This document shows positions 1 to 64,000 of a stretch of DNA of 64,000 nucleotides, one piece after another; the first letter of the stretch is position 1; each line of letters starts with the position of its first letter. Position numbers and translations under genes: made by a program. The stretch spans positions 7,501 to 71,500 of the forward strand of contig JASLMV010000012.1 of the NCBI GenBank assembly GCA_030746435.1. Reading direction: 5' to 3'. The notes under the pieces are model-generated. The model saw nothing but the letters and a program-made list of their open reading frames with translations. It searched no databases and was not told the origin of the DNA. The stretch is from Gammaproteobacteria bacterium (GTDB lineage Bacteria; Pseudomonadota; Gammaproteobacteria; Steroidobacterales; GCA-2729495).

Positions 1-1107
1 CGCATGGAACTCATCGTCGGGCGCGGTGACAGCCTGGATCGCCTGTTTCGCAAGAATGACCTGAGTTCAGCGGACCTCGCCCTGATCATGCGCGAAGACC
101 TGGCCCGCAAACATCTGCGGCTGGTAAAGCCGGGTGATGAAATCATTATCTGGCGACAGGAAAACCAGGTCACCGAACTGCGGCGTGAGATCGATTTTAC
201 GAAGTCGCTCAAAGTTCGGCGCACCTCTGACAGCTTTACCGCCGGTCTGGTCGAACACGACATAGTGACCCGACCTATCGAAGCCAGGGGAACGATCGAA
301 AGCTCGCTTTTTCTCGCCGCCGCGGAAGCCGGTGTATCGGAACGCACGATTATGAACCTCGCAGGAATTTTTGCCTGGGACGTAGATTTTGTTCTTGATA
401 TACGCGAGGGCGATCAGTTCCACGTCATTGTTGAAGAACTCTGGCGACACGGGGAACGTATAGCGGAAGGCGATATTGTGGCAGCAGAATTCGTTAACCA
501 GGGTGAGACTTTCCAGGCTATTCGCTACCGTGACCCGGACGGCAAGGTCAGTTACTTTAGTCCCGAGGGGCGCAATATGCGCAAGGCCTTTCTACGTGCT
601 CCACTCAGCTTCTCGCGTGTCAGTTCCAACTTTAATCCGAACCGGCGTCACCCGGTCCTGAACACCATCCGCGCCCACAAAGGAGTCGATTACGCCGCGC
701 CCAGCGGTACGGCCGTCAAAGCGGCCGGAGACGGCAAAGTCATCTATCGCGGCGTTAAAGGTGGCTACGGGAATACCGTCATCCTCCAGCATGGCGGCAA
801 CATAACGACCCTGTACGCACACATGTCGAACTTCAACCGCAAGGCGCGACTCGGCACACGGGTGCGCCAGGGCCAGACGATCGGCTATGTAGGTCAGTCA
901 GGTCTTGCGACCGGGCCTCACCTGCATTACGAATACCGCAAGAACGGTGTGCACAAAAATCCCAGAACTGTGAACCTGCCGGATGCGTCACCCATTAACC
1001 CGGCGTTTAAGGATGATTTCCTGCGTGTCGCACAACCACTCATCTCGGTTCTTGATGCAAAAACTGTCGAGATCAACGATTTAACGACCGCCCGCAATAC
1101 ACAGTAG
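1..1107 (+). CDS. M23 family murein endopeptidase (MepM-like), 5' end outside window
   Basis: Cell-wall metallopeptidase expected to act in the periplasm on peptidoglycan cross-links. The visible part begins with a LysM/OapA-like segment (GDSLDRLF, then KPGDEI), followed by a mixed linker. The C-terminal LytM/M23 domain shows the zinc-site motifs HKGVDYAAPSG, LYAHMSNF and GPHLHYEYR. The frame is open to base 1 and no signal peptide is visible, so the true N-terminus lies upstream of the window. It is followed 27 bp later by anmK, a pairing I know from Pseudomonas, where both genes concern murein turnover. Family assignment is secure; the exact orthologue name is inferred from motifs and context. 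Confidence 0.9.
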   Translation, partial: RMELIVGRGDSLDRLFRKNDLSSADLALIMREDLARKHLRLVKPGDEIIIWRQENQVTELRREIDFTKSLKVRRTSDSFTAGLVEHDIVTRPIEARGTIESSLFLAAAEAGVSERTIMNLAGIFAWDVDFVLDIREGDQFHVIVEELWRHGERIAEGDIVAAEFVNQGETFQAIRYRDPDGKVSYFSPEGRNMRKAFLRAPLSFSRVSSNFNPNRRHPVLNTIRAHKGVDYAAPSGTAVKAAGDGKVIYRGVKGGYGNTVILQHGGNITTLYAHMSNFNRKARLGTRVRQGQTIGYVGQSGLATGPHLHYEYRKNGVHKNPRTVNLPDASPINPAFKDDFLRVAQPLISVLDAKTVEINDLTTARNTQ

Positions 1108-1134
1108 CCGCGCAGCGAAGCAACCGGAACGCCC

Positions 1135-2253
1135 ATGGAGAAACCGGCAGAGCTTTACCTCGGTCTCATGACTGGCACCAGCCTGGATGCAGTAGATGCG
1201 GCGCTGGTTTCTTTCTCCGCCGATAGCTGTGCACTGCAGGCGACGCTGGAATATCCGTTTCCACCGCAACTGCGTGACCGCCTGCTGACACTGATCGAAT
1301 CACCTGACGAGGTTTCACTCGATGAGCTTGGGGCTGTCGAACGGGAACTGGGACTGCTGTACGCTGAAGCTGTAACAGCTTTGCTGGAATCAGCCAGCAC
1401 GAATCGGGGCGACATTGTGGCCATCGGGTGCCACGGACAAACCGTCCGGCACCGGCCGGATGCCACGCCTTCTTTCACCATGCAGATTGGAGATGCGGCG
1501 ACGCTCGCCAATCAGACCGGTATTACTACTGTTGCCGATTTCCGGAGTGCCGACATCGCGCTCGGCGGCCAGGGCGCGCCACTCGTGCCCCCGTTTCATC
1601 AGTGGCTGGTCGGCCACAAACCCGACACTTCTGTAGTCGTTAATATCGGCGGCATTGCCAATATTTCAGTCCTGCGCCCGGGGCGGGAACCGGTCGGATT
1701 CGATACAGGCCCGGGCAACACACTGCTGGATGGCTGGTGCGCCCGCCACACAACTGAGCGCTTCGATAATGAAGGCACCTGGGCGGCGGGCGGGCGTGTA
1801 ATCGAAGGTCTGTTGAATGACTTGCTGGAGGATCCGTATTTCAGGTTGCCACCGCCCAAAAGCTCCGGGCGCGAATACTTCAATATTGAATGGCTCGAGC
1901 AGCGGATGACAGGAAGTGACGCTGCAGATCCGGTTGATGTTCAGGCTACCCTTGCCGAACTGACGGCTGCGAGCATTTCCCTGGGTGTGCTCTCACAGGC
2001 GCCGGAAGCAAAAAATATATGGTTATGCGGCGGCGGCGCACTAAACAAGGATTTGTGCCGGCGCATTGCTGTCCGCCTGCCCGATGCAAAGATACAAACA
2101 ACCGATGCGATCGGTCTGCCGCCGGCCTGGGTAGAGGCCGTGGCTTTTGCCTGGCTCGCGCGTGCCAGGCTAAACCTCGAATCGGCCGGAGCGCCATCGG
2201 TAACGGGAGCCGCACGGCCCGGCGTACTCGGAGCGGTGCACCGGCCGGGATAG
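1135..2253 (+). CDS. anmK: Anhydro-N-acetylmuramic acid kinase
   Basis: Cytoplasmic murein-recycling enzyme that phosphorylates and hydrolyses 1,6-anhydro-MurNAc to MurNAc-6-phosphate. The 372-residue product has the family's length. It shows the ATP-binding start GLMTGTSLDAVDAAL, then GQTVRHRP, the NIGGIANIS segment, GFDTGPGNTLLDGW carrying the catalytic Asp region, and a late LCGGGALN motif. The ATG follows the M23 peptidase gene by 27 bp on the same strand, so the two are probably co-transcribed. AmpD, another recycling enzyme, is encoded about 19 kb away in the same window. Confidence 0.96.
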   Translation: MEKPAELYLGLMTGTSLDAVDAALVSFSADSCALQATLEYPFPPQLRDRLLTLIESPDEVSLDELGAVERELGLLYAEAVTALLESASTNRGDIVAIGCHGQTVRHRPDATPSFTMQIGDAATLANQTGITTVADFRSADIALGGQGAPLVPPFHQWLVGHKPDTSVVVNIGGIANISVLRPGREPVGFDTGPGNTLLDGWCARHTTERFDNEGTWAAGGRVIEGLLNDLLEDPYFRLPPPKSSGREYFNIEWLEQRMTGSDAADPVDVQATLAELTAASISLGVLSQAPEAKNIWLCGGGALNKDLCRRIAVRLPDAKIQTTDAIGLPPAWVEAVAFAWLARARLNLESAGAPSVTGAARPGVLGAVHRPG

Positions 2254-2352
2254 GCCAAACCGAAACGCCGGTCTTATGTAAGACATTCAGTAAATCCGGG
2301 ACATTCGGCTGATATAGTGCCTTATTGACTCCCGGTCGCGCGGTTTACGACA

Positions 2353-4470
2353 TTGCGGCCCGAAGCTGACAAAGATCAGCAGGCAAGAGCCGTGGATACA
2401 GCCAACCTTAATCTGCCCGAGCATCTCATCAACCGTGAACTCAGTGTGCTTGAGTTCAACCGGCGCGTGCTTGTGCAGGCAGAAGATGGCCAGATACCGC
2501 TGCTGGAACGACTGAAATTCCTGTGCATCGTTTCGACCAACCTCGACGAATTCTTCGAAATACGTGTTGCCGGTTTACAGCAACGACTTGAGGCCGGTAC
2601 ACCCCCTGCAGGGCCGGATTCACTGACCCCGCAGAAAGCACTGACGGGAATAAGTGACTCGGCGCACAATCTCGTTGCTGATCAGTATTACCTGCTCAAT
2701 ACCGAACTGATCCCCGCACTCCGGGATGCAGGCATAAACTTCGTCCCAAGATCGCAGTGGTCGCCGGAACAGCGTGACTGGCTAAACTTATTTTTCCAAC
2801 GCGAGATTGTTCCTACACTGAGCCCCATACTGCTGGACCCTGCCAGGCCGTTCCCGCGCATCCTGAACAAAAGCCTGAATTTCATTGTGGGTCTGGACGG
2901 TATACATGCATTCGGCAAACCTGCAGAACGCGCCATTGTGCAAACGCCACGGTCGCTGCCGCACCTTATCCACCTGCCGCCCGACCTCGCTGCAACAGGT
3001 CCGACCGACTTCGTGTTCCTGTCATCGATTATTCATGCCTTTGTCGACGAGCTGTTCGCCGGCATGGAAGTTACCGGCTGTTACCAGTTTCGCGTAACGC
3101 GCAACAGCGATCTCTATGTCGACGAGGAAGAAGTTGACAACCTGATGCGGGCAATTGAAGGCGAACTGGCGTCGAACAACTACGGTGCCGCAGTCCGGCT
3201 GGAGATCACCCATGACTGTCCCATAAGCCTTAGCAATTTTCTGCTGGACGTGTTCGACCTGAGCGAGCTGGACTTCTACCCGGTCGAAGGCCCCGTCAAC
3301 CTGAATCGCCTGCTCGCCGTGTACAACATGACCGAGCGGGAGAAGCTTAAGTACCCGGTCTTCACGCCCGGGCTGCCCGAAGCAGCCCGTGACGCAGCCG
3401 ACCCCTTCCGGTTAATCCGTGAGCAGGACCTGCTGTTGAACCACCCTTATGAGTCCTTCGGTCCCGTGCTCGATTTCATCAGCCGGGCCGCACAGGATCC
3501 CGATGTGGTGGCCATCAAAATGACCCTGTACCGGGTGGGTGATGATTCGCCGGTTGTAGACAGGCTGGTTGCGGCCGCCCAAAGCGGCAAGGAAGTGACG
3601 GCTGTCGTCGAGCTGAGGGCCAGGTTTGACGAGGCGGCAAATATTGCATTCGCGAACCGGCTGCAGGAAGCCGGCGCGCAGGTTGTCTATGGCGTAGTGG
3701 GCTTCAAAACACATTGCAAAATGACGCTCGTCGTTCGCCGCGAAGGCAACGAATTGAAGCGCTATGTGCACCTCGCTACGGGCAACTATCACCCCGGTAC
3801 CGCGCGCAGCTATACGGACTATGGTTTGCTCACGGCCGATGAGGCACTTACTGACGATGTGCATCACGTGTTCCTGCAGCTGACCAGCATGACGCACATC
3901 CCACCGCTGAAAAAGCTCGTGCAATCACCTTTTTACCTGCATGACCACTTACTGCGGCTGATAGAAGACGAAATCAGCAATGCAAACGCCGGTGGCGCCG
4001 GCCACATCATCGCGAAACTCAATTCACTGGTAGAACCGAAGATTATCAGCGCACTCTACCGCGCGTCAGCTGCCGGTGTAATGGTCGACCTCATCGTGCG
4101 GGGAATGTGCTGTCTCCGCCCGGGCTTGCCCGGTGTGTCCGATAATATCCGGGTGCGGTCAATCGTCGGGCGCTTCCTCGAACATTCACGCGTGTACTAC
4201 TTTCACTCGAACGGGGAAGAAAAAGTCTATTGCTCAAGTGCTGACTGGATGGACCGCAACATATTCAGGCGCGTAGAAACCTGTTTCCCGATCGAAAACA
4301 AAACCCTGAAGAAACGCATCCTTGGCGACCTGGATCTCTACCTCGGCGACACCACAAACGCATGGGAACTGTCATCCGATGGGCACTGGACACGTCAGAG
4401 TCCGGCCGCCGGGCAGCCTCCACTTAGCGCGCAGGAAACCCTGCTTAGCAGGCTGGCGGAGTCGGGTTAG
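2353..4470 (+). CDS. ppk1: Polyphosphate kinase 1
   Basis: Makes long-chain polyphosphate from the gamma phosphate of ATP. The product is about 705 residues, normal for PPK1. It has the N-terminal region LINRELSVLEFNRRVL, the STNLDEFFEIRVAGL segment, LNHPYESFGPVLDF, and the catalytic phospholipase D-like halves with FKTHCKMTLV (candidate phospho-His) and ATGNYHPGTARSYTDYG. The start is uncertain: a TTG at 2353 has no clear Shine-Dalgarno sequence, and an in-frame GTG at 2392 is an alternative that would remove 13 residues. A TATAGT at 2313-2318 could be a -10 box, but no convincing -35 was found. In Pseudomonas anmK is, as I remember it, followed directly by erpA, so ppk1 looks inserted here. 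Confidence 0.96.
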   Translation: MRPEADKDQQARAVDTANLNLPEHLINRELSVLEFNRRVLVQAEDGQIPLLERLKFLCIVSTNLDEFFEIRVAGLQQRLEAGTPPAGPDSLTPQKALTGISDSAHNLVADQYYLLNTELIPALRDAGINFVPRSQWSPEQRDWLNLFFQREIVPTLSPILLDPARPFPRILNKSLNFIVGLDGIHAFGKPAERAIVQTPRSLPHLIHLPPDLAATGPTDFVFLSSIIHAFVDELFAGMEVTGCYQFRVTRNSDLYVDEEEVDNLMRAIEGELASNNYGAAVRLEITHDCPISLSNFLLDVFDLSELDFYPVEGPVNLNRLLAVYNMTEREKLKYPVFTPGLPEAARDAADPFRLIREQDLLLNHPYESFGPVLDFISRAAQDPDVVAIKMTLYRVGDDSPVVDRLVAAAQSGKEVTAVVELRARFDEAANIAFANRLQEAGAQVVYGVVGFKTHCKMTLVVRREGNELKRYVHLATGNYHPGTARSYTDYGLLTADEALTDDVHHVFLQLTSMTHIPPLKKLVQSPFYLHDHLLRLIEDEISNANAGGAGHIIAKLNSLVEPKIISALYRASAAGVMVDLIVRGMCCLRPGLPGVSDNIRVRSIVGRFLEHSRVYYFHSNGEEKVYCSSADWMDRNIFRRVETCFPIENKTLKKRILGDLDLYLGDTTNAWELSSDGHWTRQSPAAGQPPLSAQETLLSRLAESG

Positions 4471-4489
4471 TTCGAAATCTGGCCTGAGA

Positions 4490-4852
4490 TCAGGTCGAGA
4501 AAGACGAACCGCAACCACAGGTGGTTGCAGCATTCGGGTTGCGGATTATGAACTGGGCGCCTTCCAGGTCTTCCCTGTAGTCGATCTCAGCGCCCATCAA
4601 ATACTGGATACTCATCGGGTCGATCAGCAACGTGACACCCTGGTTCTCGACCTGGGTGTCGCCATCCTGTAATTCTTCATCGAACGTGAAACCGTACTGA
4701 AACCCCGAGCAACCACCACCCGCAATGAATACCCTTAATTTAAGGTTGGGGTTGTCTTCGTCACGGATCAGTAAATCGACCTTAAGGGCTGCCGAATCTG
4801 TAAAGATCACCGGATTGTCCGCCGGTTCATATTGACTGGGCTCTACACTCAT
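4490..4852 (-). CDS. erpA: Iron-sulfur cluster insertion protein ErpA
   Basis: A-type carrier that delivers Fe-S clusters to apo-proteins. It matches the HesB/IscA family through [20 protein letters not shown] and the C-terminal [10 protein letters not shown], which together supply the three conserved cysteines. I chose the ATG at 4852 (120 residues) because ErpA proteins are about 115 residues and homology starts soon after it. The frame stays open to a TTG at 4918, which would add 22 unsupported residues. It lies downstream of the SGNH/MBOAT pair on the minus strand and converges with ppk1. Confidence 0.95.
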
Positions 4853-4921
4853 TGCTGCACATTCATCATTGGAAAGGCGGTATTCTAGCTCAAAATCTGA
4901 AAAAGTAACCGAAGGCAACTC

Positions 4922-6172
4922 TTATTCCGTCAAAAGTCCCTGCATCCGCGCCTCTATTTCTGTGACCAGCTCCGGGTTGGCCTCCCGGTAACTTACCCGC
5001 TTCCGCCGGATCGATGCGAGATGATCCTCCAGATTTACCCCTGTTAGTAACACACCAAACCCCGCCCGGGACTCTTCACTCACAGCAAATACCCGGTCGA
5101 GCATCTGATCGCCCACACCTTTCCTGAAATGTGAAATATCCCAGTAACCGGACATGTCGTTCGGCTGGTTCCTTGTCTTCGGCACCATCTCGGTTGTTAT
5201 CCGGTTATAGCCGGAGAAATCCCAGACCGGAAAAGGCTCACTGTTGGCACGGGCAGCCTCTTCTTCATTTATCCTTACAACCATCCGCTTCCATCGCTCC
5301 ATGGCACCCCAGAGACCGGCAGCCGCCAAAGCCTCATTCAGGTATGCGTGTGTCGGCGATATAACCATGCGCAGATCCACCCCACGCTCATAAGCTGCCG
5401 CCAGGAATTTCCGAAAATAGATTGCACCCGGTTCGGTATCGGCCCGCAAAAACCCCCTGTATTCTTCCAGCGGCGCCCACCAGATATTTACAAACGCTCC
5501 CAGACTAGCCAAAAACATACCATGGCGCGTTTTATAACTCGACAGCCCGAAGCTGTCCGGCCTCATCATGCCGTTCACACCGATAGCTGGTACATAGTTA
5601 TCCGCTTCAACGGTACCGCGCGCTTTCAGGTTGGTCTGAAAAACCTCTACCGCATTCAGGAATGCATCTGCTGAGGTCAGTGCCTGGAAGAGCAACAGCC
5701 CGAAAAAGTTTGGGTTCCGCTTGCCATTGCCGTCGACAGCAAGCGCCAGGTTCTGATCGGCCGGATCCTCCAGAATTCCCGGCCGGAACATTTCGAAATC
5801 TATCCCGATGACGACCTGTTCTAACTGCCTGAACGAATCGGCATGCAGAAAATAACGATAGACGGTATAGGCGCTAGCCTGGCCGAGCCCAAGGTTGTAC
5901 GCAGGTTCTGCCGACCAGCCTGGATGCATGGGATCGAGACCCACGTCTGACCGTGAATTGCCCAGTACCAATGCACCAGGCTTCAGCCTGGACGCCTGGT
6001 ACGCTTTCAGCTGCCGCTCATAAAAACCCATTTTCGGCTTCATGACATTTAAGCCATCAATAACCGGGCTGCGGAACAGTCCATGCGGGTTCATAAACCA
6101 ATTGAATGAACCCAGCGCTAACACCACGAGCGATGTTATTGCAGCAAAAACTATTAGGTAACGTCTGGACAT
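4922..6172 (-). CDS. SGNH-like envelope protein, partner of MBOAT acyltransferase
   Basis: A 416-residue protein with one N-terminal membrane segment (about residues 5-28), so most of it should lie in the periplasm. A block-I-like motif, VLGNSRSDVGLDP, occurs near residue 70, and a DISHFRKGVGD segment near residue 350 matches the DxxH block of SGNH hydrolases. Proteins of this kind (AlgJ/AlgX-like) usually work with a membrane-bound O-acyltransferase to acetylate exported polysaccharides. The MBOAT gene ends 3 bp upstream on the same strand. The role as an O-acetylation partner is inferred from context, and the substrate is unknown. The gene itself looks intact although its partner is broken. 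Confidence 0.72.
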   Translation of the reverse strand: MSRRYLIVFAAITSLVVLALGSFNWFMNPHGLFRSPVIDGLNVMKPKMGFYERQLKAYQASRLKPGALVLGNSRSDVGLDPMHPGWSAEPAYNLGLGQASAYTVYRYFLHADSFRQLEQVVIGIDFEMFRPGILEDPADQNLALAVDGNGKRNPNFFGLLLFQALTSADAFLNAVEVFQTNLKARGTVEADNYVPAIGVNGMMRPDSFGLSSYKTRHGMFLASLGAFVNIWWAPLEEYRGFLRADTEPGAIYFRKFLAAAYERGVDLRMVISPTHAYLNEALAAAGLWGAMERWKRMVVRINEEEAARANSEPFPVWDFSGYNRITTEMVPKTRNQPNDMSGYWDISHFRKGVGDQMLDRVFAVSEESRAGFGVLLTGVNLEDHLASIRRKRVSYREANPELVTEIEARMQGLLTE

Positions 6173-6175
6173 CTG

Positions 6176-7668
6176 TTAGAACTGAAAGTAGATAAACTCA
6201 TTGATACGAGACATGTAAAGGATGGAGATTACTGCACTACCACCGATGGCAATTGCCCAGCTAACCTTGGGTTGCCATTGCATGAACGGGAAGCCCACTT
6301 GTTTAATTTCGCCCGGGTAAGTTTTCAGGGCCGGCTTGTACTGCTGCATAATCTGCTGGGTATTAGGGAGGAACCAGACGATTGGCGACATCACAACCAG
6401 CCAGAGCAACAACTCTCTGCCAAGGCTGAACGAACCCAGCAGTTGCGCAGGATCCAGTACCGTCCCAACAGACGCCATGGAGACGATGATTGACCATGCG
6501 GCAGGAAATGATTCTGCCCGGAAAAATACCCAGGCAACTACGATTGCAATATAGGTCACAATCGTACTGGCCGACCGGGCAAACAACGTGTCACGCCGCT
6601 TGTCACCCCGCCAGGCTCGCCAGGCATGATTGAAGCCTAAATAGATACCATGCAGACCGCCCCAAATCACGAAAGTCCACCCCGCACCATGCCAGAGGCC
6701 GCCAAGCAGCATGACGATCATTAAATTAACGTAGCGACGTCTGTTGCCCAGCCTGTTGCCGCCCAACGGGAAGTACAGGTAGTCGCGCAGAAACCGTGAC
6801 AGTGTCATATGCCAGCGCTTCCAGAGGTCTATTATCCCGGTAGATTTGTAAGGGGAGTCAAAATTTAGCGGCAGCCTTATACCAACCATCCGCGCCAGGC
6901 CAATCGCCATATCCGAATAACCTGAAAAATCGAAATATATCTGGAAGCTGTATGCAAATGCCCCTGCCCATGCATCTGCAAACCCGATGCTGCCCCCGGC
7001 AAGCGCACTATTAAAGACAGTATTTGCAAACGGTGCAACGCTATCGGCCAGTACGACCTTTTTGAATAGACCGATAAAAAAAATTGTAGTCCCGACAGCA
7101 AAATTTTCTGCCCGCGGAGTAAATGTATCTTTACGAATGAACTGCGGTAGCACATCTTTATGATGGACAATGGGCCCGGCAATCAGTTGCGGAAAAAATG
7201 TCACAAACAACATGTAGTGCATGAAATTGTGTTCTTCAGTTTTACCCTGATACGCATCAACCAAATACGCAATTTGTTGGAAAGTAAAAAAGGAGATTGC
7301 CAGTGGTAAAATAACAGTCTCAAGTGTCCAGCCTGTTTGCAGTACATAGTTGACACTATCGACAAAAAAGTTGGCATATTTAAAATATCCCAGTAAGCCA
7401 AGATTGAAGCTATTCCGCAGCCAAGTAATGAACGGCGGCGGCTATCCGCATGGATTGCCGATAAGGCACGCCCTGTAAAGAAATTCACCAGCACCGAGGC
7501 TGCCAACAAAATCAGGTAGGCCGGATTCCACTAACCGTAGAAAAACAGCGAGCAAAGTACGAGCCATGCCATTGCCAGCTCACGCCAGCCCCTGGTCCCT
7601 AGCAAGAAAAAGCCCATCAAGGTAACGGGCAGAAACAGAAACAGAAAAGTATGAGAACTAAAGAGCAT
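6176..7668 (-). pseudogene. MBOAT O-acyltransferase (AlgI/DltB-like), nonsense plus frameshift
   Basis: Multi-pass membrane O-acyltransferase of the AlgI type. The intact C-terminal 361 residues contain PQLIAGPIVHH, FDFSGYSDMAIGLARM, LWKRWHMTLSRFLRDY and the catalytic-His segment GGLWHGAGWTFVIWGGLHG. The natural N-terminus can be reconstructed upstream. An ATG at 7668 begins MLFSSHTFLFLFLP, the standard MBOAT start. That frame reads FYG, then a TAG stop at 7531-7533 where relatives have Trp, then WNPAYLILLAASVL. Near 7408 one base is missing: GCGIA in one frame must join FNLGLLGYFKYANFF in the next. With two separate lesions, no full-length protein can be made from this sequence unless both are assembly errors. 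The name comes from motifs; the polysaccharide target is unknown. Confidence 0.88.
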
Positions 7669-7836
7669 TCTGCGGAACGGGAGGCGGAAGGTGCGCCCAG
7701 ATTTTACCCAAACTATTCAATTCACGGGTAGGACTGTAAAGAGTTCGAAAGAGGAACTGTAAGCGCCGGGTTACATGCTGCCGGATGGCTGGCAACAAAC
7801 CAATTATTGCTCCGGCAGAATCGAGCGGCCGGGACT

Positions 7837-10800
7837 TCACATATTGCGCCTGTATTCGCCGCCTACCTTGTACAGCGCAGCGGTAATTTGCCCCAGAGAT
7901 GCGACTTTTACAGTCTCCATCAACTCGGTAAATACATTACCGCGATCACGAGCCACCTGCTGGAGGCTTTGGAGGGCTGCCTCTGTCTCGGCCGAGTGCA
8001 GTTCCTTGAAATGCTCAAGCCCATTGATTTGCTGCTGCTTTTCCTCTTCCGAGGAACGCATAAGCTCTATATGGTCGATGCGCTCCTCCTGACCAGCCTC
8101 GGGCAGGAAGGTATTTACACCGATAATCGGCAGGCTGCCATCGTGCTTCTTGCTTTCGTAATAGATGCTCTCATCCTGAATCTTGCTGCGTTGATACATG
8201 TTGTCCATCGCACCGAGAACTCCGCCACGTTCGCTGATGCTTTCGAACTCGGCGTATACCGCTTCTTCGACAAGATCTGTTAGCTCGTTGATGATGAACG
8301 ATCCCTGCCAGGCATTTTCGCAAATATTTAGTCCGAGTTCCTGGTTGATCACCATCTGAATCGCGACGGCGCGCCGCACAGATCCTTCTGTCGGAGTCGT
8401 AATGGCCTCGTCATATGCATTGGTATGCAGGCTGTTGCAATTGTCGATTAATGCATACAGCGCCTGGAGCGTGGTGCGAATATCGTTAAAACTGATTTCC
8501 TGTGCGTGCAGGCTGCGGCCCGACGTCTGAATATGGTATTTCAACATCTGGCTACGCTCGTTAGCGCCGTAATGCTCGCGCATCGCACGCGCCCAGATAC
8601 GACGGGCAACACGACCGATAACCGCGTACTCGGGATCCATACCATTACTGAAGAAGAAACTCAGGTTTGGTGCAAAATCATCGATCTTCATCCCGCGTGC
8701 GAGATAGTACTCGACAATAGTAAAACCGTTAGATAGTGTAAAAGCGAGTTGAGAAATAGGGTTCGCACCAGCCTCGGCGATGTGATAACCGCTGATCGAA
8801 ATACTGTAAAAATTCCGTATATCGTTGTCGGTAAAATATTGCTGCACGTCCCCCATCGCTTTCATGCCGAACTCGGTGGAGAAAATACAGGTATTCTGCG
8901 CCTGGTCTTCCTTCAGAATATCGGCTTGTACCGTGCCACGGACCCTGCTCAGCGCGTCCTGTTTAATGCGCTCGTAAGTCTCCCTGTCCACCACTTTGTC
9001 GCCCGATATGCCGAGCAGGCCCAGGCCCAGGCCATCATTACTCTCCGGCCGGTCACCAGCGTAGGCTGGCCGCGGCCGGTCGGCAAAATACTTATCTATA
9101 AGCTTATTGGCAGCGTCCCAACCGCCGGTTTCTGTCAGATACTTTTCAACCTGCTGGTCGATGACCGCATTCATAAAGAAGGCCATTACGGCCGGCGCCG
9201 GACCATTGATTGTCATCGAGACTGATGTGGTGGGTGCACACAGGTCGAAACCCGAGTAAAGCTTCTTGGCGTCATCAACGCTTGCTATCGACACGCCAGC
9301 ATTGCCGATCTTACCGTATATATCCGGCCGCTCGGCAGGGTCTTCACCGTAGAGCGTTACTGAATCGAATGCAGTGGAGAGACGAACCGCGTCGTGACCG
9401 GCCGCCACATAGTGAAAGCGACGATTGGTCCGTTCGGGCGTACCTTCACCGACGAACATCCGGGTACCCGGCTCCGCCTTACGACGGTAAGGGTAAACAC
9501 CCGCCGTATAGGGATAGCTGCCCGGCAGGTTCTCTTTCATGAGAAAACGCAGCAGATCTCCCCAACCATCAAATTTTGGCGGGGCAATCTTTGGTATCTC
9601 GTTATGGCTCAGGCTTGTTCGAAAATTCCCCCCCTCGATCACCTTGCCACGAACCGTATAGGAATACCGATCTGCCGTAAGTGCCTGCAATCGCTCCGGC
9701 CAACCAGCCAGTAACTTGCGTGCCGCAGGCCCAAGCTGATCCAGTGCAGCGTTATATTCACTTCTTAAAGTTTCAAACTTCTGGTCGCCGTCGTTAACGG
9801 CATCTGCCGGGTACGGCAGCAGGTCTTTTGGTAACAACGGATCAGCGATGTCCTGCAATACTCCGCGAAACCGCTGCAGCCGGTTAGCGGCGGCACAGAG
9901 TTTCTCGATTTCAGCATTTATTGCACGGCCGTCTTCCGCAATTTCCGCCAGGTAGCGCTGGCGTGCGCCGGGGATCATCGCGGTTGCCCGCGGCTCCTTT
10001 TCGGCGATCTGCAGATCCAGCTTCCAGAAATCAGCATCATTCCCGGCGCGGGCTGCGAGCTGTTTACAAAGCCTGCCAAAAAACCAGGCAATGCCCGGAT
10101 CGTTAAACTGGCTGGCAATTGTCGGATAGACCGGAATGTCTGCCGCTTCGGCATCAAAATCGACATGATTGCGCTGCCACTGTTTGCGCACGTCACGCAG
10201 CGCGTCATCCGCGCCGCTCTTTTCGAACTTGTTAAGCACAATCATGTCCGCGTAATCGAGCATGTCGATCTTCTCAAGCTGGCTGGCGGCACCGTAGTCA
10301 CTCGTCATGACATAAACAGACAAATCCACGAGATCGACTATTTCGCTATCACTCTGACCAATACCGGCCGTCTCGATAATGACAAGCTGAAAGCTGAGCG
10401 ACTTCATAAAAGCAATGGCGTCGCCCAGCATTTCACTGGTCGCCCTGTGCCGCCGCCGGGTCGCAATCGACCGCATAAAGACATTGTCGTCGCGCAGGGA
10501 ATTCATGCGCATCCGGTCACCAAGCAATGCGCCACCGGTCCGTCGGCGGGTCGGATCCACCGCAAGTACGGCAACCCTGATGCCGGGAAAATACTGCTGC
10601 AACAAAGACAGCAGCCCGTCGGTGACGCTGCTCTTACCGGCACCGCCCGTACCCGTTATACCAACTACGGGCACCGTCCCGGTGGCAACCTGCCACTCTT
10701 TGCGCAACTGCGACAACTGGCGGTCATCCAGTAAGCCGTCTTCGATCACGGACAACATTCCGGCAATCGATATGGCGTTGTCTATATCGGGCCTGGCGCT

Positions 10801-11280
10801 AACATCAAGCGTGCGCTGTGCCTCCGTGGCCTGGCTGACCAGATCTTCGATCATTCCGGTCAGGCCGAGGCGCTGACTGTCGTTCGGGTGATAGATACGC
10901 TGGATGCCGTATGTTTCAAGACTTGTAATTTCGTCCGGGGTAATCGTCCCTCCGCCGCCGCCAAAGACCTGGATATGACTCGCATTCTGTTCGCGCAACA
11001 TATCCACCATATAGCGGAAATACTCATTATGGCCGCCCTGGTAGGAACTCACGGCAATGGCATCCGCATCTTCCTGAATCGCCGCCCGCACGACATCTGC
11101 CACACTTCGATTGTGGCCTAAATGGATAACCTCGGTGCCATGCGTCTGGATCAGCCGCCGCATAACATTGATAGCCGCGTCATGGCCGTCGAACAGCGAC
11201 GCCGCGGTCACAAACCTGAGCGGACTGCGCTTCCCGCTTTGCGGCGATTTTTCCGCTTTAGTATCGGATACGTTTGACAC
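7837..11280 (-). CDS. icmF: Fused isobutyryl-CoA mutase (B12-binding + G-protein chaperone + mutase)
   Basis: Interconverts isobutyryl-CoA and n-butyryl-CoA (or similar branched acyl-CoAs) using adenosylcobalamin, with a built-in MeaB-like GTPase that loads and protects the cofactor. The 1147-residue order is typical of IcmF. The B12-binding Rossmann domain (about residues 30-160) has FDGHDAAINVMRR and HLGHNRSVADVV. The P-loop G domain (about 200-420) has GITGTGGAGKSSVTDG. The mutase TIM barrel (about 560-1147) has FHYVAAGHDAVRLSTAFDS and SISGYHIAEAGANP. The first 30 residues are a polar extension. It probably depends on the cobalamin uptake and adenosyltransferase genes within the next 9 kb. 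Confidence 0.95.
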   Translation of the reverse strand: MSNVSDTKAEKSPQSGKRSPLRFVTAASLFDGHDAAINVMRRLIQTHGTEVIHLGHNRSVADVVRAAIQEDADAIAVSSYQGGHNEYFRYMVDMLREQNASHIQVFGGGGGTITPDEITSLETYGIQRIYHPNDSQRLGLTGMIEDLVSQATEAQRTLDVSARPDIDNAISIAGMLSVIEDGLLDDRQLSQLRKEWQVATGTVPVVGITGTGGAGKSSVTDGLLSLLQQYFPGIRVAVLAVDPTRRRTGGALLGDRMRMNSLRDDNVFMRSIATRRRHRATSEMLGDAIAFMKSLSFQLVIIETAGIGQSDSEIVDLVDLSVYVMTSDYGAASQLEKIDMLDYADMIVLNKFEKSGADDALRDVRKQWQRNHVDFDAEAADIPVYPTIASQFNDPGIAWFFGRLCKQLAARAGNDADFWKLDLQIAEKEPRATAMIPGARQRYLAEIAEDGRAINAEIEKLCAAANRLQRFRGVLQDIADPLLPKDLLPYPADAVNDGDQKFETLRSEYNAALDQLGPAARKLLAGWPERLQALTADRYSYTVRGKVIEGGNFRTSLSHNEIPKIAPPKFDGWGDLLRFLMKENLPGSYPYTAGVYPYRRKAEPGTRMFVGEGTPERTNRRFHYVAAGHDAVRLSTAFDSVTLYGEDPAERPDIYGKIGNAGVSIASVDDAKKLYSGFDLCAPTTSVSMTINGPAPAVMAFFMNAVIDQQVEKYLTETGGWDAANKLIDKYFADRPRPAYAGDRPESNDGLGLGLLGISGDKVVDRETYERIKQDALSRVRGTVQADILKEDQAQNTCIFSTEFGMKAMGDVQQYFTDNDIRNFYSISISGYHIAEAGANPISQLAFTLSNGFTIVEYYLARGMKIDDFAPNLSFFFSNGMDPEYAVIGRVARRIWARAMREHYGANERSQMLKYHIQTSGRSLHAQEISFNDIRTTLQALYALIDNCNSLHTNAYDEAITTPTEGSVRRAVAIQMVINQELGLNICENAWQGSFIINELTDLVEEAVYAEFESISERGGVLGAMDNMYQRSKIQDESIYYESKKHDGSLPIIGVNTFLPEAGQEERIDHIELMRSSEEEKQQQINGLEHFKELHSAETEAALQSLQQVARDRGNVFTELMETVKVASLGQITAALYKVGGEYRRNM

Positions 11281-11382
11281 GTTACTGGTTGGTTATTGTA
11301 TAGCAGCCCCACCGCAAACCCGCTGCCGCGTTTACGGTGCTCACCCCGTTAGATTAACAGATGGTGAAAGTTATCCGCCCTG

Positions 11383-11820
11383 TTATACCGCGCCTTCGAG
11401 TTCTGCCTCGACTGCTTCGTCTGCTGCTTTCGCACCCGATGCAGGCGATTTCACCGCGGCAGGCGCGGCCTCATGGATTAGCTTGCCGTTAATTTCGGCA
11501 CCGGCAGAAATTTCAATAAGGTTGTAATGCACGTTGCCGACAACCCTCGCAGTCGGACCGAGTTCGGCACGTTCGGTAACCACGACGTCACCTTCGACCA
11601 TACCGCTCAGCGCCAGCCGGGGCACCGAAACATTACCCTGGACACGGCCGTACTCGCTGACACTCAGGTAGGCGTCCGGGTCTTTGCCGCCCGCAATACT
11701 GCCGTTAACCAATCCATCTACATGGCAGCCACCCTCGAAGCGCAGGTCACCCTCGATGCGGGTGTCCTCGCCAATCAGCGTCTGTATCGCGACGGGCTTG
11801 CGCCCTTTAATACCAAACAT
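11383..11820 (-). CDS. Bactofilin (polymer-forming cytoskeletal protein)
   Basis: Small cytoskeletal protein that polymerises without nucleotides and scaffolds envelope or shape functions. The 145 residues begin MFGIKGRK, followed by a right-handed beta-helix of short hydrophobic repeats such as IEGDLRFEGGCHVDG, VQGNVSVPRLALSG and VVGNVHYNLIEIS. The tail is Ala/Glu-rich and disordered. The gene sits between the DUF6776 gene upstream and icmF downstream on the minus strand. In Pseudomonas the same bactofilin-DUF6776 pair lies next to erpA, so the icmF/MBOAT section seems to separate an older cluster. Confidence 0.92.
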   Translation of the reverse strand: MFGIKGRKPVAIQTLIGEDTRIEGDLRFEGGCHVDGLVNGSIAGGKDPDAYLSVSEYGRVQGNVSVPRLALSGMVEGDVVVTERAELGPTARVVGNVHYNLIEISAGAEINGKLIHEAAPAAVKSPASGAKAADEAVEAELEGAV

Positions 11821-11921
11821 AATCCTGTCTCCTGCGCATCCGGTGCAGCCTTACACCACCAGCCCATCCGGGGGAAATCCAGCTGCCGGGGCCACTCTCC
11901 GGGGATCCCGCTACAGCCAAT

Positions 11922-12647
11922 CTAGCTGGGTTTGACGTCCCAAACGAAGAAGTCTTCCACAGTTTTCGATGTTTTTCCCCGGGGGCGAACTATGACATGA
12001 ACCCGTTCCGGGACGAAATCGGGGGGTAGTGCCAGGGCCACCTTAAGGTCCTGAAAGTACCGGAATGAGTAGTTTAGCCGCCCTGTGCCGCCTGTAGGGG
12101 ACGTGGCAAGCTCCCCCAGGCCCAGCCGGGCCGGTTCGCCGCGCTGCAGCCCTTCGACCACGATTTCCACAGAACCCGAGATCTGGCGGTCGATCCGGAA
12201 GGCCTGGGCCAATACCAGCCGGACAGCGAATTCCTGCTCGCCGAAGCCCTGGACGACCTTGAAATCCTGGATGCGCAGGCCCGTGCCGTCGTTCTCGTTG
12301 ACGATACCCTTGTAGAACTCGATATCTTCCTGCTGCTCCTGGATACGACTTTGCAGCCCGATGAGTTCCTCTTCGACCGCGTCATAGGCCTCCCGGTCTA
12401 TCTTGGCGGCCGTTTCCAGTACAGCAATTTTCTCACGAGCGGTTTTGAGCTCGGCCTGCAGCTCATCGTTCCGGCCGTCGAGCTCTCCACGCAAACTGAT
12501 AGCTTCAATTCGATTGAAACCGGCGCGGTTAAGGCCCAGCTCGTACATCAACCATGCGCCCAGCACAATAAGCCCTGCCACGAGCAGCAACGCCAGCCTG
12601 TTCTGCAACAAACCATGGTTGCTAACGATAACTTTGTTGGGGCTCAT
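11922..12647 (-). CDS. DUF6776 family membrane-anchored coiled-coil protein
   Basis: Function unknown. The 241-residue product has one membrane helix (about residues 17-35, LALLLVAGLIVLGAWLM) and then a long charged heptad region (about 50-110), likely a coiled coil. A C-terminal beta-rich domain ends in RVHVIVRPRGKT and FFVWDVKPS. This layout fits the family found next to bactofilin genes in Gammaproteobacteria, suggesting a shared envelope role; that link is inferred from context alone. It lies downstream of rppH on the minus strand and about 100 bp upstream of bactofilin. Confidence 0.75.
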   Translation of the reverse strand: MSPNKVIVSNHGLLQNRLALLLVAGLIVLGAWLMYELGLNRAGFNRIEAISLRGELDGRNDELQAELKTAREKIAVLETAAKIDREAYDAVEEELIGLQSRIQEQQEDIEFYKGIVNENDGTGLRIQDFKVVQGFGEQEFAVRLVLAQAFRIDRQISGSVEIVVEGLQRGEPARLGLGELATSPTGGTGRLNYSFRYFQDLKVALALPPDFVPERVHVIVRPRGKTSKTVEDFFVWDVKPS

Positions 12648-12683
12648 GCTCTAAATCCCTGTGCGCAATACATCGGCCATATG

Positions 12684-13232
12684 TTAGTCCGGAGCACGTT
12701 CCGGTTCGGTCAACCAGGCTTCCGGCCACCAGCGCGGCTGGGGCGGCACATTTTCCGGAAAGAGCAGCGGGGCGAGCTCGGCTAATGCGGTTACATAAAC
12801 CTGGCGTTTGAAGTAAATCACTTCTTTAACCGGCCGCCAGTAGTCGACCCAGCGCCAGCGGTCAAACTCCGGCAAGTCCGTGCTGTCGAGCCGCAGCTTT
12901 CTATCCGGACTCAGAAGCCTAAGCAAAAACCAGCGTTGCTTCTGGCCAATGCACAATGGTTTTGAATCGTGGCGTATATAACGTTCGGGCAAACGGTAAT
13001 GCAACCACCCCGATGTCTCGCCAAGCACTTCAACATCTCCCCGATCCAGGCCAATTTCCTCGGCAAGTTCACGGTACATTGCTTCCAGCGGTGTCTCATC
13101 GATCTGAATCCCGCCCTGCGGAAACTGCCAGCCGGTTCGGCCGGCCCGTCCGCCCAGTAACAGGGTGGCATCGTCCCGTGTGAGGATGATGCCAACATTG
13201 CTGCGAAACCCGTTTGAGTCGTAGTGATCCAT
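12684..13232 (-). CDS. rppH: RNA pyrophosphohydrolase (Nudix)
   Basis: Removes pyrophosphate from 5'-triphosphate mRNA ends, starting 5'-dependent decay. The Nudix box is complete ([16 protein letters not shown] followed by LAEEIGL), preceded by the family's NVGIIL and [10 protein letters not shown] set the start at ATG 13232, giving [14 protein letters not shown], because RppH proteins begin about 5-8 residues before this segment; an upstream in-frame start at 13277 would add 15 unsupported residues. The 182-residue length is slightly longer than E. coli RppH, with an extra Pro-rich tail. It diverges from the permease gene. Confidence 0.95.
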
Positions 13233-13339
13233 CGCGATTGATTTGCCTGGTGCGCTGCCATTCTTCCACAATCCCAATTATGCTGTCACGATTCTGAGAT
13301 TGCGGCGCAGTGTCTTTGGATGTCCGTGTTTTCCAGCCT

Positions 13340-14314
13340 ATGAACCGATATAGCCTCATCCTGTTGCTGATAGGGTGCTCCGCTCTCAGCCTGCTGATCG
13401 CTTTGTCCACGGGCAGCGTTGGCTCACCTGCCGATGTCTGGAACAGCCTGACCGGAACCGGCGACGCAACGCTGCGAGAGATCGTTATTGATCTGCGGTT
13501 ACCGCGCGCGCTCGCGGCGTTTGGCACGGGCGCGGCATTGGCACTTGCCGGCGCGATGATGCAGGTATTACTCCGCAACCCGCTTGCCGACCCCTACATT
13601 CTTGGCACCTCGGGCGGGGCAGCCGTTGCCGCGCTGGTTGGAATTACGCTCGGTGCCACCGGCCTTTTTGTTAATGCGCTGGCCTTTGCCGGGGCGCTTG
13701 GCAGTACTTTGCTGGTTTTCACGCTCGCACAAAGTCGTACCGAACGCTCGAGTGGCCGTTTGTTGTTAACCGGCGTGGTAACCGCTGCGGGATGGGGAGC
13801 CGCAATCAGCCTGCTACTGGCGCTCGCACCGGAACGCGCGCTGCGCGGGATGCTGTTCTGGTTAATGGGTGATTTTTCTTTTGTCGGCAACCCCGCACCA
13901 ATCTTAACGGTGGCTGTTGTAGCAATGTTTATCGGGGTGCTGCTGGCACCGACACTTAACCTGCTGGCTACGGGCGAACGCCAGGCTGCGTTGCTGGGCG
14001 TAGAGGTACGACCCGTGCGCAGCGGACTCTACTTCCTGAGCTCCCTGCTCACCGCGGTTGCCGTAACAACAGCCGGCACGGTCGGATTTGTCGGCCTGGT
14101 AATCCCGCACCTGGTCCGGCTCGCTGGCGACGCCGACCACCGCACCGTCATGCCCTGCTCTGCGCTCGCCGGGGGTTGTCTCGTGGTTATTGCAGACACG
14201 TTGGCACGATCGGCGGTTGCGCCGCTCCAGTTGCCGGTCGGTGCAATAACGGCAGTACTCGGTGTGCCTTTATTCCTGGTGTTGCTAAGGCGAACGGGAG
14301 CCGAACGACACTAA
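13340..14314 (+). CDS. FecCD/BtuC-type ABC transporter permease, likely cobalamin
   Basis: Inner-membrane permease of the iron-siderophore/vitamin B12 class. About 324 residues with 9-10 predicted hydrophobic segments. Family motifs are LRLPRALAAFGTGAALALAG, QVLLRNPLADPYILGTSGGA, and the late VGFVGLVIPHLVRL that contacts the ATPase. I prefer ATG 13340 over an in-frame GTG at 13310 because the hydrophobic N-terminus starts there. Cobalamin is inferred as substrate because an ABC ATPase, a cob(I)alamin adenosyltransferase and a BtuF-like lipoprotein lie within 6 kb and icmF needs the cofactor. An iron chelate remains possible. Unusually, it is separated from its ATPase gene by tyrA, the formaldehyde dehydrogenase gene and pdxH. 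Confidence 0.85.
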   Translation: MNRYSLILLLIGCSALSLLIALSTGSVGSPADVWNSLTGTGDATLREIVIDLRLPRALAAFGTGAALALAGAMMQVLLRNPLADPYILGTSGGAAVAALVGITLGATGLFVNALAFAGALGSTLLVFTLAQSRTERSSGRLLLTGVVTAAGWGAAISLLLALAPERALRGMLFWLMGDFSFVGNPAPILTVAVVAMFIGVLLAPTLNLLATGERQAALLGVEVRPVRSGLYFLSSLLTAVAVTTAGTVGFVGLVIPHLVRLAGDADHRTVMPCSALAGGCLVVIADTLARSAVAPLQLPVGAITAVLGVPLFLVLLRRTGAERH

Positions 14315-14324
14315 TCAGGTGTCG

Positions 14325-15413
14325 TCAGACGCGAGTATCTATATAGCGGCGGCCGTGTTCCATGAGCTCGACAAAGGCTGCCTGGTCGTTTTCACGCACA
14401 CAGGTCGATATCTTTTCGACTGCCGCCCGCAGTGCCTCGAGCGGCTCAAGCCCGTGCTTGTTCAGCGACTGAATCTCGAAATAAAGCTGTGGATTCTCTC
14501 CGGCAACTTTCGATGCGACCGCCAGCTGCGCGTCGAAGGTGGTACTGGACAGATCGGCCAGGCGCGGCACCGCCTCACCGCTTTCGGTCAGCACACTGAC
14601 GAACGCTATATTGATTGCGTGTGACAAACCCAGCACGTAGGCAATCAGGCGATCGTGGTCTTCGAGCGCCATTTCGGTCTGCTGCACCATGGTCGAATCG
14701 AAGAGTTCCCGTGAAGCGCGGGTAGCCTGGGGCACGCCGGCATCGAGAAACAGCACATGCTTGTCGGACAAGAGTTCCGCATCGGGCCCGAACATCGGAT
14801 GCAGTGAAGTAACGCGGGCGCCGCTCGCTGCCAGCGTCCTTAAAGCCGGAACGAGCGGCGTCTTGAGCGAACCGATATCGAAAACCAGCCCTGACTGACC
14901 GCGTTCGGCCATTTCTTCCAGTATCTGCGCCGTGGCCTGCAGGGGCGCCGCAACGACGGTAACCGCAAAGTCGGAACCGGCCTCACGCCAGTCGTTGGTG
15001 TTGCTGAATTCCGGCACCGTGTTTTCCGGATCGGCAATAGTGATGTCGTAGCCCTGTGAATCCAGAAAATTTGCAAACCAGCGGCCCATTTTGCCGCCGC
15101 CGCCGATAACCAGCGCTTTTAGTCCGTCACCCTGCCCTTCGGCTCGCACCCGAGCCCGCTCCTGGCGAGTTAAAGAAGTGCGGATAAGTAGTCGCATCAC
15201 CTCTTCAATAATATCCGGCGCTATATCCAGTTCAGCAGCATTCGCGCGGGCGGCATCGAGCACCTGTTTTTCCCGTGCGTAATCACGGGTAGCCTGGCCC
15301 TCGGCCCGTTTTAATTCACCGACCTGTTCGACCACGGACTGGCGCTCGGCAATTAGCTCAACCAATTGCCGGTCCAGTTCGTTTAGTCGTTCGCGAAGTT
15401 CACTGAGGTTCAT
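14325..15413 (-). CDS. tyrA: Bifunctional chorismate mutase/prephenate dehydrogenase
   Basis: Carries out two steps of tyrosine synthesis: chorismate to prephenate, then oxidative decarboxylation to 4-hydroxyphenylpyruvate. An AroQ-type mutase domain occupies about residues 1-90 (RERLNELDRQLVELIAER, then YAREKQVLDAAR). A Rossmann dehydrogenase domain follows from about residue 103 (VIGGGGKMGRWFANFLDSQG), with SLHPMFGPDA. The length of 362 is close to the enterobacterial T-protein. It converges with the permease gene (10 bp between stops) and diverges from the formaldehyde dehydrogenase gene. Confidence 0.95.
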   Translation of the reverse strand: MNLSELRERLNELDRQLVELIAERQSVVEQVGELKRAEGQATRDYAREKQVLDAARANAAELDIAPDIIEEVMRLLIRTSLTRQERARVRAEGQGDGLKALVIGGGGKMGRWFANFLDSQGYDITIADPENTVPEFSNTNDWREAGSDFAVTVVAAPLQATAQILEEMAERGQSGLVFDIGSLKTPLVPALRTLAASGARVTSLHPMFGPDAELLSDKHVLFLDAGVPQATRASRELFDSTMVQQTEMALEDHDRLIAYVLGLSHAINIAFVSVLTESGEAVPRLADLSSTTFDAQLAVASKVAGENPQLYFEIQSLNKHGLEPLEALRAAVEKISTCVRENDQAAFVELMEHGRRYIDTRV

Positions 15414-15487
15414 TTAATTTGCGCAACAGGGTCGATGTGAGCGTCCAACATTAAGCCGCCCAGCGCACCGCTAGTCAACTTGAGTAA

Positions 15488-16666
<1,179 letters not shown>

Positions 16667-16687
16667 TAGAAGTACTACCGGAAAAAA

Positions 16688-17344
16688 ATGGAACAGCTTC
16701 CCGAGTCTTTGCCGGACAACCCGTTACCGCTGCTAAACGAGTGGCTCAAACATGCGAAGGCGGCCGACGTCTTGCCGAACCCCGATGCGATGACACTCGC
16801 TACGGTGAGTGAATCGGGTGCGGTTTCCGCACGCATCATACTGTGCAAGATGCTGGTGGAAGAACCGGGCTACCTGATCTTCTATACCAACTACGAGTCT
16901 CCCAAGGGCATAGACATAGGCTCCGGCAGCCGTGTAGCGGGAGTGTTTCACTGGGACAAACTGGACCGCCAGGTGCGTATAGAAGGAATAGCGGTCCGGT
17001 CACCGGACGACGAAAGTGACGCGTACTTCGCAACCCGCGACAAGGAAAGCCAGATCGGCGCATGGACAAGCGTCCAGAGCCAGCCCCTGGGCTCCCGCCA
17101 GGAACTCAAGGACAAGCATGTCGCGACAGCCCGGAAGCTGGCCGATCTGCAGGATGAGTCCGGTAAAACAGAAATCCCAAGGCCGCCGTTCTGGGGTGGC
17201 TATCGGATCTGGATCGACAAAGTAGAGTTCTGGTGCCGGGGTGAGGCGCGGCTGCATGATCGCGGCTGCTGGACGCGATCGCTGGAAGCCTCTGACAGGG
17301 GTTTTAAGGTGGACGACTGGACCTGCACCCGTTTACAGCCCTGA
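16688..17344 (+). CDS. pdxH: Pyridoxamine 5'-phosphate oxidase
   Basis: FMN enzyme producing pyridoxal 5'-phosphate from the pyridoxamine or pyridoxine phosphates. The 218-residue product shows MTLATVSESGAVSARIILCK, FYTNYESPKG and the C-terminal WGGYRIWIDKVEFWCRGEAR followed by LHDR, the standard end of the family. It lies 21 bp after the formaldehyde dehydrogenase gene and is probably co-transcribed. A 648-bp non-coding stretch follows, containing the candidate small RNA unit described separately. Confidence 0.95.
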   Translation: MEQLPESLPDNPLPLLNEWLKHAKAADVLPNPDAMTLATVSESGAVSARIILCKMLVEEPGYLIFYTNYESPKGIDIGSGSRVAGVFHWDKLDRQVRIEGIAVRSPDDESDAYFATRDKESQIGAWTSVQSQPLGSRQELKDKHVATARKLADLQDESGKTEIPRPPFWGGYRIWIDKVEFWCRGEARLHDRGCWTRSLEASDRGFKVDDWTCTRLQP

Positions 17345-17580
17345 CGCCTGGGCGCCCTTGTGGGCCGCCAGGATTTGTCGAAAATATTTACAAAAAATTG
17401 CACTTGTGGGCGTTAAACCCAGCCTATGCACCGCTTTTCCACACCCGGGTGGGATGGATACGGTACTCAGCATGGATCCTGGCCACATTTTCAGGCCCCC
17501 GATGGAAACTTAACTGCATATCTGGCAATTGTTTGTAGTGGGTTCCGCAAGAGATTTAGGGGCTTTCAGTGCGTCGACTT

Positions 17581-17635
17581 TGTTTACAGGTCGCTAAAAT
17601 CAGCTAGAAAATGCCTGAATCAGTGATTTGTAAAC
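17581..17635. promoter_or_regulatory. Inverted repeat upstream of the sigma-54 promoter (possible enhancer)
   Basis: Half-sites GTTTACA (17582-17588) and TGTAAAC (17629-17635) are exact reverse complements, 47 bp apart centre to centre. They lie about 30-80 bp upstream of the -24 element. This position suits an activator needed by sigma-54 polymerase, but the spacing is wide and the assignment is a guess. The rest of 17345-17662 holds no credible gene. It contains only an isolated palindrome, CACCCGGGTG, at about 17442-17451 and AT-rich sequence. Confidence 0.3.
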
Positions 17636-17662
17636 GATTGATTTTCTGAATTTTAAGTAAGA

Positions 17663-17680
17663 TTGGCACGGCTTTTGCTT
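17663..17680 (+). promoter_or_regulatory. Sigma-54 (RpoN) promoter
   Basis: TTGGCACG, 4 bp, then TTGCTT. The invariant GG (17665-17666) and GC (17677-17678) are separated by exactly 10 bp, as the -24/-12 consensus requires, and every core base of TGGCACG-N4-TTGC is matched. Transcription would start near 17690 on the plus strand. No coding gene starts until 17993, beyond an intrinsic terminator, so the promoter appears to serve a short non-coding transcript. Confidence 0.78.
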
Positions 17681-17689
17681 GTTTTATTA

Positions 17690-17909
17690 CTGCGCACAAA
17701 AAAGGTTTCTGTGACGCCGGGCTATTTCGACATCTGAATACAGACATCGAAGCCAGAAGATACGGATCAGAAGAAGAACAATAAACAATAATAAGAAGAC
17801 CCGTAAACAAAAATAATAATCCACCACAGCCCATAGCGCTGTAGCAGAAACCGAATTCGCGACAACAACAATAACCCGTACACCCCGCTTACCCAGCGGG
17901 GTTTTTTTT
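17690..17909 (+). ncRNA. Candidate CrcZ-like sigma-54-dependent small RNA with ARN-repeat tracts
   Basis: About 220 nt between a sigma-54 promoter and an intrinsic terminator, with no convincing reading frame. A 5' hairpin spans about 17719-17754 (TTCGA and TCTG pairing with CAGA and TCGAA around AATA). A second hairpin spans 17826-17842 (ACAGC/GCTGT). Between and after them lie single-stranded-looking ARN triplet runs: five at 17771-17785, four at 17787-17798, five at 17806-17820 and four at 17864-17875. ARN repeats bind the distal face of Hfq, and the AAnAAnAA motif is the Crc/Hfq target. CrcZ and CrcY of pseudomonads combine exactly these traits and are RpoN-dependent. Existence as a transcript and Hfq titration are both inferred. 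Confidence 0.62.
17883..17909 (+). terminator. Intrinsic terminator of the candidate small RNA
   Basis: A perfect 6-bp stem CCCCGC/GCGGGG with loop TTACCCA is followed immediately by eight T residues on the plus strand. It lies about 200 nt after the predicted sigma-54 start and 83 bp before the ABC ATPase gene, so it should separate the two units. Confidence 0.9.
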
Positions 17910-17992
17910 GCCTGTAGAAAAGCCCTTGCCCGGCAGCGCTGTAATGCCTCAAGCTTGGGGTTGTTTTATGCGATCAGGAGAGCATTCCCACC

Positions 17993-18766
17993 ATGGAAGC
18001 CAGGCTTCATTGCAATGGCCTGACTGTGTCGGTTGCAGGCCAGGAGCTTGTTAAAGACCTGCAGCTCGATATAGAGCCCGGGTCTTTCGTGTGTGTGCTC
18101 GGTACAAACGGTGTAGGCAAAACCCTGACCCTCCATACCCTTGCAGGATTAAGGCCACCGGCTACCGGTGATGTGACGGTGTGCGGTGATTCACTCAGCA
18201 CACTGGCCCGCAAAGATGCGGCCGTTCGGCTGGGTTTACTTTTACAAATCTATGAAGATGCATTTCCGCTGTCAGTAATGGATATGGTCCTGATGGGCCG
18301 CTACCCACGCCTGAGCCTGTGGCGGTGGCCCGATGACCGGGACCTCGACGCAGCTCGCAAAGCACTGCAAAAGTTTGATCTCGCGGGCCTCGAAGACAGG
18401 GTTATTACTACTTTATCCGGCGGTGAACGAGAACGCGTAGCGCTGGCAACTCTCCAGGTGCAGGATCCCGCGATCTGGCTCCTGGACGAACCCATGAATC
18501 ATCTCGATCCGCATCACCAGCTCAGTGTGCTCGACATACTTAAGGAAACGGCTTGCAACGGTCGTGTCATTTTAACCACCCTGCACAACCCGGCCATGGC
18601 GGTACGCTATGCCGACCATGCACTCCTGTTATACGGAGATGGTGAATGGGAGTACGGTACTGCCGCCGAACTCCTCGAACCTGCACGTCTGGAGAGGCTT
18701 TACCAGACACCGTTCGACTACTACCGCAATACACAGGGTGAACGTACGCTACTTATGCCCGCGTAG
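17993..18766 (+). CDS. ABC transporter ATP-binding protein, likely cobalamin import (BtuD-type)
   Basis: ATPase of an importer for B12 or an iron chelate. The 257 residues include Walker A GTNGVGKT, a Q-loop region (LLLQIYED), the signature LSGGERERVALA, Walker B WLLDEPMNHLD and the switch His in TTLHNPAM. It is followed 58 bp later by the adenosyltransferase gene, and the matching permease and binding-protein genes are nearby, which favours cobalamin. A CAGGAGA just before the ATG resembles both a Shine-Dalgarno sequence and part of a B12 box, but no riboswitch fold was recognised. Confidence 0.87.
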   Translation: MEARLHCNGLTVSVAGQELVKDLQLDIEPGSFVCVLGTNGVGKTLTLHTLAGLRPPATGDVTVCGDSLSTLARKDAAVRLGLLLQIYEDAFPLSVMDMVLMGRYPRLSLWRWPDDRDLDAARKALQKFDLAGLEDRVITTLSGGERERVALATLQVQDPAIWLLDEPMNHLDPHHQLSVLDILKETACNGRVILTTLHNPAMAVRYADHALLLYGDGEWEYGTAAELLEPARLERLYQTPFDYYRNTQGERTLLMPA

Positions 18767-18824
18767 TGCAAGCAGACAAAGCAGTTATACTGACAGCGGC
18801 TGACGTTCGAAGGTCAAAAGTATT

Positions 18825-19394
18825 GTGGGTAACAGACTCAGCAAAATATATACGCGTACCGGAGACGATGGTTCCACGGGTCTCGGTGACGGCACTCGAG
18901 TAAGTAAAACCGGTGCGCGCGTGGAAGCCTACGGCTGTGTCGATGAACTCAACAGCACTCTGGGTCTTACTATTGCCGCAGGCCTGCCAGATGACTTGGC
19001 TGTGCTACTCACGGACATTCAACAACAGTTGTTTGACCTCGGTGGCGAACTTTGCATGCCTGGCGCCAGAACCATGTCAGCGGCCGATGTTGACCGTCTG
19101 GAACAGGTGATGGACCAGTTCAATGAATCTCTGCCGCCGCTGAAGGATTTCATTTTGCCCGGTGGCAGCCCTGCTTCTGCGGCCTGCCATCTCGCCCGCA
19201 CCGTCTGCAGACGCGCGGAACGGCGAGTGCTTGAATTGGCGCAGTCGGAGGATATTAACGATGAATCGCTGCGCTACCTGAATCGCTTGTCCGACCTGCT
19301 GTTTGTAGTTGCGCGCGTCCTTAACCGGCTGGACGACGGCGAAGAGGTTTTGTGGAAGGGCGGAAAACTGCAGCAGTCCACTTCCGGGAACTGA
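18825..19394 (+). CDS. Cob(I)alamin adenosyltransferase, PduO type
   Basis: Transfers adenosyl from ATP to cob(I)alamin, giving coenzyme B12. The 189-residue product starts at GTG 18825 and shows the PduO-type ATP motif KIYTRTGDDGSTGLGDGTRV, then YGCVDELNSTLGL, FILPGGSPASAACHLARTVC and LNRLSDLLFVVARVLN. It follows the ABC ATPase gene on the same strand, so uptake and activation of cobalamin are linked. The likely consumer is IcmF, encoded about 7.5 kb upstream. It converges with the binding-protein gene, with 3 bp between the stops. Confidence 0.94.
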   Translation: MGNRLSKIYTRTGDDGSTGLGDGTRVSKTGARVEAYGCVDELNSTLGLTIAAGLPDDLAVLLTDIQQQLFDLGGELCMPGARTMSAADVDRLEQVMDQFNESLPPLKDFILPGGSPASAACHLARTVCRRAERRVLELAQSEDINDESLRYLNRLSDLLFVVARVLNRLDDGEEVLWKGGKLQQSTSGN

Positions 19395-19397
19395 GTA

Positions 19398-20270
19398 CTA
19401 CCGTTTCCCGCGTGTTTCTTCAAGTGCGGCACAAATCTGCGCCACCCCTTCGATAATTCTGGGTCCCGGCCGGCTTATAAGGTCGGGATCGATACTGTAG
19501 AGATTCTCCCGGGCAACCGCCTCTACGCTGTCCCAGTCCTGCCAGCCACGTTTCCAGCTTTCGTCCCCGGATACTGCTGACGCAATGATGGCTTCCGGGT
19601 TTTTTGCGATTACTGATTCAAGGGTTACGGAAGGCGCCAAGCCCGACATGCCGGCGAACACATTCTCGCCGCCGCACATATCAATTGCTGTACTGATCGT
19701 ATGGCTGCCCGTAATCGTGAAATAAGGTTCCGCCGCAATCTGGTAGAAAACCCGCACCAGGCGAGCGTCCGCATACTTGCCACGCAGTTTTTCGAGCTGT
19801 GCACGAAACTCGGCTGCACGCTGTGCGGCGATCTTGCCGGTACCCGTAAGTTCGCCAATCGTCTGCAGATCCGCCGCTATATCATCGAGCGCAGAGGCCT
19901 CCAGTTCGACGACGCGATAGCCCAGTTCCTGCAACCGCACGACGATCGCATCCGGGCTGCCCGACTGCCAGGCCAGCACCAGGTCAGGCTGCAAAATATT
20001 AACCGCCTCATAATCGATCCTGAAAGAATCGCCGATCCTGGGTACGTCGCGCGCTTCCACCGGATAGTCGCTGTAATCCACAACGCCTACCAGGCGATCG
20101 CCTGCGCCCGCTGCATAAACCAGTTCCGTGATGTGGGGAGCAAGCGAAATAACTCGCTCGGCAGGGCCCCCGGCTCTGCGCGGCAAACTGTCACCTGGCG
20201 GCTGACAGCCGGCGATCAGAAAGAGTCCTGCAGCCAACAGGATTCTGACGGCGTCAGTTGATCCAGCCAT
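19398..20270 (-). CDS. Cobalamin-binding periplasmic lipoprotein (BtuF-like)
   Basis: Substrate-binding component of a B12/iron-chelate ABC importer. A lipoprotein signal is visible: a hydrophobic stretch, then the lipobox LIAGC at about residues 18-22. The mature domain starts RVISLAPHITELVYAAGAGDRLVGV and contains DYEAVNILQPDLVLAWQSG and ITGSHTISTAIDMCGGENVF, typical of the class III TroA/BtuF fold. Its start overlaps the end of ampE by 17 bp, so it is translated from the ampD-ampE transcript rather than with the other transporter genes. The B12 substrate is inferred from the neighbouring genes. Confidence 0.85.
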   Translation of the reverse strand: MAGSTDAVRILLAAGLFLIAGCQPPGDSLPRRAGGPAERVISLAPHITELVYAAGAGDRLVGVVDYSDYPVEARDVPRIGDSFRIDYEAVNILQPDLVLAWQSGSPDAIVVRLQELGYRVVELEASALDDIAADLQTIGELTGTGKIAAQRAAEFRAQLEKLRGKYADARLVRVFYQIAAEPYFTITGSHTISTAIDMCGGENVFAGMSGLAPSVTLESVIAKNPEAIIASAVSGDESWKRGWQDWDSVEAVARENLYSIDPDLISRPGPRIIEGVAQICAALEETRGKR

Positions 20271-21147
20271 AGAGGGTCAGCACTGCGAGCGCCGGGCACC
20301 AAATCGTCCACAGAGTGCGACGTACCAGCCTGAGGGCAACTTCCGCCCGGGCGGCAACACTATCTGTATCCGATTCGGGCGCGGCGCCCCGACCCACGAA
20401 CCCCAGGCGCTGGTCGTCCGGACCCGGGAACAGTTCCGCTGTCGGCGCAGGCCGTTCCCTCCAGCCCGCAACCGCGCCATCGTAACTTCCCGCGAGCGTG
20501 TAACCGACCATGAGCAGCCGGGCCGGAATCCAGGCGAGCACCCAATGCAAAAACAAACAACCCCTGACAAACTGGCACAGTTCTTCTTCAGCGCCACTCT
20601 CTGCCTGCTCAGCTATGTGATAAATAGCTCGCCGCCGCATCAGGTCCGCAACACGAAAAGCCCACGCAGCTGTCGGGCCGAGCAGCGCAAACCAGAAAAC
20701 TACCGCAAATATCCGGTTGTTGGCCTGGGCGTATATTGCGGCTTCTATATCGGCAGCCGAACTTGAATCGGAGCCCGCCTCAAGTAATTCATTCGCCAGC
20801 TTGGCAATTTCTTCCTGATCGTCATTCGTAATCGCGGCACGATAATCATCTATCTCTTTACCGAGATCGCGCGGCCCCAGACAAAACAGCAATACGAACA
20901 CGGCAAATACGAACAGTGGAACCTGCGCCAGTCGATCCTGCAGACTGAGCTCCAGCAGGCCGACGGGAATAACCAGTAGTGCCGCAGCACCCAGCGAAAG
21001 TACGATGCCTGCCACAAGATTTTTCGTGCCCAGCCTGCGAAAAGCGACATCAAAAATCGGATCGAGCCAGTGAAACTCACGCAGGTGAAATAACTGCGTG
21101 AGCAACCGCTCAACCGCCAACCCCAGCATCAGTGCCAGAAAATTCAT
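20254..21147 (-). CDS. ampE: AmpE-like inner-membrane protein
   Basis: Polytopic membrane protein of the AmpE family, known from the ampDE operon and of unclear biochemical role (proposed sensor linked to beta-lactamase induction). The 297 residues start MNFLALMLGLAVERLL followed by FHWLDPIFDVAFRRL, which fits AmpE. Four to five hydrophobic segments are visible, the last near the C-terminus (PALAVLTLYGWIN). It follows ampD by 28 bp. AmpE is distantly related to CbiB/CobD of cobalamin synthesis, and here it is translationally coupled to a B12-binding lipoprotein gene, which is worth noting. Confidence 0.82.
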   Translation of the reverse strand: MNFLALMLGLAVERLLTQLFHLREFHWLDPIFDVAFRRLGTKNLVAGIVLSLGAAALLVIPVGLLELSLQDRLAQVPLFVFAVFVLLFCLGPRDLGKEIDDYRAAITNDDQEEIAKLANELLEAGSDSSSAADIEAAIYAQANNRIFAVVFWFALLGPTAAWAFRVADLMRRRAIYHIAEQAESGAEEELCQFVRGCLFLHWVLAWIPARLLMVGYTLAGSYDGAVAGWRERPAPTAELFPGPDDQRLGFVGRGAAPESDTDSVAARAEVALRLVRRTLWTIWCPALAVLTLYGWIN

Positions 21148-21175
21148 TCGTCAGTAGCCAGTTGCAGGTAGCGCA

Positions 21176-21736
21176 TCAGGTTTCCACCGTCAGCAGTGAT
21201 TCCAGCGCCCGCCAGTCAAATGCGGTGCCGGGATCCGTTTTTCGCCCCGGCGCGATATCGCTGTGTCCCACGATATCGGCAGTTGCCAGCGAAGCGACCG
21301 TCTGTCGCAGAGTCATTATTAATGTGGCAAGGCAATGATACTGCGCTTCCTCGTAAGGTGTTTCGTCTTCGCCTTCGAGTTCTATTCCTATGGAAAAATC
21401 GTTACAGCCGGACTGACCCGCATAGCTCGATTCGCCAGCGTGCCAGGCCCGCCGGGTGACGGGAACATACTGCACCAACTCCCCGTCGCGGCGGACAAGA
21501 AAATGTGCCGACACGCAAGAATCGGCTATTTCCTCAAAATAGCTGTGGGCCGAAACATCCAGACAGTTACAAAATAACTGGTCAATCCAGGGGCCGCCGT
21601 AATCCCCGGGCGGCAGGGAAATGCCGTGCACGACGATAAGGGTCGGCACACAATCAGGCGGGCGGTCATCGCAATTCGGCGACTGAACCTGGCGGGCTTC
21701 CGCAATCAGGCCTGATTCAGTATCCAGCATGAACAT
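21176..21736 (-). CDS. ampD: 1,6-anhydro-N-acetylmuramyl-L-alanine amidase AmpD
   Basis: Cytoplasmic zinc amidase that cleaves the stem peptide from anhydromuropeptides during murein recycling. Motifs are PTLIVVHGISLPPGDYGGPW (first zinc His), RAWHAGES, NDFSIGIELEG and VGHSDIAPGRKTDPG (second His and the Asp ligand). The start is set at ATG 21736, giving 186 residues, close to the 183 of E. coli AmpD and preceded by an AGGG at suitable spacing; ATG 21730 is also possible. The frame is open much further upstream, but that part lies under the divergent rsmE gene and lacks homology. Confidence 0.94.
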   Translation of the reverse strand: MFMLDTESGLIAEARQVQSPNCDDRPPDCVPTLIVVHGISLPPGDYGGPWIDQLFCNCLDVSAHSYFEEIADSCVSAHFLVRRDGELVQYVPVTRRAWHAGESSYAGQSGCNDFSIGIELEGEDETPYEEAQYHCLATLIMTLRQTVASLATADIVGHSDIAPGRKTDPGTAFDWRALESLLTVET

Positions 21737-21847
21737 ACAAACAACCCTGCCCGTTTTGACCTGCTTTACTTTAGCATCGGAAGTGCGGTTATGCGGCAAA
21801 TCACCGGGCAGTTTGTTTGATTCTGCAGCTTGTAGCACGATAGCCGC

Positions 21848-22588
21848 ATGCGCAACGTACGAATCTACATCGATGCCGAACTCGATCAGGGCCAGGAGGT
21901 CGAACTTGGCGGCAGCGCCGCCCGTCATATTGCCCAGGTGCTGCGCAAACGGGTGGGTGACCCGCTGGTCGTCTTCAACGGCCGGGGTGGTGAGTTTGCT
22001 GCGAATATCATTGCGGTCAAAAAGAACAGCGTGCGGGTTCAGACAGGCAGCCGCAGTTCGCCATCGACCAATTCCGGTCTCGACCTGGCGTTGTGGCACG
22101 GACTTTGCCGGGGTAGCCGAATGGACAGCGTTGTGCAGAAGGCGACCGAGTTGGGGGTGCATCGAATCCAGCCGCTACTGTGCGAACGGGGCGTTGTGAA
22201 ACTCGACGCCAAAAGGGAACGCAAACGCGTTGACCACTGGAACAGCATCGCGATCGGTGCCTGCGAGCAGTCCGGCCGCAATCTGCTTCCGGCAATTGCC
22301 AGGCCGCTGGTACTCGCCGATTGCCTCGAAGCGCTGGACCCGGATTGCATTGCGATAATGCTCGACCCCGTTGGCGGGGAAAACCTGGAGTCCGTTGTCA
22401 CGCCCGGCAAAGCCATCGTTGTACTGACCGGCCCCGAAGGGGGTTTCACCGAGGCTGAAAGAACAGCCTGCATCGATGCGGGGTTCAGATCGGTCGCACT
22501 GGGGCCACGTATCATGCGGACAGAAACGGCGCCGATCGTGGCTTTGGGACTGGTGCAATTTCTTGCGGGCGACCTTGGGGGCCGCTGA
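21848..22588 (+). CDS. rsmE: 16S rRNA (uracil(1498)-N(3))-methyltransferase
   Basis: SPOUT-class methyltransferase modifying U1498 of 16S rRNA. The 246-residue product has the N-terminal PUA-like part (RIYIDAELDQGQEVELGGSA, then HIAQVLRKRVGDPLVVFNG). The C-terminal knot carries KATELGVHRIQPLLCER, LTGPEGGFTEAE and LGPRIMRTETAPIVALG. It is divergent from ampD and converges with chpC. Confidence 0.95.
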   Translation: MRNVRIYIDAELDQGQEVELGGSAARHIAQVLRKRVGDPLVVFNGRGGEFAANIIAVKKNSVRVQTGSRSSPSTNSGLDLALWHGLCRGSRMDSVVQKATELGVHRIQPLLCERGVVKLDAKRERKRVDHWNSIAIGACEQSGRNLLPAIARPLVLADCLEALDPDCIAIMLDPVGGENLESVVTPGKAIVVLTGPEGGFTEAERTACIDAGFRSVALGPRIMRTETAPIVALGLVQFLAGDLGGR

Positions 22589-22593
22589 CAGGG

Positions 22594-23064
22594 TCAGGCC
22601 AGAGTCGCGACTTCCCGCAACATCTGCTCGATCATCTCAAGATCCGGTATCAGCGCGTGCTCCTGAATCAGGCGAACCTGGCAAATGACGGGTGAATTGG
22701 GTGGCGGTTCGTAGTCGGAATCGGCTTCCACCACTTCCTTGTTGACCCTGACCATCTGTGGAAAACCTTCGGCTAGCAACCCGTAAGGTTCACTCACTTC
22801 GCTCACGCCCAGCGGATGAAATACAACAATACGTGTGCGGCCGCCCGGCACCGGTGCTTCAATACCGCACATCCGCTCGAAGGATATTACGGGTATTACA
22901 CGGTTGTTCCAGTTCGCAGTACCACGCAGCCAACTCGCATCATCGGTACTTTCTTCTGCCAGTGAATAGCGAACAATTTCCGCTACACATGACCGTGGCA
23001 CAATTAACTGCTCCGTTTCCAGTGGAACGATCAGGCTATAAAGTTCTTCTGAAATTACTGCCAT
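22594..23064 (-). CDS. chpC: CheW-like protein of the Pil-Chp system (ChpC)
   Basis: Adaptor-type CheW domain that probably couples a chemoreceptor to the kinase ChpA. The 156 residues show ELYSLIVPLETEQLIVPR, SWLRGTANWNNRVIPVISFE and a C-terminal segment typical of CheW. It is the last gene of the pilGHIJ-chpA-chpC operon, 26 bp after chpA. The assignment as ChpC rather than another CheW rests on position. Confidence 0.85.
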   Translation of the reverse strand: MAVISEELYSLIVPLETEQLIVPRSCVAEIVRYSLAEESTDDASWLRGTANWNNRVIPVISFERMCGIEAPVPGGRTRIVVFHPLGVSEVSEPYGLLAEGFPQMVRVNKEVVEADSDYEPPPNSPVICQVRLIQEHALIPDLEMIEQMLREVATLA

Positions 23065-23090
23065 TTAATTTTCAGGTTCCGCACATTTGT

Positions 23091-26000
23091 TCAGGACACA
23101 GTATCGTGTTCCCGACTTTCCCATTCAGTAAACCTGTCACCCAGGAGGTTTTGCATAGCCTCCAGCATTTCATGTTCCTGGTAAGGTTTACCCAGATAAT
23201 CATTTACACCAAGTTCGATAGCGCGGGCGCGATGCTTCTCCCCTGCACGCGAAGTTACCATGATGATCGGCAGGTCCGCCGTTGCAGGGTTATTGCGTAC
23301 GTGGCCCGCAAATTCGTAGCCATCCATCCGCGGCATTTCGACATCGAGGAAAATGATCTCGGGTATATGATCCTGCAACACCTCCAGCGCTTCCAGGCCG
23401 TCTTTCGCGGTAATGACACGCATGCCGTTTCGTTCCAGCAAGCGCTGGGTCACCCGGCGCATGGTTATCGAATCATCAACCACAAGCGCCAGTGCAGGCA
23501 GATCTTCTTCGACCTTGGCCGGCTTCTCTGGCGCGACTTCCACAACCGCGGAGCGCACGAGTGCGCCGGCATCAAGTATCACCACGATTCGTCCGTCACC
23601 GAGGATGGTCGCTCCGGCGAGGCCCCGGATTGTCGAGAGTTGCGAGCCGATGGGCTTAACGACAATTTCCCTGCTGTCTGCAGCCTCATCGCTTATCAGG
23701 GCCGTTGAATTCTCGCCCGCATCGACAAGAATAAGTGACACCTGGTCATCGTCCGGGTCCAGTCGCGCTGTGCTGAGCCCGAGGTAAAGACCCATATGCT
23801 GCATCCGGTAGGTCCGGTCCCCGTATACGACAGTCGGATTCGGCTCCGCCATGCGCTCTTCAAATTCCTTGCGGGCGATCCGGACGACACCCTCGACCGT
23901 GGGCAGCGGTAACGCAAAAGTTTCGCCGCCCGCCTTGACGATGAACGCCTGGGTGATCGCCAGGGTATAAGGCAGTCGCACGGTAAAGATGCAACCCTTG
24001 CCTGCCTCCGACCGCATCGCCAGCGTGCCACCGAGCTTGGCGATTTCACTGACGACCACGTCCATGCCAATGCCGCGCCCCGCGGACTGGGTCAGTTTAT
24101 CGGCCGTTGTCAGTCCCGTATGGAGAATCAGTTGCATGACCTCTTCATCGGTCAGCTTCTGGTCCGGTTTGACCAGGCCCTCCTCCTCGGCCTTGGCACG
24201 GACGTCATCCAGATTGACGCCAGCGCCATCATCGGAAATCTGGATGATTACCTGCGAGCCTTCACGCCCGAACCGGATGGTTATGACCGCGTCCTTGGGT
24301 TTGCCCGCTTTCTTGCGAACTTTGGGCGCCTCTATACCGTGAATAATTGCGTTACGGAGCATGTGCTCGAATGGCGGCAGCATCTTCTCCATAACCTGGC
24401 GATCGAGTTCGCCAGCACTGCCTTCGACCTTCAACTCGACCTGCTTACCGCTCTCGACGGCCTGCTGCCGCACGAGTCGTGACAGCCGCGGTACATGCTG
24501 GTCGAACGGCACCATGCGGGTCCGCATCAGGCTGTCCTGCATTTCAGAGGTCGTGCGCGCCTGTTGTGACAGAATCGATTCGGTATCGGACGCTATATTT
24601 TGCAGCAGATCCTTGATGCTGCTGACATCACTCGCCGTCTCCGCGAGCGCACGAGACAATTGTTGAATGGTTGAATAGCGGTCGAGCTCCAGCGGATCGA
24701 AGTCCTCATCGTCGGGGTTTATATCGCCCTGGTGCCGGAACAGAATCTGGGCCTCGGTTTCAGAATCCAGGTTACGCAGTTGCTGTTGCAGGCGACGCAC
24801 CGTCGTGCCGAGCTCATCGAGGTTGAACTGAATTGAGCTAAGTTGCTGATTGAGCCGCGAATGAAAAATACTGATCTCACCCGCGTTATTCAGAAGTTCC
24901 TCGAGCATCCCTGAATCAACACGGGCCATCTCACGCCGTGGTGCAATTTCAGGCGTCTGTTCCGCCGGCGGCACCGCCAGATCGTCAGGCAGCGGCTTAG
25001 CCTCTTTCGGCTCGGCATCGCTGGTCAACTCGCGTGCAAGCTCGCTTAAGCCCTCCGGTTCCGGCACGCTCAACGCACGAGTATCTTCAATAGAATCCGC
25101 GTCGATTTCGTCTTCGGCAAGCGGTTCGTCCGGCTCGGGAATAGCCGGCATCATCATGGTCGCTTCGACCACGCTCATCAGACGCCCGACAAGTCCATCA
25201 CCAGGCGGTTCGACCGAACCGCTCGGAACCTGTTCGCGCATCCTGTGTAATTCATCAATACTGGCCTGCAGCAGGCTGTAAGCGGATTCATCCAGTCCCT
25301 TGCCACCCTGGTTGATGCGGATCAACAGGCTCTCCAGTTCGTGGCTGAAGTCGCCCATAACGACAATACCCGCCATCCGTGCACCACCCTTCAGTGTGTG
25401 CAAGTGACGCTGGAGTTCTGCAAGAGGTGCCGGATCTTTGCTGTTTACTGCCAGACCTGCAATTGCGACATCGGCCGCTTCCAGGATCTCACCCGCTTCT
25501 TCGATGAAGATTGCGGCGATCTCCGCATCGAATTCCGGAGTCTGCTCCACGGTTTCTTCAGTTTCGTCCGTTGTCGCAGCAGTTTCTTCAGCTTGCTCAT
25601 CTAAAGATCCGACTTCCAGGGTCTTATCGAGATCAACGCCCGGGTCCGGAGCTTCGAGGGTCGGCGCATCGACCTGGTCTTCTACCGGCTCTCCCTCGCT
25701 CGCAATACGCTTCGCCGCCGCGACCAGGCCGGACTGCACCTGCCCGGTATCCGGGACTTCGCTTCCAGGATCTGCCAGATGTGCGATGATTGCCTCGGCC
25801 GTATCGGCTGCGGCCTCGCACAGGGAATGATTAGCTGCACTGAGCCCGATTCCCTGCCGGTATAAAAGTTCTACCAATTGGTATAGCGGATCAGTTATAA
25901 CGGCAGCGGCTTCTGCATCCGCCATCGTGACACTGCCCTGCAAAGTGTGGCACGCGCGATGCATGGCCTCCGTAACCATAAACGGTTCATCACCCGGCCT

Positions 26001-28424
26001 GCACCCACCCAGGAATTTACGTATGGCCGCAAGATGGGTCATCGTTTCACGCGTCAGTATGTCGAGCAGTACCGGATCCATCCCAGAGAGCGCTTCGGCA
26101 TCTTCGACTGGCAATTCGAGATCCAGTTCTTCGGGCCTGACCAAGGTCGCTTCGGCATCTTCTTCGGTAAATTCGGTTATGCCAGCATAGCGGTCGGGAA
26201 TCCCGCCGGCAGCAAAGCTCCCTGCATCTCCGGTAATTGCAACGAGGTCCGCGGAAGGTTCTGTACCAACTTCGAGCTGTTCAAGTAGTTGTGGCAGTGC
26301 CTTAACGGCATTGCCGACAAATGCAATCAGCGCAGGACTTGCGATGATGGTCTTATTGATTACCCGGTTGAGCATGTCCTCGATGCACCACGAGTATTCA
26401 CCGATCTGTTCTGCACCGACCATCCGGCCGCTGCCCTTAAGAGTATGGAATGAGCGGCGCAATGTAATCAGCGCCTCGTCGTCTTCGCGGTTATCTGCCC
26501 AGACAGGATAGTGCCTGCTGATCGCCGCTACTTCTTCACGTGCTTCTTCGATAAAGGTTTCAAGCAGCTCCGGATCCGGAAGCTCCGTACTGGCTTGCAG
26601 GACCGGGGCCTCGATGATGCTGGTCTTTTCGACATCGGTAGCATCGGCCTCTTCACTCGCCAAATCTGCCAGCGCATCGGGATCAATCTTGAGGGTGGTT
26701 GTATGCGAGTACACTTCATCGACTTCAGGAATAGCGAGCGGTACAGTTTCCTCAATAACATCCAGACAACGTTCCGCGTTATCCAGCATGTATACCGGTT
26801 CTTTACGGCCGGTCTGCAGGGTCTCCATGTAGTACTCGAGGCTGACAATCGAGTCCGCCAGCCTGTTCAGATAAGCAGGCTCACGCGCAAGAGCCTCGTT
26901 CTCTACACACTTGCGGATTGCAACACCGATCCGGCCGAGTATATCCACAGCCCTGGTCTTGCCCAGCATGATCAGGCCGGCGCTGATGCCCCTGAAATGG
27001 TCGGCGAGACCATCGACCATCTCCATATCGGCAGAGTTGGCCAGAGTCTGGGTAATTGTTTCCTTGACGCGCGTGAGATTAACGATGCATTCGCGCATGA
27101 CCGCTTCGGTAACCTGGTTGAACTCAGCATCACGCGGCTCTTCGCCTTCTTCTTCGCTATAGACAAGGTTCAGCAGTTCCGTATCCAGGCGCTGTTCCAC
27201 GTCGAGCAGTGCGGCCGCAAGTGTGATCAGGTCCTGTTCGTCCGCATCGACTTCCGCTGTAACCAGCCTCGCCAGTTCTTCACTGCGTTGTTGCACGGCT
27301 TCACGCAACTGACCGAGGCCAAGCACTCCCATGGTATCGCCGATCTTGCGCAGCAACCCGACCTGCGCCTCAAGGCCCGTGGAATCTTTCATGCCGGTAC
27401 GCACGTAGATATCAAGCACATCCTTCGCGCGGCCCAGGTCTTCACGAATCGCGTTGGCAACTGTCTTCATCAGCCGGGCGCTTGGGGCGGACAAGTGTTC
27501 GCGAAGTTCTTCTATCTGCTCGTCACCGGGCGCCGCACCTGTCAGGTTGAAGGCGGACCGAATCGCATCGCAGCGTTCACCGCCGGAACGCGACCGCGCT
27601 ATGTAGTACAGCAGGTTATTGACCAAGTCAGTCGGCGGGTTTGCAGCAAAACCATCTTCCCCGTCCTGTTGCAGGCGCTTGATTTCCCGGTCGGCCTGGC
27701 CGATGAGTCGCTTGAGCGCAATGCTGGCTTCCAAGCCTTTGCCGATCAACGCCTCGAGCACTCCGCCTACAACCCACCAGAGCTGATGCACTTCTTCCGA
27801 TTGAGCTGCCCGTTCCAGCCGATCGGCTACTGCGGACATGCGTTGCAGGTCTACCTCGCTTTCGCTGTTTTTTATCCAGCCAAGCAAGCCCAGTTGAAAC
27901 TGCGACCTTGCCTTCGCCAGCAGGGACATGATGTCCTCACCGCTGGTATCGCGTTTGGGCGCTTTGTCGTCGTGCCGGCTCGGCGGCTCAAGATTCAATA
28001 ATAGAAGTGTGCTTTCGGACAGCAGCGGATTACCGCGCGCCGCGCGCAGATCGTTGAGGAGCGGCAACAATACAAGCGGAATATCACGGCCGCCGCCCAT
28101 GATCCGTTCGACATAGGCAGGCAGTTGCACCATTGCGCGGCTAAGAGCCTCGATACCCTCGTCTACCCATTGTTCGCTCTGCTTACCTTCCGCAAGAGCC
28201 TGACAGGTAAATTCCATCTCCTCCGCGAGCAGGCTGGCGCCGTAGACCTCCGCCACCTGCAGGGCCCCACGGGCACTGTGCAAAAGCTCCACGCATTTGC
28301 CAAGCCCCTCCGAACCCGTATTGCCGTCGGCAAAGGCCTCAAGGGCGATATGCGCATCATGGAGCGTGGCAGCTACCTGCTCGCCAACCAGATGGAATGA
28401 TTCAGATCTCGCCGTACTGCTCAT
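23091..28424 (-). CDS. chpA: Hybrid CheA-type histidine kinase/response regulator (ChpA/PilL)
   Basis: Central kinase of the chemosensory system controlling type IV pilus twitching and cAMP-linked signalling. The 1777 residues have an N-terminal FimL/Hpt-like helical region. Three phosphotransfer modules carry intact His: FHTLKGSGRM (His about 660), CHTLQGSVTM (about 826) and LHTLKGGARM (about 1009). The CheA core has LRNAIIHGIEAPKVRKKAG, DDGAGVNLDD and GRGIGMDVVVSEI, followed by a CheW-like part. A receiver domain has phospho-Asp about 1694 in FLDVEMPRMDGYEF. It is shorter than P. aeruginosa ChpA (about 2470 residues from memory), with fewer Hpt modules. Acid-rich linkers (about 880-940) separate the modules. 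Confidence 0.95.
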   Translation of the reverse strand: MSSTARSESFHLVGEQVAATLHDAHIALEAFADGNTGSEGLGKCVELLHSARGALQVAEVYGASLLAEEMEFTCQALAEGKQSEQWVDEGIEALSRAMVQLPAYVERIMGGGRDIPLVLLPLLNDLRAARGNPLLSESTLLLLNLEPPSRHDDKAPKRDTSGEDIMSLLAKARSQFQLGLLGWIKNSESEVDLQRMSAVADRLERAAQSEEVHQLWWVVGGVLEALIGKGLEASIALKRLIGQADREIKRLQQDGEDGFAANPPTDLVNNLLYYIARSRSGGERCDAIRSAFNLTGAAPGDEQIEELREHLSAPSARLMKTVANAIREDLGRAKDVLDIYVRTGMKDSTGLEAQVGLLRKIGDTMGVLGLGQLREAVQQRSEELARLVTAEVDADEQDLITLAAALLDVEQRLDTELLNLVYSEEEGEEPRDAEFNQVTEAVMRECIVNLTRVKETITQTLANSADMEMVDGLADHFRGISAGLIMLGKTRAVDILGRIGVAIRKCVENEALAREPAYLNRLADSIVSLEYYMETLQTGRKEPVYMLDNAERCLDVIEETVPLAIPEVDEVYSHTTTLKIDPDALADLASEEADATDVEKTSIIEAPVLQASTELPDPELLETFIEEAREEVAAISRHYPVWADNREDDEALITLRRSFHTLKGSGRMVGAEQIGEYSWCIEDMLNRVINKTIIASPALIAFVGNAVKALPQLLEQLEVGTEPSADLVAITGDAGSFAAGGIPDRYAGITEFTEEDAEATLVRPEELDLELPVEDAEALSGMDPVLLDILTRETMTHLAAIRKFLGGCRPGDEPFMVTEAMHRACHTLQGSVTMADAEAAAVITDPLYQLVELLYRQGIGLSAANHSLCEAAADTAEAIIAHLADPGSEVPDTGQVQSGLVAAAKRIASEGEPVEDQVDAPTLEAPDPGVDLDKTLEVGSLDEQAEETAATTDETEETVEQTPEFDAEIAAIFIEEAGEILEAADVAIAGLAVNSKDPAPLAELQRHLHTLKGGARMAGIVVMGDFSHELESLLIRINQGGKGLDESAYSLLQASIDELHRMREQVPSGSVEPPGDGLVGRLMSVVEATMMMPAIPEPDEPLAEDEIDADSIEDTRALSVPEPEGLSELARELTSDAEPKEAKPLPDDLAVPPAEQTPEIAPRREMARVDSGMLEELLNNAGEISIFHSRLNQQLSSIQFNLDELGTTVRRLQQQLRNLDSETEAQILFRHQGDINPDDEDFDPLELDRYSTIQQLSRALAETASDVSSIKDLLQNIASDTESILSQQARTTSEMQDSLMRTRMVPFDQHVPRLSRLVRQQAVESGKQVELKVEGSAGELDRQVMEKMLPPFEHMLRNAIIHGIEAPKVRKKAGKPKDAVITIRFGREGSQVIIQISDDGAGVNLDDVRAKAEEEGLVKPDQKLTDEEVMQLILHTGLTTADKLTQSAGRGIGMDVVVSEIAKLGGTLAMRSEAGKGCIFTVRLPYTLAITQAFIVKAGGETFALPLPTVEGVVRIARKEFEERMAEPNPTVVYGDRTYRMQHMGLYLGLSTARLDPDDDQVSLILVDAGENSTALISDEAADSREIVVKPIGSQLSTIRGLAGATILGDGRIVVILDAGALVRSAVVEVAPEKPAKVEEDLPALALVVDDSITMRRVTQRLLERNGMRVITAKDGLEALEVLQDHIPEIIFLDVEMPRMDGYEFAGHVRNNPATADLPIIMVTSRAGEKHRARAIELGVNDYLGKPYQEHEMLEAMQNLLGDRFTEWESREHDTVS

Positions 28425-28443
28425 TGGAAGTTTTTAAGCCGCT

Positions 28444-30516
28444 TCAGGTCATGCCCTGGTCTGCTAATACACCGGATGATGATTCCTTGTTCAGTTCGGC
28501 ATCGTCCGATTCTTTGTCACGGGAAATATCCTCGGAATCGTCCAACCCCGGTTCTTCCGGTCCTCCCCCTGCCTTACTGCCGTCGTCGCCGGGCAATATG
28601 AAACCGGACACTGACTCACGTAACTCCGATGCCAGCGTCGACAGCTTACTGATAAAGTTACCGGTCGTGGATGCGCTTGCATCAGTCTCACCGCTGATCT
28701 CCTGCAGCTTCTGCACGCTTTCGAGCACGAGTTTTGCCGAACCGGCCTGTTCACGTGCGGAACCGGATATGTTCTGCACGAGCATGGCGATCTGGTTTGA
28801 TACCTGTTCAATTTCTTCCAGCGCTGCGCCCGCGTTCTCGGCCAGCAGTGCACCCCCGACGACGTCGGTTGTACTGCGTTCCATCGAAACGACAGCCTCG
28901 TTGGTATCGGACTGAATCGTGCTGACCAGCACCTCGATCTGCTTCGTCGCATTGGCTGAACGCTCAGCCAGCCTCTGGACCTCGTCAGCAACGACCGCGA
29001 AACCGCGTCCGGCTTCGCCAGCCATGGATGCCTGAATAGATGCGTTCAGTGCAAGGATATTGGTCTGGTCGGCAATATCATTAATAAGTTCTACGATATC
29101 GCCGATTTCCTGCGAGCTTTCGCCAAGACGCTTGATGCGTTTCGACGTATCCTGGATCGTCTCGCGGATAGTGTTCATACCTTCGATAGTCCGGCGCACA
29201 GCATCGCCACCCTTGTGCGCGATATCCACCGAATGCCTGGCAACATCGGATGAACGCTCGGCATTACCGGATACCTCGTCAATAGATGCCGCCATCTGCT
29301 GCACGACTTTGGATGCGTGTTTGACTTGACGTGACTGCGCTTCACTGGCAGCTTCCAGTGCGCGCGCACTGGCTTCCGTTTGCTTGGTCGCATTACCCAC
29401 CAGAATCGCGCCCTCGTTTATAGTCGTAACGAGATCACGCAAAGCTTCGACCGCGAAGTTGATCGAATCGGCGATAGCGCCGGTAATGTCGTCGCCCACG
29501 GTCGCCTGCACCGTCAGGTCGCCGTCGGCGAGGCTGCCCAGTTCATCCAGCAACTGCAAAATAGCGTGCTGATCGCTCTCGGTCTGCTGGGCGAGCATGT
29601 TGGTCTTGCGCCGCTGGCGGGAACTCTTCAACCAGACGGCCAGCATCACCACGCCAATGAAGCCTGCCGCGCCGAGCAGCGCGAACAGCCGTATCAGTTC
29701 TGCGTCCAACCCCGGCCTCAGGGTCGGGTCCCCGAACACAACCCGGTCTGCCTCCATCGCGAGTATGAGTTCGTTGAGCATTGAACTTGCATCGCGCACG
29801 GGTACAAGCTGGTCCGACAAACTCAGGCTGTCCTTTACCGCACCACCGAGCTGGCCGGCCCTGCGGGTCAGGCTGGCGACAGCTTCCTCCGTTTCGGGGC
29901 CGGTTACCGCAACGATACCGAGTTGCCGGTCGCCGGCACGGATGCCGCGCACGATTTGTTGCAACTCCATTTCGTTGTCGAGCAGACGGCGGTTGAGTTC
30001 GCTGTCACCGGTAATCATGTTCCTGCTAAGCGTCGCTAAAGAATCACCCAGCAGTCGCAAACGCTCCAGGTGCGCAATGACCAAAGGTTGCCTCTGGATC
30101 GACAGTTCACCCTGCAGCTTGTAAACCGAATCTGTAAACCTGGGCGTCAATTCCTCGAGACGCTGGACTGCCTCGTTTAACGCACGGATGTCACCGGCGC
30201 CCTCGACTATAGTCGCGACGCTGGCACGAACCCTCCCGAGATCCGCACGCTGCGCGTCCGTCAGGCCGGCTGTCGCGATATCGTTAAGCGCCTCACTGGT
30301 CCGTTCCAGCGCTTCCAGGCTGGCCTCGTCGCCTTCGATAGCCATGCGCGCCTGCAGACTCGCCGCTTGCGAATTAACCAGGCTTTCCATCGCAGCCGGC
30401 CTTCCCGCCGGGCCGAAGGTCATGGAATAAAGCCACCACGCCGTGACCCCCAGCGTAATCAGGAGTAATGCAGCCAGGGCAGGCATGTACCGCGCTTCAT
30501 TCGAACTACCTGCCAT
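28444..30516 (-). CDS. pilJ: Methyl-accepting chemotaxis protein PilJ
   Basis: Receptor of the Pil-Chp system. Of 690 residues, a first membrane helix lies at about 12-32, then a periplasmic helical domain to about 280. A second membrane helix (FALLGAAGFIGVVMLAVWL) is followed by a HAMP-like segment and a long cytoplasmic coiled coil. The signalling hairpin is clear: DQTNILALNASIQASMAGEA followed by GRGFAVVADEVQRLAERSA. The C-terminal tail is Asp/Glu/Ser-rich. It lies between pilI and chpA in the expected order. Confidence 0.95.
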   Translation of the reverse strand: MAGSSNEARYMPALAALLLITLGVTAWWLYSMTFGPAGRPAAMESLVNSQAASLQARMAIEGDEASLEALERTSEALNDIATAGLTDAQRADLGRVRASVATIVEGAGDIRALNEAVQRLEELTPRFTDSVYKLQGELSIQRQPLVIAHLERLRLLGDSLATLSRNMITGDSELNRRLLDNEMELQQIVRGIRAGDRQLGIVAVTGPETEEAVASLTRRAGQLGGAVKDSLSLSDQLVPVRDASSMLNELILAMEADRVVFGDPTLRPGLDAELIRLFALLGAAGFIGVVMLAVWLKSSRQRRKTNMLAQQTESDQHAILQLLDELGSLADGDLTVQATVGDDITGAIADSINFAVEALRDLVTTINEGAILVGNATKQTEASARALEAASEAQSRQVKHASKVVQQMAASIDEVSGNAERSSDVARHSVDIAHKGGDAVRRTIEGMNTIRETIQDTSKRIKRLGESSQEIGDIVELINDIADQTNILALNASIQASMAGEAGRGFAVVADEVQRLAERSANATKQIEVLVSTIQSDTNEAVVSMERSTTDVVGGALLAENAGAALEEIEQVSNQIAMLVQNISGSAREQAGSAKLVLESVQKLQEISGETDASASTTGNFISKLSTLASELRESVSGFILPGDDGSKAGGGPEEPGLDDSEDISRDKESDDAELNKESSSGVLADQGMT

Positions 30517-30556
30517 GTCTATACGCTCTCCATGTCGCTGCTATCCGCTCTTTGCA

Positions 30557-31126
30557 TCAGGCTGCCGCGTTCTGAAACTCGCGCGCGTCGAGTAGTTTGC
30601 TCATGCTCAATACCGGCCAGGTATCTGCACCTCGCACGCAGGCACCTGCCAGGTAACGCTCGCAACGTAATTCCGTCTCCGGCACCTTTTCCGTAAATTC
30701 GTTCTCGATAAAGCGCCTGAAACCAAACACTTCATCCACGATAATGCCCACCGGCATCTCGGGGTTGTCGGCAACCAGCACCCGCGCTGTGCGTTCACCC
30801 TTGCTGGTCCCTGCCCCCAGAAAAGTACGCAGGTCCACCACCGGCAATAGCTGGCCCCGCAGGTTGGCGAGGCCGGCAATCCAGCTTTTTGCCCCGGGCA
30901 CCCTGGTCAGGCTCGCCGGCATCATCATGACTTCCCGGACTTCCGCGCGTGACACGAGCAACCTGTCAGCTCCCAGCCTGCAGCCGATGCCTACCCATTC
31001 CTGCGCTTCGACATCGAGTGAAGCGCCGCCGGCCAGTGCTGCACGGCTCCTGCGCTCCATTTCACGCAGCAACTCAAACGGCTCGTCTTTTAATTCCTGC
31101 AGGTGCTGTGCGTTTGAAACATTCAT
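30557..31126 (-). CDS. pilI: CheW-like adaptor PilI
   Basis: Couples PilJ to ChpA. The 189-residue product has the CheW signature regions MPASLTRVPGAKSWIAGLAN, LRGQLLPVVDLRTFLG and VGIIVDEVFGFRRF. Its ATG overlaps the pilH stop (ATGA), which indicates translational coupling. The N-terminal 40 residues resemble those of Pseudomonas PilI (helix with ELLREMERRSRAAL). Confidence 0.93.
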   Translation of the reverse strand: MNVSNAQHLQELKDEPFELLREMERRSRAALAGGASLDVEAQEWVGIGCRLGADRLLVSRAEVREVMMMPASLTRVPGAKSWIAGLANLRGQLLPVVDLRTFLGAGTSKGERTARVLVADNPEMPVGIIVDEVFGFRRFIENEFTEKVPETELRCERYLAGACVRGADTWPVLSMSKLLDAREFQNAAA

Positions 31127-31488
31127 GCGTTAAGTGCGGCCTCTACTGCCGCAATCAGATCACTCATTTCGACGGGCTTGACCAGGTACTGGCTTGCCCC
31201 TTGGCGCAATCCCCAGATCCGGTCGGTTTCCTGCCCCTTGGCACTGACGATGACAACAGGTATTTCCTTGGTGGTCGGATTCCTCGACAGCCTGCGCGTC
31301 GCCTGGAAGCCGTTCATGCCTGGCATAACCACATCCATGACAATGACTTCCGGCCGGACCTGCTCAGCGGTAGCGATGGCCTCTTCGCCATCACTCGCAA
31401 CAACGGTGTCAAAACCATGCCGTTCAAGCGCCTTACAGAACACGTGCTGTTCTGTTGGAGAATCATCGACAATCAGTACCAGTGCCAT
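31123..31488 (-). CDS. pilH: Response regulator PilH
   Basis: Single-domain CheY-like receiver, thought to act on the PilU/retraction side or as a phosphate sink. The 121 residues begin MALVLIVDDSPTEQHVF; the phospho-Asp lies in VIVMDVVMPGMNGFQ, with VIVSAKG (Ser/Thr switch) and the conserved Lys in YLVKPVEM. I chose ATG 31488, 13 bp after the pilG stop, because the receiver fold starts there; an open frame upstream overlaps pilG. Confidence 0.93.
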   Translation of the reverse strand: MALVLIVDDSPTEQHVFCKALERHGFDTVVASDGEEAIATAEQVRPEVIVMDVVMPGMNGFQATRRLSRNPTTKEIPVVIVSAKGQETDRIWGLRQGASQYLVKPVEMSDLIAAVEAALNA

Positions 31489-31501
31489 CTTCGGTTTCGC
31501 T

Positions 31502-31903
31502 TCAGGCTGTCCGAGCCACCTGCTCCGTGATTGCGCCCAGCAGTTCGTCACGCGTAAACGGTTTGGTCAGATACTGTTCCGAGCCCACGATCCGGCCACG
31601 GGCACGGTCGAACAAACCATCCTTGCTGGACAGCATGATTACCGGGGTATCACGGAAACTGGCGTTGTGCTTGATGAGTGAACAGGTCTGATAACCGTCG
31701 AGCCGCGGCATCATGATGTCGACGAAAATCAGGTCGGGGTGGTGATCGGCAATCTTGGACAGCGCATCGAAACCGTCCATTGCGGTGAATACAGTGCAGC
31801 CTTCTTTCGCCAGCAAAGTCTCAGCGGTACGCCGAATCGTTTTGCTGTCGTCGATTACAAGGATTTTGAGACCTTGCAAATCAGGTGCCGAGTCTTCCGC
31901 CAC
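31502..31903 (-). CDS. pilG: Response regulator PilG
   Basis: CheY-like receiver that promotes pilus extension, first gene of the Pil-Chp operon. The 133 residues carry LKILVIDDSKTIRRTAETLL, phospho-Asp in LIFVDIMMPRLDGYQ, VIMLSSKDG and the Lys in YLTKPFTRDE. The start is GTG 31903, preceded by a strong AGGAGG at ideal spacing. pilG and gshB diverge across about 310 bp, as in Pseudomonas. Confidence 0.94.
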   Translation of the reverse strand: MAEDSAPDLQGLKILVIDDSKTIRRTAETLLAKEGCTVFTAMDGFDALSKIADHHPDLIFVDIMMPRLDGYQTCSLIKHNASFRDTPVIMLSSKDGLFDRARGRIVGSEQYLTKPFTRDELLGAITEQVARTA

Positions 31904-32214
31904 GCGCGCCTCCTGCGGGCTTAACCGGGGTCACACAAGCCCTGAACACTTATTAACATAATGGTTAGTGTGCATCTACGGGATGTCGGCAGCTTGGACG
32001 GGCTCCCTTTCGGCACCGCAGACCCGGGCCGGAACCCTGTCTGCTTACCACCGTATCGAAGATGCTGAAAGCTCACACGTCTGCGGCTTACCGGGCATAA
32101 CCCATACCCGGATACGCACAACTCCGTCGATAATACCCGTGCAAGGCTGATATTTCAGCAACTCTGGGCCAGAATAGGCGTCCTGAAGGGCTTTTGCGCC
32201 CGGGAGAAAATTAC
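31904..32214. other. Intergenic region between divergent pilG and gshB
   Basis: About 310 bp with no credible gene on either strand. It holds the ribosome binding sites of both genes (AGGAGG for pilG; GGGAG before gshB) and an AT-rich patch around 31950-31970, where promoters probably lie. No clear -35/-10 pair could be assigned by eye. Confidence 0.5.
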
Positions 32215-33183
32215 ATGCACAGCATCCGCACCGGCGTCGTCATGGACCCGATTGCCGCTATTGCGCCCGCAAAAGACAGCACCCTGGCGATGCTTCTGGA
32301 GGCCCAGTCCCGGGGCCACGAGCTTATCCTGTTCGAACTCGGCGACCTCTTCATCGATAACGGCGACGCCTGCGGCCGTGGGCGGCCGGTAACCGTCAGG
32401 GACGACCCGCGGGACTGGTACAGCCTCGGCGATATACAGGAGTTGCCCCTCGCGGACTTCGACCTGCTCCTGATGCGCAAGGACCCGCCCTTCAACATGG
32501 AATACGTCTATTCCACCTACATCCTGGAACGGGCCGAACTGGGCGGTGTGCTGGTCGTCAACCGTCCCTCAAGCTTGCGCGACATAAACGAAAAGGCATT
32601 CACAGCCTGGTTCCCGCAATGCTGTCCCGATACGCTGGTCACCCGGAGCATGGATGACCTGCGGGCCTTCCGCGACAAACACGGGAAAATCGTGGTGAAA
32701 CCACTGCACGGCATGGGCGGAAAATCCGTATTCGTGGTCGAACCCACCGATAACAATGCCAACGTAATTTTTGAAACCCTGACCGACGACGGGACCCGCT
32801 ATACGATGGCGCAAAGTTATATTCCTGAAATCTCCGCAGGCGACAAACGGATTATCCTTGTCGATGGCGAAGCGCCCGACTACGCGCTCGCCAGGGTGCC
32901 CGGCAAGGACGATAACCGCGGCAACCTGGTCATGGGTGCCCAGGGCGAACTTCGCGAACTCTCCGATCGCGACCGCTGGATCTGCGCCCAGGTCGGACCC
33001 GAATTAAGCCGCCGTGGCGTATTGTTTGCCGGCCTGGACGTAATCGGCGATTACCTGACTGAGGTGAACGTGACCAGCCCGACCGGAATCCGCGAGATTG
33101 CCAAACTGTCCGGAGTCGACCTGGCGGTGGCCCTGTTCGACAGCATCGAGAAGGAGTTGTCAGCGCGGAGTGCCGCTGCCTGA
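32215..33183 (+). CDS. gshB: Glutathione synthetase
   Basis: ATP-grasp enzyme joining gamma-glutamylcysteine and glycine. The start at ATG 32215 (MHSIRTGVVMDPIAAIAPAK) is preceded by GGGAG and matches the family N-terminus; a TTG at 32194 is less likely. The 322 residues include DSTLAMLLEAQSRGHEL, LMRKDPPFNMEYVYSTYILE, VVKPLHGMGGKSVFVVE and the late TEVNVTSPTGIREI. It sits divergently next to pilG, as in Pseudomonas. It supplies glutathione for the formaldehyde dehydrogenase encoded 16 kb away. Confidence 0.97.
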   Translation: MHSIRTGVVMDPIAAIAPAKDSTLAMLLEAQSRGHELILFELGDLFIDNGDACGRGRPVTVRDDPRDWYSLGDIQELPLADFDLLLMRKDPPFNMEYVYSTYILERAELGGVLVVNRPSSLRDINEKAFTAWFPQCCPDTLVTRSMDDLRAFRDKHGKIVVKPLHGMGGKSVFVVEPTDNNANVIFETLTDDGTRYTMAQSYIPEISAGDKRIILVDGEAPDYALARVPGKDDNRGNLVMGAQGELRELSDRDRWICAQVGPELSRRGVLFAGLDVIGDYLTEVNVTSPTGIREIAKLSGVDLAVALFDSIEKELSARSAAA

Positions 33184-33189
33184 ACGTGC

Positions 33190-33690
33190 ATGGTAGATAT
33201 CCGACCACAGCAACCTGAAGACCTCGAAGCAATCGCCAGCATCAACGCGGCTGCGTTTGCAGAACACGGGGGCACCGCATCTTTCGACCGCTTCCGTGAA
33301 GAGCGCACCGATATCATTTCGCTGGTTGCAGAAAGCGGGGGCAAGCTGCTCGGGCACGTGCTGTTCAGCCCCGTGATACTCGACACGCCTGATGGTCCGG
33401 TTAACGGCATGGGCCTCGGCCAGCTAGCAGTCGACCCCGCACACCAGAACCAGGGTATAGGAACAGAGCTGTCCGAGACCGGGCTTGCACAACTTCGCGA
33501 AACCGGCTGCCCGTTTGTTATCGTTATCGGGCATGCAAAGTATTATCCGCGGTTCGGGTTTGAGATAGGCGCCAAAAACGGTTTCATCTGCCAGTGGGAA
33601 GGCATACCGGATGACTCTTTCATGGTGTTGTTCCTTGATGAAAGCAGGCGCTCTGAACTGGCGGGCACTGCCCGTTTCGATGGTCTGTAA
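33190..33690 (+). CDS. GNAT family N-acetyltransferase (YhbS-like)
   Basis: Acyl-CoA-dependent acetyltransferase of unknown substrate. The 166-residue product has LGQLAVDPAHQNQGIGTEL, the acetyl-CoA pyrophosphate loop, and the later FVIVIGHAKYYPRFGFEIG typical of the YhbS-type subgroup. It starts 6 bp after gshB and is likely co-transcribed with it. This gene is an addition relative to the gshB-tonB order I remember in Pseudomonas. Confidence 0.85.
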   Translation: MVDIRPQQPEDLEAIASINAAAFAEHGGTASFDRFREERTDIISLVAESGGKLLGHVLFSPVILDTPDGPVNGMGLGQLAVDPAHQNQGIGTELSETGLAQLRETGCPFVIVIGHAKYYPRFGFEIGAKNGFICQWEGIPDDSFMVLFLDESRRSELAGTARFDGL

Positions 33691-33719
33691 TAATCGGGTA
33701 TTAGTCAGGTGAATCGCTG

Positions 33720-34610
33720 ATGGCTGTCGTCCCCTATTTATTACAATCGCGTCGCGACAACCTTTCCACCATGCTGTTCGTGGCGGCACTGTTCCATGGC
33801 GTGTTAATACTGGGAATCAGTTTTACGGCCGGCGAGCCTCCGCAGTCATCCTCCGATGCCGAGTCACTGGAAGTCGTACTGTTGACGCGTGATTACGAAA
33901 AGCGGCCCGACAGCCAGGATGCCGAGTACCTGGCGCAACAGAACCTGGCTGGTACCGGTAATACAGCAGAAGACGAAGCCCTGCGCGTAGCCTACGGCCG
34001 TGACGCCAGCCCGGTAATGCCGGGCCCCGAAATCGATGGTCAGGACAACATCAGGAGTGAGCTTGCTGACCGGTCAAACGGTCAGCACATGTTGTATGCG
34101 CGGACTCCGGATGCGGGCATCGTTCCTGAAGACCAGGTCGAAGAGGCGGCCGAAACCCTGACCCTCAGAACCGGGATGCCCGGAACATCCAACAGTATCG
34201 AGATACTCGCGGCACCCGATACCGAAACGGTACTGAAGGGTGCCAAGCCGCGGCAACTTGTCATTAGCGCAAGCACACGTGAATCGAGGATTGCGGCTTA
34301 CCTCGATAGCTGGAAACGCCGGGTCGAGAGGGTCGGCACCATGAATTTCCCGCGTGACGCCATTAATCAGCCGGGCACGCGCAACCCGGTCGTAGAGGTT
34401 ACGGTGAAGTCCGATGGCTCGCTAAAAGAAGTCATCATCCTCGCCGGGTCCGGTAGCCGGGAACTGGATATAGCGGCAGTTGATATTCTCAAAATGGCCT
34501 CGCCGTTCGACCCGTTTCCTGAATACCTGCGAAATGATTATGATGTACTGAGATTCTCGTATGAGTGGCAGTTCACACGCCGCAGAGTCGGCCGGATCAG
34601 TGTTCCATGA
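33720..34610 (+). CDS. TonB-like energy transducer
   Basis: The 296-residue protein has one N-terminal membrane helix (about residues 18-38), a long acidic/Ala-Pro periplasmic spacer and a C-terminal TonB domain (about 200-290). That domain contains NPVVEVTVKSDGSLKEVIIL, then SRELDIAAVDILKMASPFDP and YEWQFTRR. TonB proteins pass inner-membrane energy to outer-membrane receptors. In Pseudomonas the gene at this position (tonB3) is linked to twitching motility, so a pilus-related role is possible here. No exbB/exbD is adjacent. Confidence 0.86.
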   Translation: MAVVPYLLQSRRDNLSTMLFVAALFHGVLILGISFTAGEPPQSSSDAESLEVVLLTRDYEKRPDSQDAEYLAQQNLAGTGNTAEDEALRVAYGRDASPVMPGPEIDGQDNIRSELADRSNGQHMLYARTPDAGIVPEDQVEEAAETLTLRTGMPGTSNSIEILAAPDTETVLKGAKPRQLVISASTRESRIAAYLDSWKRRVERVGTMNFPRDAINQPGTRNPVVEVTVKSDGSLKEVIILAGSGSRELDIAAVDILKMASPFDPFPEYLRNDYDVLRFSYEWQFTRRRVGRISVP

Positions 34611-34670
34611 GTGTCACGGACACCGGAACCCGCGACGCTAACCACTGTCCAAGGATGAGGGCAACCTGAT

Positions 34671-35234
34671 ATGAACAGTACTCAAACACTCACGGGACAA
34701 CTCCTGGTAGCGATGCCGGGGATGCTCGATCCCAACTTCCGCAACTCAGTCACTTACATCTGCGAACACAGCGATAGCGGAGCGTTGGGCCTGGTTATTA
34801 ATCAGCCGCTCGACATGGCGGTTAGCGAAGTGCTGGAACAACTGGAAATGCAGACCACCGATGACGCATTACTGGGCCAGCCGGTTTTGCGTGGCGGACC
34901 CGTGCAGGCGGAACGTGGTTTTGTGCTCCATGAGTCCCCGCACGACTGGGAGGCGACGACCGAAGTCGGTGGGTCCATTTATGTTACGACGTCGCGCGAT
35001 ATTCTTTCCGACCTTGCCTCCGGCAATGGTCCCGAACGCATGCAGATCGCTCTTGGCTATTCGGGCTGGGATGCGGGTCAACTTGAGGCAGAAATTCTCC
35101 AGAATGCCTGGCTCACGGTTCCCGCATCAGCCGCAATCGTGTTCGAAACGCCGTTCGAGCAACGCTGGCAGGCGGCGGCAGGTTCCATAGGCGTCGATCT
35201 TGCGTCTATATCGCCCCAAGCCGGACACGCATAA
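34671..35234 (+). CDS. YqgE/AlgH family protein
   Basis: Conserved protein of unclear function. The 187 residues match the family through LTGQLLVAMPGMLDPNFRNS, VTYICEHSDSGALGLVINQP, VLRGGPVQAERGFVLHE and ALGYSGWDAGQLE. It is immediately upstream of ruvX, the usual yqgE-yqgF arrangement in proteobacteria. Confidence 0.94.
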   Translation: MNSTQTLTGQLLVAMPGMLDPNFRNSVTYICEHSDSGALGLVINQPLDMAVSEVLEQLEMQTTDDALLGQPVLRGGPVQAERGFVLHESPHDWEATTEVGGSIYVTTSRDILSDLASGNGPERMQIALGYSGWDAGQLEAEILQNAWLTVPASAAIVFETPFEQRWQAAAGSIGVDLASISPQAGHA

Positions 35235-35246
35235 GCGGCACATCTT

Positions 35247-35705
35247 TTGACTCACAATCCGGACAATCCGCCCCGGAGCCTGCTGGCGCTCGATTTCGGC
35301 CTGCGGCGTATAGGTATTGCCACGGGCTCGCGCATTACGGATTCGGCATCTGCGCTTGCTACGCTCGAATCAAGGGACGGCGAGCCAGACTGGGATGCGC
35401 TGGACGAGTTCATCCGGGAGTGGAACCCCGACATCTTGCTGCTGGGGCTGCCGATCAGCACGTCGGGTAAAGCCACTGAAATGACTGCAGCCGTGCGGGA
35501 TTTCGCTGACTCACTGAAATCCCGCTACGAAATTCCGGTCGAGTTCGTCGATGAGCGGTATACTTCGGCCGAAGCGGAAGCGCTGCTGAAAGAACAGCGC
35601 CGTCTTGGCATAAAAACGAGGCGAGTACAGAAATCCGATATCGACAGCCTCGCGGCGCAGCTGATCGCCGAGAGCTGGATGCGCGAGAATAAAAGCAGGT
35701 CCTGA
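35247..35705 (+). CDS. ruvX: Putative pre-16S rRNA nuclease / Holliday junction resolvase homologue (YqgF)
   Basis: RNase H-fold nuclease implicated in 16S rRNA 5'-end maturation. The 152-residue product starts at TTG 35247. It has LLALDFGLRRIGIATGSR (first catalytic Asp), LLGLPISTSGKATEMTA and EFVDERYTSAEAEALL (second acidic residues). It follows yqgE by 12 bp and precedes pyrB by 8 bp. Confidence 0.93.
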   Translation: MTHNPDNPPRSLLALDFGLRRIGIATGSRITDSASALATLESRDGEPDWDALDEFIREWNPDILLLGLPISTSGKATEMTAAVRDFADSLKSRYEIPVEFVDERYTSAEAEALLKEQRRLGIKTRRVQKSDIDSLAAQLIAESWMRENKSRS

Positions 35706-35713
35706 ACCACTGA

Positions 35714-36688
35714 ATGAGCACTGACACAACTTCTTCTTCCCAGTTAACTGAAGATGGGAAGCTCCGTCACCTTATCCGGATCACCGGATTAAGTCGGGAT
35801 TTTATTTCTCGATTGCTCGACAAAGCAGAGTCCTACCAGGTTCCCCCCGGCCAGCCGCCGGCCCGGGACACAGTGCTTAAGGGCCATACCGTCGCCAACC
35901 TGTTTTTCGAACCGAGCACACGCACACGCGCTTCGTTCGAGCTGGCGGCGAAACGTTTAAGCGCTGATGTGCTGAACCTCGACGTCAACATGTCGTCACG
36001 CATCAAGGGCGAAAGCCTGCTCGATACTATCTATACGCTGCAGGCCATGCAGTGCGACATATTCGTAGTGCGCGATGCGAGCGCCGGTATTCCCGACTTT
36101 ATTACCGCAAACGTACAACCAAATGTGAGCGTCCTGAATGCAGGCGAAGCAGATGTGTCGCATCCCACCCAGGGCCTGCTCGACCTGCTGACCATTCGCC
36201 AGAGCAAGGGAACGCTGGACGGCCTTGTCGTAACCGTCATCGGCGACATCGCACACTCGCGCGTTGCCAGGTCCATTTCCGAAGGCCTGGCCATAATGGG
36301 CGACAACGAACTGCGGCTGGTAGCGCCCAAGGGACTGGAGCCGGATCCCGAACTTTATCCGGGAGCTACTATCGGCAGTGACGTAGACAAGGCCATTACC
36401 GACGCTGATGTAATCATGGCGCTGCGTATTCAACGCGAACGCATCAAGGAAAAATCCAGCCTGATGAGCAACCATGAGTACCTGCAGAAATACGGGCTGA
36501 CCGAAGCCCGGATCGAGAAGGCCAAGCCCGACGTGATCGTCATGCATCCGGGTCCTATGAACCGGGACGTGGAAATTGCCGGCCCGGTCGCGGATGGGCC
36601 CCGGTCGGTTATTACCCGGCAGGTTAATAACGGTCTGGCGGTCCGGATGGCAGTGCTGGCCGCGGTCATGGAAGCACGTACCACATGA
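35714..36688 (+). CDS. pyrB: Aspartate carbamoyltransferase catalytic subunit
   Basis: Condenses carbamoyl phosphate and aspartate in pyrimidine synthesis. The 324 residues contain the carbamoyl phosphate motif FFEPSTRTRASFELAAKRL, SHPTQGLLDLLTI and VMHPGPMNRDVEI. The length fits the class that in Pseudomonas associates with a PyrC-like subunit. Here pyrR is missing upstream and no pyrC-like gene follows; the next gene, overlapping by 4 bp (ATGA), encodes a PyrK-like protein. Confidence 0.96.
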   Translation: MSTDTTSSSQLTEDGKLRHLIRITGLSRDFISRLLDKAESYQVPPGQPPARDTVLKGHTVANLFFEPSTRTRASFELAAKRLSADVLNLDVNMSSRIKGESLLDTIYTLQAMQCDIFVVRDASAGIPDFITANVQPNVSVLNAGEADVSHPTQGLLDLLTIRQSKGTLDGLVVTVIGDIAHSRVARSISEGLAIMGDNELRLVAPKGLEPDPELYPGATIGSDVDKAITDADVIMALRIQRERIKEKSSLMSNHEYLQKYGLTEARIEKAKPDVIVMHPGPMNRDVEIAGPVADGPRSVITRQVNNGLAVRMAVLAAVMEARTT

Positions 36689-37560
36689 CCAAAGCCCAAC
36701 GCGATACGATTTTCGTCGAGGAAGCGCGCGTCATCGAACACCAATCGTTTCCGGCGGAGCAGTTTGTACTGCGGGTAGAAGCACCGGAATGCGCGCGTAC
36801 CGCTGCCGCCGGCAGCTTCGCACACATACGTTGCGATGCTGATATACCGATGCGGCGACCACTGTCGATTATGCGGGCCGACGCGGAAACCGGTGTGATC
36901 GATTTTCTGTACAAGATTGTCGGTGCGGGACTTCGCGCACTCAGCCACGCACGCCCGGGCGACACCCTCAGCATTATGGGTCCGATCGGTAATGGTTTCG
37001 TCCCGGATGACTCGAAACCAAACAAACTGATGATAGGCGGTGGGGTCGGCATTCCGCCGATGGTGTTCCTGGCCGAACAACTGTGTGCAAACCGGGGCAG
37101 TGAAGGCCTCTTCGTGATCATGGGTTCGGAAGTGCCGTTCCCGTTCGAGAAAGTACCGTCACAACTGGACGTCGCGGGCATCGCGCCCGAAGTCAGCGAC
37201 ACCATGCCGTTTATCGAGAGCCTCGGAGTACCTGCGCGGCTCGCGAGTCTGCAGGGCTTCGATGGATGCTACAAGGGCTTCGTCACAGATCTCGCGCATG
37301 ACTGGCTTAAGGCGCTGGACGAAAACAACCGCAACGGCGCCGAAATATTTGCCTGCGGCCCGGAGCCGATGCTCGAAGCAACCGCAAAACTTGCAGCCAG
37401 GTTCGGCATCCCCTGCCAGCTCTGCCTGGAAGAATTCATGGCCTGTGCAGTGGGTGGCTGTGCCGGCTGCGCGGTACAGGTGCACGGCGAAGACGGTATC
37501 GCGATGAAGCGCGTATGCGTCGACGGGCCGGTGTTTCCGGCCACGGCAATTTATCCCTGA
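36685..37560 (+). CDS. PyrK-like dihydroorotate dehydrogenase electron-transfer subunit
   Basis: Iron-sulfur flavoprotein of the ferredoxin-NADP reductase fold. The 291-residue product has the FAD motif MRRPLSIM, the nucleotide motif MIGGGVGIPPMVFLAEQL and the family C-terminus. There four cysteines can bind a [2Fe-2S] cluster (LEEFMACAVGGCAGC and later RVCVDGPVF). PyrK normally pairs with a class 1B PyrD to send electrons to NAD. No pyrD is in the window. Its start overlaps the pyrB stop by 4 bp, so the two are translationally coupled. A role with another oxidoreductase cannot be excluded. Confidence 0.85.
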   Translation: MTKAQRDTIFVEEARVIEHQSFPAEQFVLRVEAPECARTAAAGSFAHIRCDADIPMRRPLSIMRADAETGVIDFLYKIVGAGLRALSHARPGDTLSIMGPIGNGFVPDDSKPNKLMIGGGVGIPPMVFLAEQLCANRGSEGLFVIMGSEVPFPFEKVPSQLDVAGIAPEVSDTMPFIESLGVPARLASLQGFDGCYKGFVTDLAHDWLKALDENNRNGAEIFACGPEPMLEATAKLAARFGIPCQLCLEEFMACAVGGCAGCAVQVHGEDGIAMKRVCVDGPVFPATAIYP

Positions 37561-37575
37561 GAAAAGTAGCCGGCT

Positions 37576-38631
37576 TTAGCTGAAGTGGATGCTGGCTTCG
37601 AGGTTAGTGCGCGAGTCCGCATTCGCCAGCGCTTCGTCCATGCCAATCTTGCCCTGCTTGTAAAGTTCGAGCAGCGCGGAATCGAAACTCTGCATACCCT
37701 GTTCCGAACTCTGCGCGAATGCTTCCTTGACCTGCGCGATTTCGCCACGGTTGATCAGTTCCGCTACATGCGGGGTATTGAGCATGACCTCAACAGCGGC
37801 GACACGCTTACCTTCGGTACTGCGAACCAGGCGCTGGGAAATGATAGCCCGCAGGTACTGCGACAGATCCATGAAAATCTGGCGATGCTGGTCCTGCGGA
37901 AACATGTTGATGATCCTGTCCAGTGTCTCGGGCGAGTTATTGGCATGCAGTGTCGTGATAACCAGGTGACCGGTTCCCGCGAGGTTTAATGCTGCTTCCA
38001 TGGACTCGCGGTCGCGAATCTCGCCGATAAATATCACGTCGGGCGCTTCGCGCATGGCGCTCTTCAACGCCCGGGCATAACTCCTGGTATCAATACCGAT
38101 TTCGCGCTGGTTTATGATCGAACGCTTGTTTGGGTGCAGAAACTCGATCGGGTCCTCAATCGTAATGATGTGCGAAGAGGTCCGCTCGTTGCGGAAATTG
38201 ATCATACCCGCCAGCGTCGTCGACTTACCGCAGCCGGTTGCACCGACCATCATGATCAGACCGCGCCGGAACATGACCAGTTCCTTGAGTATCGGCGGCA
38301 TAAACAGCTCGTCGAGGTCGGGCAGGTCGGCACTGATATAGCGCAGCACCATCCCGATGTTGCCACGCTGATGAAAAATATTGACCCGGAAGCGGCCCAG
38401 TTTCGGCTTGGAGATAGCGAAGTCGATTTCCAGTTCGCGGCTAAATTCTTCCAGCTGATCCTCGTCCATGAGTTCCATGGCTGCCTGCTTGACCATCTTG
38501 GGTGTTAGCTCGAGCTTGTTGACCGGCATGATTTTGCCATCAATCTTGATCTTTACGGGTGCGAAACAAGTGAAGAACAGGTCAGAGGCACGCTTCTCCA
38601 CCATCAATTTGAATAAGGGTTGTACGTTCAT
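37576..38631 (-). CDS. PilT/PilU family pilus ATPase, third paralogue
   Basis: Hexameric secretion-type ATPase of the retraction family. The 351 residues show an N-terminal PAS-like part (LMVEKRASDLFFTCFAPVKI), Walker A GATGCGKSTTLAGM, the Asp box IITIEDPIEF, Walker B DVIFIGEIRDRESM and the HLVITTLHANN segment. It differs from the second PilU-like protein and from PilT encoded next to it, so the locus carries three paralogues on one strand rather than the usual pilT-pilU pair. It is 45 bp downstream of the second copy and probably last in the operon. A specialised or accessory motor role is inferred. Confidence 0.9.
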   Translation of the reverse strand: MNVQPLFKLMVEKRASDLFFTCFAPVKIKIDGKIMPVNKLELTPKMVKQAAMELMDEDQLEEFSRELEIDFAISKPKLGRFRVNIFHQRGNIGMVLRYISADLPDLDELFMPPILKELVMFRRGLIMMVGATGCGKSTTLAGMINFRNERTSSHIITIEDPIEFLHPNKRSIINQREIGIDTRSYARALKSAMREAPDVIFIGEIRDRESMEAALNLAGTGHLVITTLHANNSPETLDRIINMFPQDQHRQIFMDLSQYLRAIISQRLVRSTEGKRVAAVEVMLNTPHVAELINRGEIAQVKEAFAQSSEQGMQSFDSALLELYKQGKIGMDEALANADSRTNLEASIHFS

Positions 38632-38676
38632 CTTATCGTTCCCTGGAACCCTGTGCGCCTATTCCTGATCGATGCG

Positions 38677-39840
38677 CTAGACACCAATGGATTCACCCTG
38701 ATCTTCCTCGACCAGGCCAAGACCTTCATCGATGGCATTTGGATTATTCTCCGCACGCTTGCTTTCCAGCTTGATGCGTAATCGCACTTCGTTCTTGGAA
38801 TCGGCGTTGAGTATTGCTTCCTCGTAGCTGATCGAACCGTCTTCGAAAAGATCAAACAGAGCCTGGTCAAAGGTGTTCATGCCCAGGCGGTTGGACTTCT
38901 TCATGACTTCTTTCAGCTCCGCTACCTCACCCTTGAAGATGAGATTGGAAACCAACGGTGTTTGCATCAGGATTTCCGTCGCAGCGATCCGGCCTTCGCC
39001 CGACTCGCGCGGTAACAGGCGCTGCGAAATAATGGACTTGATGTTCAGCGACATGTCCATCAGCAACTGGCTGCGCTTCTCCTCCGGGAAGAAGTTGATG
39101 ACGCGGTCGAGTGCCTGGTTCGCGCTGTTGGCGTGCAGGGTGGCAAGGCAGAGGTGGCCTGTCTCGGCGAATTGAATGCCGTACTCCATCGTCTCGCGGT
39201 CACGGATCTCGCCGATCAGGATCACGTCCGGCGCCTGGCGCAGGGTGTTCTTCAGCGCCGCGTGCCAGTCTGCGGTGTCGACACCTATTTCGCGGTGCGT
39301 CATAACGCACTGGTCGTGCGGATGCACGTATTCGACCGGATCCTCGATCGTCACGATGTGGCCGCGCGTATTGGCATTCCGGTGGCCGATCATCGCGGCC
39401 AGCGTCGTGGACTTGCCGCAGCCCGTCGAACCGACCAGGATTACAAGGCCGCGCTTGGTCATGGCAATGTCATTGAGGATCGGCGGCAGTTCGAGGTCTT
39501 CGACCGTCGGGATTTCCGTTACGATCCGACGCAGGACCGCGCCCACCTGGCCCTGCTGAATAAATGCGCTCACACGAAAACGGCCGATTCCCTGGGGAAA
39601 GATGGAAAAGTTGCATTCCTGGGTAGCGTCAAACTGCTTCGCCTGTTTATCGTTCATGATGGAACGAACAATGATTGCGCTCTGGTCCGCGGTAAGGCTT
39701 TGCTCTGCGGCCCGGTGAATTTCGCCATCGATCTTTATGGCAGGCGGGAACCCGGCGGTGATGAACAGGTCGGAACCGTTCTTGGCAACCATTTTCTTGA
39801 GCAGTGTCTGCATCATTCTTGTTGCCTGATCGCGTTCCAT
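38677..39840 (-). CDS. pilU: Twitching motility ATPase PilU
   Basis: Retraction ATPase that assists PilT under load. The 387 residues resemble Pseudomonas PilU in length and motifs: KNGSDLFITAGFPPAIKIDG, CNFSIFPQGIGRFRVSAFIQ, GSTGCGKSTTLAAMIGHRN, HIVTIEDPVEYVH, DVILIGEIRDRETM and HLCLATLHANSANQALDR. The acidic C-terminal tail beyond the ATPase core is also PilU-like. It lies 52 bp downstream of pilT. Confidence 0.93.
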   Translation of the reverse strand: MERDQATRMMQTLLKKMVAKNGSDLFITAGFPPAIKIDGEIHRAAEQSLTADQSAIIVRSIMNDKQAKQFDATQECNFSIFPQGIGRFRVSAFIQQGQVGAVLRRIVTEIPTVEDLELPPILNDIAMTKRGLVILVGSTGCGKSTTLAAMIGHRNANTRGHIVTIEDPVEYVHPHDQCVMTHREIGVDTADWHAALKNTLRQAPDVILIGEIRDRETMEYGIQFAETGHLCLATLHANSANQALDRVINFFPEEKRSQLLMDMSLNIKSIISQRLLPRESGEGRIAATEILMQTPLVSNLIFKGEVAELKEVMKKSNRLGMNTFDQALFDLFEDGSISYEEAILNADSKNEVRLRIKLESKRAENNPNAIDEGLGLVEEDQGESIGV

Positions 39841-39892
39841 CGCTTGCCTCCTTTAGTTCCTTAAACCTTTGTACTGATCTGCCCCGGGCCGA

Positions 39893-40933
39893 TCAGAAAT
39901 CTTCCTTGTTAGCGGCGCGGAAGCGCGCTTCTTCCTTACTGATGACGCCCTTCGACATCAGCTCCTGCAGGTTCTGATCAAGAGTCTGCATGCCGCTCGA
40001 CTGGCCGGTCTGAATTGCCGAATACATCTGCGCGATCTTGCCCTCACGGATCAGGTTACGAATGGCAGGTGTGCCGATCATGATCTCGTGGGCAGCTACA
40101 CGGCCGCCGCCGTTACGTTTCAGCAGTGTCTGTGAAATAACGGCACGCAGGGATTCAGACAACATGGAGCGGACCATTTCCTTCTCGCCAGCCGGAAACA
40201 CGTCGACCACACGGTCGATAGTCTTGGCGGCTGAACTGGTGTGCAGCGTGCCGAACACAAGGTGGCCGGTCTCGGCAGCCGTCAGCGCCAGCCGGATGGT
40301 TTCCAGGTCGCGCAGCTCACCGACCAGGATTACGTCCGGGTCTTCGCGCAGTGCCGAACGCAGTGCTTCCGAGAAGCCATGTGTATCACGGTGCACCTCA
40401 CGCTGGTTAATGAGCGATCGCTGGCTCTCGTGAACGAACTCGATAGGGTCCTCGATCGTGAGGATATGATCGGGTTTGTTCTCGTTGATGTAGTTGATCA
40501 TCGCGGCAAGCGTTGTCGATTTACCTGAACCCGTGGGTCCGGTGACCAGCACAATGCCGCGCGGATGCATGGAAATATCCTTGAAGATGGCCGGAGCCTG
40601 CAGGTCCTCCAGCGTCAGGATGTCCGAAGGAATCGTACGGAAGACGGCGCCGGCACCGCGCATCTGGTTAAACGCGTTAACACGAAAACGGGCCAGCTTG
40701 GGTATCTCGAAGGAAAAATCGGTCTCGAGGTATTCCTCAAAGTCCTTACGCTGCTTATCGTTCATGATGTCGTAGATCATGCTGTGTACATCTTTGTGCG
40801 TCAGCGGCGGCATATTTACGCGCTTGACGTCGCCGTCGACGCGAATCATCGGCGGCACTCCCGACGAAATGTGAAGGTCTGAAGCGTTGTTCTTAACGGA
40901 AAACGCCAGTAATTGCGCAATATCTACTGCCAT
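39893..40933 (-). CDS. pilT: Twitching motility ATPase PilT
   Basis: Main pilus retraction motor. The 346-residue product has NNASDLHISSGVPPMIRVDG, Walker A GPTGSGKSTTLAAMI, HILTIEDPIEFVH, DVILVGELRDLETI (Walker B), HLVFGTLHTSSAAKTIDR and the PilT-specific C-terminal AIRNLIREGKIAQMYSAIQT. The length is the usual 344-346. It diverges from yggS and leads the three-gene ATPase operon. Confidence 0.97.
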   Translation of the reverse strand: MAVDIAQLLAFSVKNNASDLHISSGVPPMIRVDGDVKRVNMPPLTHKDVHSMIYDIMNDKQRKDFEEYLETDFSFEIPKLARFRVNAFNQMRGAGAVFRTIPSDILTLEDLQAPAIFKDISMHPRGIVLVTGPTGSGKSTTLAAMINYINENKPDHILTIEDPIEFVHESQRSLINQREVHRDTHGFSEALRSALREDPDVILVGELRDLETIRLALTAAETGHLVFGTLHTSSAAKTIDRVVDVFPAGEKEMVRSMLSESLRAVISQTLLKRNGGGRVAAHEIMIGTPAIRNLIREGKIAQMYSAIQTGQSSGMQTLDQNLQELMSKGVISKEEARFRAANKEDF

Positions 40934-41032
40934 CTCAATTCCCTGAGTTAAAGCATTCCGGTTCCCGTCAGGTAAGAGTTACCATAACGGTTAAGGCTGA
41001 AAGCCAGTATATTCATTGCCTCGGGAGGTATC

Positions 41033-41716
41033 GTGACGCGTTTCACGAAACACTTAACGGATTTGAAATCACGCATTCGGGCCGCCTCAGAGCTTGCCGG
41101 CAGAAATGAGAACGACGTCTCAATTTTGGCAGTCAGCAAGCGCCACGGCGTTGACGCAGTTCACGAGGCTGTAAGCGCTGGCCTGCGTGCGATGGGCGAA
41201 AACTACGTGCAGGAGGCCCTGGAGAAGATGCCTCTCTGCGACCCGTCCGTCGAGTGGCATTTCATCGGCCGAATCCAGTCCAACAAGACCCGGCAGATCG
41301 CCGGGAATTTCAGCTGGGTGCAGACCGTATGCACAGACAGGATAGCCCGGCGCCTCGGCGAGCAGCGGCCGGAGGACCTGCCTCCACTGAATGTTTGCGT
41401 GCAGGTGTGCATCGACGGTGACACGACCCATGGCGGTGTAATGCCGGACGAGGCGGCCGGGCTGTGCCGGATCATCGAAGAACTGCCGCGGCTTAAGCTG
41501 CGCGGTCTCATGACCATACCGGTGGCGGCAGACAACCCCGAGGCGCAACGCATCCCCTTTCGGGCGCTCAGGGAACTGCGGGACGAACTCGCAGCCGCCG
41601 GGCACGAACTGGACACCCTGTCCATGGGCATGACCGGCGACCTCGAAGCGGCGGTACTCGAAGGCAGCACCATGCTGCGGATTGGTACCGCCCTGTTCGG
41701 TCCGCGTCCCGTTTAG
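41033..41716 (+). CDS. yggS: PLP homeostasis protein YggS
   Basis: Pyridoxal phosphate-binding protein of the PROSC/YBL036C family that balances B6 vitamers and amino-acid pools. The 227-residue product has VSILAVSKRHGVDAVHEAV (PLP Lys), MGENYVQEALEKM, WHFIGRIQSNKTRQIA, GLMTIPV and the C-terminal LRIGTALFGPR. It starts at GTG 41033 behind a clear GGGAGG and is followed by proC, the usual order. Confidence 0.95.
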   Translation: MTRFTKHLTDLKSRIRAASELAGRNENDVSILAVSKRHGVDAVHEAVSAGLRAMGENYVQEALEKMPLCDPSVEWHFIGRIQSNKTRQIAGNFSWVQTVCTDRIARRLGEQRPEDLPPLNVCVQVCIDGDTTHGGVMPDEAAGLCRIIEELPRLKLRGLMTIPVAADNPEAQRIPFRALRELRDELAAAGHELDTLSMGMTGDLEAAVLEGSTMLRIGTALFGPRPV

Positions 41717-41755
41717 GCTACTCTTGAGTTCCCACCCCCAGGCCCGGGATTCGAC

Positions 41756-42595
41756 ATGAGCGACTACAGGCAGGTCCAGATCGGCTTTATCGGCGGCGGC
41801 AATATGGCGCAGGCCATAATCCGTGGCCTGCTCACTGCGGGCCACGCTGCAAACAGTATCGCGGTCGCCGAACCAGCTGAGCCCCAGCAGCAGGCAATAG
41901 CCAGGCTAAGCGATGCAATAGGACTAACAGCTGACAATGCGAGTGTCGCCGCTGCGAGTGAGTTACTGGTACTGGCGGTCAAACCGCAGGTCATGGCAGA
42001 TGTGTGTGAGGCACTTGGCAGTGTGGACCGCAAGCAGCAGCAAACGATGGTTTCGGTCGCGGCGGGAATAACGCTTGAATCGCTCGCCGGGTGGTTAGGC
42101 ACGGCTACTTCCATCGTGCGGGTAATGCCCAATCAACCAGCGATGGTCGCCGAGGGTATGTCCGGCCTGTGCGCCAGCCAGTCCGTTTCCGACACTGGTC
42201 GGGAACACGCCACCTATCTGATGGAAGCCACGGGCAAGACGGTCTGGCTCGATGACGAAACGCTGATGGATGCGGTTACGGCCATCTCGGGCAGCGGGCC
42301 GGCATATTTTTATCTCGTCATGGAAATCCTGCAGGAAGTCGCCGAAGAATTTGGTTTCGATTCGGATACAGCTCATCTGCTGAGCACGCAAACGGGTCTG
42401 GGCGCGAGCCGGGTCGCCGGTGAAGAAAGCGAATCGCTGGCAGCGTTGCGCCAACGGGTATCTTCACCGGGCGGCACAACGGAGGCAGCACTTGCATCAC
42501 TTGAGGATGCAGGTATCCGTGATATGTTTCGCAAAGCACTCATAGCCGCACGCAACCGGTCGGTCGAACTCGGCAAAGCTCAGGGTAACGATTAG
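41756..42595 (+). CDS. proC: Pyrroline-5-carboxylate reductase
   Basis: Last step of proline synthesis, using NAD(P)H. The 279 residues carry the Rossmann start IGFIGGGNMAQAIIRGLL, VRVMPNQPAMVAEGM, AISGSGPAYFYLVMEIL and the active-site RVSSPGGTTEAAL. It lies between yggS and yggT, as in many Gammaproteobacteria. Confidence 0.97.
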   Translation: MSDYRQVQIGFIGGGNMAQAIIRGLLTAGHAANSIAVAEPAEPQQQAIARLSDAIGLTADNASVAAASELLVLAVKPQVMADVCEALGSVDRKQQQTMVSVAAGITLESLAGWLGTATSIVRVMPNQPAMVAEGMSGLCASQSVSDTGREHATYLMEATGKTVWLDDETLMDAVTAISGSGPAYFYLVMEILQEVAEEFGFDSDTAHLLSTQTGLGASRVAGEESESLAALRQRVSSPGGTTEAALASLEDAGIRDMFRKALIAARNRSVELGKAQGND

Positions 42596-42599
42596 CAAT

Positions 42600-43196
42600 A
42601 TGGCAAACGGTCTCGTCTACATTCTTCAATCATTGATAGGCTTGTACCTGCTGGCATTTGTCTTACGGCTGGGCATGCACTGGGCACGCTCCGACTTTCG
42701 TAATCCCATCGTCCAGTTTGTGCTGACAGTAACTAACCCGCTTGTGTTGCCGCTGCGCAGGTTTGTCCCCCCGGTTTACAAGATCGATACCTCCACCCTG
42801 GTCATATTTTTCCTGTTGCAGTGGGCGGCCATGGGCATCCTTGCCCCCCTCGCCTGCCAGACTTCGCCGGGCATCGCAACGGTCCTCGGTCTGACCGTAG
42901 TTGCAGGGCTGCGCCTGACGCTGAACGTTTATACCTTTATCATTTTCGGTTACGTCATCCTGAGCTGGATCGGCCAGGGTAGTTACAACCCGTCTATCGC
43001 CATGATCAGCGGTTTGCTGCGTAGCCTGGCCGAACCGATGCTCGCGCCGTTCCGGCGGATCATCCCGCCGATAGGTGGCTTCGATCTGTCTCCCATATTT
43101 CTGCTTATTGGTCTGCAGGCACTGGCGCAGACACTGGTCACCCCGGCCGTTCGGCTTGCGAGGCCCTTTCTCTGTCAGATCGGTGTGATTATCTAG
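42600..43196 (+). CDS. YggT family membrane protein
   Basis: Polytopic inner-membrane protein with two YGGT repeats. The 198 residues have hydrophobic segments near 8-28, 62-82, 96-120 and 165-185. The repeats RLGMHWARSDFRNPIVQFVL with NPLVLPLRRFVPP, and SGLLRSLAEPMLAPFRRIIP, mark the family. The function is uncertain (linked to osmotic stress or division placement in other bacteria). It starts 4 bp after proC. Confidence 0.92.
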   Translation: MANGLVYILQSLIGLYLLAFVLRLGMHWARSDFRNPIVQFVLTVTNPLVLPLRRFVPPVYKIDTSTLVIFFLLQWAAMGILAPLACQTSPGIATVLGLTVVAGLRLTLNVYTFIIFGYVILSWIGQGSYNPSIAMISGLLRSLAEPMLAPFRRIIPPIGGFDLSPIFLLIGLQALAQTLVTPAVRLARPFLCQIGVII

Positions 43197-43216
43197 TTTA
43201 CTGAGTCCGTGCCTGT

Positions 43217-43774
43217 CTACGGATTTATGTATGTCGTCGTCGCTTCCATTAATTCATCAACAGCAGCTTCGGTCGGCGCGCCCTTAAGCGCATACAACAG
43301 CTGTCCGTCCGGCGCAACCAATACGATGGTTGGCCAATCGTCGATAGTCAGGCCCGCGGCGTCAGCAAACTTAGCCATATCTTTAACAAACAAAACGCCT
43401 GACTGGTCCAGCGGAATATTACCCTCGTAGTCATCACGCATGCCCCGACGAATAACTCCCTTTACAAAAAACGGCGCTTTGATAACTGCGAAGTAATATC
43501 CAACCATCTGATCAGAATAAAATCCATGTAATTCAAGCTCAGCGTGCCACTGCTTAAGCATCTCGCCCTGCCGCTCACCGGCTTCCCGAGTATTACTCAT
43601 TGAAAGAAAGACGATGTTCAAGTTTCTGCCCTGCATGTCGTCCGGAAACACAAAGTCTTCCTCGTCAAAGGTTTCTGTTTCAACCTGTGGAAAGTTGCCT
43701 AAGCTTTCGGCCTGAACAGCCACCAGCCCAAGCAAACAGAGCACAACAAAGGTATTTCTCAGGATCAATTTCAT
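43217..43774 (-). CDS. Secreted protein of unknown function, possible thioredoxin-like fold
   Basis: I do not recognise a family with certainty. The 185-residue product has a signal peptide (KLILRNTFVVLCLLGLVAVQA, cleavage after about residue 22) and an alternating pattern resembling a thioredoxin/YtfJ-like fold: LNIVFLSMSNTREAGERQGE early, then LDQSGVLFVKDMAKFADAAG and WPTIVLVAPDGQLLYALKGA. It lacks a CxxC, so redox activity is unlikely. Its ATG overlaps the stop of the TerB-like gene by 4 bp, so the two are coupled. Confidence 0.7.
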   Translation of the reverse strand: MKLILRNTFVVLCLLGLVAVQAESLGNFPQVETETFDEEDFVFPDDMQGRNLNIVFLSMSNTREAGERQGEMLKQWHAELELHGFYSDQMVGYYFAVIKAPFFVKGVIRRGMRDDYEGNIPLDQSGVLFVKDMAKFADAAGLTIDDWPTIVLVAPDGQLLYALKGAPTEAAVDELMEATTTYINP

Positions 43775-44220
43775 AAGCCACTTACCTCATGCTTGATACG
43801 GATGACATCTCTGTGCGATACGTACATAAGTTCCGCCACTTTGCGGACCAGGTAATCTTCATATTTATCGAGCTTCGTATCGGCCAGTGCCACCTGCCAG
43901 AGCAGGCGGATTACGTCACACTTTTGTTCATCATCCAGACTCTGGTGCAGCGCTCGCGTGAAATCGAACAAACACACGGCCTTGTCATTCGCCTCTCGCG
44001 CACGGTTCAGCAATACGAGTGCCTCAGCTGATGACAAATCGAAATGCTCCGACAACAGTTCGATAATACGATTATGTTCCTCCTGGCTCTCGTCAAAATC
44101 GGCACGCGCCATTTCAACCAGTAATGAGGCCAGCGCAAGTTGCTGGCGTTCCTCCGAATCCGCCGTTGTATCCTTGTAGGCGACATCGCCCAATAACATA
44201 TTCTTGATCTTTCCCAGCAT
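43771..44220 (-). CDS. TerB-like (tellurite resistance B family) protein
   Basis: A cytoplasmic all-helical protein of 149 residues. It matches the TerB-like fold through LALASLLVEMARADFDESQE, the LLNRAREANDKAVCLFDFTR segment and the duplicated LLWQVALADTKLDKYEDYLV with acidic metal-binding-type residues. TerB-domain proteins are associated with stress and envelope processes; no tellurite operon is present here. It overlaps the secreted-protein gene by 4 bp. Confidence 0.82.
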   Translation of the reverse strand: MLGKIKNMLLGDVAYKDTTADSEERQQLALASLLVEMARADFDESQEEHNRIIELLSEHFDLSSAEALVLLNRAREANDKAVCLFDFTRALHQSLDDEQKCDVIRLLWQVALADTKLDKYEDYLVRKVAELMYVSHRDVIRIKHEVSGL

Positions 44221-44241
44221 TCACCTGCTCCGTAATCAAAC

Positions 44242-44874
44242 TCAGCCGCTAAGCGCTTCTACCAGTGTTTCTCTCAATTCGACCAGGTGCCCATGAAAAA
44301 AGTGTCCGACTCCTTTCAGCACGATTAGCCGCGGACCCGTTTGCAAAGCTGCCAGCCATTCAAGCACATCCTCGTGCGGCACCACTTCATCGGCATCGCC
44401 CTGGATAATCAGCCAGGGCATCGCCGGCTGATCGGCCAGTTCCCTGCCCAGTATATTCACTGCCGGCGCTATGCTGATAAGTCTTGCAGGTTGCAGCTGA
44501 TGTGCGGCCCTTGCCGATACCACGGCCCCGAACGAGAATCCTCCCAGCCATAATTCAGCTTCAGGCCAACTCTGCCGCACATATCCCACGACCGCCACCA
44601 CGTCGTCGATCTCACCTTCGCCGTCCGCGTATTTGCCCTCGCTCGCACCTGTTCCCCGGAAGTTAAAACGCAACGTTGCCAGCCCCAGATCGTGCATCGC
44701 ACGTGCCAGCGTGTGGACGACTTTGTTGTACATCGTCCCCTGGTGCCGCGGGTGCGGGTGGCAAAGTACGGCTACCCGGTCAAAAGTCCGGTCCGCCGGC
44801 TTCTCCAGCAATGCTTCCAGCATTCCGGCCGGCCCCTCAATACTCAGATTCTGTTTGTCGGGTGCCCGGACCAT
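44242..44874 (-). CDS. Alpha/beta hydrolase (YheT/serine-aminopeptidase-like)
   Basis: The 210-residue product has an alpha/beta-hydrolase order: VAVLCHPHPRHQGTMYNKVV with an HPHP motif, LRFNFRGTGASEG, the nucleophile elbow GGFSFGAVVSA, and late WLIIQGDADEVVPHED and KGVGHFFHG (catalytic Asp and His). This pattern fits the HPHP subgroup of uncharacterised hydrolases. The start is set at ATG 44874, preceded by AAGGA; the frame is open further, but that part underlies the divergent YbhB gene. Confidence 0.88.
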   Translation of the reverse strand: MVRAPDKQNLSIEGPAGMLEALLEKPADRTFDRVAVLCHPHPRHQGTMYNKVVHTLARAMHDLGLATLRFNFRGTGASEGKYADGEGEIDDVVAVVGYVRQSWPEAELWLGGFSFGAVVSARAAHQLQPARLISIAPAVNILGRELADQPAMPWLIIQGDADEVVPHEDVLEWLAALQTGPRLIVLKGVGHFFHGHLVELRETLVEALSG

Positions 44875-44915
44875 GCGGTTTTCATATCCTTCACTGGCGC
44901 TTTGATTCGCAATAC

Positions 44916-44921
44916 TATAAT
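44916..44921 (+). promoter_or_regulatory. Possible -10 element of the YbhB-like gene
   Basis: TATAAT occurs 28 bp before the ATG in the 75-bp gap between divergent genes. No good -35 hexamer is present at 16-18 bp spacing (best TTCACT at about 20 bp), so this is tentative. Confidence 0.35.
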
Positions 44922-44949
44922 GCGGGCACGAACGGAGTGCTCTTACACT

Positions 44950-45579
44950 ATGAAAATTACATCGCAATCTTTCAACGACAACGACACTATTCCCGGACGT
45001 AACGCTTTTGGAATCCCGGACCCGGACAATCACATGGCGCTGGGTGGAAACCTTAGCCCGCAGTTGAGTTGGAGTGAAGTACCGGTGGAAGCAGGCTCGC
45101 TGGTTTTATTCTGCATCGACCCCGACGTCCCCTCCGTTGCGGACAATGTCAACCAGGAAGGTGTAGTTATTCCCGCGTCGCTGCCACGCGTAGATTTTTT
45201 CCACTGGATCATGGTCGATTTGCCGGCCTCCGAAGATGGGCTTGCAGAAGGAGAATGCTCACGGGAAGTAACGCCGGGCGGTAAATCCAACCCGGCGGGT
45301 CCGCCCGGCTCCAGGCAGGGCGTGAACAACTACACAGATTTCCTCGCAGGCGACGAAACCATGGGCGGCGAATACCGTGGTTACGACGGCCCCTGCCCAC
45401 CGTGGAACGATGAAATCCTGCATCACTACCACTTCAGGCTTTATGCAATCGACCTGGACAAGTGCCCGGTGGAAGACGGCTTCAGGGGCCCCGATGTCCT
45501 CGCTGCGATTGAAGGACATGTCGTCGCCGAGGCAGAGATCATCGGGACTTACAGCCTGAACCCGGACCTGTCCGGTTAA
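44950..45579 (+). CDS. YbhB/YbcL family (phosphatidylethanolamine-binding-like) protein
   Basis: Homologue of PEBP/Raf-kinase-inhibitor-like proteins of unknown bacterial role. The 209-residue product has GNLSPQLSWSEVPVEAGSLV, LVLFCIDPDVPSV, RVDFFHWIMVDLPAS, a central YDGPCPPWNDEILHHYHFRL and ends in EAEIIGTYSL. The start ATG 44950 fits the family N-terminus (MKITSQSFNDNDTIP). It is somewhat longer than E. coli YbhB because of an inserted loop around residues 110-130. Confidence 0.92.
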   Translation: MKITSQSFNDNDTIPGRNAFGIPDPDNHMALGGNLSPQLSWSEVPVEAGSLVLFCIDPDVPSVADNVNQEGVVIPASLPRVDFFHWIMVDLPASEDGLAEGECSREVTPGGKSNPAGPPGSRQGVNNYTDFLAGDETMGGEYRGYDGPCPPWNDEILHHYHFRLYAIDLDKCPVEDGFRGPDVLAAIEGHVVAEAEIIGTYSLNPDLSG

Positions 45580-45593
45580 ATCTGTCAGCACAA

Positions 45594-45619
45594 AACAGGC
45601 AGCCCGAAGGCGGCCTGTT
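45594..45619. terminator. Likely bidirectional terminator
   Basis: AACAGGC pairs with GCCTGTT around AGCCCGAAGGCG, which can itself fold (GCC-CGAA-GGC). It sits between the convergent YbhB-like and FKBP genes. A short A run on the left and a T-rich stretch on the right support termination on both strands, though the T run is interrupted. Confidence 0.6.
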
Positions 45620-45639
45620 CGTTTATTCGAATGTACAAC

Positions 45640-46128
45640 CTACCGCAGGTCCAGCAGGTCGACTTCGAAGACCAGTGTCGCGTTCGGCGGTATATCGGCA
45701 CCCGCACCGCGCGCACCGTAGCCCATGTCCGGCGGAATAATCAGGACACGCTTGCCACCAATCTGCATGCCGGCCACGCCTTCGTCCCAGCCACGAATTA
45801 CGCGACCGGCGCCAAGCGGGAATATGAACGGCTGACCGCGATCGACAGAACTGTCGAATTTCTTGCCCCTGTTTTCGGGAGCGCCGGGCTGATAGAGCCA
45901 GCCCGTGTAATGGACGACGACATCCTGCCCCGCAGTCGCGGCTTCGCCGTCGCCCTCGACCACATCGATGATCTGTAATTCGGTTATCACTTCACTTGCA
46001 GCATCCTGGCTGCTCCCATCGCTTGTCGGCATTTCCGCACCTCCCTGCTGGCCGCAGGCTGTCAAAAAAAACAGGCTGATTAAAGCCGTGCCAAGAATTC
46101 TTATGGTGTCTTTCACTGATAATTTCAT
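45640..46128 (-). CDS. FKBP-type peptidyl-prolyl isomerase lipoprotein
   Basis: Folding helper anchored in the envelope. The 162-residue product has a lipoprotein signal ending in LFFLTAC (lipid Cys about residue 25), then a Ser/Asp linker. A single FKBP domain (about 50-162) follows, with [60 protein letters not shown] and [20 protein letters not shown]. Its ATG overlaps the msrB stop by 4 bp. Confidence 0.92.
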
Positions 46129-46538
46129 TCATCGTTCCCATCGTTATCGCCCGCACCGAAATTGAGCGAGGCTGAGTTAATGCAATACCGTTTGCCGGTA
46201 GGCTGCGGTCCGTCATCGAAAACATGCCCCAGGTGGGCGCCGCAGTCCGCGCATACTACTTCTTCGCGGATCATGCCGTGGCTCACATCGCGCCGCACTT
46301 CGACCCGATCACCCGCCAGCGGCAGCCAGAAGCTCGGCCAGCCGGTGCCCGAATCGAACTTGTGCTCGGAACTGAACAAACCGGCGCCGCAGCAAACGCA
46401 GGCGTAGGTGCCGTCCTCCTTCATGTTCACGTACTCGCCGCTGAACGGTGCCTCCGTACCCTGCTCCTGGGTGACGTGGTACTGCTCAGGCGTTAAGCGC
46501 CCACGGAGTGCGGGTCCGGACAAGTCTTTTTTGTGCAT
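46125..46538 (-). CDS. msrB: Peptide-methionine (R)-S-oxide reductase
   Basis: Repairs oxidised methionine in proteins. The 137-residue product has the two zinc CxxC pairs (CVCCGAGLF and [12 protein letters not shown]), [11 protein letters not shown] and the catalytic Cys in [14 protein letters not shown] 46538 ([20 protein letters not shown]) fits the family start; the frame is open 12 codons further. It is coupled to the FKBP gene by a 4-bp overlap. Confidence 0.95.
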
Positions 46539-46673
46539 GGCCGGATTGTAGCCGAGATGTTCGTCGCGCCTCATCGCTCCCGCGCGCCCCTGCGCTCCGC
46601 AACACTTAGGCTCCTGCCTGTCGTGCGATATTTGGGCTTCCTGCCCGGCATCGCCGCTCCCACAGCCCGTACT

Positions 46674-48593
46674 CTATTCGCTCAGGTCTATCAGCAACCT
46701 GTTCAGGCGCTGCACGAACGCACCGGGGTCTTTCGGCTGGCGCCCTTCGGCCAGGGATGCCTGATCGAACAGCACACGTGTAAGGTCGTTAAAACGGTCC
46801 TCGTCCTTTTCACCATCCAGTCGTTTTACCAGCATATGTTCCGGGTTGATCTCGAATATCGGCGGTGTGTCAGGCACTGCCTGACCGCTGGCTTCCATAA
46901 CCCGGCGCATTTGTTTGCCCATGTCATAGTCGTCGATGACCAGACAGGCGGGTGATTCGGTCAGGCGGCCGGTTGCGCGGACTTCCTTGACGTCACCCTC
47001 CAGCGCTTTACCGATACGCTCTATAAGGTCCTTGTTCTGCTCATTGAGTTCTTCTGCCGAGTCCTCATCATCACCACCGATGTCCAGCTCACCGCGACCT
47101 ATATCAGTGAATTCCTTGCCGTCGAACTCACGCAGGTGGCCCGTAACCCACTCGTCGATGGGGTCTGACAGCAGCAGCACCTCGATGCCTTTCTTGCGGA
47201 AAACCTCGAGGTGCGGGCTGGCCTTTGCGGCACTAAAGCTGTCGGCGGTTATGAAATAGATCTTGTCCTGATCTCCCTGCATGCGCCCGACATAGTCCTC
47301 CAGTGACACGTTCTGGGTCTCTTCATTGCTATGCGTGCCTGCAAAACGCAGCAGGCCCGCAACCTTCTCGCCGTTAATGCTGTCCTCCGCGGGCCCTTCC
47401 TTGAGCACCTTGCCGAACTCATCCCAGAACGCCTGGTATTGTTCCGGATCATCCTTGGCAAGCTTGCTGATCATGTCGAGCACGCGCTTGGTCAATGCGG
47501 CTCGTATCGCTTCGACATGGGCGTCCTGCTGCAAGAGCTCGCGGGAAACGTTCAGCGACAGGTCGCCTGCGTCGACGACCCCGCGAACGAAACGCAGGTA
47601 AAGCGGCAGAAACTGGTCCGCATCATCCATGATGAACACCCGCTGCACATACAGCTTCAGGCCCCTGGGGGCCTCCCGGTTCCACATGTCGAAGGGGGCC
47701 TTTGCCGGCAGGTACAGAAGGCTGGTGTATTCCCGTTTGCCTTCGACCTTGTTGTGACTCCAGAGCAGCGGGTCCTGAAAATCATGCGAGATATGCTTGT
47801 AGAACTCCTGGTACTCGCTGTCTTCTATTTGGGTACGTGGTCTCGTCCACAGTGCACGCGCAGCATTAACGGTTTCGTACCCGGGGACTTCTTCAACCTC
47901 TTCCTGCTCCTCACCCGACGGCATCTTCTGCTCGAGCATTCTGACCGGAAAACTCAGGTGGTCGGAATAACGGCAGATCAGGTTGCGGAGTCGGTAGGGG
48001 TCTGCAAACTCGCGGTTATCCTCGCGTAAATGCAGGATGACCGTGGTACCCCGCTCCGCCTTCTCGATAGTTTCAACGGTGAACTCGCCTTCACCTTCGG
48101 ACTCCCAGCGCACGCCCTCGCTAACCGGAGCGCCCGCACGCCGGGTCAATAACTCCACCCGTTCTGCCACGATGAATGCCGAATAAAACCCCACGCCAAA
48201 CTGGCCTATCAGTGCCGCATCGGCCCGGTCATTGCCACTCAGATTTGCCAGGAATTCCGCGGTGCCGGATTTCGCAATCGTGCCGAGCTGCTCGATGACT
48301 TCTTCGCGGGACATACCGACGCCGTTGTCGGTAATGCTTACCGTGCCGGCGTCAGCATCGAAGTCGACACGAATTTCGAGGTCGGGATTGTCTTCCAGAA
48401 GGGATGAATCAGAGACTGCCTCGAAGCGCAGTTTGTCAGCCGCATCTGAGGCATTCGATATTAGTTCGCGGAGAAAAATCTCCTTATTGCTGTAGAGCGA
48501 ATGGATCATGAGGTGCAGCAGTTGCTTTACCTCGGCCTGAAAACCCAGTTTTTCGGCGCTGCCTGCGCTCTCCACGGTTGCTTCTTGCGTCAT
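46674..48593 (-). CDS. htpG: Molecular chaperone HtpG (Hsp90)
   Basis: ATP-dependent chaperone. The 639-residue product has the GHKL ATPase domain ([45 protein letters not shown]), then the middle domain with [20 protein letters not shown] and [16 protein letters not shown], and a C-terminal dimerisation domain. No sigma-32 promoter was recognised upstream. Confidence 0.97.
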
Positions 48594-48778
48594 TGAACCT
48601 GTCCGTTATTGTGTGGCCGCCGGTATAGCCGGGGCATCTTTATTCCGAATACGCGGGCCACAGCACCGCGTCGGTGCCATATTCCGGCGTCCGAAAAGAT
48701 CAAATGGGGGTGGTCAGGCAAAATTCAAGGGCCCGACGAGTACAAGTATCAGGTGCCCGAGCGACGCTCCGGCGATGA

Positions 48779-49024
48779 CTAGGCAACGTACAGGCGTGGC
48801 CGGCTAACGTCTGTCCCGCGAGGCTTTGTAGCCTCTGCTGACTGCTGCTCGGCATCATCTTTTTCTTCGCCATCCACGCCCGTGCCTACGGTGGCCGCGT
48901 CCGGATCCGGATAGGTTGTATTCAGCCGACCCCGAACGCTCTCGAGCGCAGAATCGATCCAGGCCCGACGAACGATGGTGTCCTCGTTCGTGAATGACTC
49001 ATTGCGATGTTTCTTATCTGACAT
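48779..49024 (-). CDS. Small hypothetical protein
   Basis: I do not recognise this 81-residue protein. It begins MSDKKHRNESFTNED at ATG 49024, has an amphipathic segment VRRAWIDSALESVRGRL around residues 18-35, and ends in an acidic then basic disordered tail. The GGAAA before the ATG is a modest ribosome site. It lies downstream of another small gene whose product also starts MSD and is polar. Coding status is probable, not certain. Confidence 0.5.
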   Translation of the reverse strand: MSDKKHRNESFTNEDTIVRRAWIDSALESVRGRLNTTYPDPDAATVGTGVDGEEKDDAEQQSAEATKPRGTDVSRPRLYVA

Positions 49025-49306
49025 AGGTATTTCCAATCTTTCCCTGTCTGCTTGTAACCGTGTGGCTACTAATTTACCGCTTTGAAAACCCGGCCGCCGT
49101 GAGTACGGTCACACGCAATCAGCCAATCGTTGAATTTGAGAAAAGGTGCCAATATTAAGTAACTCTACCCCGTAAATACTTGCTGTCAGGAGTAGATACT
49201 GCGCCACAACTCGTGACGGAGCGCACAAATACAAATTCAAACAGCCCGCTTACGGCCGACCGTGAGTGAACAGAATATGGCAAGCAGGTGCGGTTAAGGG
49301 CGTGCT

Positions 49307-49609
49307 TTATTCGTCAGCGTCCCAGTCGCGACGGATTTTCTCCGCCCAACTGCGGTAGCCTTTCCAGCTAAACAAAGCCGGATCCGGCAAGCTGCGGCGT
49401 TGCTCTGGCGCCTGCACTTTAGTGAGCCAGTTACGGTACGCATCCCAACTGGTTACTTCCCGGCCGCCGACATTACGCTTGGCAGCTTCCCGTTGGGGCC
49501 GGGCCGGGGCAGGAGCCTCGACTACTGCCTCTTCCTGAGCATGCGACAATTCTTCTTCGTATCCGGCTGTACTGTGGCCCGAATATCCATTTTGTTTTGT
49601 ATCGCTCAT
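49307..49609 (-). CDS. Small hypothetical protein with a repeated W-x-x-Y-R-x-W motif
   Basis: The 100-residue product is unknown to me. The first half is polar and Pro/Ala/Glu-rich. The second half contains two copies of a 12-residue unit, SWDAYRNWLTKV and SWKGYRSWAEKI, about 30 residues apart. An AAGGA sits 8 bp before the ATG, which supports real translation. The Trp/Tyr/Arg spacing suggests a binding or oligomerisation motif, but no function can be assigned. About 125 bp separates it from ppnN upstream. Confidence 0.62.
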   Translation of the reverse strand: MSDTKQNGYSGHSTAGYEEELSHAQEEAVVEAPAPARPQREAAKRNVGGREVTSWDAYRNWLTKVQAPEQRRSLPDPALFSWKGYRSWAEKIRRDWDADE

Positions 49610-49737
49610 TGGTGTGTCCTTACATCCAACATCGCGAAAATGTTAGCTTTGAGAGCGCCCACAAGCGAGGAACTGCATCACAGGCAGAACCATTTAACAT
49701 GCTTATTATTCAGGTAGTTAGATTATTTTTTGTGCCA

Positions 49738-51111
49738 TCATGAAATAACTTTGTAACAGGGTTCGTAGGGCTTGCCGGGCAGCCGCATACGGCCCTCACC
49801 TACAAATGCAGACAGCAGCCGATCGAGATGCTGCATGATTACTTTATCCCCGCGTATTTCAAACGGCCCGTGTTTCTTGATCGCTCGTATACCGTCTTCC
49901 CGGATGTTGCCTGCGACAAGACCGGAAAATGCACGGCGCAGGTTTGCCGCCAGTAAGTGTTTATCCATGTCGCGCTCAAGCTTGAGTCCGACCATGGATT
50001 CGTGTGTGGCGACAAAAGGTTGCTGGAACTCGGGCTCGATATTCAGTTTCCAGTTGTAGTAATAAGCATCTTTTTCAGCCTTGCGGAAATCCAATGCGGA
50101 TCGGGCACCGATCCTGATCAACCGCCCGGCTTCTTCCGGATCATCAATACAAACCTTGTAACGGGCACAGGCCTCATCGCCCAGCGTGGCGCAGATAAAC
50201 TCATCTATTTGCTCGAAATAACGGGCGGCAGACGCCGGTCCCGACAAAACGACCGGCAGCGGTATATCGCGATTGTCGGGATGGAGCAGGATCCCCAGCA
50301 AGTACAGGAGTTCTTCGAGTGTGCCGACGCCGCCGGGGAATACCACAATACCGTGGGCGATCCGGACGAATGCCTCCAGCCGCTTTTCCATGTCGGGCAG
50401 GATCACCAGTTCGGTAACGATCGGGTTAGGCGGCTCAGCCGCTATGATTCCGGGCTCAGTCAGCCCTATATACCGGCCGTTACGCAGGCGCTGTTTTGCA
50501 TGACCGATCGTGGCGCCTTTCATCGGCCCTTTCATCGCGCCCGGTCCGCAACCCGTGCATATATTCAAACTGCGCAAGCCCAGCTCATAGCCGACACGCT
50601 TACAGTAGTCGTATTCGGAACGCACAATCGCATGGCCGCCCCAGCAAACGGTAACGGCTCGCTCGGTACCGTGACGCAGAGCGCCGGCATTGCGCAATAT
50701 GTCGAAGACCAGGTCGGTAACAACCTTGCCGGAGCCGGTATCGTACTTCGCCCTGGTAATGAGTTCGTTATCGTTGAAGACAATATCCCGCAATACCGCA
50801 AACAACATTTCGCGGATTCCACGAATCATCTCGCCATCTACAAATGCGCTGGACGGTGCATTCTTTAGCGCGAGGGTAACGCCGTGGTCCCGCTGCAGGA
50901 TACGTAACTCAAAATCGACGTAACGCTCCATCACTTCCAGGGCGCTGTCGGTTTCACTGCCGCAGTTAAGAACAGCCAGCGCACAGCGTCTGAGTAAATC
51001 GTGAAGGCTGCCCGCACCGGTACGCCGCAGGCTTTCAACTTCCTGTCGCGAAAGCACTTCGAGGCTGCCTTCCGGCATTACCTCGACAAAAAATTCAGCT
51101 TCATCGGGCAT
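49738..51111 (-). CDS. ppnN: Nucleotide 5'-monophosphate nucleosidase PpnN
   Basis: Cleaves purine and pyrimidine nucleoside monophosphates to base and ribose 5-phosphate; in E. coli (YgdH) it responds to (p)ppGpp. The 457-residue product aligns along its length with that protein: AFVDGEMIRGIREMLFAVLR, LNICTGCGPGAMKGPMKGA, EPGIIAAEPPNPIVTELVIL and the LOG-type loop VVFPGGVGTLEELLYLLGIL. It starts 5 bp after the L,D-transpeptidase stop, so the two are probably co-transcribed. Confidence 0.95.
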   Translation of the reverse strand: MPDEAEFFVEVMPEGSLEVLSRQEVESLRRTGAGSLHDLLRRCALAVLNCGSETDSALEVMERYVDFELRILQRDHGVTLALKNAPSSAFVDGEMIRGIREMLFAVLRDIVFNDNELITRAKYDTGSGKVVTDLVFDILRNAGALRHGTERAVTVCWGGHAIVRSEYDYCKRVGYELGLRSLNICTGCGPGAMKGPMKGATIGHAKQRLRNGRYIGLTEPGIIAAEPPNPIVTELVILPDMEKRLEAFVRIAHGIVVFPGGVGTLEELLYLLGILLHPDNRDIPLPVVLSGPASAARYFEQIDEFICATLGDEACARYKVCIDDPEEAGRLIRIGARSALDFRKAEKDAYYYNWKLNIEPEFQQPFVATHESMVGLKLERDMDKHLLAANLRRAFSGLVAGNIREDGIRAIKKHGPFEIRGDKVIMQHLDRLLSAFVGEGRMRLPGKPYEPCYKVIS

Positions 51112-51116
51112 ATTTT

Positions 51117-51623
51117 TCAGGGCGTAATCGTTATCGGCGTATTTACCTTGGTCAGCTGCCAGATATCGACCATCGCGGCATTGGACACGGCGATACAGCC
51201 GTCCGTCCAGTCGTAACTGGCGTAGTAGTCTGCCGGCTTTTTCGGGTTCCCCGGCTGACCGTGAATCATGATGTAGCTCCCGGGCTTTACCTTTAAGGCC
51301 TTGGCAACCTCTACATCTTCGGCACTCGGATAAGAAACCTGAATGGACATGAAGAAATCGGAATCGATGCGCCGGTTGGTCAGCTTGTATGAGCCTTCGG
51401 GCGTGCGGAAGTCGCCCTCCTGCAGTTTATGGCCTTCCGGCATCAACCCCAGCGCTATATCGAACTCCCGCAGGATTTCTTCATCCCTTATCAGGTACAG
51501 CTTGCGTTTCGACTTCTTTACCAGCACATGATCGGCAAGCCCACTGTCTGCCCACAGGGGCTGCCAAACAGGCACCAGGAGAAACAGCAGGGAAACTATA
51601 AGACGCGTTTGTCGGGCACTCAT
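51117..51623 (-). CDS. L,D-transpeptidase (YkuD) family protein
   Basis: Periplasmic enzyme expected to form or exchange L,D cross-links in murein. The 168-residue product begins with a signal peptide (RLIVSLLFLLVPVWQPLWA). It has the YkuD pattern VKKSKRKLYLIRDEEILREF, RTPEGSYKLTNRR and the active-site pair MIHGQPGN and WTDGCIAVSNA with the catalytic Cys. I chose ATG 51623, which has AGGAAG upstream, over GTG 51647. It lacks a LysM domain. It lies between the MltD-like gene and ppnN. Confidence 0.9.
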   Translation of the reverse strand: MSARQTRLIVSLLFLLVPVWQPLWADSGLADHVLVKKSKRKLYLIRDEEILREFDIALGLMPEGHKLQEGDFRTPEGSYKLTNRRIDSDFFMSIQVSYPSAEDVEVAKALKVKPGSYIMIHGQPGNPKKPADYYASYDWTDGCIAVSNAAMVDIWQLTKVNTPITITP

Positions 51624-51656
51624 TTTGGCAATCTTCCTGACGGCCACATGTTGATA

Positions 51657-53747
51657 TTAGCTGTTGTCAGCTAAGGAACGGCGATCCCGGACTTCCTTTT
51701 CTACCCGCTCTATACGTGGAAACACTATACGCATTCCCGGCCGGACGTGGCCGAAATTGAGGTCAGGATTATACTGGCGCAACAGCCAGACCGGAACTTT
51801 GTACCGCTTCAGGGTCAGCAACCACAGAGATTCACCTCGTTTGACCTTATGTTCGGTTGTTGCCGTTACCCGGTAATTTGCGAAAAATGCTTCCTGCAAC
51901 GTGCGATGGTATGTAACGCGCCGTTTTTTAAATTCCATGCTGTCTGTTCTCGCGAAGTCCAGCTTTATACGCCGGCCTACCACGACGGGTGTTGACCGGT
52001 TCATGCCGTTGAGTTCACGTAAGCGCTGGGTACTGATATCCAGCCAGTCCGCGTAATGCCCGAGCGTTTCGGCGGGTTGAATCTCGATCGTGTTATCAGC
52101 CGCGACACTGTAATCGTTCGGGTCTGCCAGCGATACTTCGAAGGACGCGGGCGCAGGCGTAGCAACAGCGGGAGACGGGCTTTCGACAGCGGGCTTGGCT
52201 GCCGCGACTTCGGCGACGGGTGCAGTCATTTCAGACTTATCTACAGCCTGCTTGTCGACCGGTGCTGTCCCCCGCAGGTACAAGACCTGGCCCACGTAGA
52301 TACGATTCTTATTTGCAAGGTTGTTCAGCCGCATGAGGCTCATTTCGCTCACTCCGGCTAGCGAGGCAATTTTGCTGAGGCTGTCACCGTTACGCACCTT
52401 GTAGGTTTCCGCACCCTCCGAGATCGAGACTCCGGCAAACGGCAGGCGCAAAGTTTGTCCTGCACGAATTCGGTGCCGGCTTTTAAGCCCGTTCAGCGCA
52501 ACCAGCTGGCTCACGCTCGTGTTGTAACGTGTGGCAATAACTGACAGGCTCTCGCCCGAACGAATCTTGTGGTAAAGGTCCGGCGTCTGCATGGCGAATC
52601 GCTGCTCTGCCGGAATCGCAGCCAGGATTTCACCCGCGGTCATGTCCGCCAGGCTTTGTGGCATCCTGACCGGGAAGCCCTGTGGGATATGCTTGTTCCC
52701 TTCCCATACCGGTGCAAGCAGGGCGGGGTTATAAGTCCTTAGTGTTTCGGCCGATACACCCATGGCCTCGGCCATGGCGGCGGCCGGCACATAATTCCTG
52801 GTGGTAACGATCAGTTCTGCACGCGGCGTATCCTGAACGATGTTGCCAAAGTACTGGCTGGCGTTCTGCTCAACCTCCAGCGCCGCCAGGAAAGCCACGT
52901 AGAAATTTCGGGATGCGAACCCAAAGGTACGACCTTTGTATTCGCGATTAATTGTCAGGATATCCTCGGTTTTCAGTTTTCGTACCGCACGCCGCATTCC
53001 TGCTACACCATGGTTATAGGCGGTAATCGCCAGCGGCCAGGATTCAAGTATGGAGTAGTTGTAGGCGAGCAATTCAGCCGCAGCCTTGCTGGAAATAAAC
53101 GGATCACGGCGCTCGTCGACCACGTGGTCGATATCCATGAAACGCCGTCCGGTACTGCGCGTAAACTGCCACAAACCTGCAGCGCCGACATGTGACCTGG
53201 CCTTCGGATTAAACGACGACTCCACGTGAGGAAGCGCGGCGAGGCCAACGGGAACATCTGCATTACGCAATTGCTCTTGTATATGTGGCTTCCATGCTCC
53301 GGATCGTTTCAGTCCCTCGACGAATCGGTCGGCAAGGCCTTGCTGAAAGCGGATGCGTTTGGCCGCCTGCTGCAGCTCCTTGTTGCTGATATCCGCAGGC
53401 CAAAGCGAGAGTATGCGTTTCTCCTCGCCGTTCAGGTTGGTGCGATCACCCTTGGCGAGCTTGTTTAGCGTCTTGCGGTACCGTGCCCGCGCCAGGTCAG
53501 CAATGCGCCTGCGACGTGTCGGGGTCGCGTTCTCGGGGATATGGACTGTCTCGTAGACGATATTCAGATACCGGCTGTCATGCAGAAAAGCCTGGTTCGA
53601 GTCGATCTCCGCAAAGACGCTGCGCCAGAAACTGATATCGGTTTCGAGTTCGGCCGGGCGGTCAAACGGGTCTTTTGCCAAAGCCTGCGTCGCCAGCAAT
53701 GTGGCGATCAGTAGCAAAAATACTGGCTTGTAACAGATAATTTTCAA
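51657..53747 (-). CDS. mltD: Membrane-bound lytic transglycosylase D-like protein with LysM repeats
   Basis: Cleaves glycan strands of murein. The 696-residue product has a signal peptide (about residues 1-24), then an SLT domain around 160-290 with the catalytic Glu in ALPHVESSFNPKARS and SHVGAAGLWQFTRSTG. At least three LysM modules follow: HKIRSGESLSVIATRYNTSV, YKVRNGDSLSKIASLAGVSE and HKVKRGESLWLLTLKRYKVP. A fourth weaker copy starts ETLGHYADWLDISTQRL. It is longer than E. coli MltD (452) because of the extra modules and Ala/Pro linker. No lipobox Cys is seen, so it may be secreted rather than lipid-anchored. Confidence 0.93.
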   Translation of the reverse strand: MKIICYKPVFLLLIATLLATQALAKDPFDRPAELETDISFWRSVFAEIDSNQAFLHDSRYLNIVYETVHIPENATPTRRRRIADLARARYRKTLNKLAKGDRTNLNGEEKRILSLWPADISNKELQQAAKRIRFQQGLADRFVEGLKRSGAWKPHIQEQLRNADVPVGLAALPHVESSFNPKARSHVGAAGLWQFTRSTGRRFMDIDHVVDERRDPFISSKAAAELLAYNYSILESWPLAITAYNHGVAGMRRAVRKLKTEDILTINREYKGRTFGFASRNFYVAFLAALEVEQNASQYFGNIVQDTPRAELIVTTRNYVPAAAMAEAMGVSAETLRTYNPALLAPVWEGNKHIPQGFPVRMPQSLADMTAGEILAAIPAEQRFAMQTPDLYHKIRSGESLSVIATRYNTSVSQLVALNGLKSRHRIRAGQTLRLPFAGVSISEGAETYKVRNGDSLSKIASLAGVSEMSLMRLNNLANKNRIYVGQVLYLRGTAPVDKQAVDKSEMTAPVAEVAAAKPAVESPSPAVATPAPASFEVSLADPNDYSVAADNTIEIQPAETLGHYADWLDISTQRLRELNGMNRSTPVVVGRRIKLDFARTDSMEFKKRRVTYHRTLQEAFFANYRVTATTEHKVKRGESLWLLTLKRYKVPVWLLRQYNPDLNFGHVRPGMRIVFPRIERVEKEVRDRRSLADNS

Positions 53748-54134
53748 AACAAACTCCGAATCCTTTCGTCCCGGGATATAACGGCGTTCGGCGCCGGCAT
53801 GGATCCCCCCGTCTATTTACAGAGCTCCGCCACAGAAGATTAATCCCTGGACCGGTCATCAGGAGAGACCGGTTTCACATAATTTAATCAGCAGGCTGCG
53901 TTAGCGGCCTCGGGCGCGGCGGGGCAGCGTACAGCCGGGCCCGGGTGGCTGAAGAGCTTCCCGGTCAATGTCCCCTATTCAAGGTCATTCTTCAACCAGG
54001 CAACGCCGCACGGCGTTCTCCGCCCAGGCCGGCACCCCCGGTGCCGCTTAGCCGCGCCTGAATAGTGCGAAGTTCGCCCTGTTTACTTACCATCCCGCTA
54101 TCCGTTCATCCCGGCACCGGAGATTCCCGACTGA
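53748..54134. other. Intergenic region with several inverted repeats
   Basis: About 390 bp between the divergent mltD and acyltransferase genes without a credible gene. Visible structures are a 7-bp inverted repeat ACCGGTC/GACCGGT near 53850-53875 enclosing ATCAGGAGA, a CAGCC...GGCTG repeat near 53935-53955, and short GC-rich palindromes near 54035-54050. None is followed by a clear T run. Promoters of both genes must lie here, but none was assigned. Confidence 0.4.
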
Positions 54135-55055
54135 ATGAGTGCATCACTGGAACCGCTGTACCGATTCTGGCAACCACGCTACTGGCTTACGTGGATGGGC
54201 ATAGCTTTTTTGCGCCTGATAGTGCTGCTGCCCCAGCCGGGCCGGATGGCCTGTGGCCGCGCGCTCGGTCGCTTCGGGTACCGGGTTAGTGAGCGGCGCA
54301 AAATCGTGGAGCGCAACCTGGAACTGTGTTTTCCTGAACTGCCGGCGGATGAGCGGGAGAAATTGGGGCGTAAACACGGCGAGTCGCTGGGCATGAGTAT
54401 GGTTGAGCTGGGCATGAATTACTGGTGCAGCGATGCCGAGCTGGAGCGCTTGTTCGAATTGCGCGGTACGGAGCACCTGCTCGCGGCACTCGAAAAGGGT
54501 CATGGCGTGTTATTGCTCTGCGGTCATTTCATGTATACGGAACTGGGGTGCCGTATGCTCATGAAATACTCCCCCACGGTTGCCGCCATGTACCGCCCCA
54601 GCGGTAAACCACTCAACGACAATTTAATGCGGCGCTGTCGACAGAATTCTTACGACATCATGGTAGCCAAGGACAACGTGCGCGGGATGCTGCGCTTACT
54701 CAAGGAAAACCGGCCGGTTATATATGCACCCGACCAAGCCTACACGGGCAAAAGCATGGCGCTGGTCCCTTTCTTTGGTGAACCGGCTGCAACCAATACC
54801 GCTACCCGGCAGATTGCCCAGATCAGCAAGGCACCAGTCATACCCTTTTTCACCTGCCGCCTGGAAAACGGTTCCGGTTACCGCGTGGAACTCCAGCCCG
54901 CACTGCAAGACTTCCCCGGAGAATCCGCAGAAGCGGACACGCTAAAGATCAATTACTTACTTGAAGAACAGGTACGCAAAGTACCGGAGCAATATTACTG
55001 GGTGCACAGGCGTTTCAAAGGGCGGTTACCTGATTATCCGGACCCCTACGTTTGA
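54135..55055 (+). CDS. Lipid A lysophospholipid acyltransferase (LpxL/HtrB family)
   Basis: Adds a secondary acyl chain to lipid A at the inner membrane. The 306-residue product has a membrane-proximal N-terminus (YWLTWMGIAFLRLIVLLPQP), the catalytic motif in LLCGHFMYTELGCRM (HX4E type), AMYRPSGKPLNDNLMRRCR, VIYAPDQAYTGKSMALVPFF and the C-terminal YYWVHRRFKGR. It converges tail to tail with kdkA, one base apart. Which acyl chain or position is not clear. Confidence 0.92.
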   Translation: MSASLEPLYRFWQPRYWLTWMGIAFLRLIVLLPQPGRMACGRALGRFGYRVSERRKIVERNLELCFPELPADEREKLGRKHGESLGMSMVELGMNYWCSDAELERLFELRGTEHLLAALEKGHGVLLLCGHFMYTELGCRMLMKYSPTVAAMYRPSGKPLNDNLMRRCRQNSYDIMVAKDNVRGMLRLLKENRPVIYAPDQAYTGKSMALVPFFGEPAATNTATRQIAQISKAPVIPFFTCRLENGSGYRVELQPALQDFPGESAEADTLKINYLLEEQVRKVPEQYYWVHRRFKGRLPDYPDPYV

Positions 55056-55056
55056 A

Positions 55057-55767
55057 CTACACGTTGCTGTATCCATTGATCAGGTCTACCCATTCGCGCG
55101 GCGTAAATTGCACGCGGCCGGAGCCACTGATTTTCTGGCACGACCTGTGCAGGCGGGCAAGATTCGAACTGCGCCATTTCCCGGGCGCCCGCCGCTCCCC
55201 CCGATCCCAGTCGAGCAAATAAACCCGGCCGTCGTTTGCGATCTGCAGGTTATGGGCGTTCAGGTCAGCGTGACAAAAACCGGCAGCATGGAACTCGGCA
55301 ATACACCGACCGACGACAGCCCATATCCTGGGGTCCTTTTCTTCCTGTTCGAGCCAGTGAGAAAAAGGCGTGACATCAGGAATCTTGCGGGTAATAAGAT
55401 CCGCCGTATACCAGATGCCGCGGCGTACGTAACGAGCGGCTACCGCAATCGGTGCAGGTAAACCGGCCTCTGCGATTTCCTGCAGCAAGTCCCATTCCCG
55501 GATCGATCGAACCCGCTCCTGCCCGGTCCACAGGTACTGGTCGTTAAGGAAGCGCCCGGGCACACCGCCTCGGTAATAGTGTCGCAGTACGCAATCCATA
55601 CCGGCCAGCTCAATTAGCAGGGTTTCACCCCGGCCGACACCGGCAATAAACTCGGCGGACGGCCAGTGCTCAGGACCGAACTCCGTTGCACTGATCTGGC
55701 TGAGCAATTGGGCATCGTATACGATGGCGCTGTCGCTGAGTTGCTTTACCTGTCTTTTCAACGTCAT
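55057..55767 (-). CDS. kdkA: 3-deoxy-D-manno-octulosonic acid kinase
   Basis: Phosphorylates Kdo in the LPS inner core. The 236-residue product is a small kinase-like protein with RHYYRGGVPGRFLNDQYLWT, FHAAGFCHADLNAHNLQI (catalytic loop) and VYLLDWDRGERR (metal-binding Asp). I set the start at ATG 55767; the frame is open much further but would overlap the divergent glycosyltransferase gene. Start codons of the two genes are only 13 bp apart. Confidence 0.9.
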   Translation of the reverse strand: MTLKRQVKQLSDSAIVYDAQLLSQISATEFGPEHWPSAEFIAGVGRGETLLIELAGMDCVLRHYYRGGVPGRFLNDQYLWTGQERVRSIREWDLLQEIAEAGLPAPIAVAARYVRRGIWYTADLITRKIPDVTPFSHWLEQEEKDPRIWAVVGRCIAEFHAAGFCHADLNAHNLQIANDGRVYLLDWDRGERRAPGKWRSSNLARLHRSCQKISGSGRVQFTPREWVDLINGYSNV

Positions 55768-55780
55768 CCCCGTGAACGAA

Positions 55781-56833
55781 ATGTCGCCTAAATCAATCTT
55801 AATACTGCGCCTGTCCGCGATCGGCGACTGCTGCAACACCCTCCCGGTTGTGCGTACTCTGCAAGCCGCGTATCCAGAGGCAAAGATAAGCTGGGTTATC
55901 GGCACGACAGAACACAGCTTGCTGGAAGGTGCAGATGGTATCGAGTTTATCACTTTAGACAAAAGTCTCGGGATAAAAGGTGTGCTCTCGTTGCGCAAAG
56001 CACTGGCAGGCAGGCGCTTCGATGTGCTGCTGCATATGCATGCATCCATGCGTGCCAACCTGGCGAGCCTGGGAATTAACGCCCACCGCAGAATTGGATT
56101 CGATAAAGCGCGGGCACGAGACTATCAGTGGCTATTTACCACCGAGCGCATCCCGGCGCAGGCAAACCAGCACGTGGTAGACGGATTGTTCGGTTTTGCC
56201 GAGTACCTCGGTATCAGCGAACGCACCATGCGCTGGGAGATCCCGGTCTCGGAAACCGACCGGCAGAGCGCAACAAGGCTGGGGGGGGAAGATCTACCTA
56301 TCTGTGTCATCAGTCCCTGCAGTAGTCAGCGTGCGCGTAATTTTCGTAACTGGAGTATGGATAACTACATTCAGCTGGTCAGATATCTGCAAGACCGGTT
56401 TAAAGCCCACGTAATCCTCACCGGTGCCGCAACGCCTGTCGAGAAAAACTACGGTCATCAAATTATGAAAGCGTGCGGGACAGACGTGAGCAACCTGGTA
56501 GGCCGGACGAGACTCAAGGAACTGCTCGCAATTATCGAGCATGCCGATTTGCTCATCTGCCCGGATTCGGGACCTGCGCACATGGCAACTGCGGTCGGTA
56601 CACCGGTTATCGGACTTTATGCAACCTCAAATCGCTGGCGGACGGGTCCTTACCTCAGCCAACACCTTACCGTCGACCGTTACCCCGAGGCGGTGCAGGC
56701 CGAGTTTGCGAAGCCCGTCAGTGAACTGCACTGGGGACAACGGGTTCGTAATCCGGCCACGATGGATTTAATTTCGGTAGACGACGTTACGGCTAAAGTC
56801 GATAAAGTCCTGGGTTCAGGTAACGCTTCGTAG
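55781..56833 (+). CDS. Family 9 glycosyltransferase (heptosyltransferase-like)
   Basis: LPS core transferase of the ADP-heptose type. The 350-residue product begins MSPKSILILRLSAIGDCCNT, the family N-terminus. It has FDVLLHMHASMRANLASLG, RIGFDKARARDYQWLF, ILTGAATPVEKNYGHQIM and the C-terminal CPDSGPAHMATAVGTPVIGL carrying the nucleotide-sugar site. ATG 55781 is chosen over an upstream in-frame start at 55724 that lies inside kdkA. The acceptor is unknown. Confidence 0.9.
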   Translation: MSPKSILILRLSAIGDCCNTLPVVRTLQAAYPEAKISWVIGTTEHSLLEGADGIEFITLDKSLGIKGVLSLRKALAGRRFDVLLHMHASMRANLASLGINAHRRIGFDKARARDYQWLFTTERIPAQANQHVVDGLFGFAEYLGISERTMRWEIPVSETDRQSATRLGGEDLPICVISPCSSQRARNFRNWSMDNYIQLVRYLQDRFKAHVILTGAATPVEKNYGHQIMKACGTDVSNLVGRTRLKELLAIIEHADLLICPDSGPAHMATAVGTPVIGLYATSNRWRTGPYLSQHLTVDRYPEAVQAEFAKPVSELHWGQRVRNPATMDLISVDDVTAKVDKVLGSGNAS

Positions 56834-56859
56834 CCTGGTGAGAAACCCCCAGCCGGCAG

Positions 56860-57072
56860 TTAGTCGGTTGCGAGTGCATAAGTAGCGCCGCAGTAAGGAC
56901 ACATCGCGGTGCCGGTTTTCTCAACCGGCAGAAAAACCCGCGGGTGCGAGTTCCACAAATGCATGCCCGGCATCGGGCAGGACAACGGCAGGTCGGCACC
57001 GGTCACCGTATAGCTGTTTTCTGCATTGGGCTGGATCAGGTTTTTGTCCTGATCGTGGTTGGGGTTGCTCAC
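56860..57072 (-). CDS. zf-CHCC zinc-finger protein (NDUFS6-like)
   Basis: A 70-residue protein whose C-terminal half is the zf-CHCC domain: LSCPMPGMHLWNSHPRVFL followed by TGTAMCPYCGATYAL, giving Cys, His, Cys, Cys ligands. The mitochondrial relative is a subunit of complex I; the bacterial role is not established. It converges with the glycosyltransferase gene and lies downstream of glnE on the minus strand. Confidence 0.88.
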   Translation of the reverse strand: MSNPNHDQDKNLIQPNAENSYTVTGADLPLSCPMPGMHLWNSHPRVFLPVEKTGTAMCPYCGATYALATD

Positions 57073-57129
57073 TGTATGCTTCCTGTAGGTGTCCTGCCGT
57101 AACGGGCGGCGATTATAGCGGAGGATGCG

Positions 57130-60015
57130 CTATCCCGGCACCTTGTCGACAGAGCCGAAATGCGTCTCCCACAACCGCCTGACCAGGGCTCGTTCCTCTT
57201 CGAATTCGTTGACCGCCGCCAGCCGCGCCTCACCGGCCAGTGAAAGCAGGTGCATGCGTACCCGGTAAGCGCGATACGCATCTACCAGCGCGCCCGAGTC
57301 GCCGCCGCCGAGGATCGCAGCATCACGGAGCGCGTCGAGCTGGCGAATATTGTCGGAATATTCGATCAGCGCGGGGATACCCGGCGCATGCAGTAACACC
57401 AGGTACTGCACCAGGAACTCAATATCGATGACGCCACCCTTGCCCTGCTTGATATCGAATTGATCCGGGTTGCTCTTGTCGAGTTCGCCGCGCATCCGCT
57501 CGCGCATCTTGGTGACTTCTTCCTTCAGGTTGTCACGTTTGACGTAATTGACCAGCACGTGTTTCCGCAGGGTTTCAAATTTCGCACATACGCCTTTGTC
57601 GCCGGCCACTGCACGTGCCCGCAACAGGGCCTGGTGTTCCCAGGTCCATGCATCGTCCTGCTGATAGGTATCGAGCGCTGCAAGACTGGTTACCAGCAGA
57701 CCAGACTTGCCGCTTGGCCGCAGCCGTGTGTCGACCTCGTACAATGCGCCCGTGGGTGTCGGCATGGTAAGGATGCTCGTAATACGGCGCGCGAGCCGGC
57801 CGAAGAATACTGAGTTGTCGAGCGACTTGTCCCCATCTGTCTGCTGTGACTCGCCCTCGGAATCATGCATGAACACGATATCGAGATCCGACCCGTAACC
57901 CAGTTCGAGGCCGCCGAGCTTGCCGTAACCCGCAATCGCGAATGCCGCCTCACGCCTGGTGCCGTCGACGACACAACACGGTACTCCATGCCGCGCGATC
58001 AGCTCCCTTAGCCCCAGGCTGATCGCTTCTTCGAGCACCAGTTCGGCGATATCGGTCAGGCGGTCGCTGACTTTCATCAACGGCAAAGTGCCGCTCAGGT
58101 CTGCTACCGCAACCCGGAAAACTGCGGCTTGCTGAAAATTGCGCAGCATCTCGAAACACTGTTCCGAATCGTCAATGTTGCTGGTCTCCAGCCTCTGCAC
58201 AAGATCTTTCTGGAAACTTTCGCGCCCCGGAGGTTCCTGAAATATCCGCTGATCCAGCAGTTCGTCGAGCAGTAGCGGATGCGCGGCAACCTGCCGGGCC
58301 AGGAAATCGCTGCTGCCGCACAGGCGAACCAGCCGTTCGAGTGCTGCCTTGTTTTCGTTCAGCAACGCAATGTAAGCCGACCGGCGGCCGATAGCTTCAA
58401 TAACTCGCAGCACGCCATCGAGGGCGAGCAACGGGCTACCGACCGCACCGCATGCCATGACCACGGCCGGCAGCAACCGATCCAGCCTTTGCCGGCTGAT
58501 CTTGTCCATGCGCTGATAGTGCGAACTTGCGTGCAACGATTCGATGCGCCGGTTGACTTCGACCGGGTCCTCGAACAGCTGCTCTGCCAGGCCTTCGAGC
58601 CTGTGGTTTTCCACCGGTTCCGCCTCGGCCGCCGGATCGTCCGCATCTGATCGCCGATGGTTCAGTATGTCGTCAAATTTTTCCTGTACGGCTTCACGGT
58701 GCACATTCAGTTCCGCATAGAGTTCGTCCCAGTCAGCAGCGCCCATCGCGAGACACAAGCGTGCGCGCTCGGTCTCAGCGGTGGGTAACTCATGGGTCTG
58801 GCGGTCAGCTATGGCCTGCAACCGGTTCTCGAACGTGCGCAGGTATATATATGCGTCTTCCAGTTTGCCGACCGTTTCTACCGGCATTAAATCCAGTTCG
58901 CCAAGTTGCTCCAGCGCGGACAGCAGCCTCCTCTCACGCAGCGTCTTATTCGTTCCTCCGCGCACGAGTTGAAGGGTTTGCACAATAAACTCAATTTCCC
59001 GGATGCCGCCGGGACCCAGCTTGATATTTTCACGGTTTGCAGCCGCCCGGCCTTCCTGCTCGATAAGCAATTTCATTTCACGCAATGAACTGAAGACACC
59101 GAAATCGAGGTAGCGCCTGTACACAAATGGCCTCAGGACGCTGATATAGAAATCACGGGTGCCTTCCCAGACGTTTACCGCCCTGCCCTTGACCCATGCA
59201 TAGCGCTCCCAGTCACGGCCGTGCTGAGCGAGATAATCCTCGAACGCATCCACGCTGATCGCCAGCGGCCCACTTTCGCCAAAAGGCCTCAGTCTTGTAT
59301 CCACACGGTAAACAAAACCATCCACGGTATTGTTGCTGAGCAGGTTTATAAAGTGCTGCGCCAGCTTGCGGAAATATTCTTCGTTGGAAACAGACCGTGC
59401 ACCATCAGTCTCACCTGCTGCCGAATAGAAGAAAATAAGGTCTATATCGGAAGACAGGTTTAATTCGCCGCCACCCAGCTTGCCCATGGCGATGATGACA
59501 AAATAAGCCTCGTTACCGTCCGCGTCTCGCGGCACTCCGTGTCGCTCCTGCATTACCCGGGTGGAGCAGAGAAATGCTGCGCGTATACAGGTATCGGCCA
59601 GCGCCGACAGGTCAGCCAGCATCTCGGGGCAGTCTGACCAGCCTGCATTGTCGCGCCAGATAATGCGCAGTATTTCACGATGCCGGAACAGGCGCAGACG
59701 TTTCATGAACTGTGTTTCGGATTCCTGCTCGGCAGCCCCCGCAAGAAAAGCTGCATCGAGTTCAGCCGCTTCAAGTGACCGGTGCAGCCGACCGTCCTTA
59801 AGAAGTTCACTCAGAGCCTGGGGATAACGGGCGATTACGTCCGCCGAGTACTCGCTGCACGCGAGCAGCTTGTTAAGGGTAGCCGACGCTTTTGTATCCC
59901 CATCCAGGATACCGGGCAAGTCATCGGCATCGGCCAGCTTGTCCAGCACGGTATCGAGCCCGGGACGCAGTGCTTCGGGTATATCCTTGGCTATGGTGTC
60001 TGGAGACATTATCAA
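57130..60015 (-). CDS. glnE: Glutamine synthetase adenylyltransferase/deadenylase
   Basis: Adds or removes AMP on glutamine synthetase under PII control. The 961-residue product has two nucleotidyltransferase halves: an N-terminal one with MGKLGGGELNLSSDIDLIFF and a C-terminal one with YGKLGGLELGYGSDLDIVFM, each followed by a GlnD-type helical domain (RLRPFGESGPLAIS; RLRPSGKSGLLVTS). The length is normal. It lies 6 bp downstream of the carbonic anhydrase gene. Confidence 0.97.
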   Translation of the reverse strand: MIMSPDTIAKDIPEALRPGLDTVLDKLADADDLPGILDGDTKASATLNKLLACSEYSADVIARYPQALSELLKDGRLHRSLEAAELDAAFLAGAAEQESETQFMKRLRLFRHREILRIIWRDNAGWSDCPEMLADLSALADTCIRAAFLCSTRVMQERHGVPRDADGNEAYFVIIAMGKLGGGELNLSSDIDLIFFYSAAGETDGARSVSNEEYFRKLAQHFINLLSNNTVDGFVYRVDTRLRPFGESGPLAISVDAFEDYLAQHGRDWERYAWVKGRAVNVWEGTRDFYISVLRPFVYRRYLDFGVFSSLREMKLLIEQEGRAAANRENIKLGPGGIREIEFIVQTLQLVRGGTNKTLRERRLLSALEQLGELDLMPVETVGKLEDAYIYLRTFENRLQAIADRQTHELPTAETERARLCLAMGAADWDELYAELNVHREAVQEKFDDILNHRRSDADDPAAEAEPVENHRLEGLAEQLFEDPVEVNRRIESLHASSHYQRMDKISRQRLDRLLPAVVMACGAVGSPLLALDGVLRVIEAIGRRSAYIALLNENKAALERLVRLCGSSDFLARQVAAHPLLLDELLDQRIFQEPPGRESFQKDLVQRLETSNIDDSEQCFEMLRNFQQAAVFRVAVADLSGTLPLMKVSDRLTDIAELVLEEAISLGLRELIARHGVPCCVVDGTRREAAFAIAGYGKLGGLELGYGSDLDIVFMHDSEGESQQTDGDKSLDNSVFFGRLARRITSILTMPTPTGALYEVDTRLRPSGKSGLLVTSLAALDTYQQDDAWTWEHQALLRARAVAGDKGVCAKFETLRKHVLVNYVKRDNLKEEVTKMRERMRGELDKSNPDQFDIKQGKGGVIDIEFLVQYLVLLHAPGIPALIEYSDNIRQLDALRDAAILGGGDSGALVDAYRAYRVRMHLLSLAGEARLAAVNEFEEERALVRRLWETHFGSVDKVPG

Positions 60016-60021
60016 ACCGGG

Positions 60022-60624
60022 CTAGTTGTCGAAGAATTCAACCGCCCCGGTTTCGAGCGAGTACTCCGCACCGACTATCAACAGGCCATCTGTGTCAATC
60101 AATCGTTCCAGAATCTCGGAGCCGTGGCGAAGATGATTCACAGATGTATTTATATTTGCCCGCACTGCCTTTTCCATTAGAGCGTCCGTGTCATCGGGTT
60201 TGCCCAGTTCCTCCAGGGCCGGGCGAATGCGATCAACAATCGTCGTGAGACTTGGCGACAAACCATCCGATGGCTGTTCCATTTCCTCCAACGTAGCCTG
60301 CACGGCGCCGCAATTCGAGTGCCCGAGCACAACCACGAGCCGGGAGCCGATATGCTCGGCAGCATACTCAACACTACCGATCTGTGACGGTGCCGCGACA
60401 TTACCCGCTACGCGAATCACAAACAGATCGCCCACCCCCTGATCGAATATGATCTCGGCCGGCACCCGGGAGTCTGCACAGCCGAGGATGACTGCAAAGG
60501 GATGCTGTTCAGGTATCCACTTGAAACCGGTCTTGTAGGTCAGTTTGTGGCTGTTGTCATCGTCAGCCAGAAAGCGGCGGTTGCCTTCCTTAAGTCTTTC
60601 GAGTGCTTCCTGCGCTGAAATCAT
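60022..60624 (-). CDS. can: Beta-class carbonic anhydrase
   Basis: Interconverts CO2 and bicarbonate. The 200-residue product has the zinc ligands in CADSRVPAEIIFDQ and VVVLGHSNCGAVQATLEEM (Cys, His, Cys), plus VIRVAGNVAAPSQIGSVEYA. Its ATG lies 15 bp after the stop of a truncated formylglycine-enzyme-like reading frame, and glnE follows. Confidence 0.95.
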   Translation of the reverse strand: MISAQEALERLKEGNRRFLADDDNSHKLTYKTGFKWIPEQHPFAVILGCADSRVPAEIIFDQGVGDLFVIRVAGNVAAPSQIGSVEYAAEHIGSRLVVVLGHSNCGAVQATLEEMEQPSDGLSPSLTTIVDRIRPALEELGKPDDTDALMEKAVRANINTSVNHLRHGSEILERLIDTDGLLIVGAEYSLETGAVEFFDN

Positions 60625-60639
60625 TTGTGATTCACCCTG

Positions 60640-60810
60640 CTATACGTCGTCATGTACTGCCGGACGCTCCGTTATCAGCCCATCATCGGAACCCATCCAG
60701 AAAGTACCGGCGGCAATTTGAATCATGCCGTCGGTTTCTTCGGCGAGAAGAGGAGCACTTATGGAAAGACCCAATATTATTATTAATGGCAGTCTTTGCA
60801 TGCTCGCCAT
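60640..60810 (-). pseudogene. Truncated SUMF1/formylglycine-generating-enzyme-like gene (5' remnant)
   Basis: A 56-codon frame encodes a good signal peptide (MASMQRLPLIIILGLSISAP, cut after LLA). Then comes the hallmark start of FGE-sulfatase/SUMF1 domains: MIQIAAGTFWMGSDDG followed by ITERPAVHDDV and a TAG. In intact family members this segment continues for another 200 or more residues. Here the stop is followed after 15 bp by the carbonic anhydrase start, so only the N-terminal end remains. An internal ATG at 60801 is an alternative start. It is probably a deletion remnant; a functional short secreted peptide is less likely. Confidence 0.66.
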
Positions 60811-60884
60811 TCTATATCAGATGACTTCGACTACCTGCGAAACAAGACTGCACTCAGGCAGTCCGAATGGCGCACCGCCGGTGA

Positions 60885-61361
60885 TTATTGTTTGGCGTGT
60901 TCGGCCACCCACCCCATGTGTACGCCCGCCCGCCACCACATGGCGCCGTAAAGGCAGTTCATCATGAAGACCAGTGCGGTCGTTTCCGATCCGGGCCGCC
61001 CCAGTTCACCCGTCTGTAACCAGTGATAAGCCCCCAGCGCAACGAACAAGGGTATAACCGCGCTTACCAGTCGCATAAACATGACGAATGCAATCGGCAC
61101 CATACGTGCCAGGAAATTCTTTCCGCTTGCCCCACCGTTTTGCCTGTAACACCAGATGACGCCGCCAATTTTGAAGCCAAAGTACATAACGGCGTCGAGA
61201 ACATCGACCGGTTTCTGCTCGGTCCCGGGGCCGTTCGCCACGATTTCGTACAAGGCGGCAACCAAGATGGCACCGCCCAGGTAGTAGAAAAACTCCTGGC
61301 GCTGGCCAAGCCCGTCGCCCGCCAGTTGCGCCCTGAGTTTCGTGATCTGCCAGAAGTACAT
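60885..61361 (-). CDS. Membrane protein of unknown function
   Basis: I do not recognise a family. The 158-residue product has three or four hydrophobic segments: FFYYLGGAILVAALYEIVA, VLDAVMYFGFKIGGVIWCY, FVMFMRLVSAVIPLFVALGA and a C-terminal ALVFMMNCLYGAMWWRAGVH. Conserved-looking Trp and Cys residues occur in the membrane parts. It is divergent from the zinc-ribbon gene and upstream of the carbonic anhydrase group on the minus strand. Confidence 0.65.
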   Translation of the reverse strand: MYFWQITKLRAQLAGDGLGQRQEFFYYLGGAILVAALYEIVANGPGTEQKPVDVLDAVMYFGFKIGGVIWCYRQNGGASGKNFLARMVPIAFVMFMRLVSAVIPLFVALGAYHWLQTGELGRPGSETTALVFMMNCLYGAMWWRAGVHMGWVAEHAKQ

Positions 61362-61478
61362 GTTGGCACCCCCTGTTCCAGATCATAATCGAAGTGCCAC
61401 TATGAAGCAGACCAGTCCGAATATGCGCCGCCTGATCCGGTAGAATCCCTCGCCACTACAAAGCACCGGGAAAAGACC

Positions 61479-61847
61479 GTGACCGATCAAAGCATAAAGC
61501 CCGCTTTCAACCTGTCCCGCTTTAGCTGCCCGAATTGCGGGGAACTGGCCGACCAGGCCTGGTTCAATACCTACGCGAACCCGATCACGAGCCCCGCGGG
61601 AGTGCCACTGCGAATAGCAGGGACCGACCTCGAGCGCCTCAGCAGGAACCCACAATTCACCCCGGAAGTTCGCGAGCAGAAGGTTGCCTACTGGAACCGG
61701 GTCAACGCAGGCCAGGTATTCCTCGACCGCTGGGCACCGATACAGTCGGACCTGTTCGTTGCCGGGATGGAATTGAGCGCCTGTCACAACTGCCTGCAGG
61801 CCGCGATCTGGCTGGGGGGTGAAATGATTTATCCGGCCCGATCCTGA
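61479..61847 (+). CDS. Zinc-ribbon protein resembling the N-terminus of DUF4145 proteins
   Basis: The 122-residue product starts at GTG 61479 and has FSCPNCGELADQAW near the N-terminus and LSACHNCLQAAIWLGGEMIY near the end. These two CxxC pairs probably bind one zinc. The pattern matches the N-terminal part of DUF4145-type proteins, but the frame stops right after IYPARS, where those proteins usually continue into the helical DUF4145 domain. It may be a truncated relic or a stand-alone zinc ribbon. No function can be given. Confidence 0.55.
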   Translation: MTDQSIKPAFNLSRFSCPNCGELADQAWFNTYANPITSPAGVPLRIAGTDLERLSRNPQFTPEVREQKVAYWNRVNAGQVFLDRWAPIQSDLFVAGMELSACHNCLQAAIWLGGEMIYPARS

Positions 61848-62010
61848 TACTCGCCCGCCGTTTTCACTCATGACCAAGCAACCGCGACCGGATCGCCAGG
61901 TAGGTATTGCCGCCAACAGACTATTGTTGTCTGTTATCAATTTTGCCGGAACCACGGGGTCCGGTACAGACGCCTGAAGCCTTACGCCACTTGTTATGTA
62001 TCACGGGTAC

Positions 62011-62043
62011 AAAAAAAGCCCCGCTACATGAGCGGGGCTTTTT
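62011..62043. terminator. Bidirectional intrinsic terminator downstream of groL
   Basis: A perfect 9-bp stem AGCCCCGCT/AGCGGGGCT with loop ACATG is flanked by an A run on the left and a T run on the right. It terminates the groS-groL transcript on the minus strand and could also stop plus-strand transcription from the zinc-ribbon gene. Confidence 0.92.
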
Positions 62044-62066
62044 GTTTCTTCAGATGAAGAGGCGAC

Positions 62067-63719
<1,653 letters not shown>

Positions 63720-63759
63720 CTAAAGAAACCGGCTACAAACCGGTCCTGAATAAAAAAAT

Positions 63760-64000
63760 CTAGCCTTCGATGACAGCCATGACGTCGTCTTCTTTCATGA
63801 CCAGAAGATCCTCGCCCTCGACCTTGACCTCGGTACCGCTGTACTTGCCGAACAGGACCTTGTCGCCTTTCTTGACATCGAGGGCACGGATGTCGCCGTT
63901 CTCGAGGTGCTTGCCGTTGCCGACAGCGATAACTTCGCCCTTGATGGGCTTCTCGGTAGCCGAATCCGGGATAACAATCCCGCCGGCCGACATACGCTCT
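63760..64000 (-). CDS. groS: Co-chaperonin GroES, 5' end outside window
   Basis: 10-kDa lid of the chaperonin. The visible C-terminal 79 or so codons include [50 protein letters not shown] and a final VMAVIEG. The frame is open to the window edge, so the mobile-loop N-terminal part (about 17 residues) and any heat-shock promoter are outside. Confidence 0.96.

Follow-up and report, generated by a model that had tools for sequence, protein, structure and literature searches.

To our knowledge, CrcZ-type decoys of Hfq are known from pseudomonads, where they are tied to carbon repression. Other RNAs with relevant features are the class II Hfq-dependent small RNAs, such as ChiX, MgrR, and CyaR. 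That CrcZ acts as an Hfq decoy is stated in two reports (PMC4063720, PMC9890229), and the subsite of CbrB is given in another one as TGTTAC/GTAACA (PMC6296734). In the case of proteobacterial PEP-CTERM genes, the text of Haft et al. (2006, PMC1569441) describes an upstream 17-nt motif 1, which ends with TTTACA and is followed by a sigma-54 motif (motif 2) after a spacer of 32-92 nt (mean 62.8), and uses phylogenetic profiling to attribute motif 1 to the response regulator PrsR. An RpoN-dependent PEP-CTERM gene has been reported, and control by PrsK/PrsR has been stated, in more recent papers (PMC9850573, PMC9012009).

The window analysed here, by which we mean the whole stretch of 64,000 nucleotides, was proposed in the earlier note to encode a CrcZ-like small RNA outside the cbrAB context. 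This proposal holds in that the RNA is of sigma-54 type, rich in ARN triplets, and without an Rfam family, but not as regards the inverted repeat suspected as activator site. The conserved upstream activating site (UAS) is of the PEP-CTERM type. Results of our analysis suggest, with a probability that we put at roughly 0.6, that the RNA is activated by PrsR and sigma-54 and occupies the distal face of Hfq, in a CrcZ-like action outside the CbrB/Crc system.

The RNA locus, its promoter, and its upstream activating site

The locus (Table 1) occupies, according to the sequence and the list of open reading frames (ORFs), an intergenic gap of 648 bp (17345-17992) between an ORF which, following the reading of its sequence in the earlier note, we take to be pdxH and an ORF which we recognize as presumably that of a btuD-like ABC ATPase. 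The description of this gap as one that holds a complete non-coding unit, with a consensus -24/-12 promoter and a strong intrinsic terminator about 220 bp past it, was borne out, and both elements are kept in the relatives. The gap appears to hold a free-standing, conserved small RNA gene, whose transcript we infer to start near 17690, as predicted from the position of the -24/-12 element. A small ORF in the RNA was rejected as a candidate, as the longest frames vary in start and length between the 30 RNA loci described below, and no ORF with a shared start, frame, and length was found across them; loci L015-L019 and L029 have one frame in common over the conserved P2/core DNA, which elsewhere is closed or has no start.

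Table 1. Coordinates of the RNA locus and its neighbours in the window
Feature	Position	Strand	Remarks
pdxH, upstream neighbour	16688..17344	+	ORF; upstream in 9/30 loci
Second GTCG-N7-TTACA copy, possible extra activator site	17377..17392	+	pattern match
UAS GTCG-N7-TTACA, predicted PrsR enhancer	17573..17588	+	conserved in 30/30 loci
Sigma-54 promoter TTGGCACG-N4-TTGC (-24/-12)	17663..17678	+	-24/-12 match in 30/30 loci; rpoN in genome
Putative ncRNA, ~220 nt	17690..17909	+	start predicted from promoter; 30/60 genomes match, own included; alignment A1
P1 5' arm (GGUUUCUG)	17704..17711	+	at least 6 contiguous pairs in 30/30 RNAs, best of 12 offsets
Hairpin P2 (UUCGA..UCUG/CAGA..UCGAA)	17726..17751	+	88-90% of alignment cells paired
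Conserved core GCCAGAAGA, 3' of P2	17752..17760	+	first 8 letters also in f7 RNAs
ARN run 1, 5 triplets	17771..17785	+	
ARN run 2, 4 triplets	17787..17798	+	
ARN run 3, 5 triplets	17806..17820	+	
P1 3' arm (CAGAAACC)	17845..17852	+	pairs with 17704-17711, long-range stem
ARN run 4, 4 triplets	17864..17875	+	within near-invariant block UUCGCGACAACAACAANAACCCGU
Intrinsic terminator with T tail	17882..17909	+	stem 17882-17902, then T's to 17909
btuD-like ABC ATPase, downstream neighbour	17993..18766	+	ORF; downstream in 26/30 loci

A DNA search with positions 17560-17920 as a query covered 60 genomes, 37 of the own family (f1) and 23 of other families of the order, and matched the RNA locus in 30 of them, the own genome included (30/37 in f1 and 0/23 in the other families). 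In six of the 37 f1 genomes, no copy of the RNA was found by the DNA search or by the composite promoter pattern described below. The similar part of the aligned loci runs from the upstream element to the terminator. The alignment of relatives suggested in the earlier note indicates that promoter, ARN runs, and terminator are co-conserved, as each of the 30 homologous loci has the UAS, a -24/-12 element, from two to four ARN runs of four or more triplets, and a terminator with at least seven T's. The exact pattern of the 3' block occurs in 26 loci, all on contigs of metagenome-assembled genomes (MAGs) and nearly all assigned to Gammaproteobacteria, Chromatiales, Nevskiales, or Pseudomonadota only, with one Rheinheimera; as many of them come from the same genomes, they are not independent of the set of 30 loci. 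In three loci (L008, L018, and L031), the downstream sequence is too short to judge whether the neighbour is btuD-like. Cobalamin riboswitches were found on the minus strand near the RNA locus, past the btuD-like gene, in L009 (405-644) and L025 (335-601).

The UAS reads GTCG-N7-T[TG]AC[AG] in all 30 loci, of which 23 have the exact TTACA and seven are one base off (TGACA or TTACG), and its distance to the GG of the -24 element is 76 bp in 28 loci and 75 bp in the remaining two. Taken with the base that precedes it, the UAS of the window makes a 17-nt motif, which ends at 17588 and is followed by a 74-nt spacer and then by the -24/-12 element, in agreement with motif 1 as presented in the text of PMC1569441; this fit covers the length of the motif, its 3' end, and the spacer but not GTCG, since the letters of the 5' half are given there in a logo figure only. 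The T before TTACA is present in only 40% of the UASs. The UAS is predicted to be a PrsR site of the PEP-CTERM/exosortase promoter type, and since it is of this enhancer type, a regulatory link with the exosortase/PEP-CTERM system, and not with CbrAB/Crc carbon repression, is likely. The activator site that had been suspected in an exact inverted repeat, GTTTACA (17582-17588)/TGTAAAC (17629-17635), was rejected: the repeat exists, with its left arm falling within the conserved element 17573-17588, but the relatives have not kept the right arm. The second GTCG-N7-TTACA copy of the window starts 287 bp upstream of the TGG in the -24 element. Two tandem sites of the same sequence lie directly before the genome's own prsR (G000, C5, 45272-45309), with no -24/-12 match downstream by our pattern; autoregulation of prsR through them was rejected, and they are not used here as support, because tandem sites are present in only one of 30 prsR loci.

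Fold and ARN content of the RNA

The four ARN runs of five, four, five, and four triplets described in the earlier note are indeed present. In the RNA, 18 ARN triplets lie in runs of at least four and the AANAANAA motif occurs 11 times; dinucleotide shuffles average 1.4 and 0.7, respectively, and neither value was reached in any of 300 shuffles. The RNAs of the 30 loci carry 8-21 triplets each in such runs, and the fraction of shuffles that reach their ARN triplet count is 0.010 in L010, 0.023 in L031, and 0/300 in the other 28. In the predicted folds of the 30 RNAs, the mean unpaired probability of ARN runs is 0.92 vs. 0.46 elsewhere.

The fold of 17690-17909 has a z-score of -4.9, and none of 200 shuffles folds as well. 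Both sides are changed at five of the eight pairs of P1, and sliding its partner by one column lowers pairing from 83.8% to 48.4% or 53.9%; L010 is misaligned by one column at P1 in alignment A1. In the whole named structure, 24 both-side-changed cells were counted (12 of them in P1) vs. 9.8 in shuffles (0/500). RNAalifold applied to A1 gave only 11 pairs with a covariation term of -0.45, without P2 and with a different 3' helix. Of the two hairpins proposed previously, the first (17719-17754) was confirmed and is retained for the most part, in the form of P2; the second (17826-17842) is not kept across the alignment.

Outside the ARN runs, the near-invariant segments are GCGCAC close to the 5' end, GCCAGAAGA, and, surrounding the last run, UUCGCG...CCCGU. 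The conservation of the block that precedes the terminator goes beyond what a pure sponge would need and could point to base pairing. The core GCCAGAAG is also found in 20 of the 21 RNAs of family f7 and in L131, and a P1-like stem of at least seven pairs (GUAACUG/CAGUUAC), the partner being the best of 80 offsets, is present in 20 of the 21 f7 RNAs; L198 of this family lacks the core and has only four pairs in the P1-like stem. The core was not found in the RNA-like stretches of families f4, f6, f9, and f16, which retain ARN motifs.

Composite promoters in the order and class

The composite of both promoter elements (GTCG-N7-TTACA, N50-80, TGGCA-N6-TTGC) occurs in 39 of the 60 genomes, with 0/60 for the reversed-pattern control. 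With the spacer set to N60-90, it occurs in 66 of 129 genomes of the order and in 23 of 184 genomes of the class, the reversed control giving no match in either set. The single composite of the own genome is the promoter of the RNA. Our survey of downstream sequences comprised 95 distinct composites, excluding the 30 f1 RNAs; three more (two of G038 and one of G056), all with PEP-CTERM-like tails, were left out. The downstream stretch was RNA-like (at least three AANAANAA motifs) in 30 cases, flagged by a regular expression for a PEP-CTERM tail in 42, and neither in 23, some of which resemble cut or missed PEP-CTERM genes (L150, L233). The RNA-like class consists of 27 stretches sorted by script and of L161, L218, and L224, which have at least three AANAANAA and PEP tails that are spurious by eye. 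The number of AANAANAA per 200 nt is 3-11 in the RNA-like class vs. 0-1 in the PEP-flagged one and 0-2 in the others; as the RNA-like class is defined by its AANAANAA count, this contrast is partly circular, and it is the gap between the classes, not their existence, that constitutes the result. A terminator-like stem with a T tail follows in all 30 RNA-like stretches by a looser script, applied without a shuffle control, and in 17 of them by the strict one.

Inspection by eye marks L165 among the 42 PEP-flagged cases as spurious and L176 as doubtful. In a scan of forty of the proteins (those other than L165 and L232), 28 score over the cut-off of a sorting-domain model (27 of TIGR02595 and one of TIGR03370), and 38 match some model with PEP-CTERM in its name at E <= 0.01, with no such match for L176 and L189. 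The RNA-like composites come from six families, namely f1 (G006), f4, f6, f7, f9, and f16. They are carried by 21 of 28 f7 genomes, and G051 has two ARN RNAs behind composite promoters; in the 28 genomes of f11, no ARN RNA was found by the composite pattern. A composite of at least 104 bp precedes 25 of 30 RNAs vs. seven of 42 PEP-flagged genes (Fisher p = 1.4e-8, with related genomes counted separately). IHF-like sites (at least 8/9 matches) between UAS and promoter were counted, without a control, in 12/30 f1 loci, 24/30 other RNA-like loci, and 27/42 PEP-CTERM loci, and we do not argue for a role of IHF. Results of the survey suggest that within the order one composite promoter type precedes either PEP-CTERM genes or diverged, ARN-rich, terminator-bounded RNAs. 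Outside the order, our filter left L239 and L244 as stretches with a terminator and no ORF, their AANAANAA counts being 0 and 2, respectively. Three AANAANAA are found in L251, where they belong to an ORF leader, and two in L235, which has no listed ORF. Our claim is thus confined to the order.

Several composites precede sequences of other kinds. In three f16 genomes, with composites of 98 bp (L146, L172, and L173), the downstream ORF has 158-168 aa and no PEP-CTERM end, and the C-termini have a sequence in common (LLANPPF, LLSNPPV, and LLANPPL, respectively). These ORFs are possibly a further class of PrsR targets, and a 151-aa ORF behind a 93-bp composite in f5 (L187) may be related to them. 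In two f9 genomes (L163 of G057 and L165 of G044), the composite lies before a short frame that starts with MERID and is just below 50 aa, and in another family of the class (L243 of G172) it is followed by a very short Gly/Met-rich frame. The stretch behind the composite of L169 (G046) is bounded by a terminator and has no ARN runs; it may be a further small RNA.

Regulators, proposed mechanism, and relation to known systems

The genome from which the window comes encodes an exosortase, RpoN, PrsR (720.9 bits vs. the NCBIfam cut-off of 502.6), a piece of PrsK (372.4 bits vs. 300), and Hfq (E 8.2e-30), the distal-face segment of which we take to be ordinary. Thus, rpoN and hfq, which the earlier note had proposed to look for, were both found; of crc and cbrAB, named along with them, neither a Pseudomonas-type Crc nor, among the sigma-54 activators, a recognizable CbrB was detected. 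PrsR scores over the cut-off in 32 of the 37 f1 genomes. A protein search identified a partial prsR gene in G018 (84% identity over 218 residues) and no ortholog-like match to PrsR in G001, G011, G021, and G027; the RNA is present without a detected PrsR in G011 (98% complete), G001, and G021. As to the other sigma-54 activators of the own genome, NtrC scores over the cut-off, an NtrX-like and a PilR-like protein, assigned by best match and neighbours, score below it, and a PAS-PAS protein has no receiver. No CbrB was recognized among the five activators, three of which (NtrX-like, PilR-like, and PAS-PAS) are named by no over-cut-off model.

Among the three Exo_endo_phos proteins of the genome, no Crc of the Pseudomonas type was found. 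One of the three, L067, adjoins what we take to be a pyrE-like gene, in line with the pairing of crc with pyrE. It scores 259 bits against P. aeruginosa Crc and 318 bits against its closest solved relative, the putative exodeoxyribonuclease chain 2jc5, presumably the Neisseria AP endonuclease. It has LQE, GDWNIAH, WRIDYQ, and FSDH where Crc has LQD, GSLYVAH, WRFDYQ, and FSQH, and the residues altered in Pseudomonas Crc are, we assume, catalytic. Since L067 is closer to 2jc5 and retains the residues altered in Crc, a Pseudomonas-type Hfq/Crc complex is unlikely, and a decoy of Hfq only is the natural reading.

The combination of a sigma-54 promoter with an ARN-rich RNA, as in CrcZ, might indicate a true homologue of CrcZ/CrcY that serves the CbrAB-Hfq/Crc carbon repression. 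We find this hardly credible, given the PEP-CTERM type of the upstream motif, the absence of the CbrB subsite TGTTAC/GTAACA from 17560-17664, the lack of a recognized CbrB, and the nearest Crc homologue, which retains the residues lost in Crc. Moreover, with respect to the known CrcZ-type models mentioned in the earlier note, Rfam, which we believe to include a CrcZ model, gave no match for the RNA: there was no CrcZ among the matches of 17345-17992 up to E 10, nor any at the gathering threshold in the window or in 20 loci. Near-misses such as Trp_leader, Hrs1, and AgvB were rejected, being far below gathering. It is conceivable, albeit unlikely, that the same RNA is driven by another sigma-54 activator, e.g., the PAS-PAS protein of L059, NtrC, or the PilR-like protein, as further activators of this kind are encoded in the genome and G011 has the RNA without a detected PrsR. 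Against this stand the type of the UAS, which is that found before PEP-CTERM genes, and the occurrence of PrsR over the cut-off in most f1 genomes, with the partial gene in one more.

A more serious, though still doubtful, alternative is that the PrsR/sigma-54-activated RNA is a class II base-pairing small RNA, with ARN runs that serve solely to dock it on Hfq and a conserved segment that pairs with target mRNAs. The near-invariant segments outside the ARN runs, the core shared with nearly all f7 RNAs and with L131, and the U-rich tail of the terminator are consistent with such a role, but the number of ARN runs and triplets is higher than docking seems to require, and the RNA-like stretches of f4, f6, f9, and f16 have kept the ARN motifs without the core. 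That the RNA instead acts in cis, as leader or attenuator of the btuD-like transporter gene that follows it, which is suggested by the frequency of this neighbour (Table 1) and by its occurrence, judged by frame, also after the f7 RNA L198, seems very improbable in view of the terminator with at least seven T's in every locus. The btuD match begins about 850 bp past the RNA in L006 and about 760 bp past it in L017, and none was found within L005; the listed frames 3' of the RNAs of other families are, by eye, not btuD-like except in L198 and mostly unrelated.

We return to the reading of the RNA as a decoy that occupies the distal face of Hfq, with Hfq binding and titration being plausible. 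Based on the sequence features presented above, we infer transcription of the RNA, binding by PrsR and by Hfq, and titration over base pairing. PrsK would sense a condition, upon which PrsR would bind GTCG-N7-TTACA and activate the sigma-54 polymerase at the -24/-12 promoter, in the manner predicted for the genes of PEP-CTERM surface proteins. The resulting RNA of about 220 nt, ending in a U-tail, would fold so that the long-range closing stem presents unpaired ARN runs. It would bind several Hfq hexamers at the distal face and withhold them from other messages, and Hfq-imposed repression would be eased while the matrix programme is on. As a promoter of the matrix-gene type is combined with a body that looks suited to Hfq capture, the RNA probably links the building of the matrix to a wider control of expression. 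Whether one may go further and assume an undescribed, order-wide family of Hfq decoy RNAs, driven by PrsK/PrsR and sigma-54, that couples the exosortase/PEP-CTERM programme to global post-transcriptional control without Crc is, in our estimate, evenly balanced. A family of decoys would agree with ARN content and promoter geometry that are kept while the sequence drifts, and the two RNAs of G051 may be analogous to CrcZ and CrcY of pseudomonads.

If the design of CrcZ does recur here, controlled by another two-component system, in RNAs of unrelated sequence, and apparently with no Crc involved, Hfq titration would be a recurring regulatory device, and the PEP-CTERM/exosortase system would gain a post-transcriptional arm. 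The stimulus of the sensor PrsK was called obscure in 2006 (PMC1569441), and the RNA might be used to report on PrsK signalling. The conserved promoter geometry, in turn, provides a handle for finding further members. Our literature search found no report of a PEP-CTERM-linked Hfq-binding small RNA, the titles and abstract openings of papers on PEP-CTERM and small RNAs containing no such RNA.

With class II Hfq-dependent small RNAs, the RNA of the window has in common the ARN runs and the terminator with a U-tail, but it has more ARN runs and a promoter of the sigma-54/PrsR type. Its control region resembles the cis-site of PEP-CTERM/exosortase genes, as far as the latter is described in the text of PMC1569441, in motif length, in the 3' end, and in the order and spacing of enhancer and promoter, and the genome encodes PrsK, PrsR, and exosortase, as expected of the PEP-CTERM regulon; unlike in that system, the product here would be an RNA and not a PEP-CTERM protein. 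Like CrcZ and CrcY of Pseudomonas and Azotobacter, it is predicted to be a sigma-54-dependent, ARN-rich (CA-motif) RNA that occupies the distal face of Hfq, and it has a regulator site upstream of the promoter. Unlike them, it has a UAS of the PrsR type, not that of CbrB, does not lie beside cbrAB, has no match in Rfam, occurs in a genome without a recognized Pseudomonas-type Crc, and has its own P1-closed structure and core. Most likely, this RNA with a promoter of the PEP-CTERM regulon works like CrcZ without being a CrcZ.
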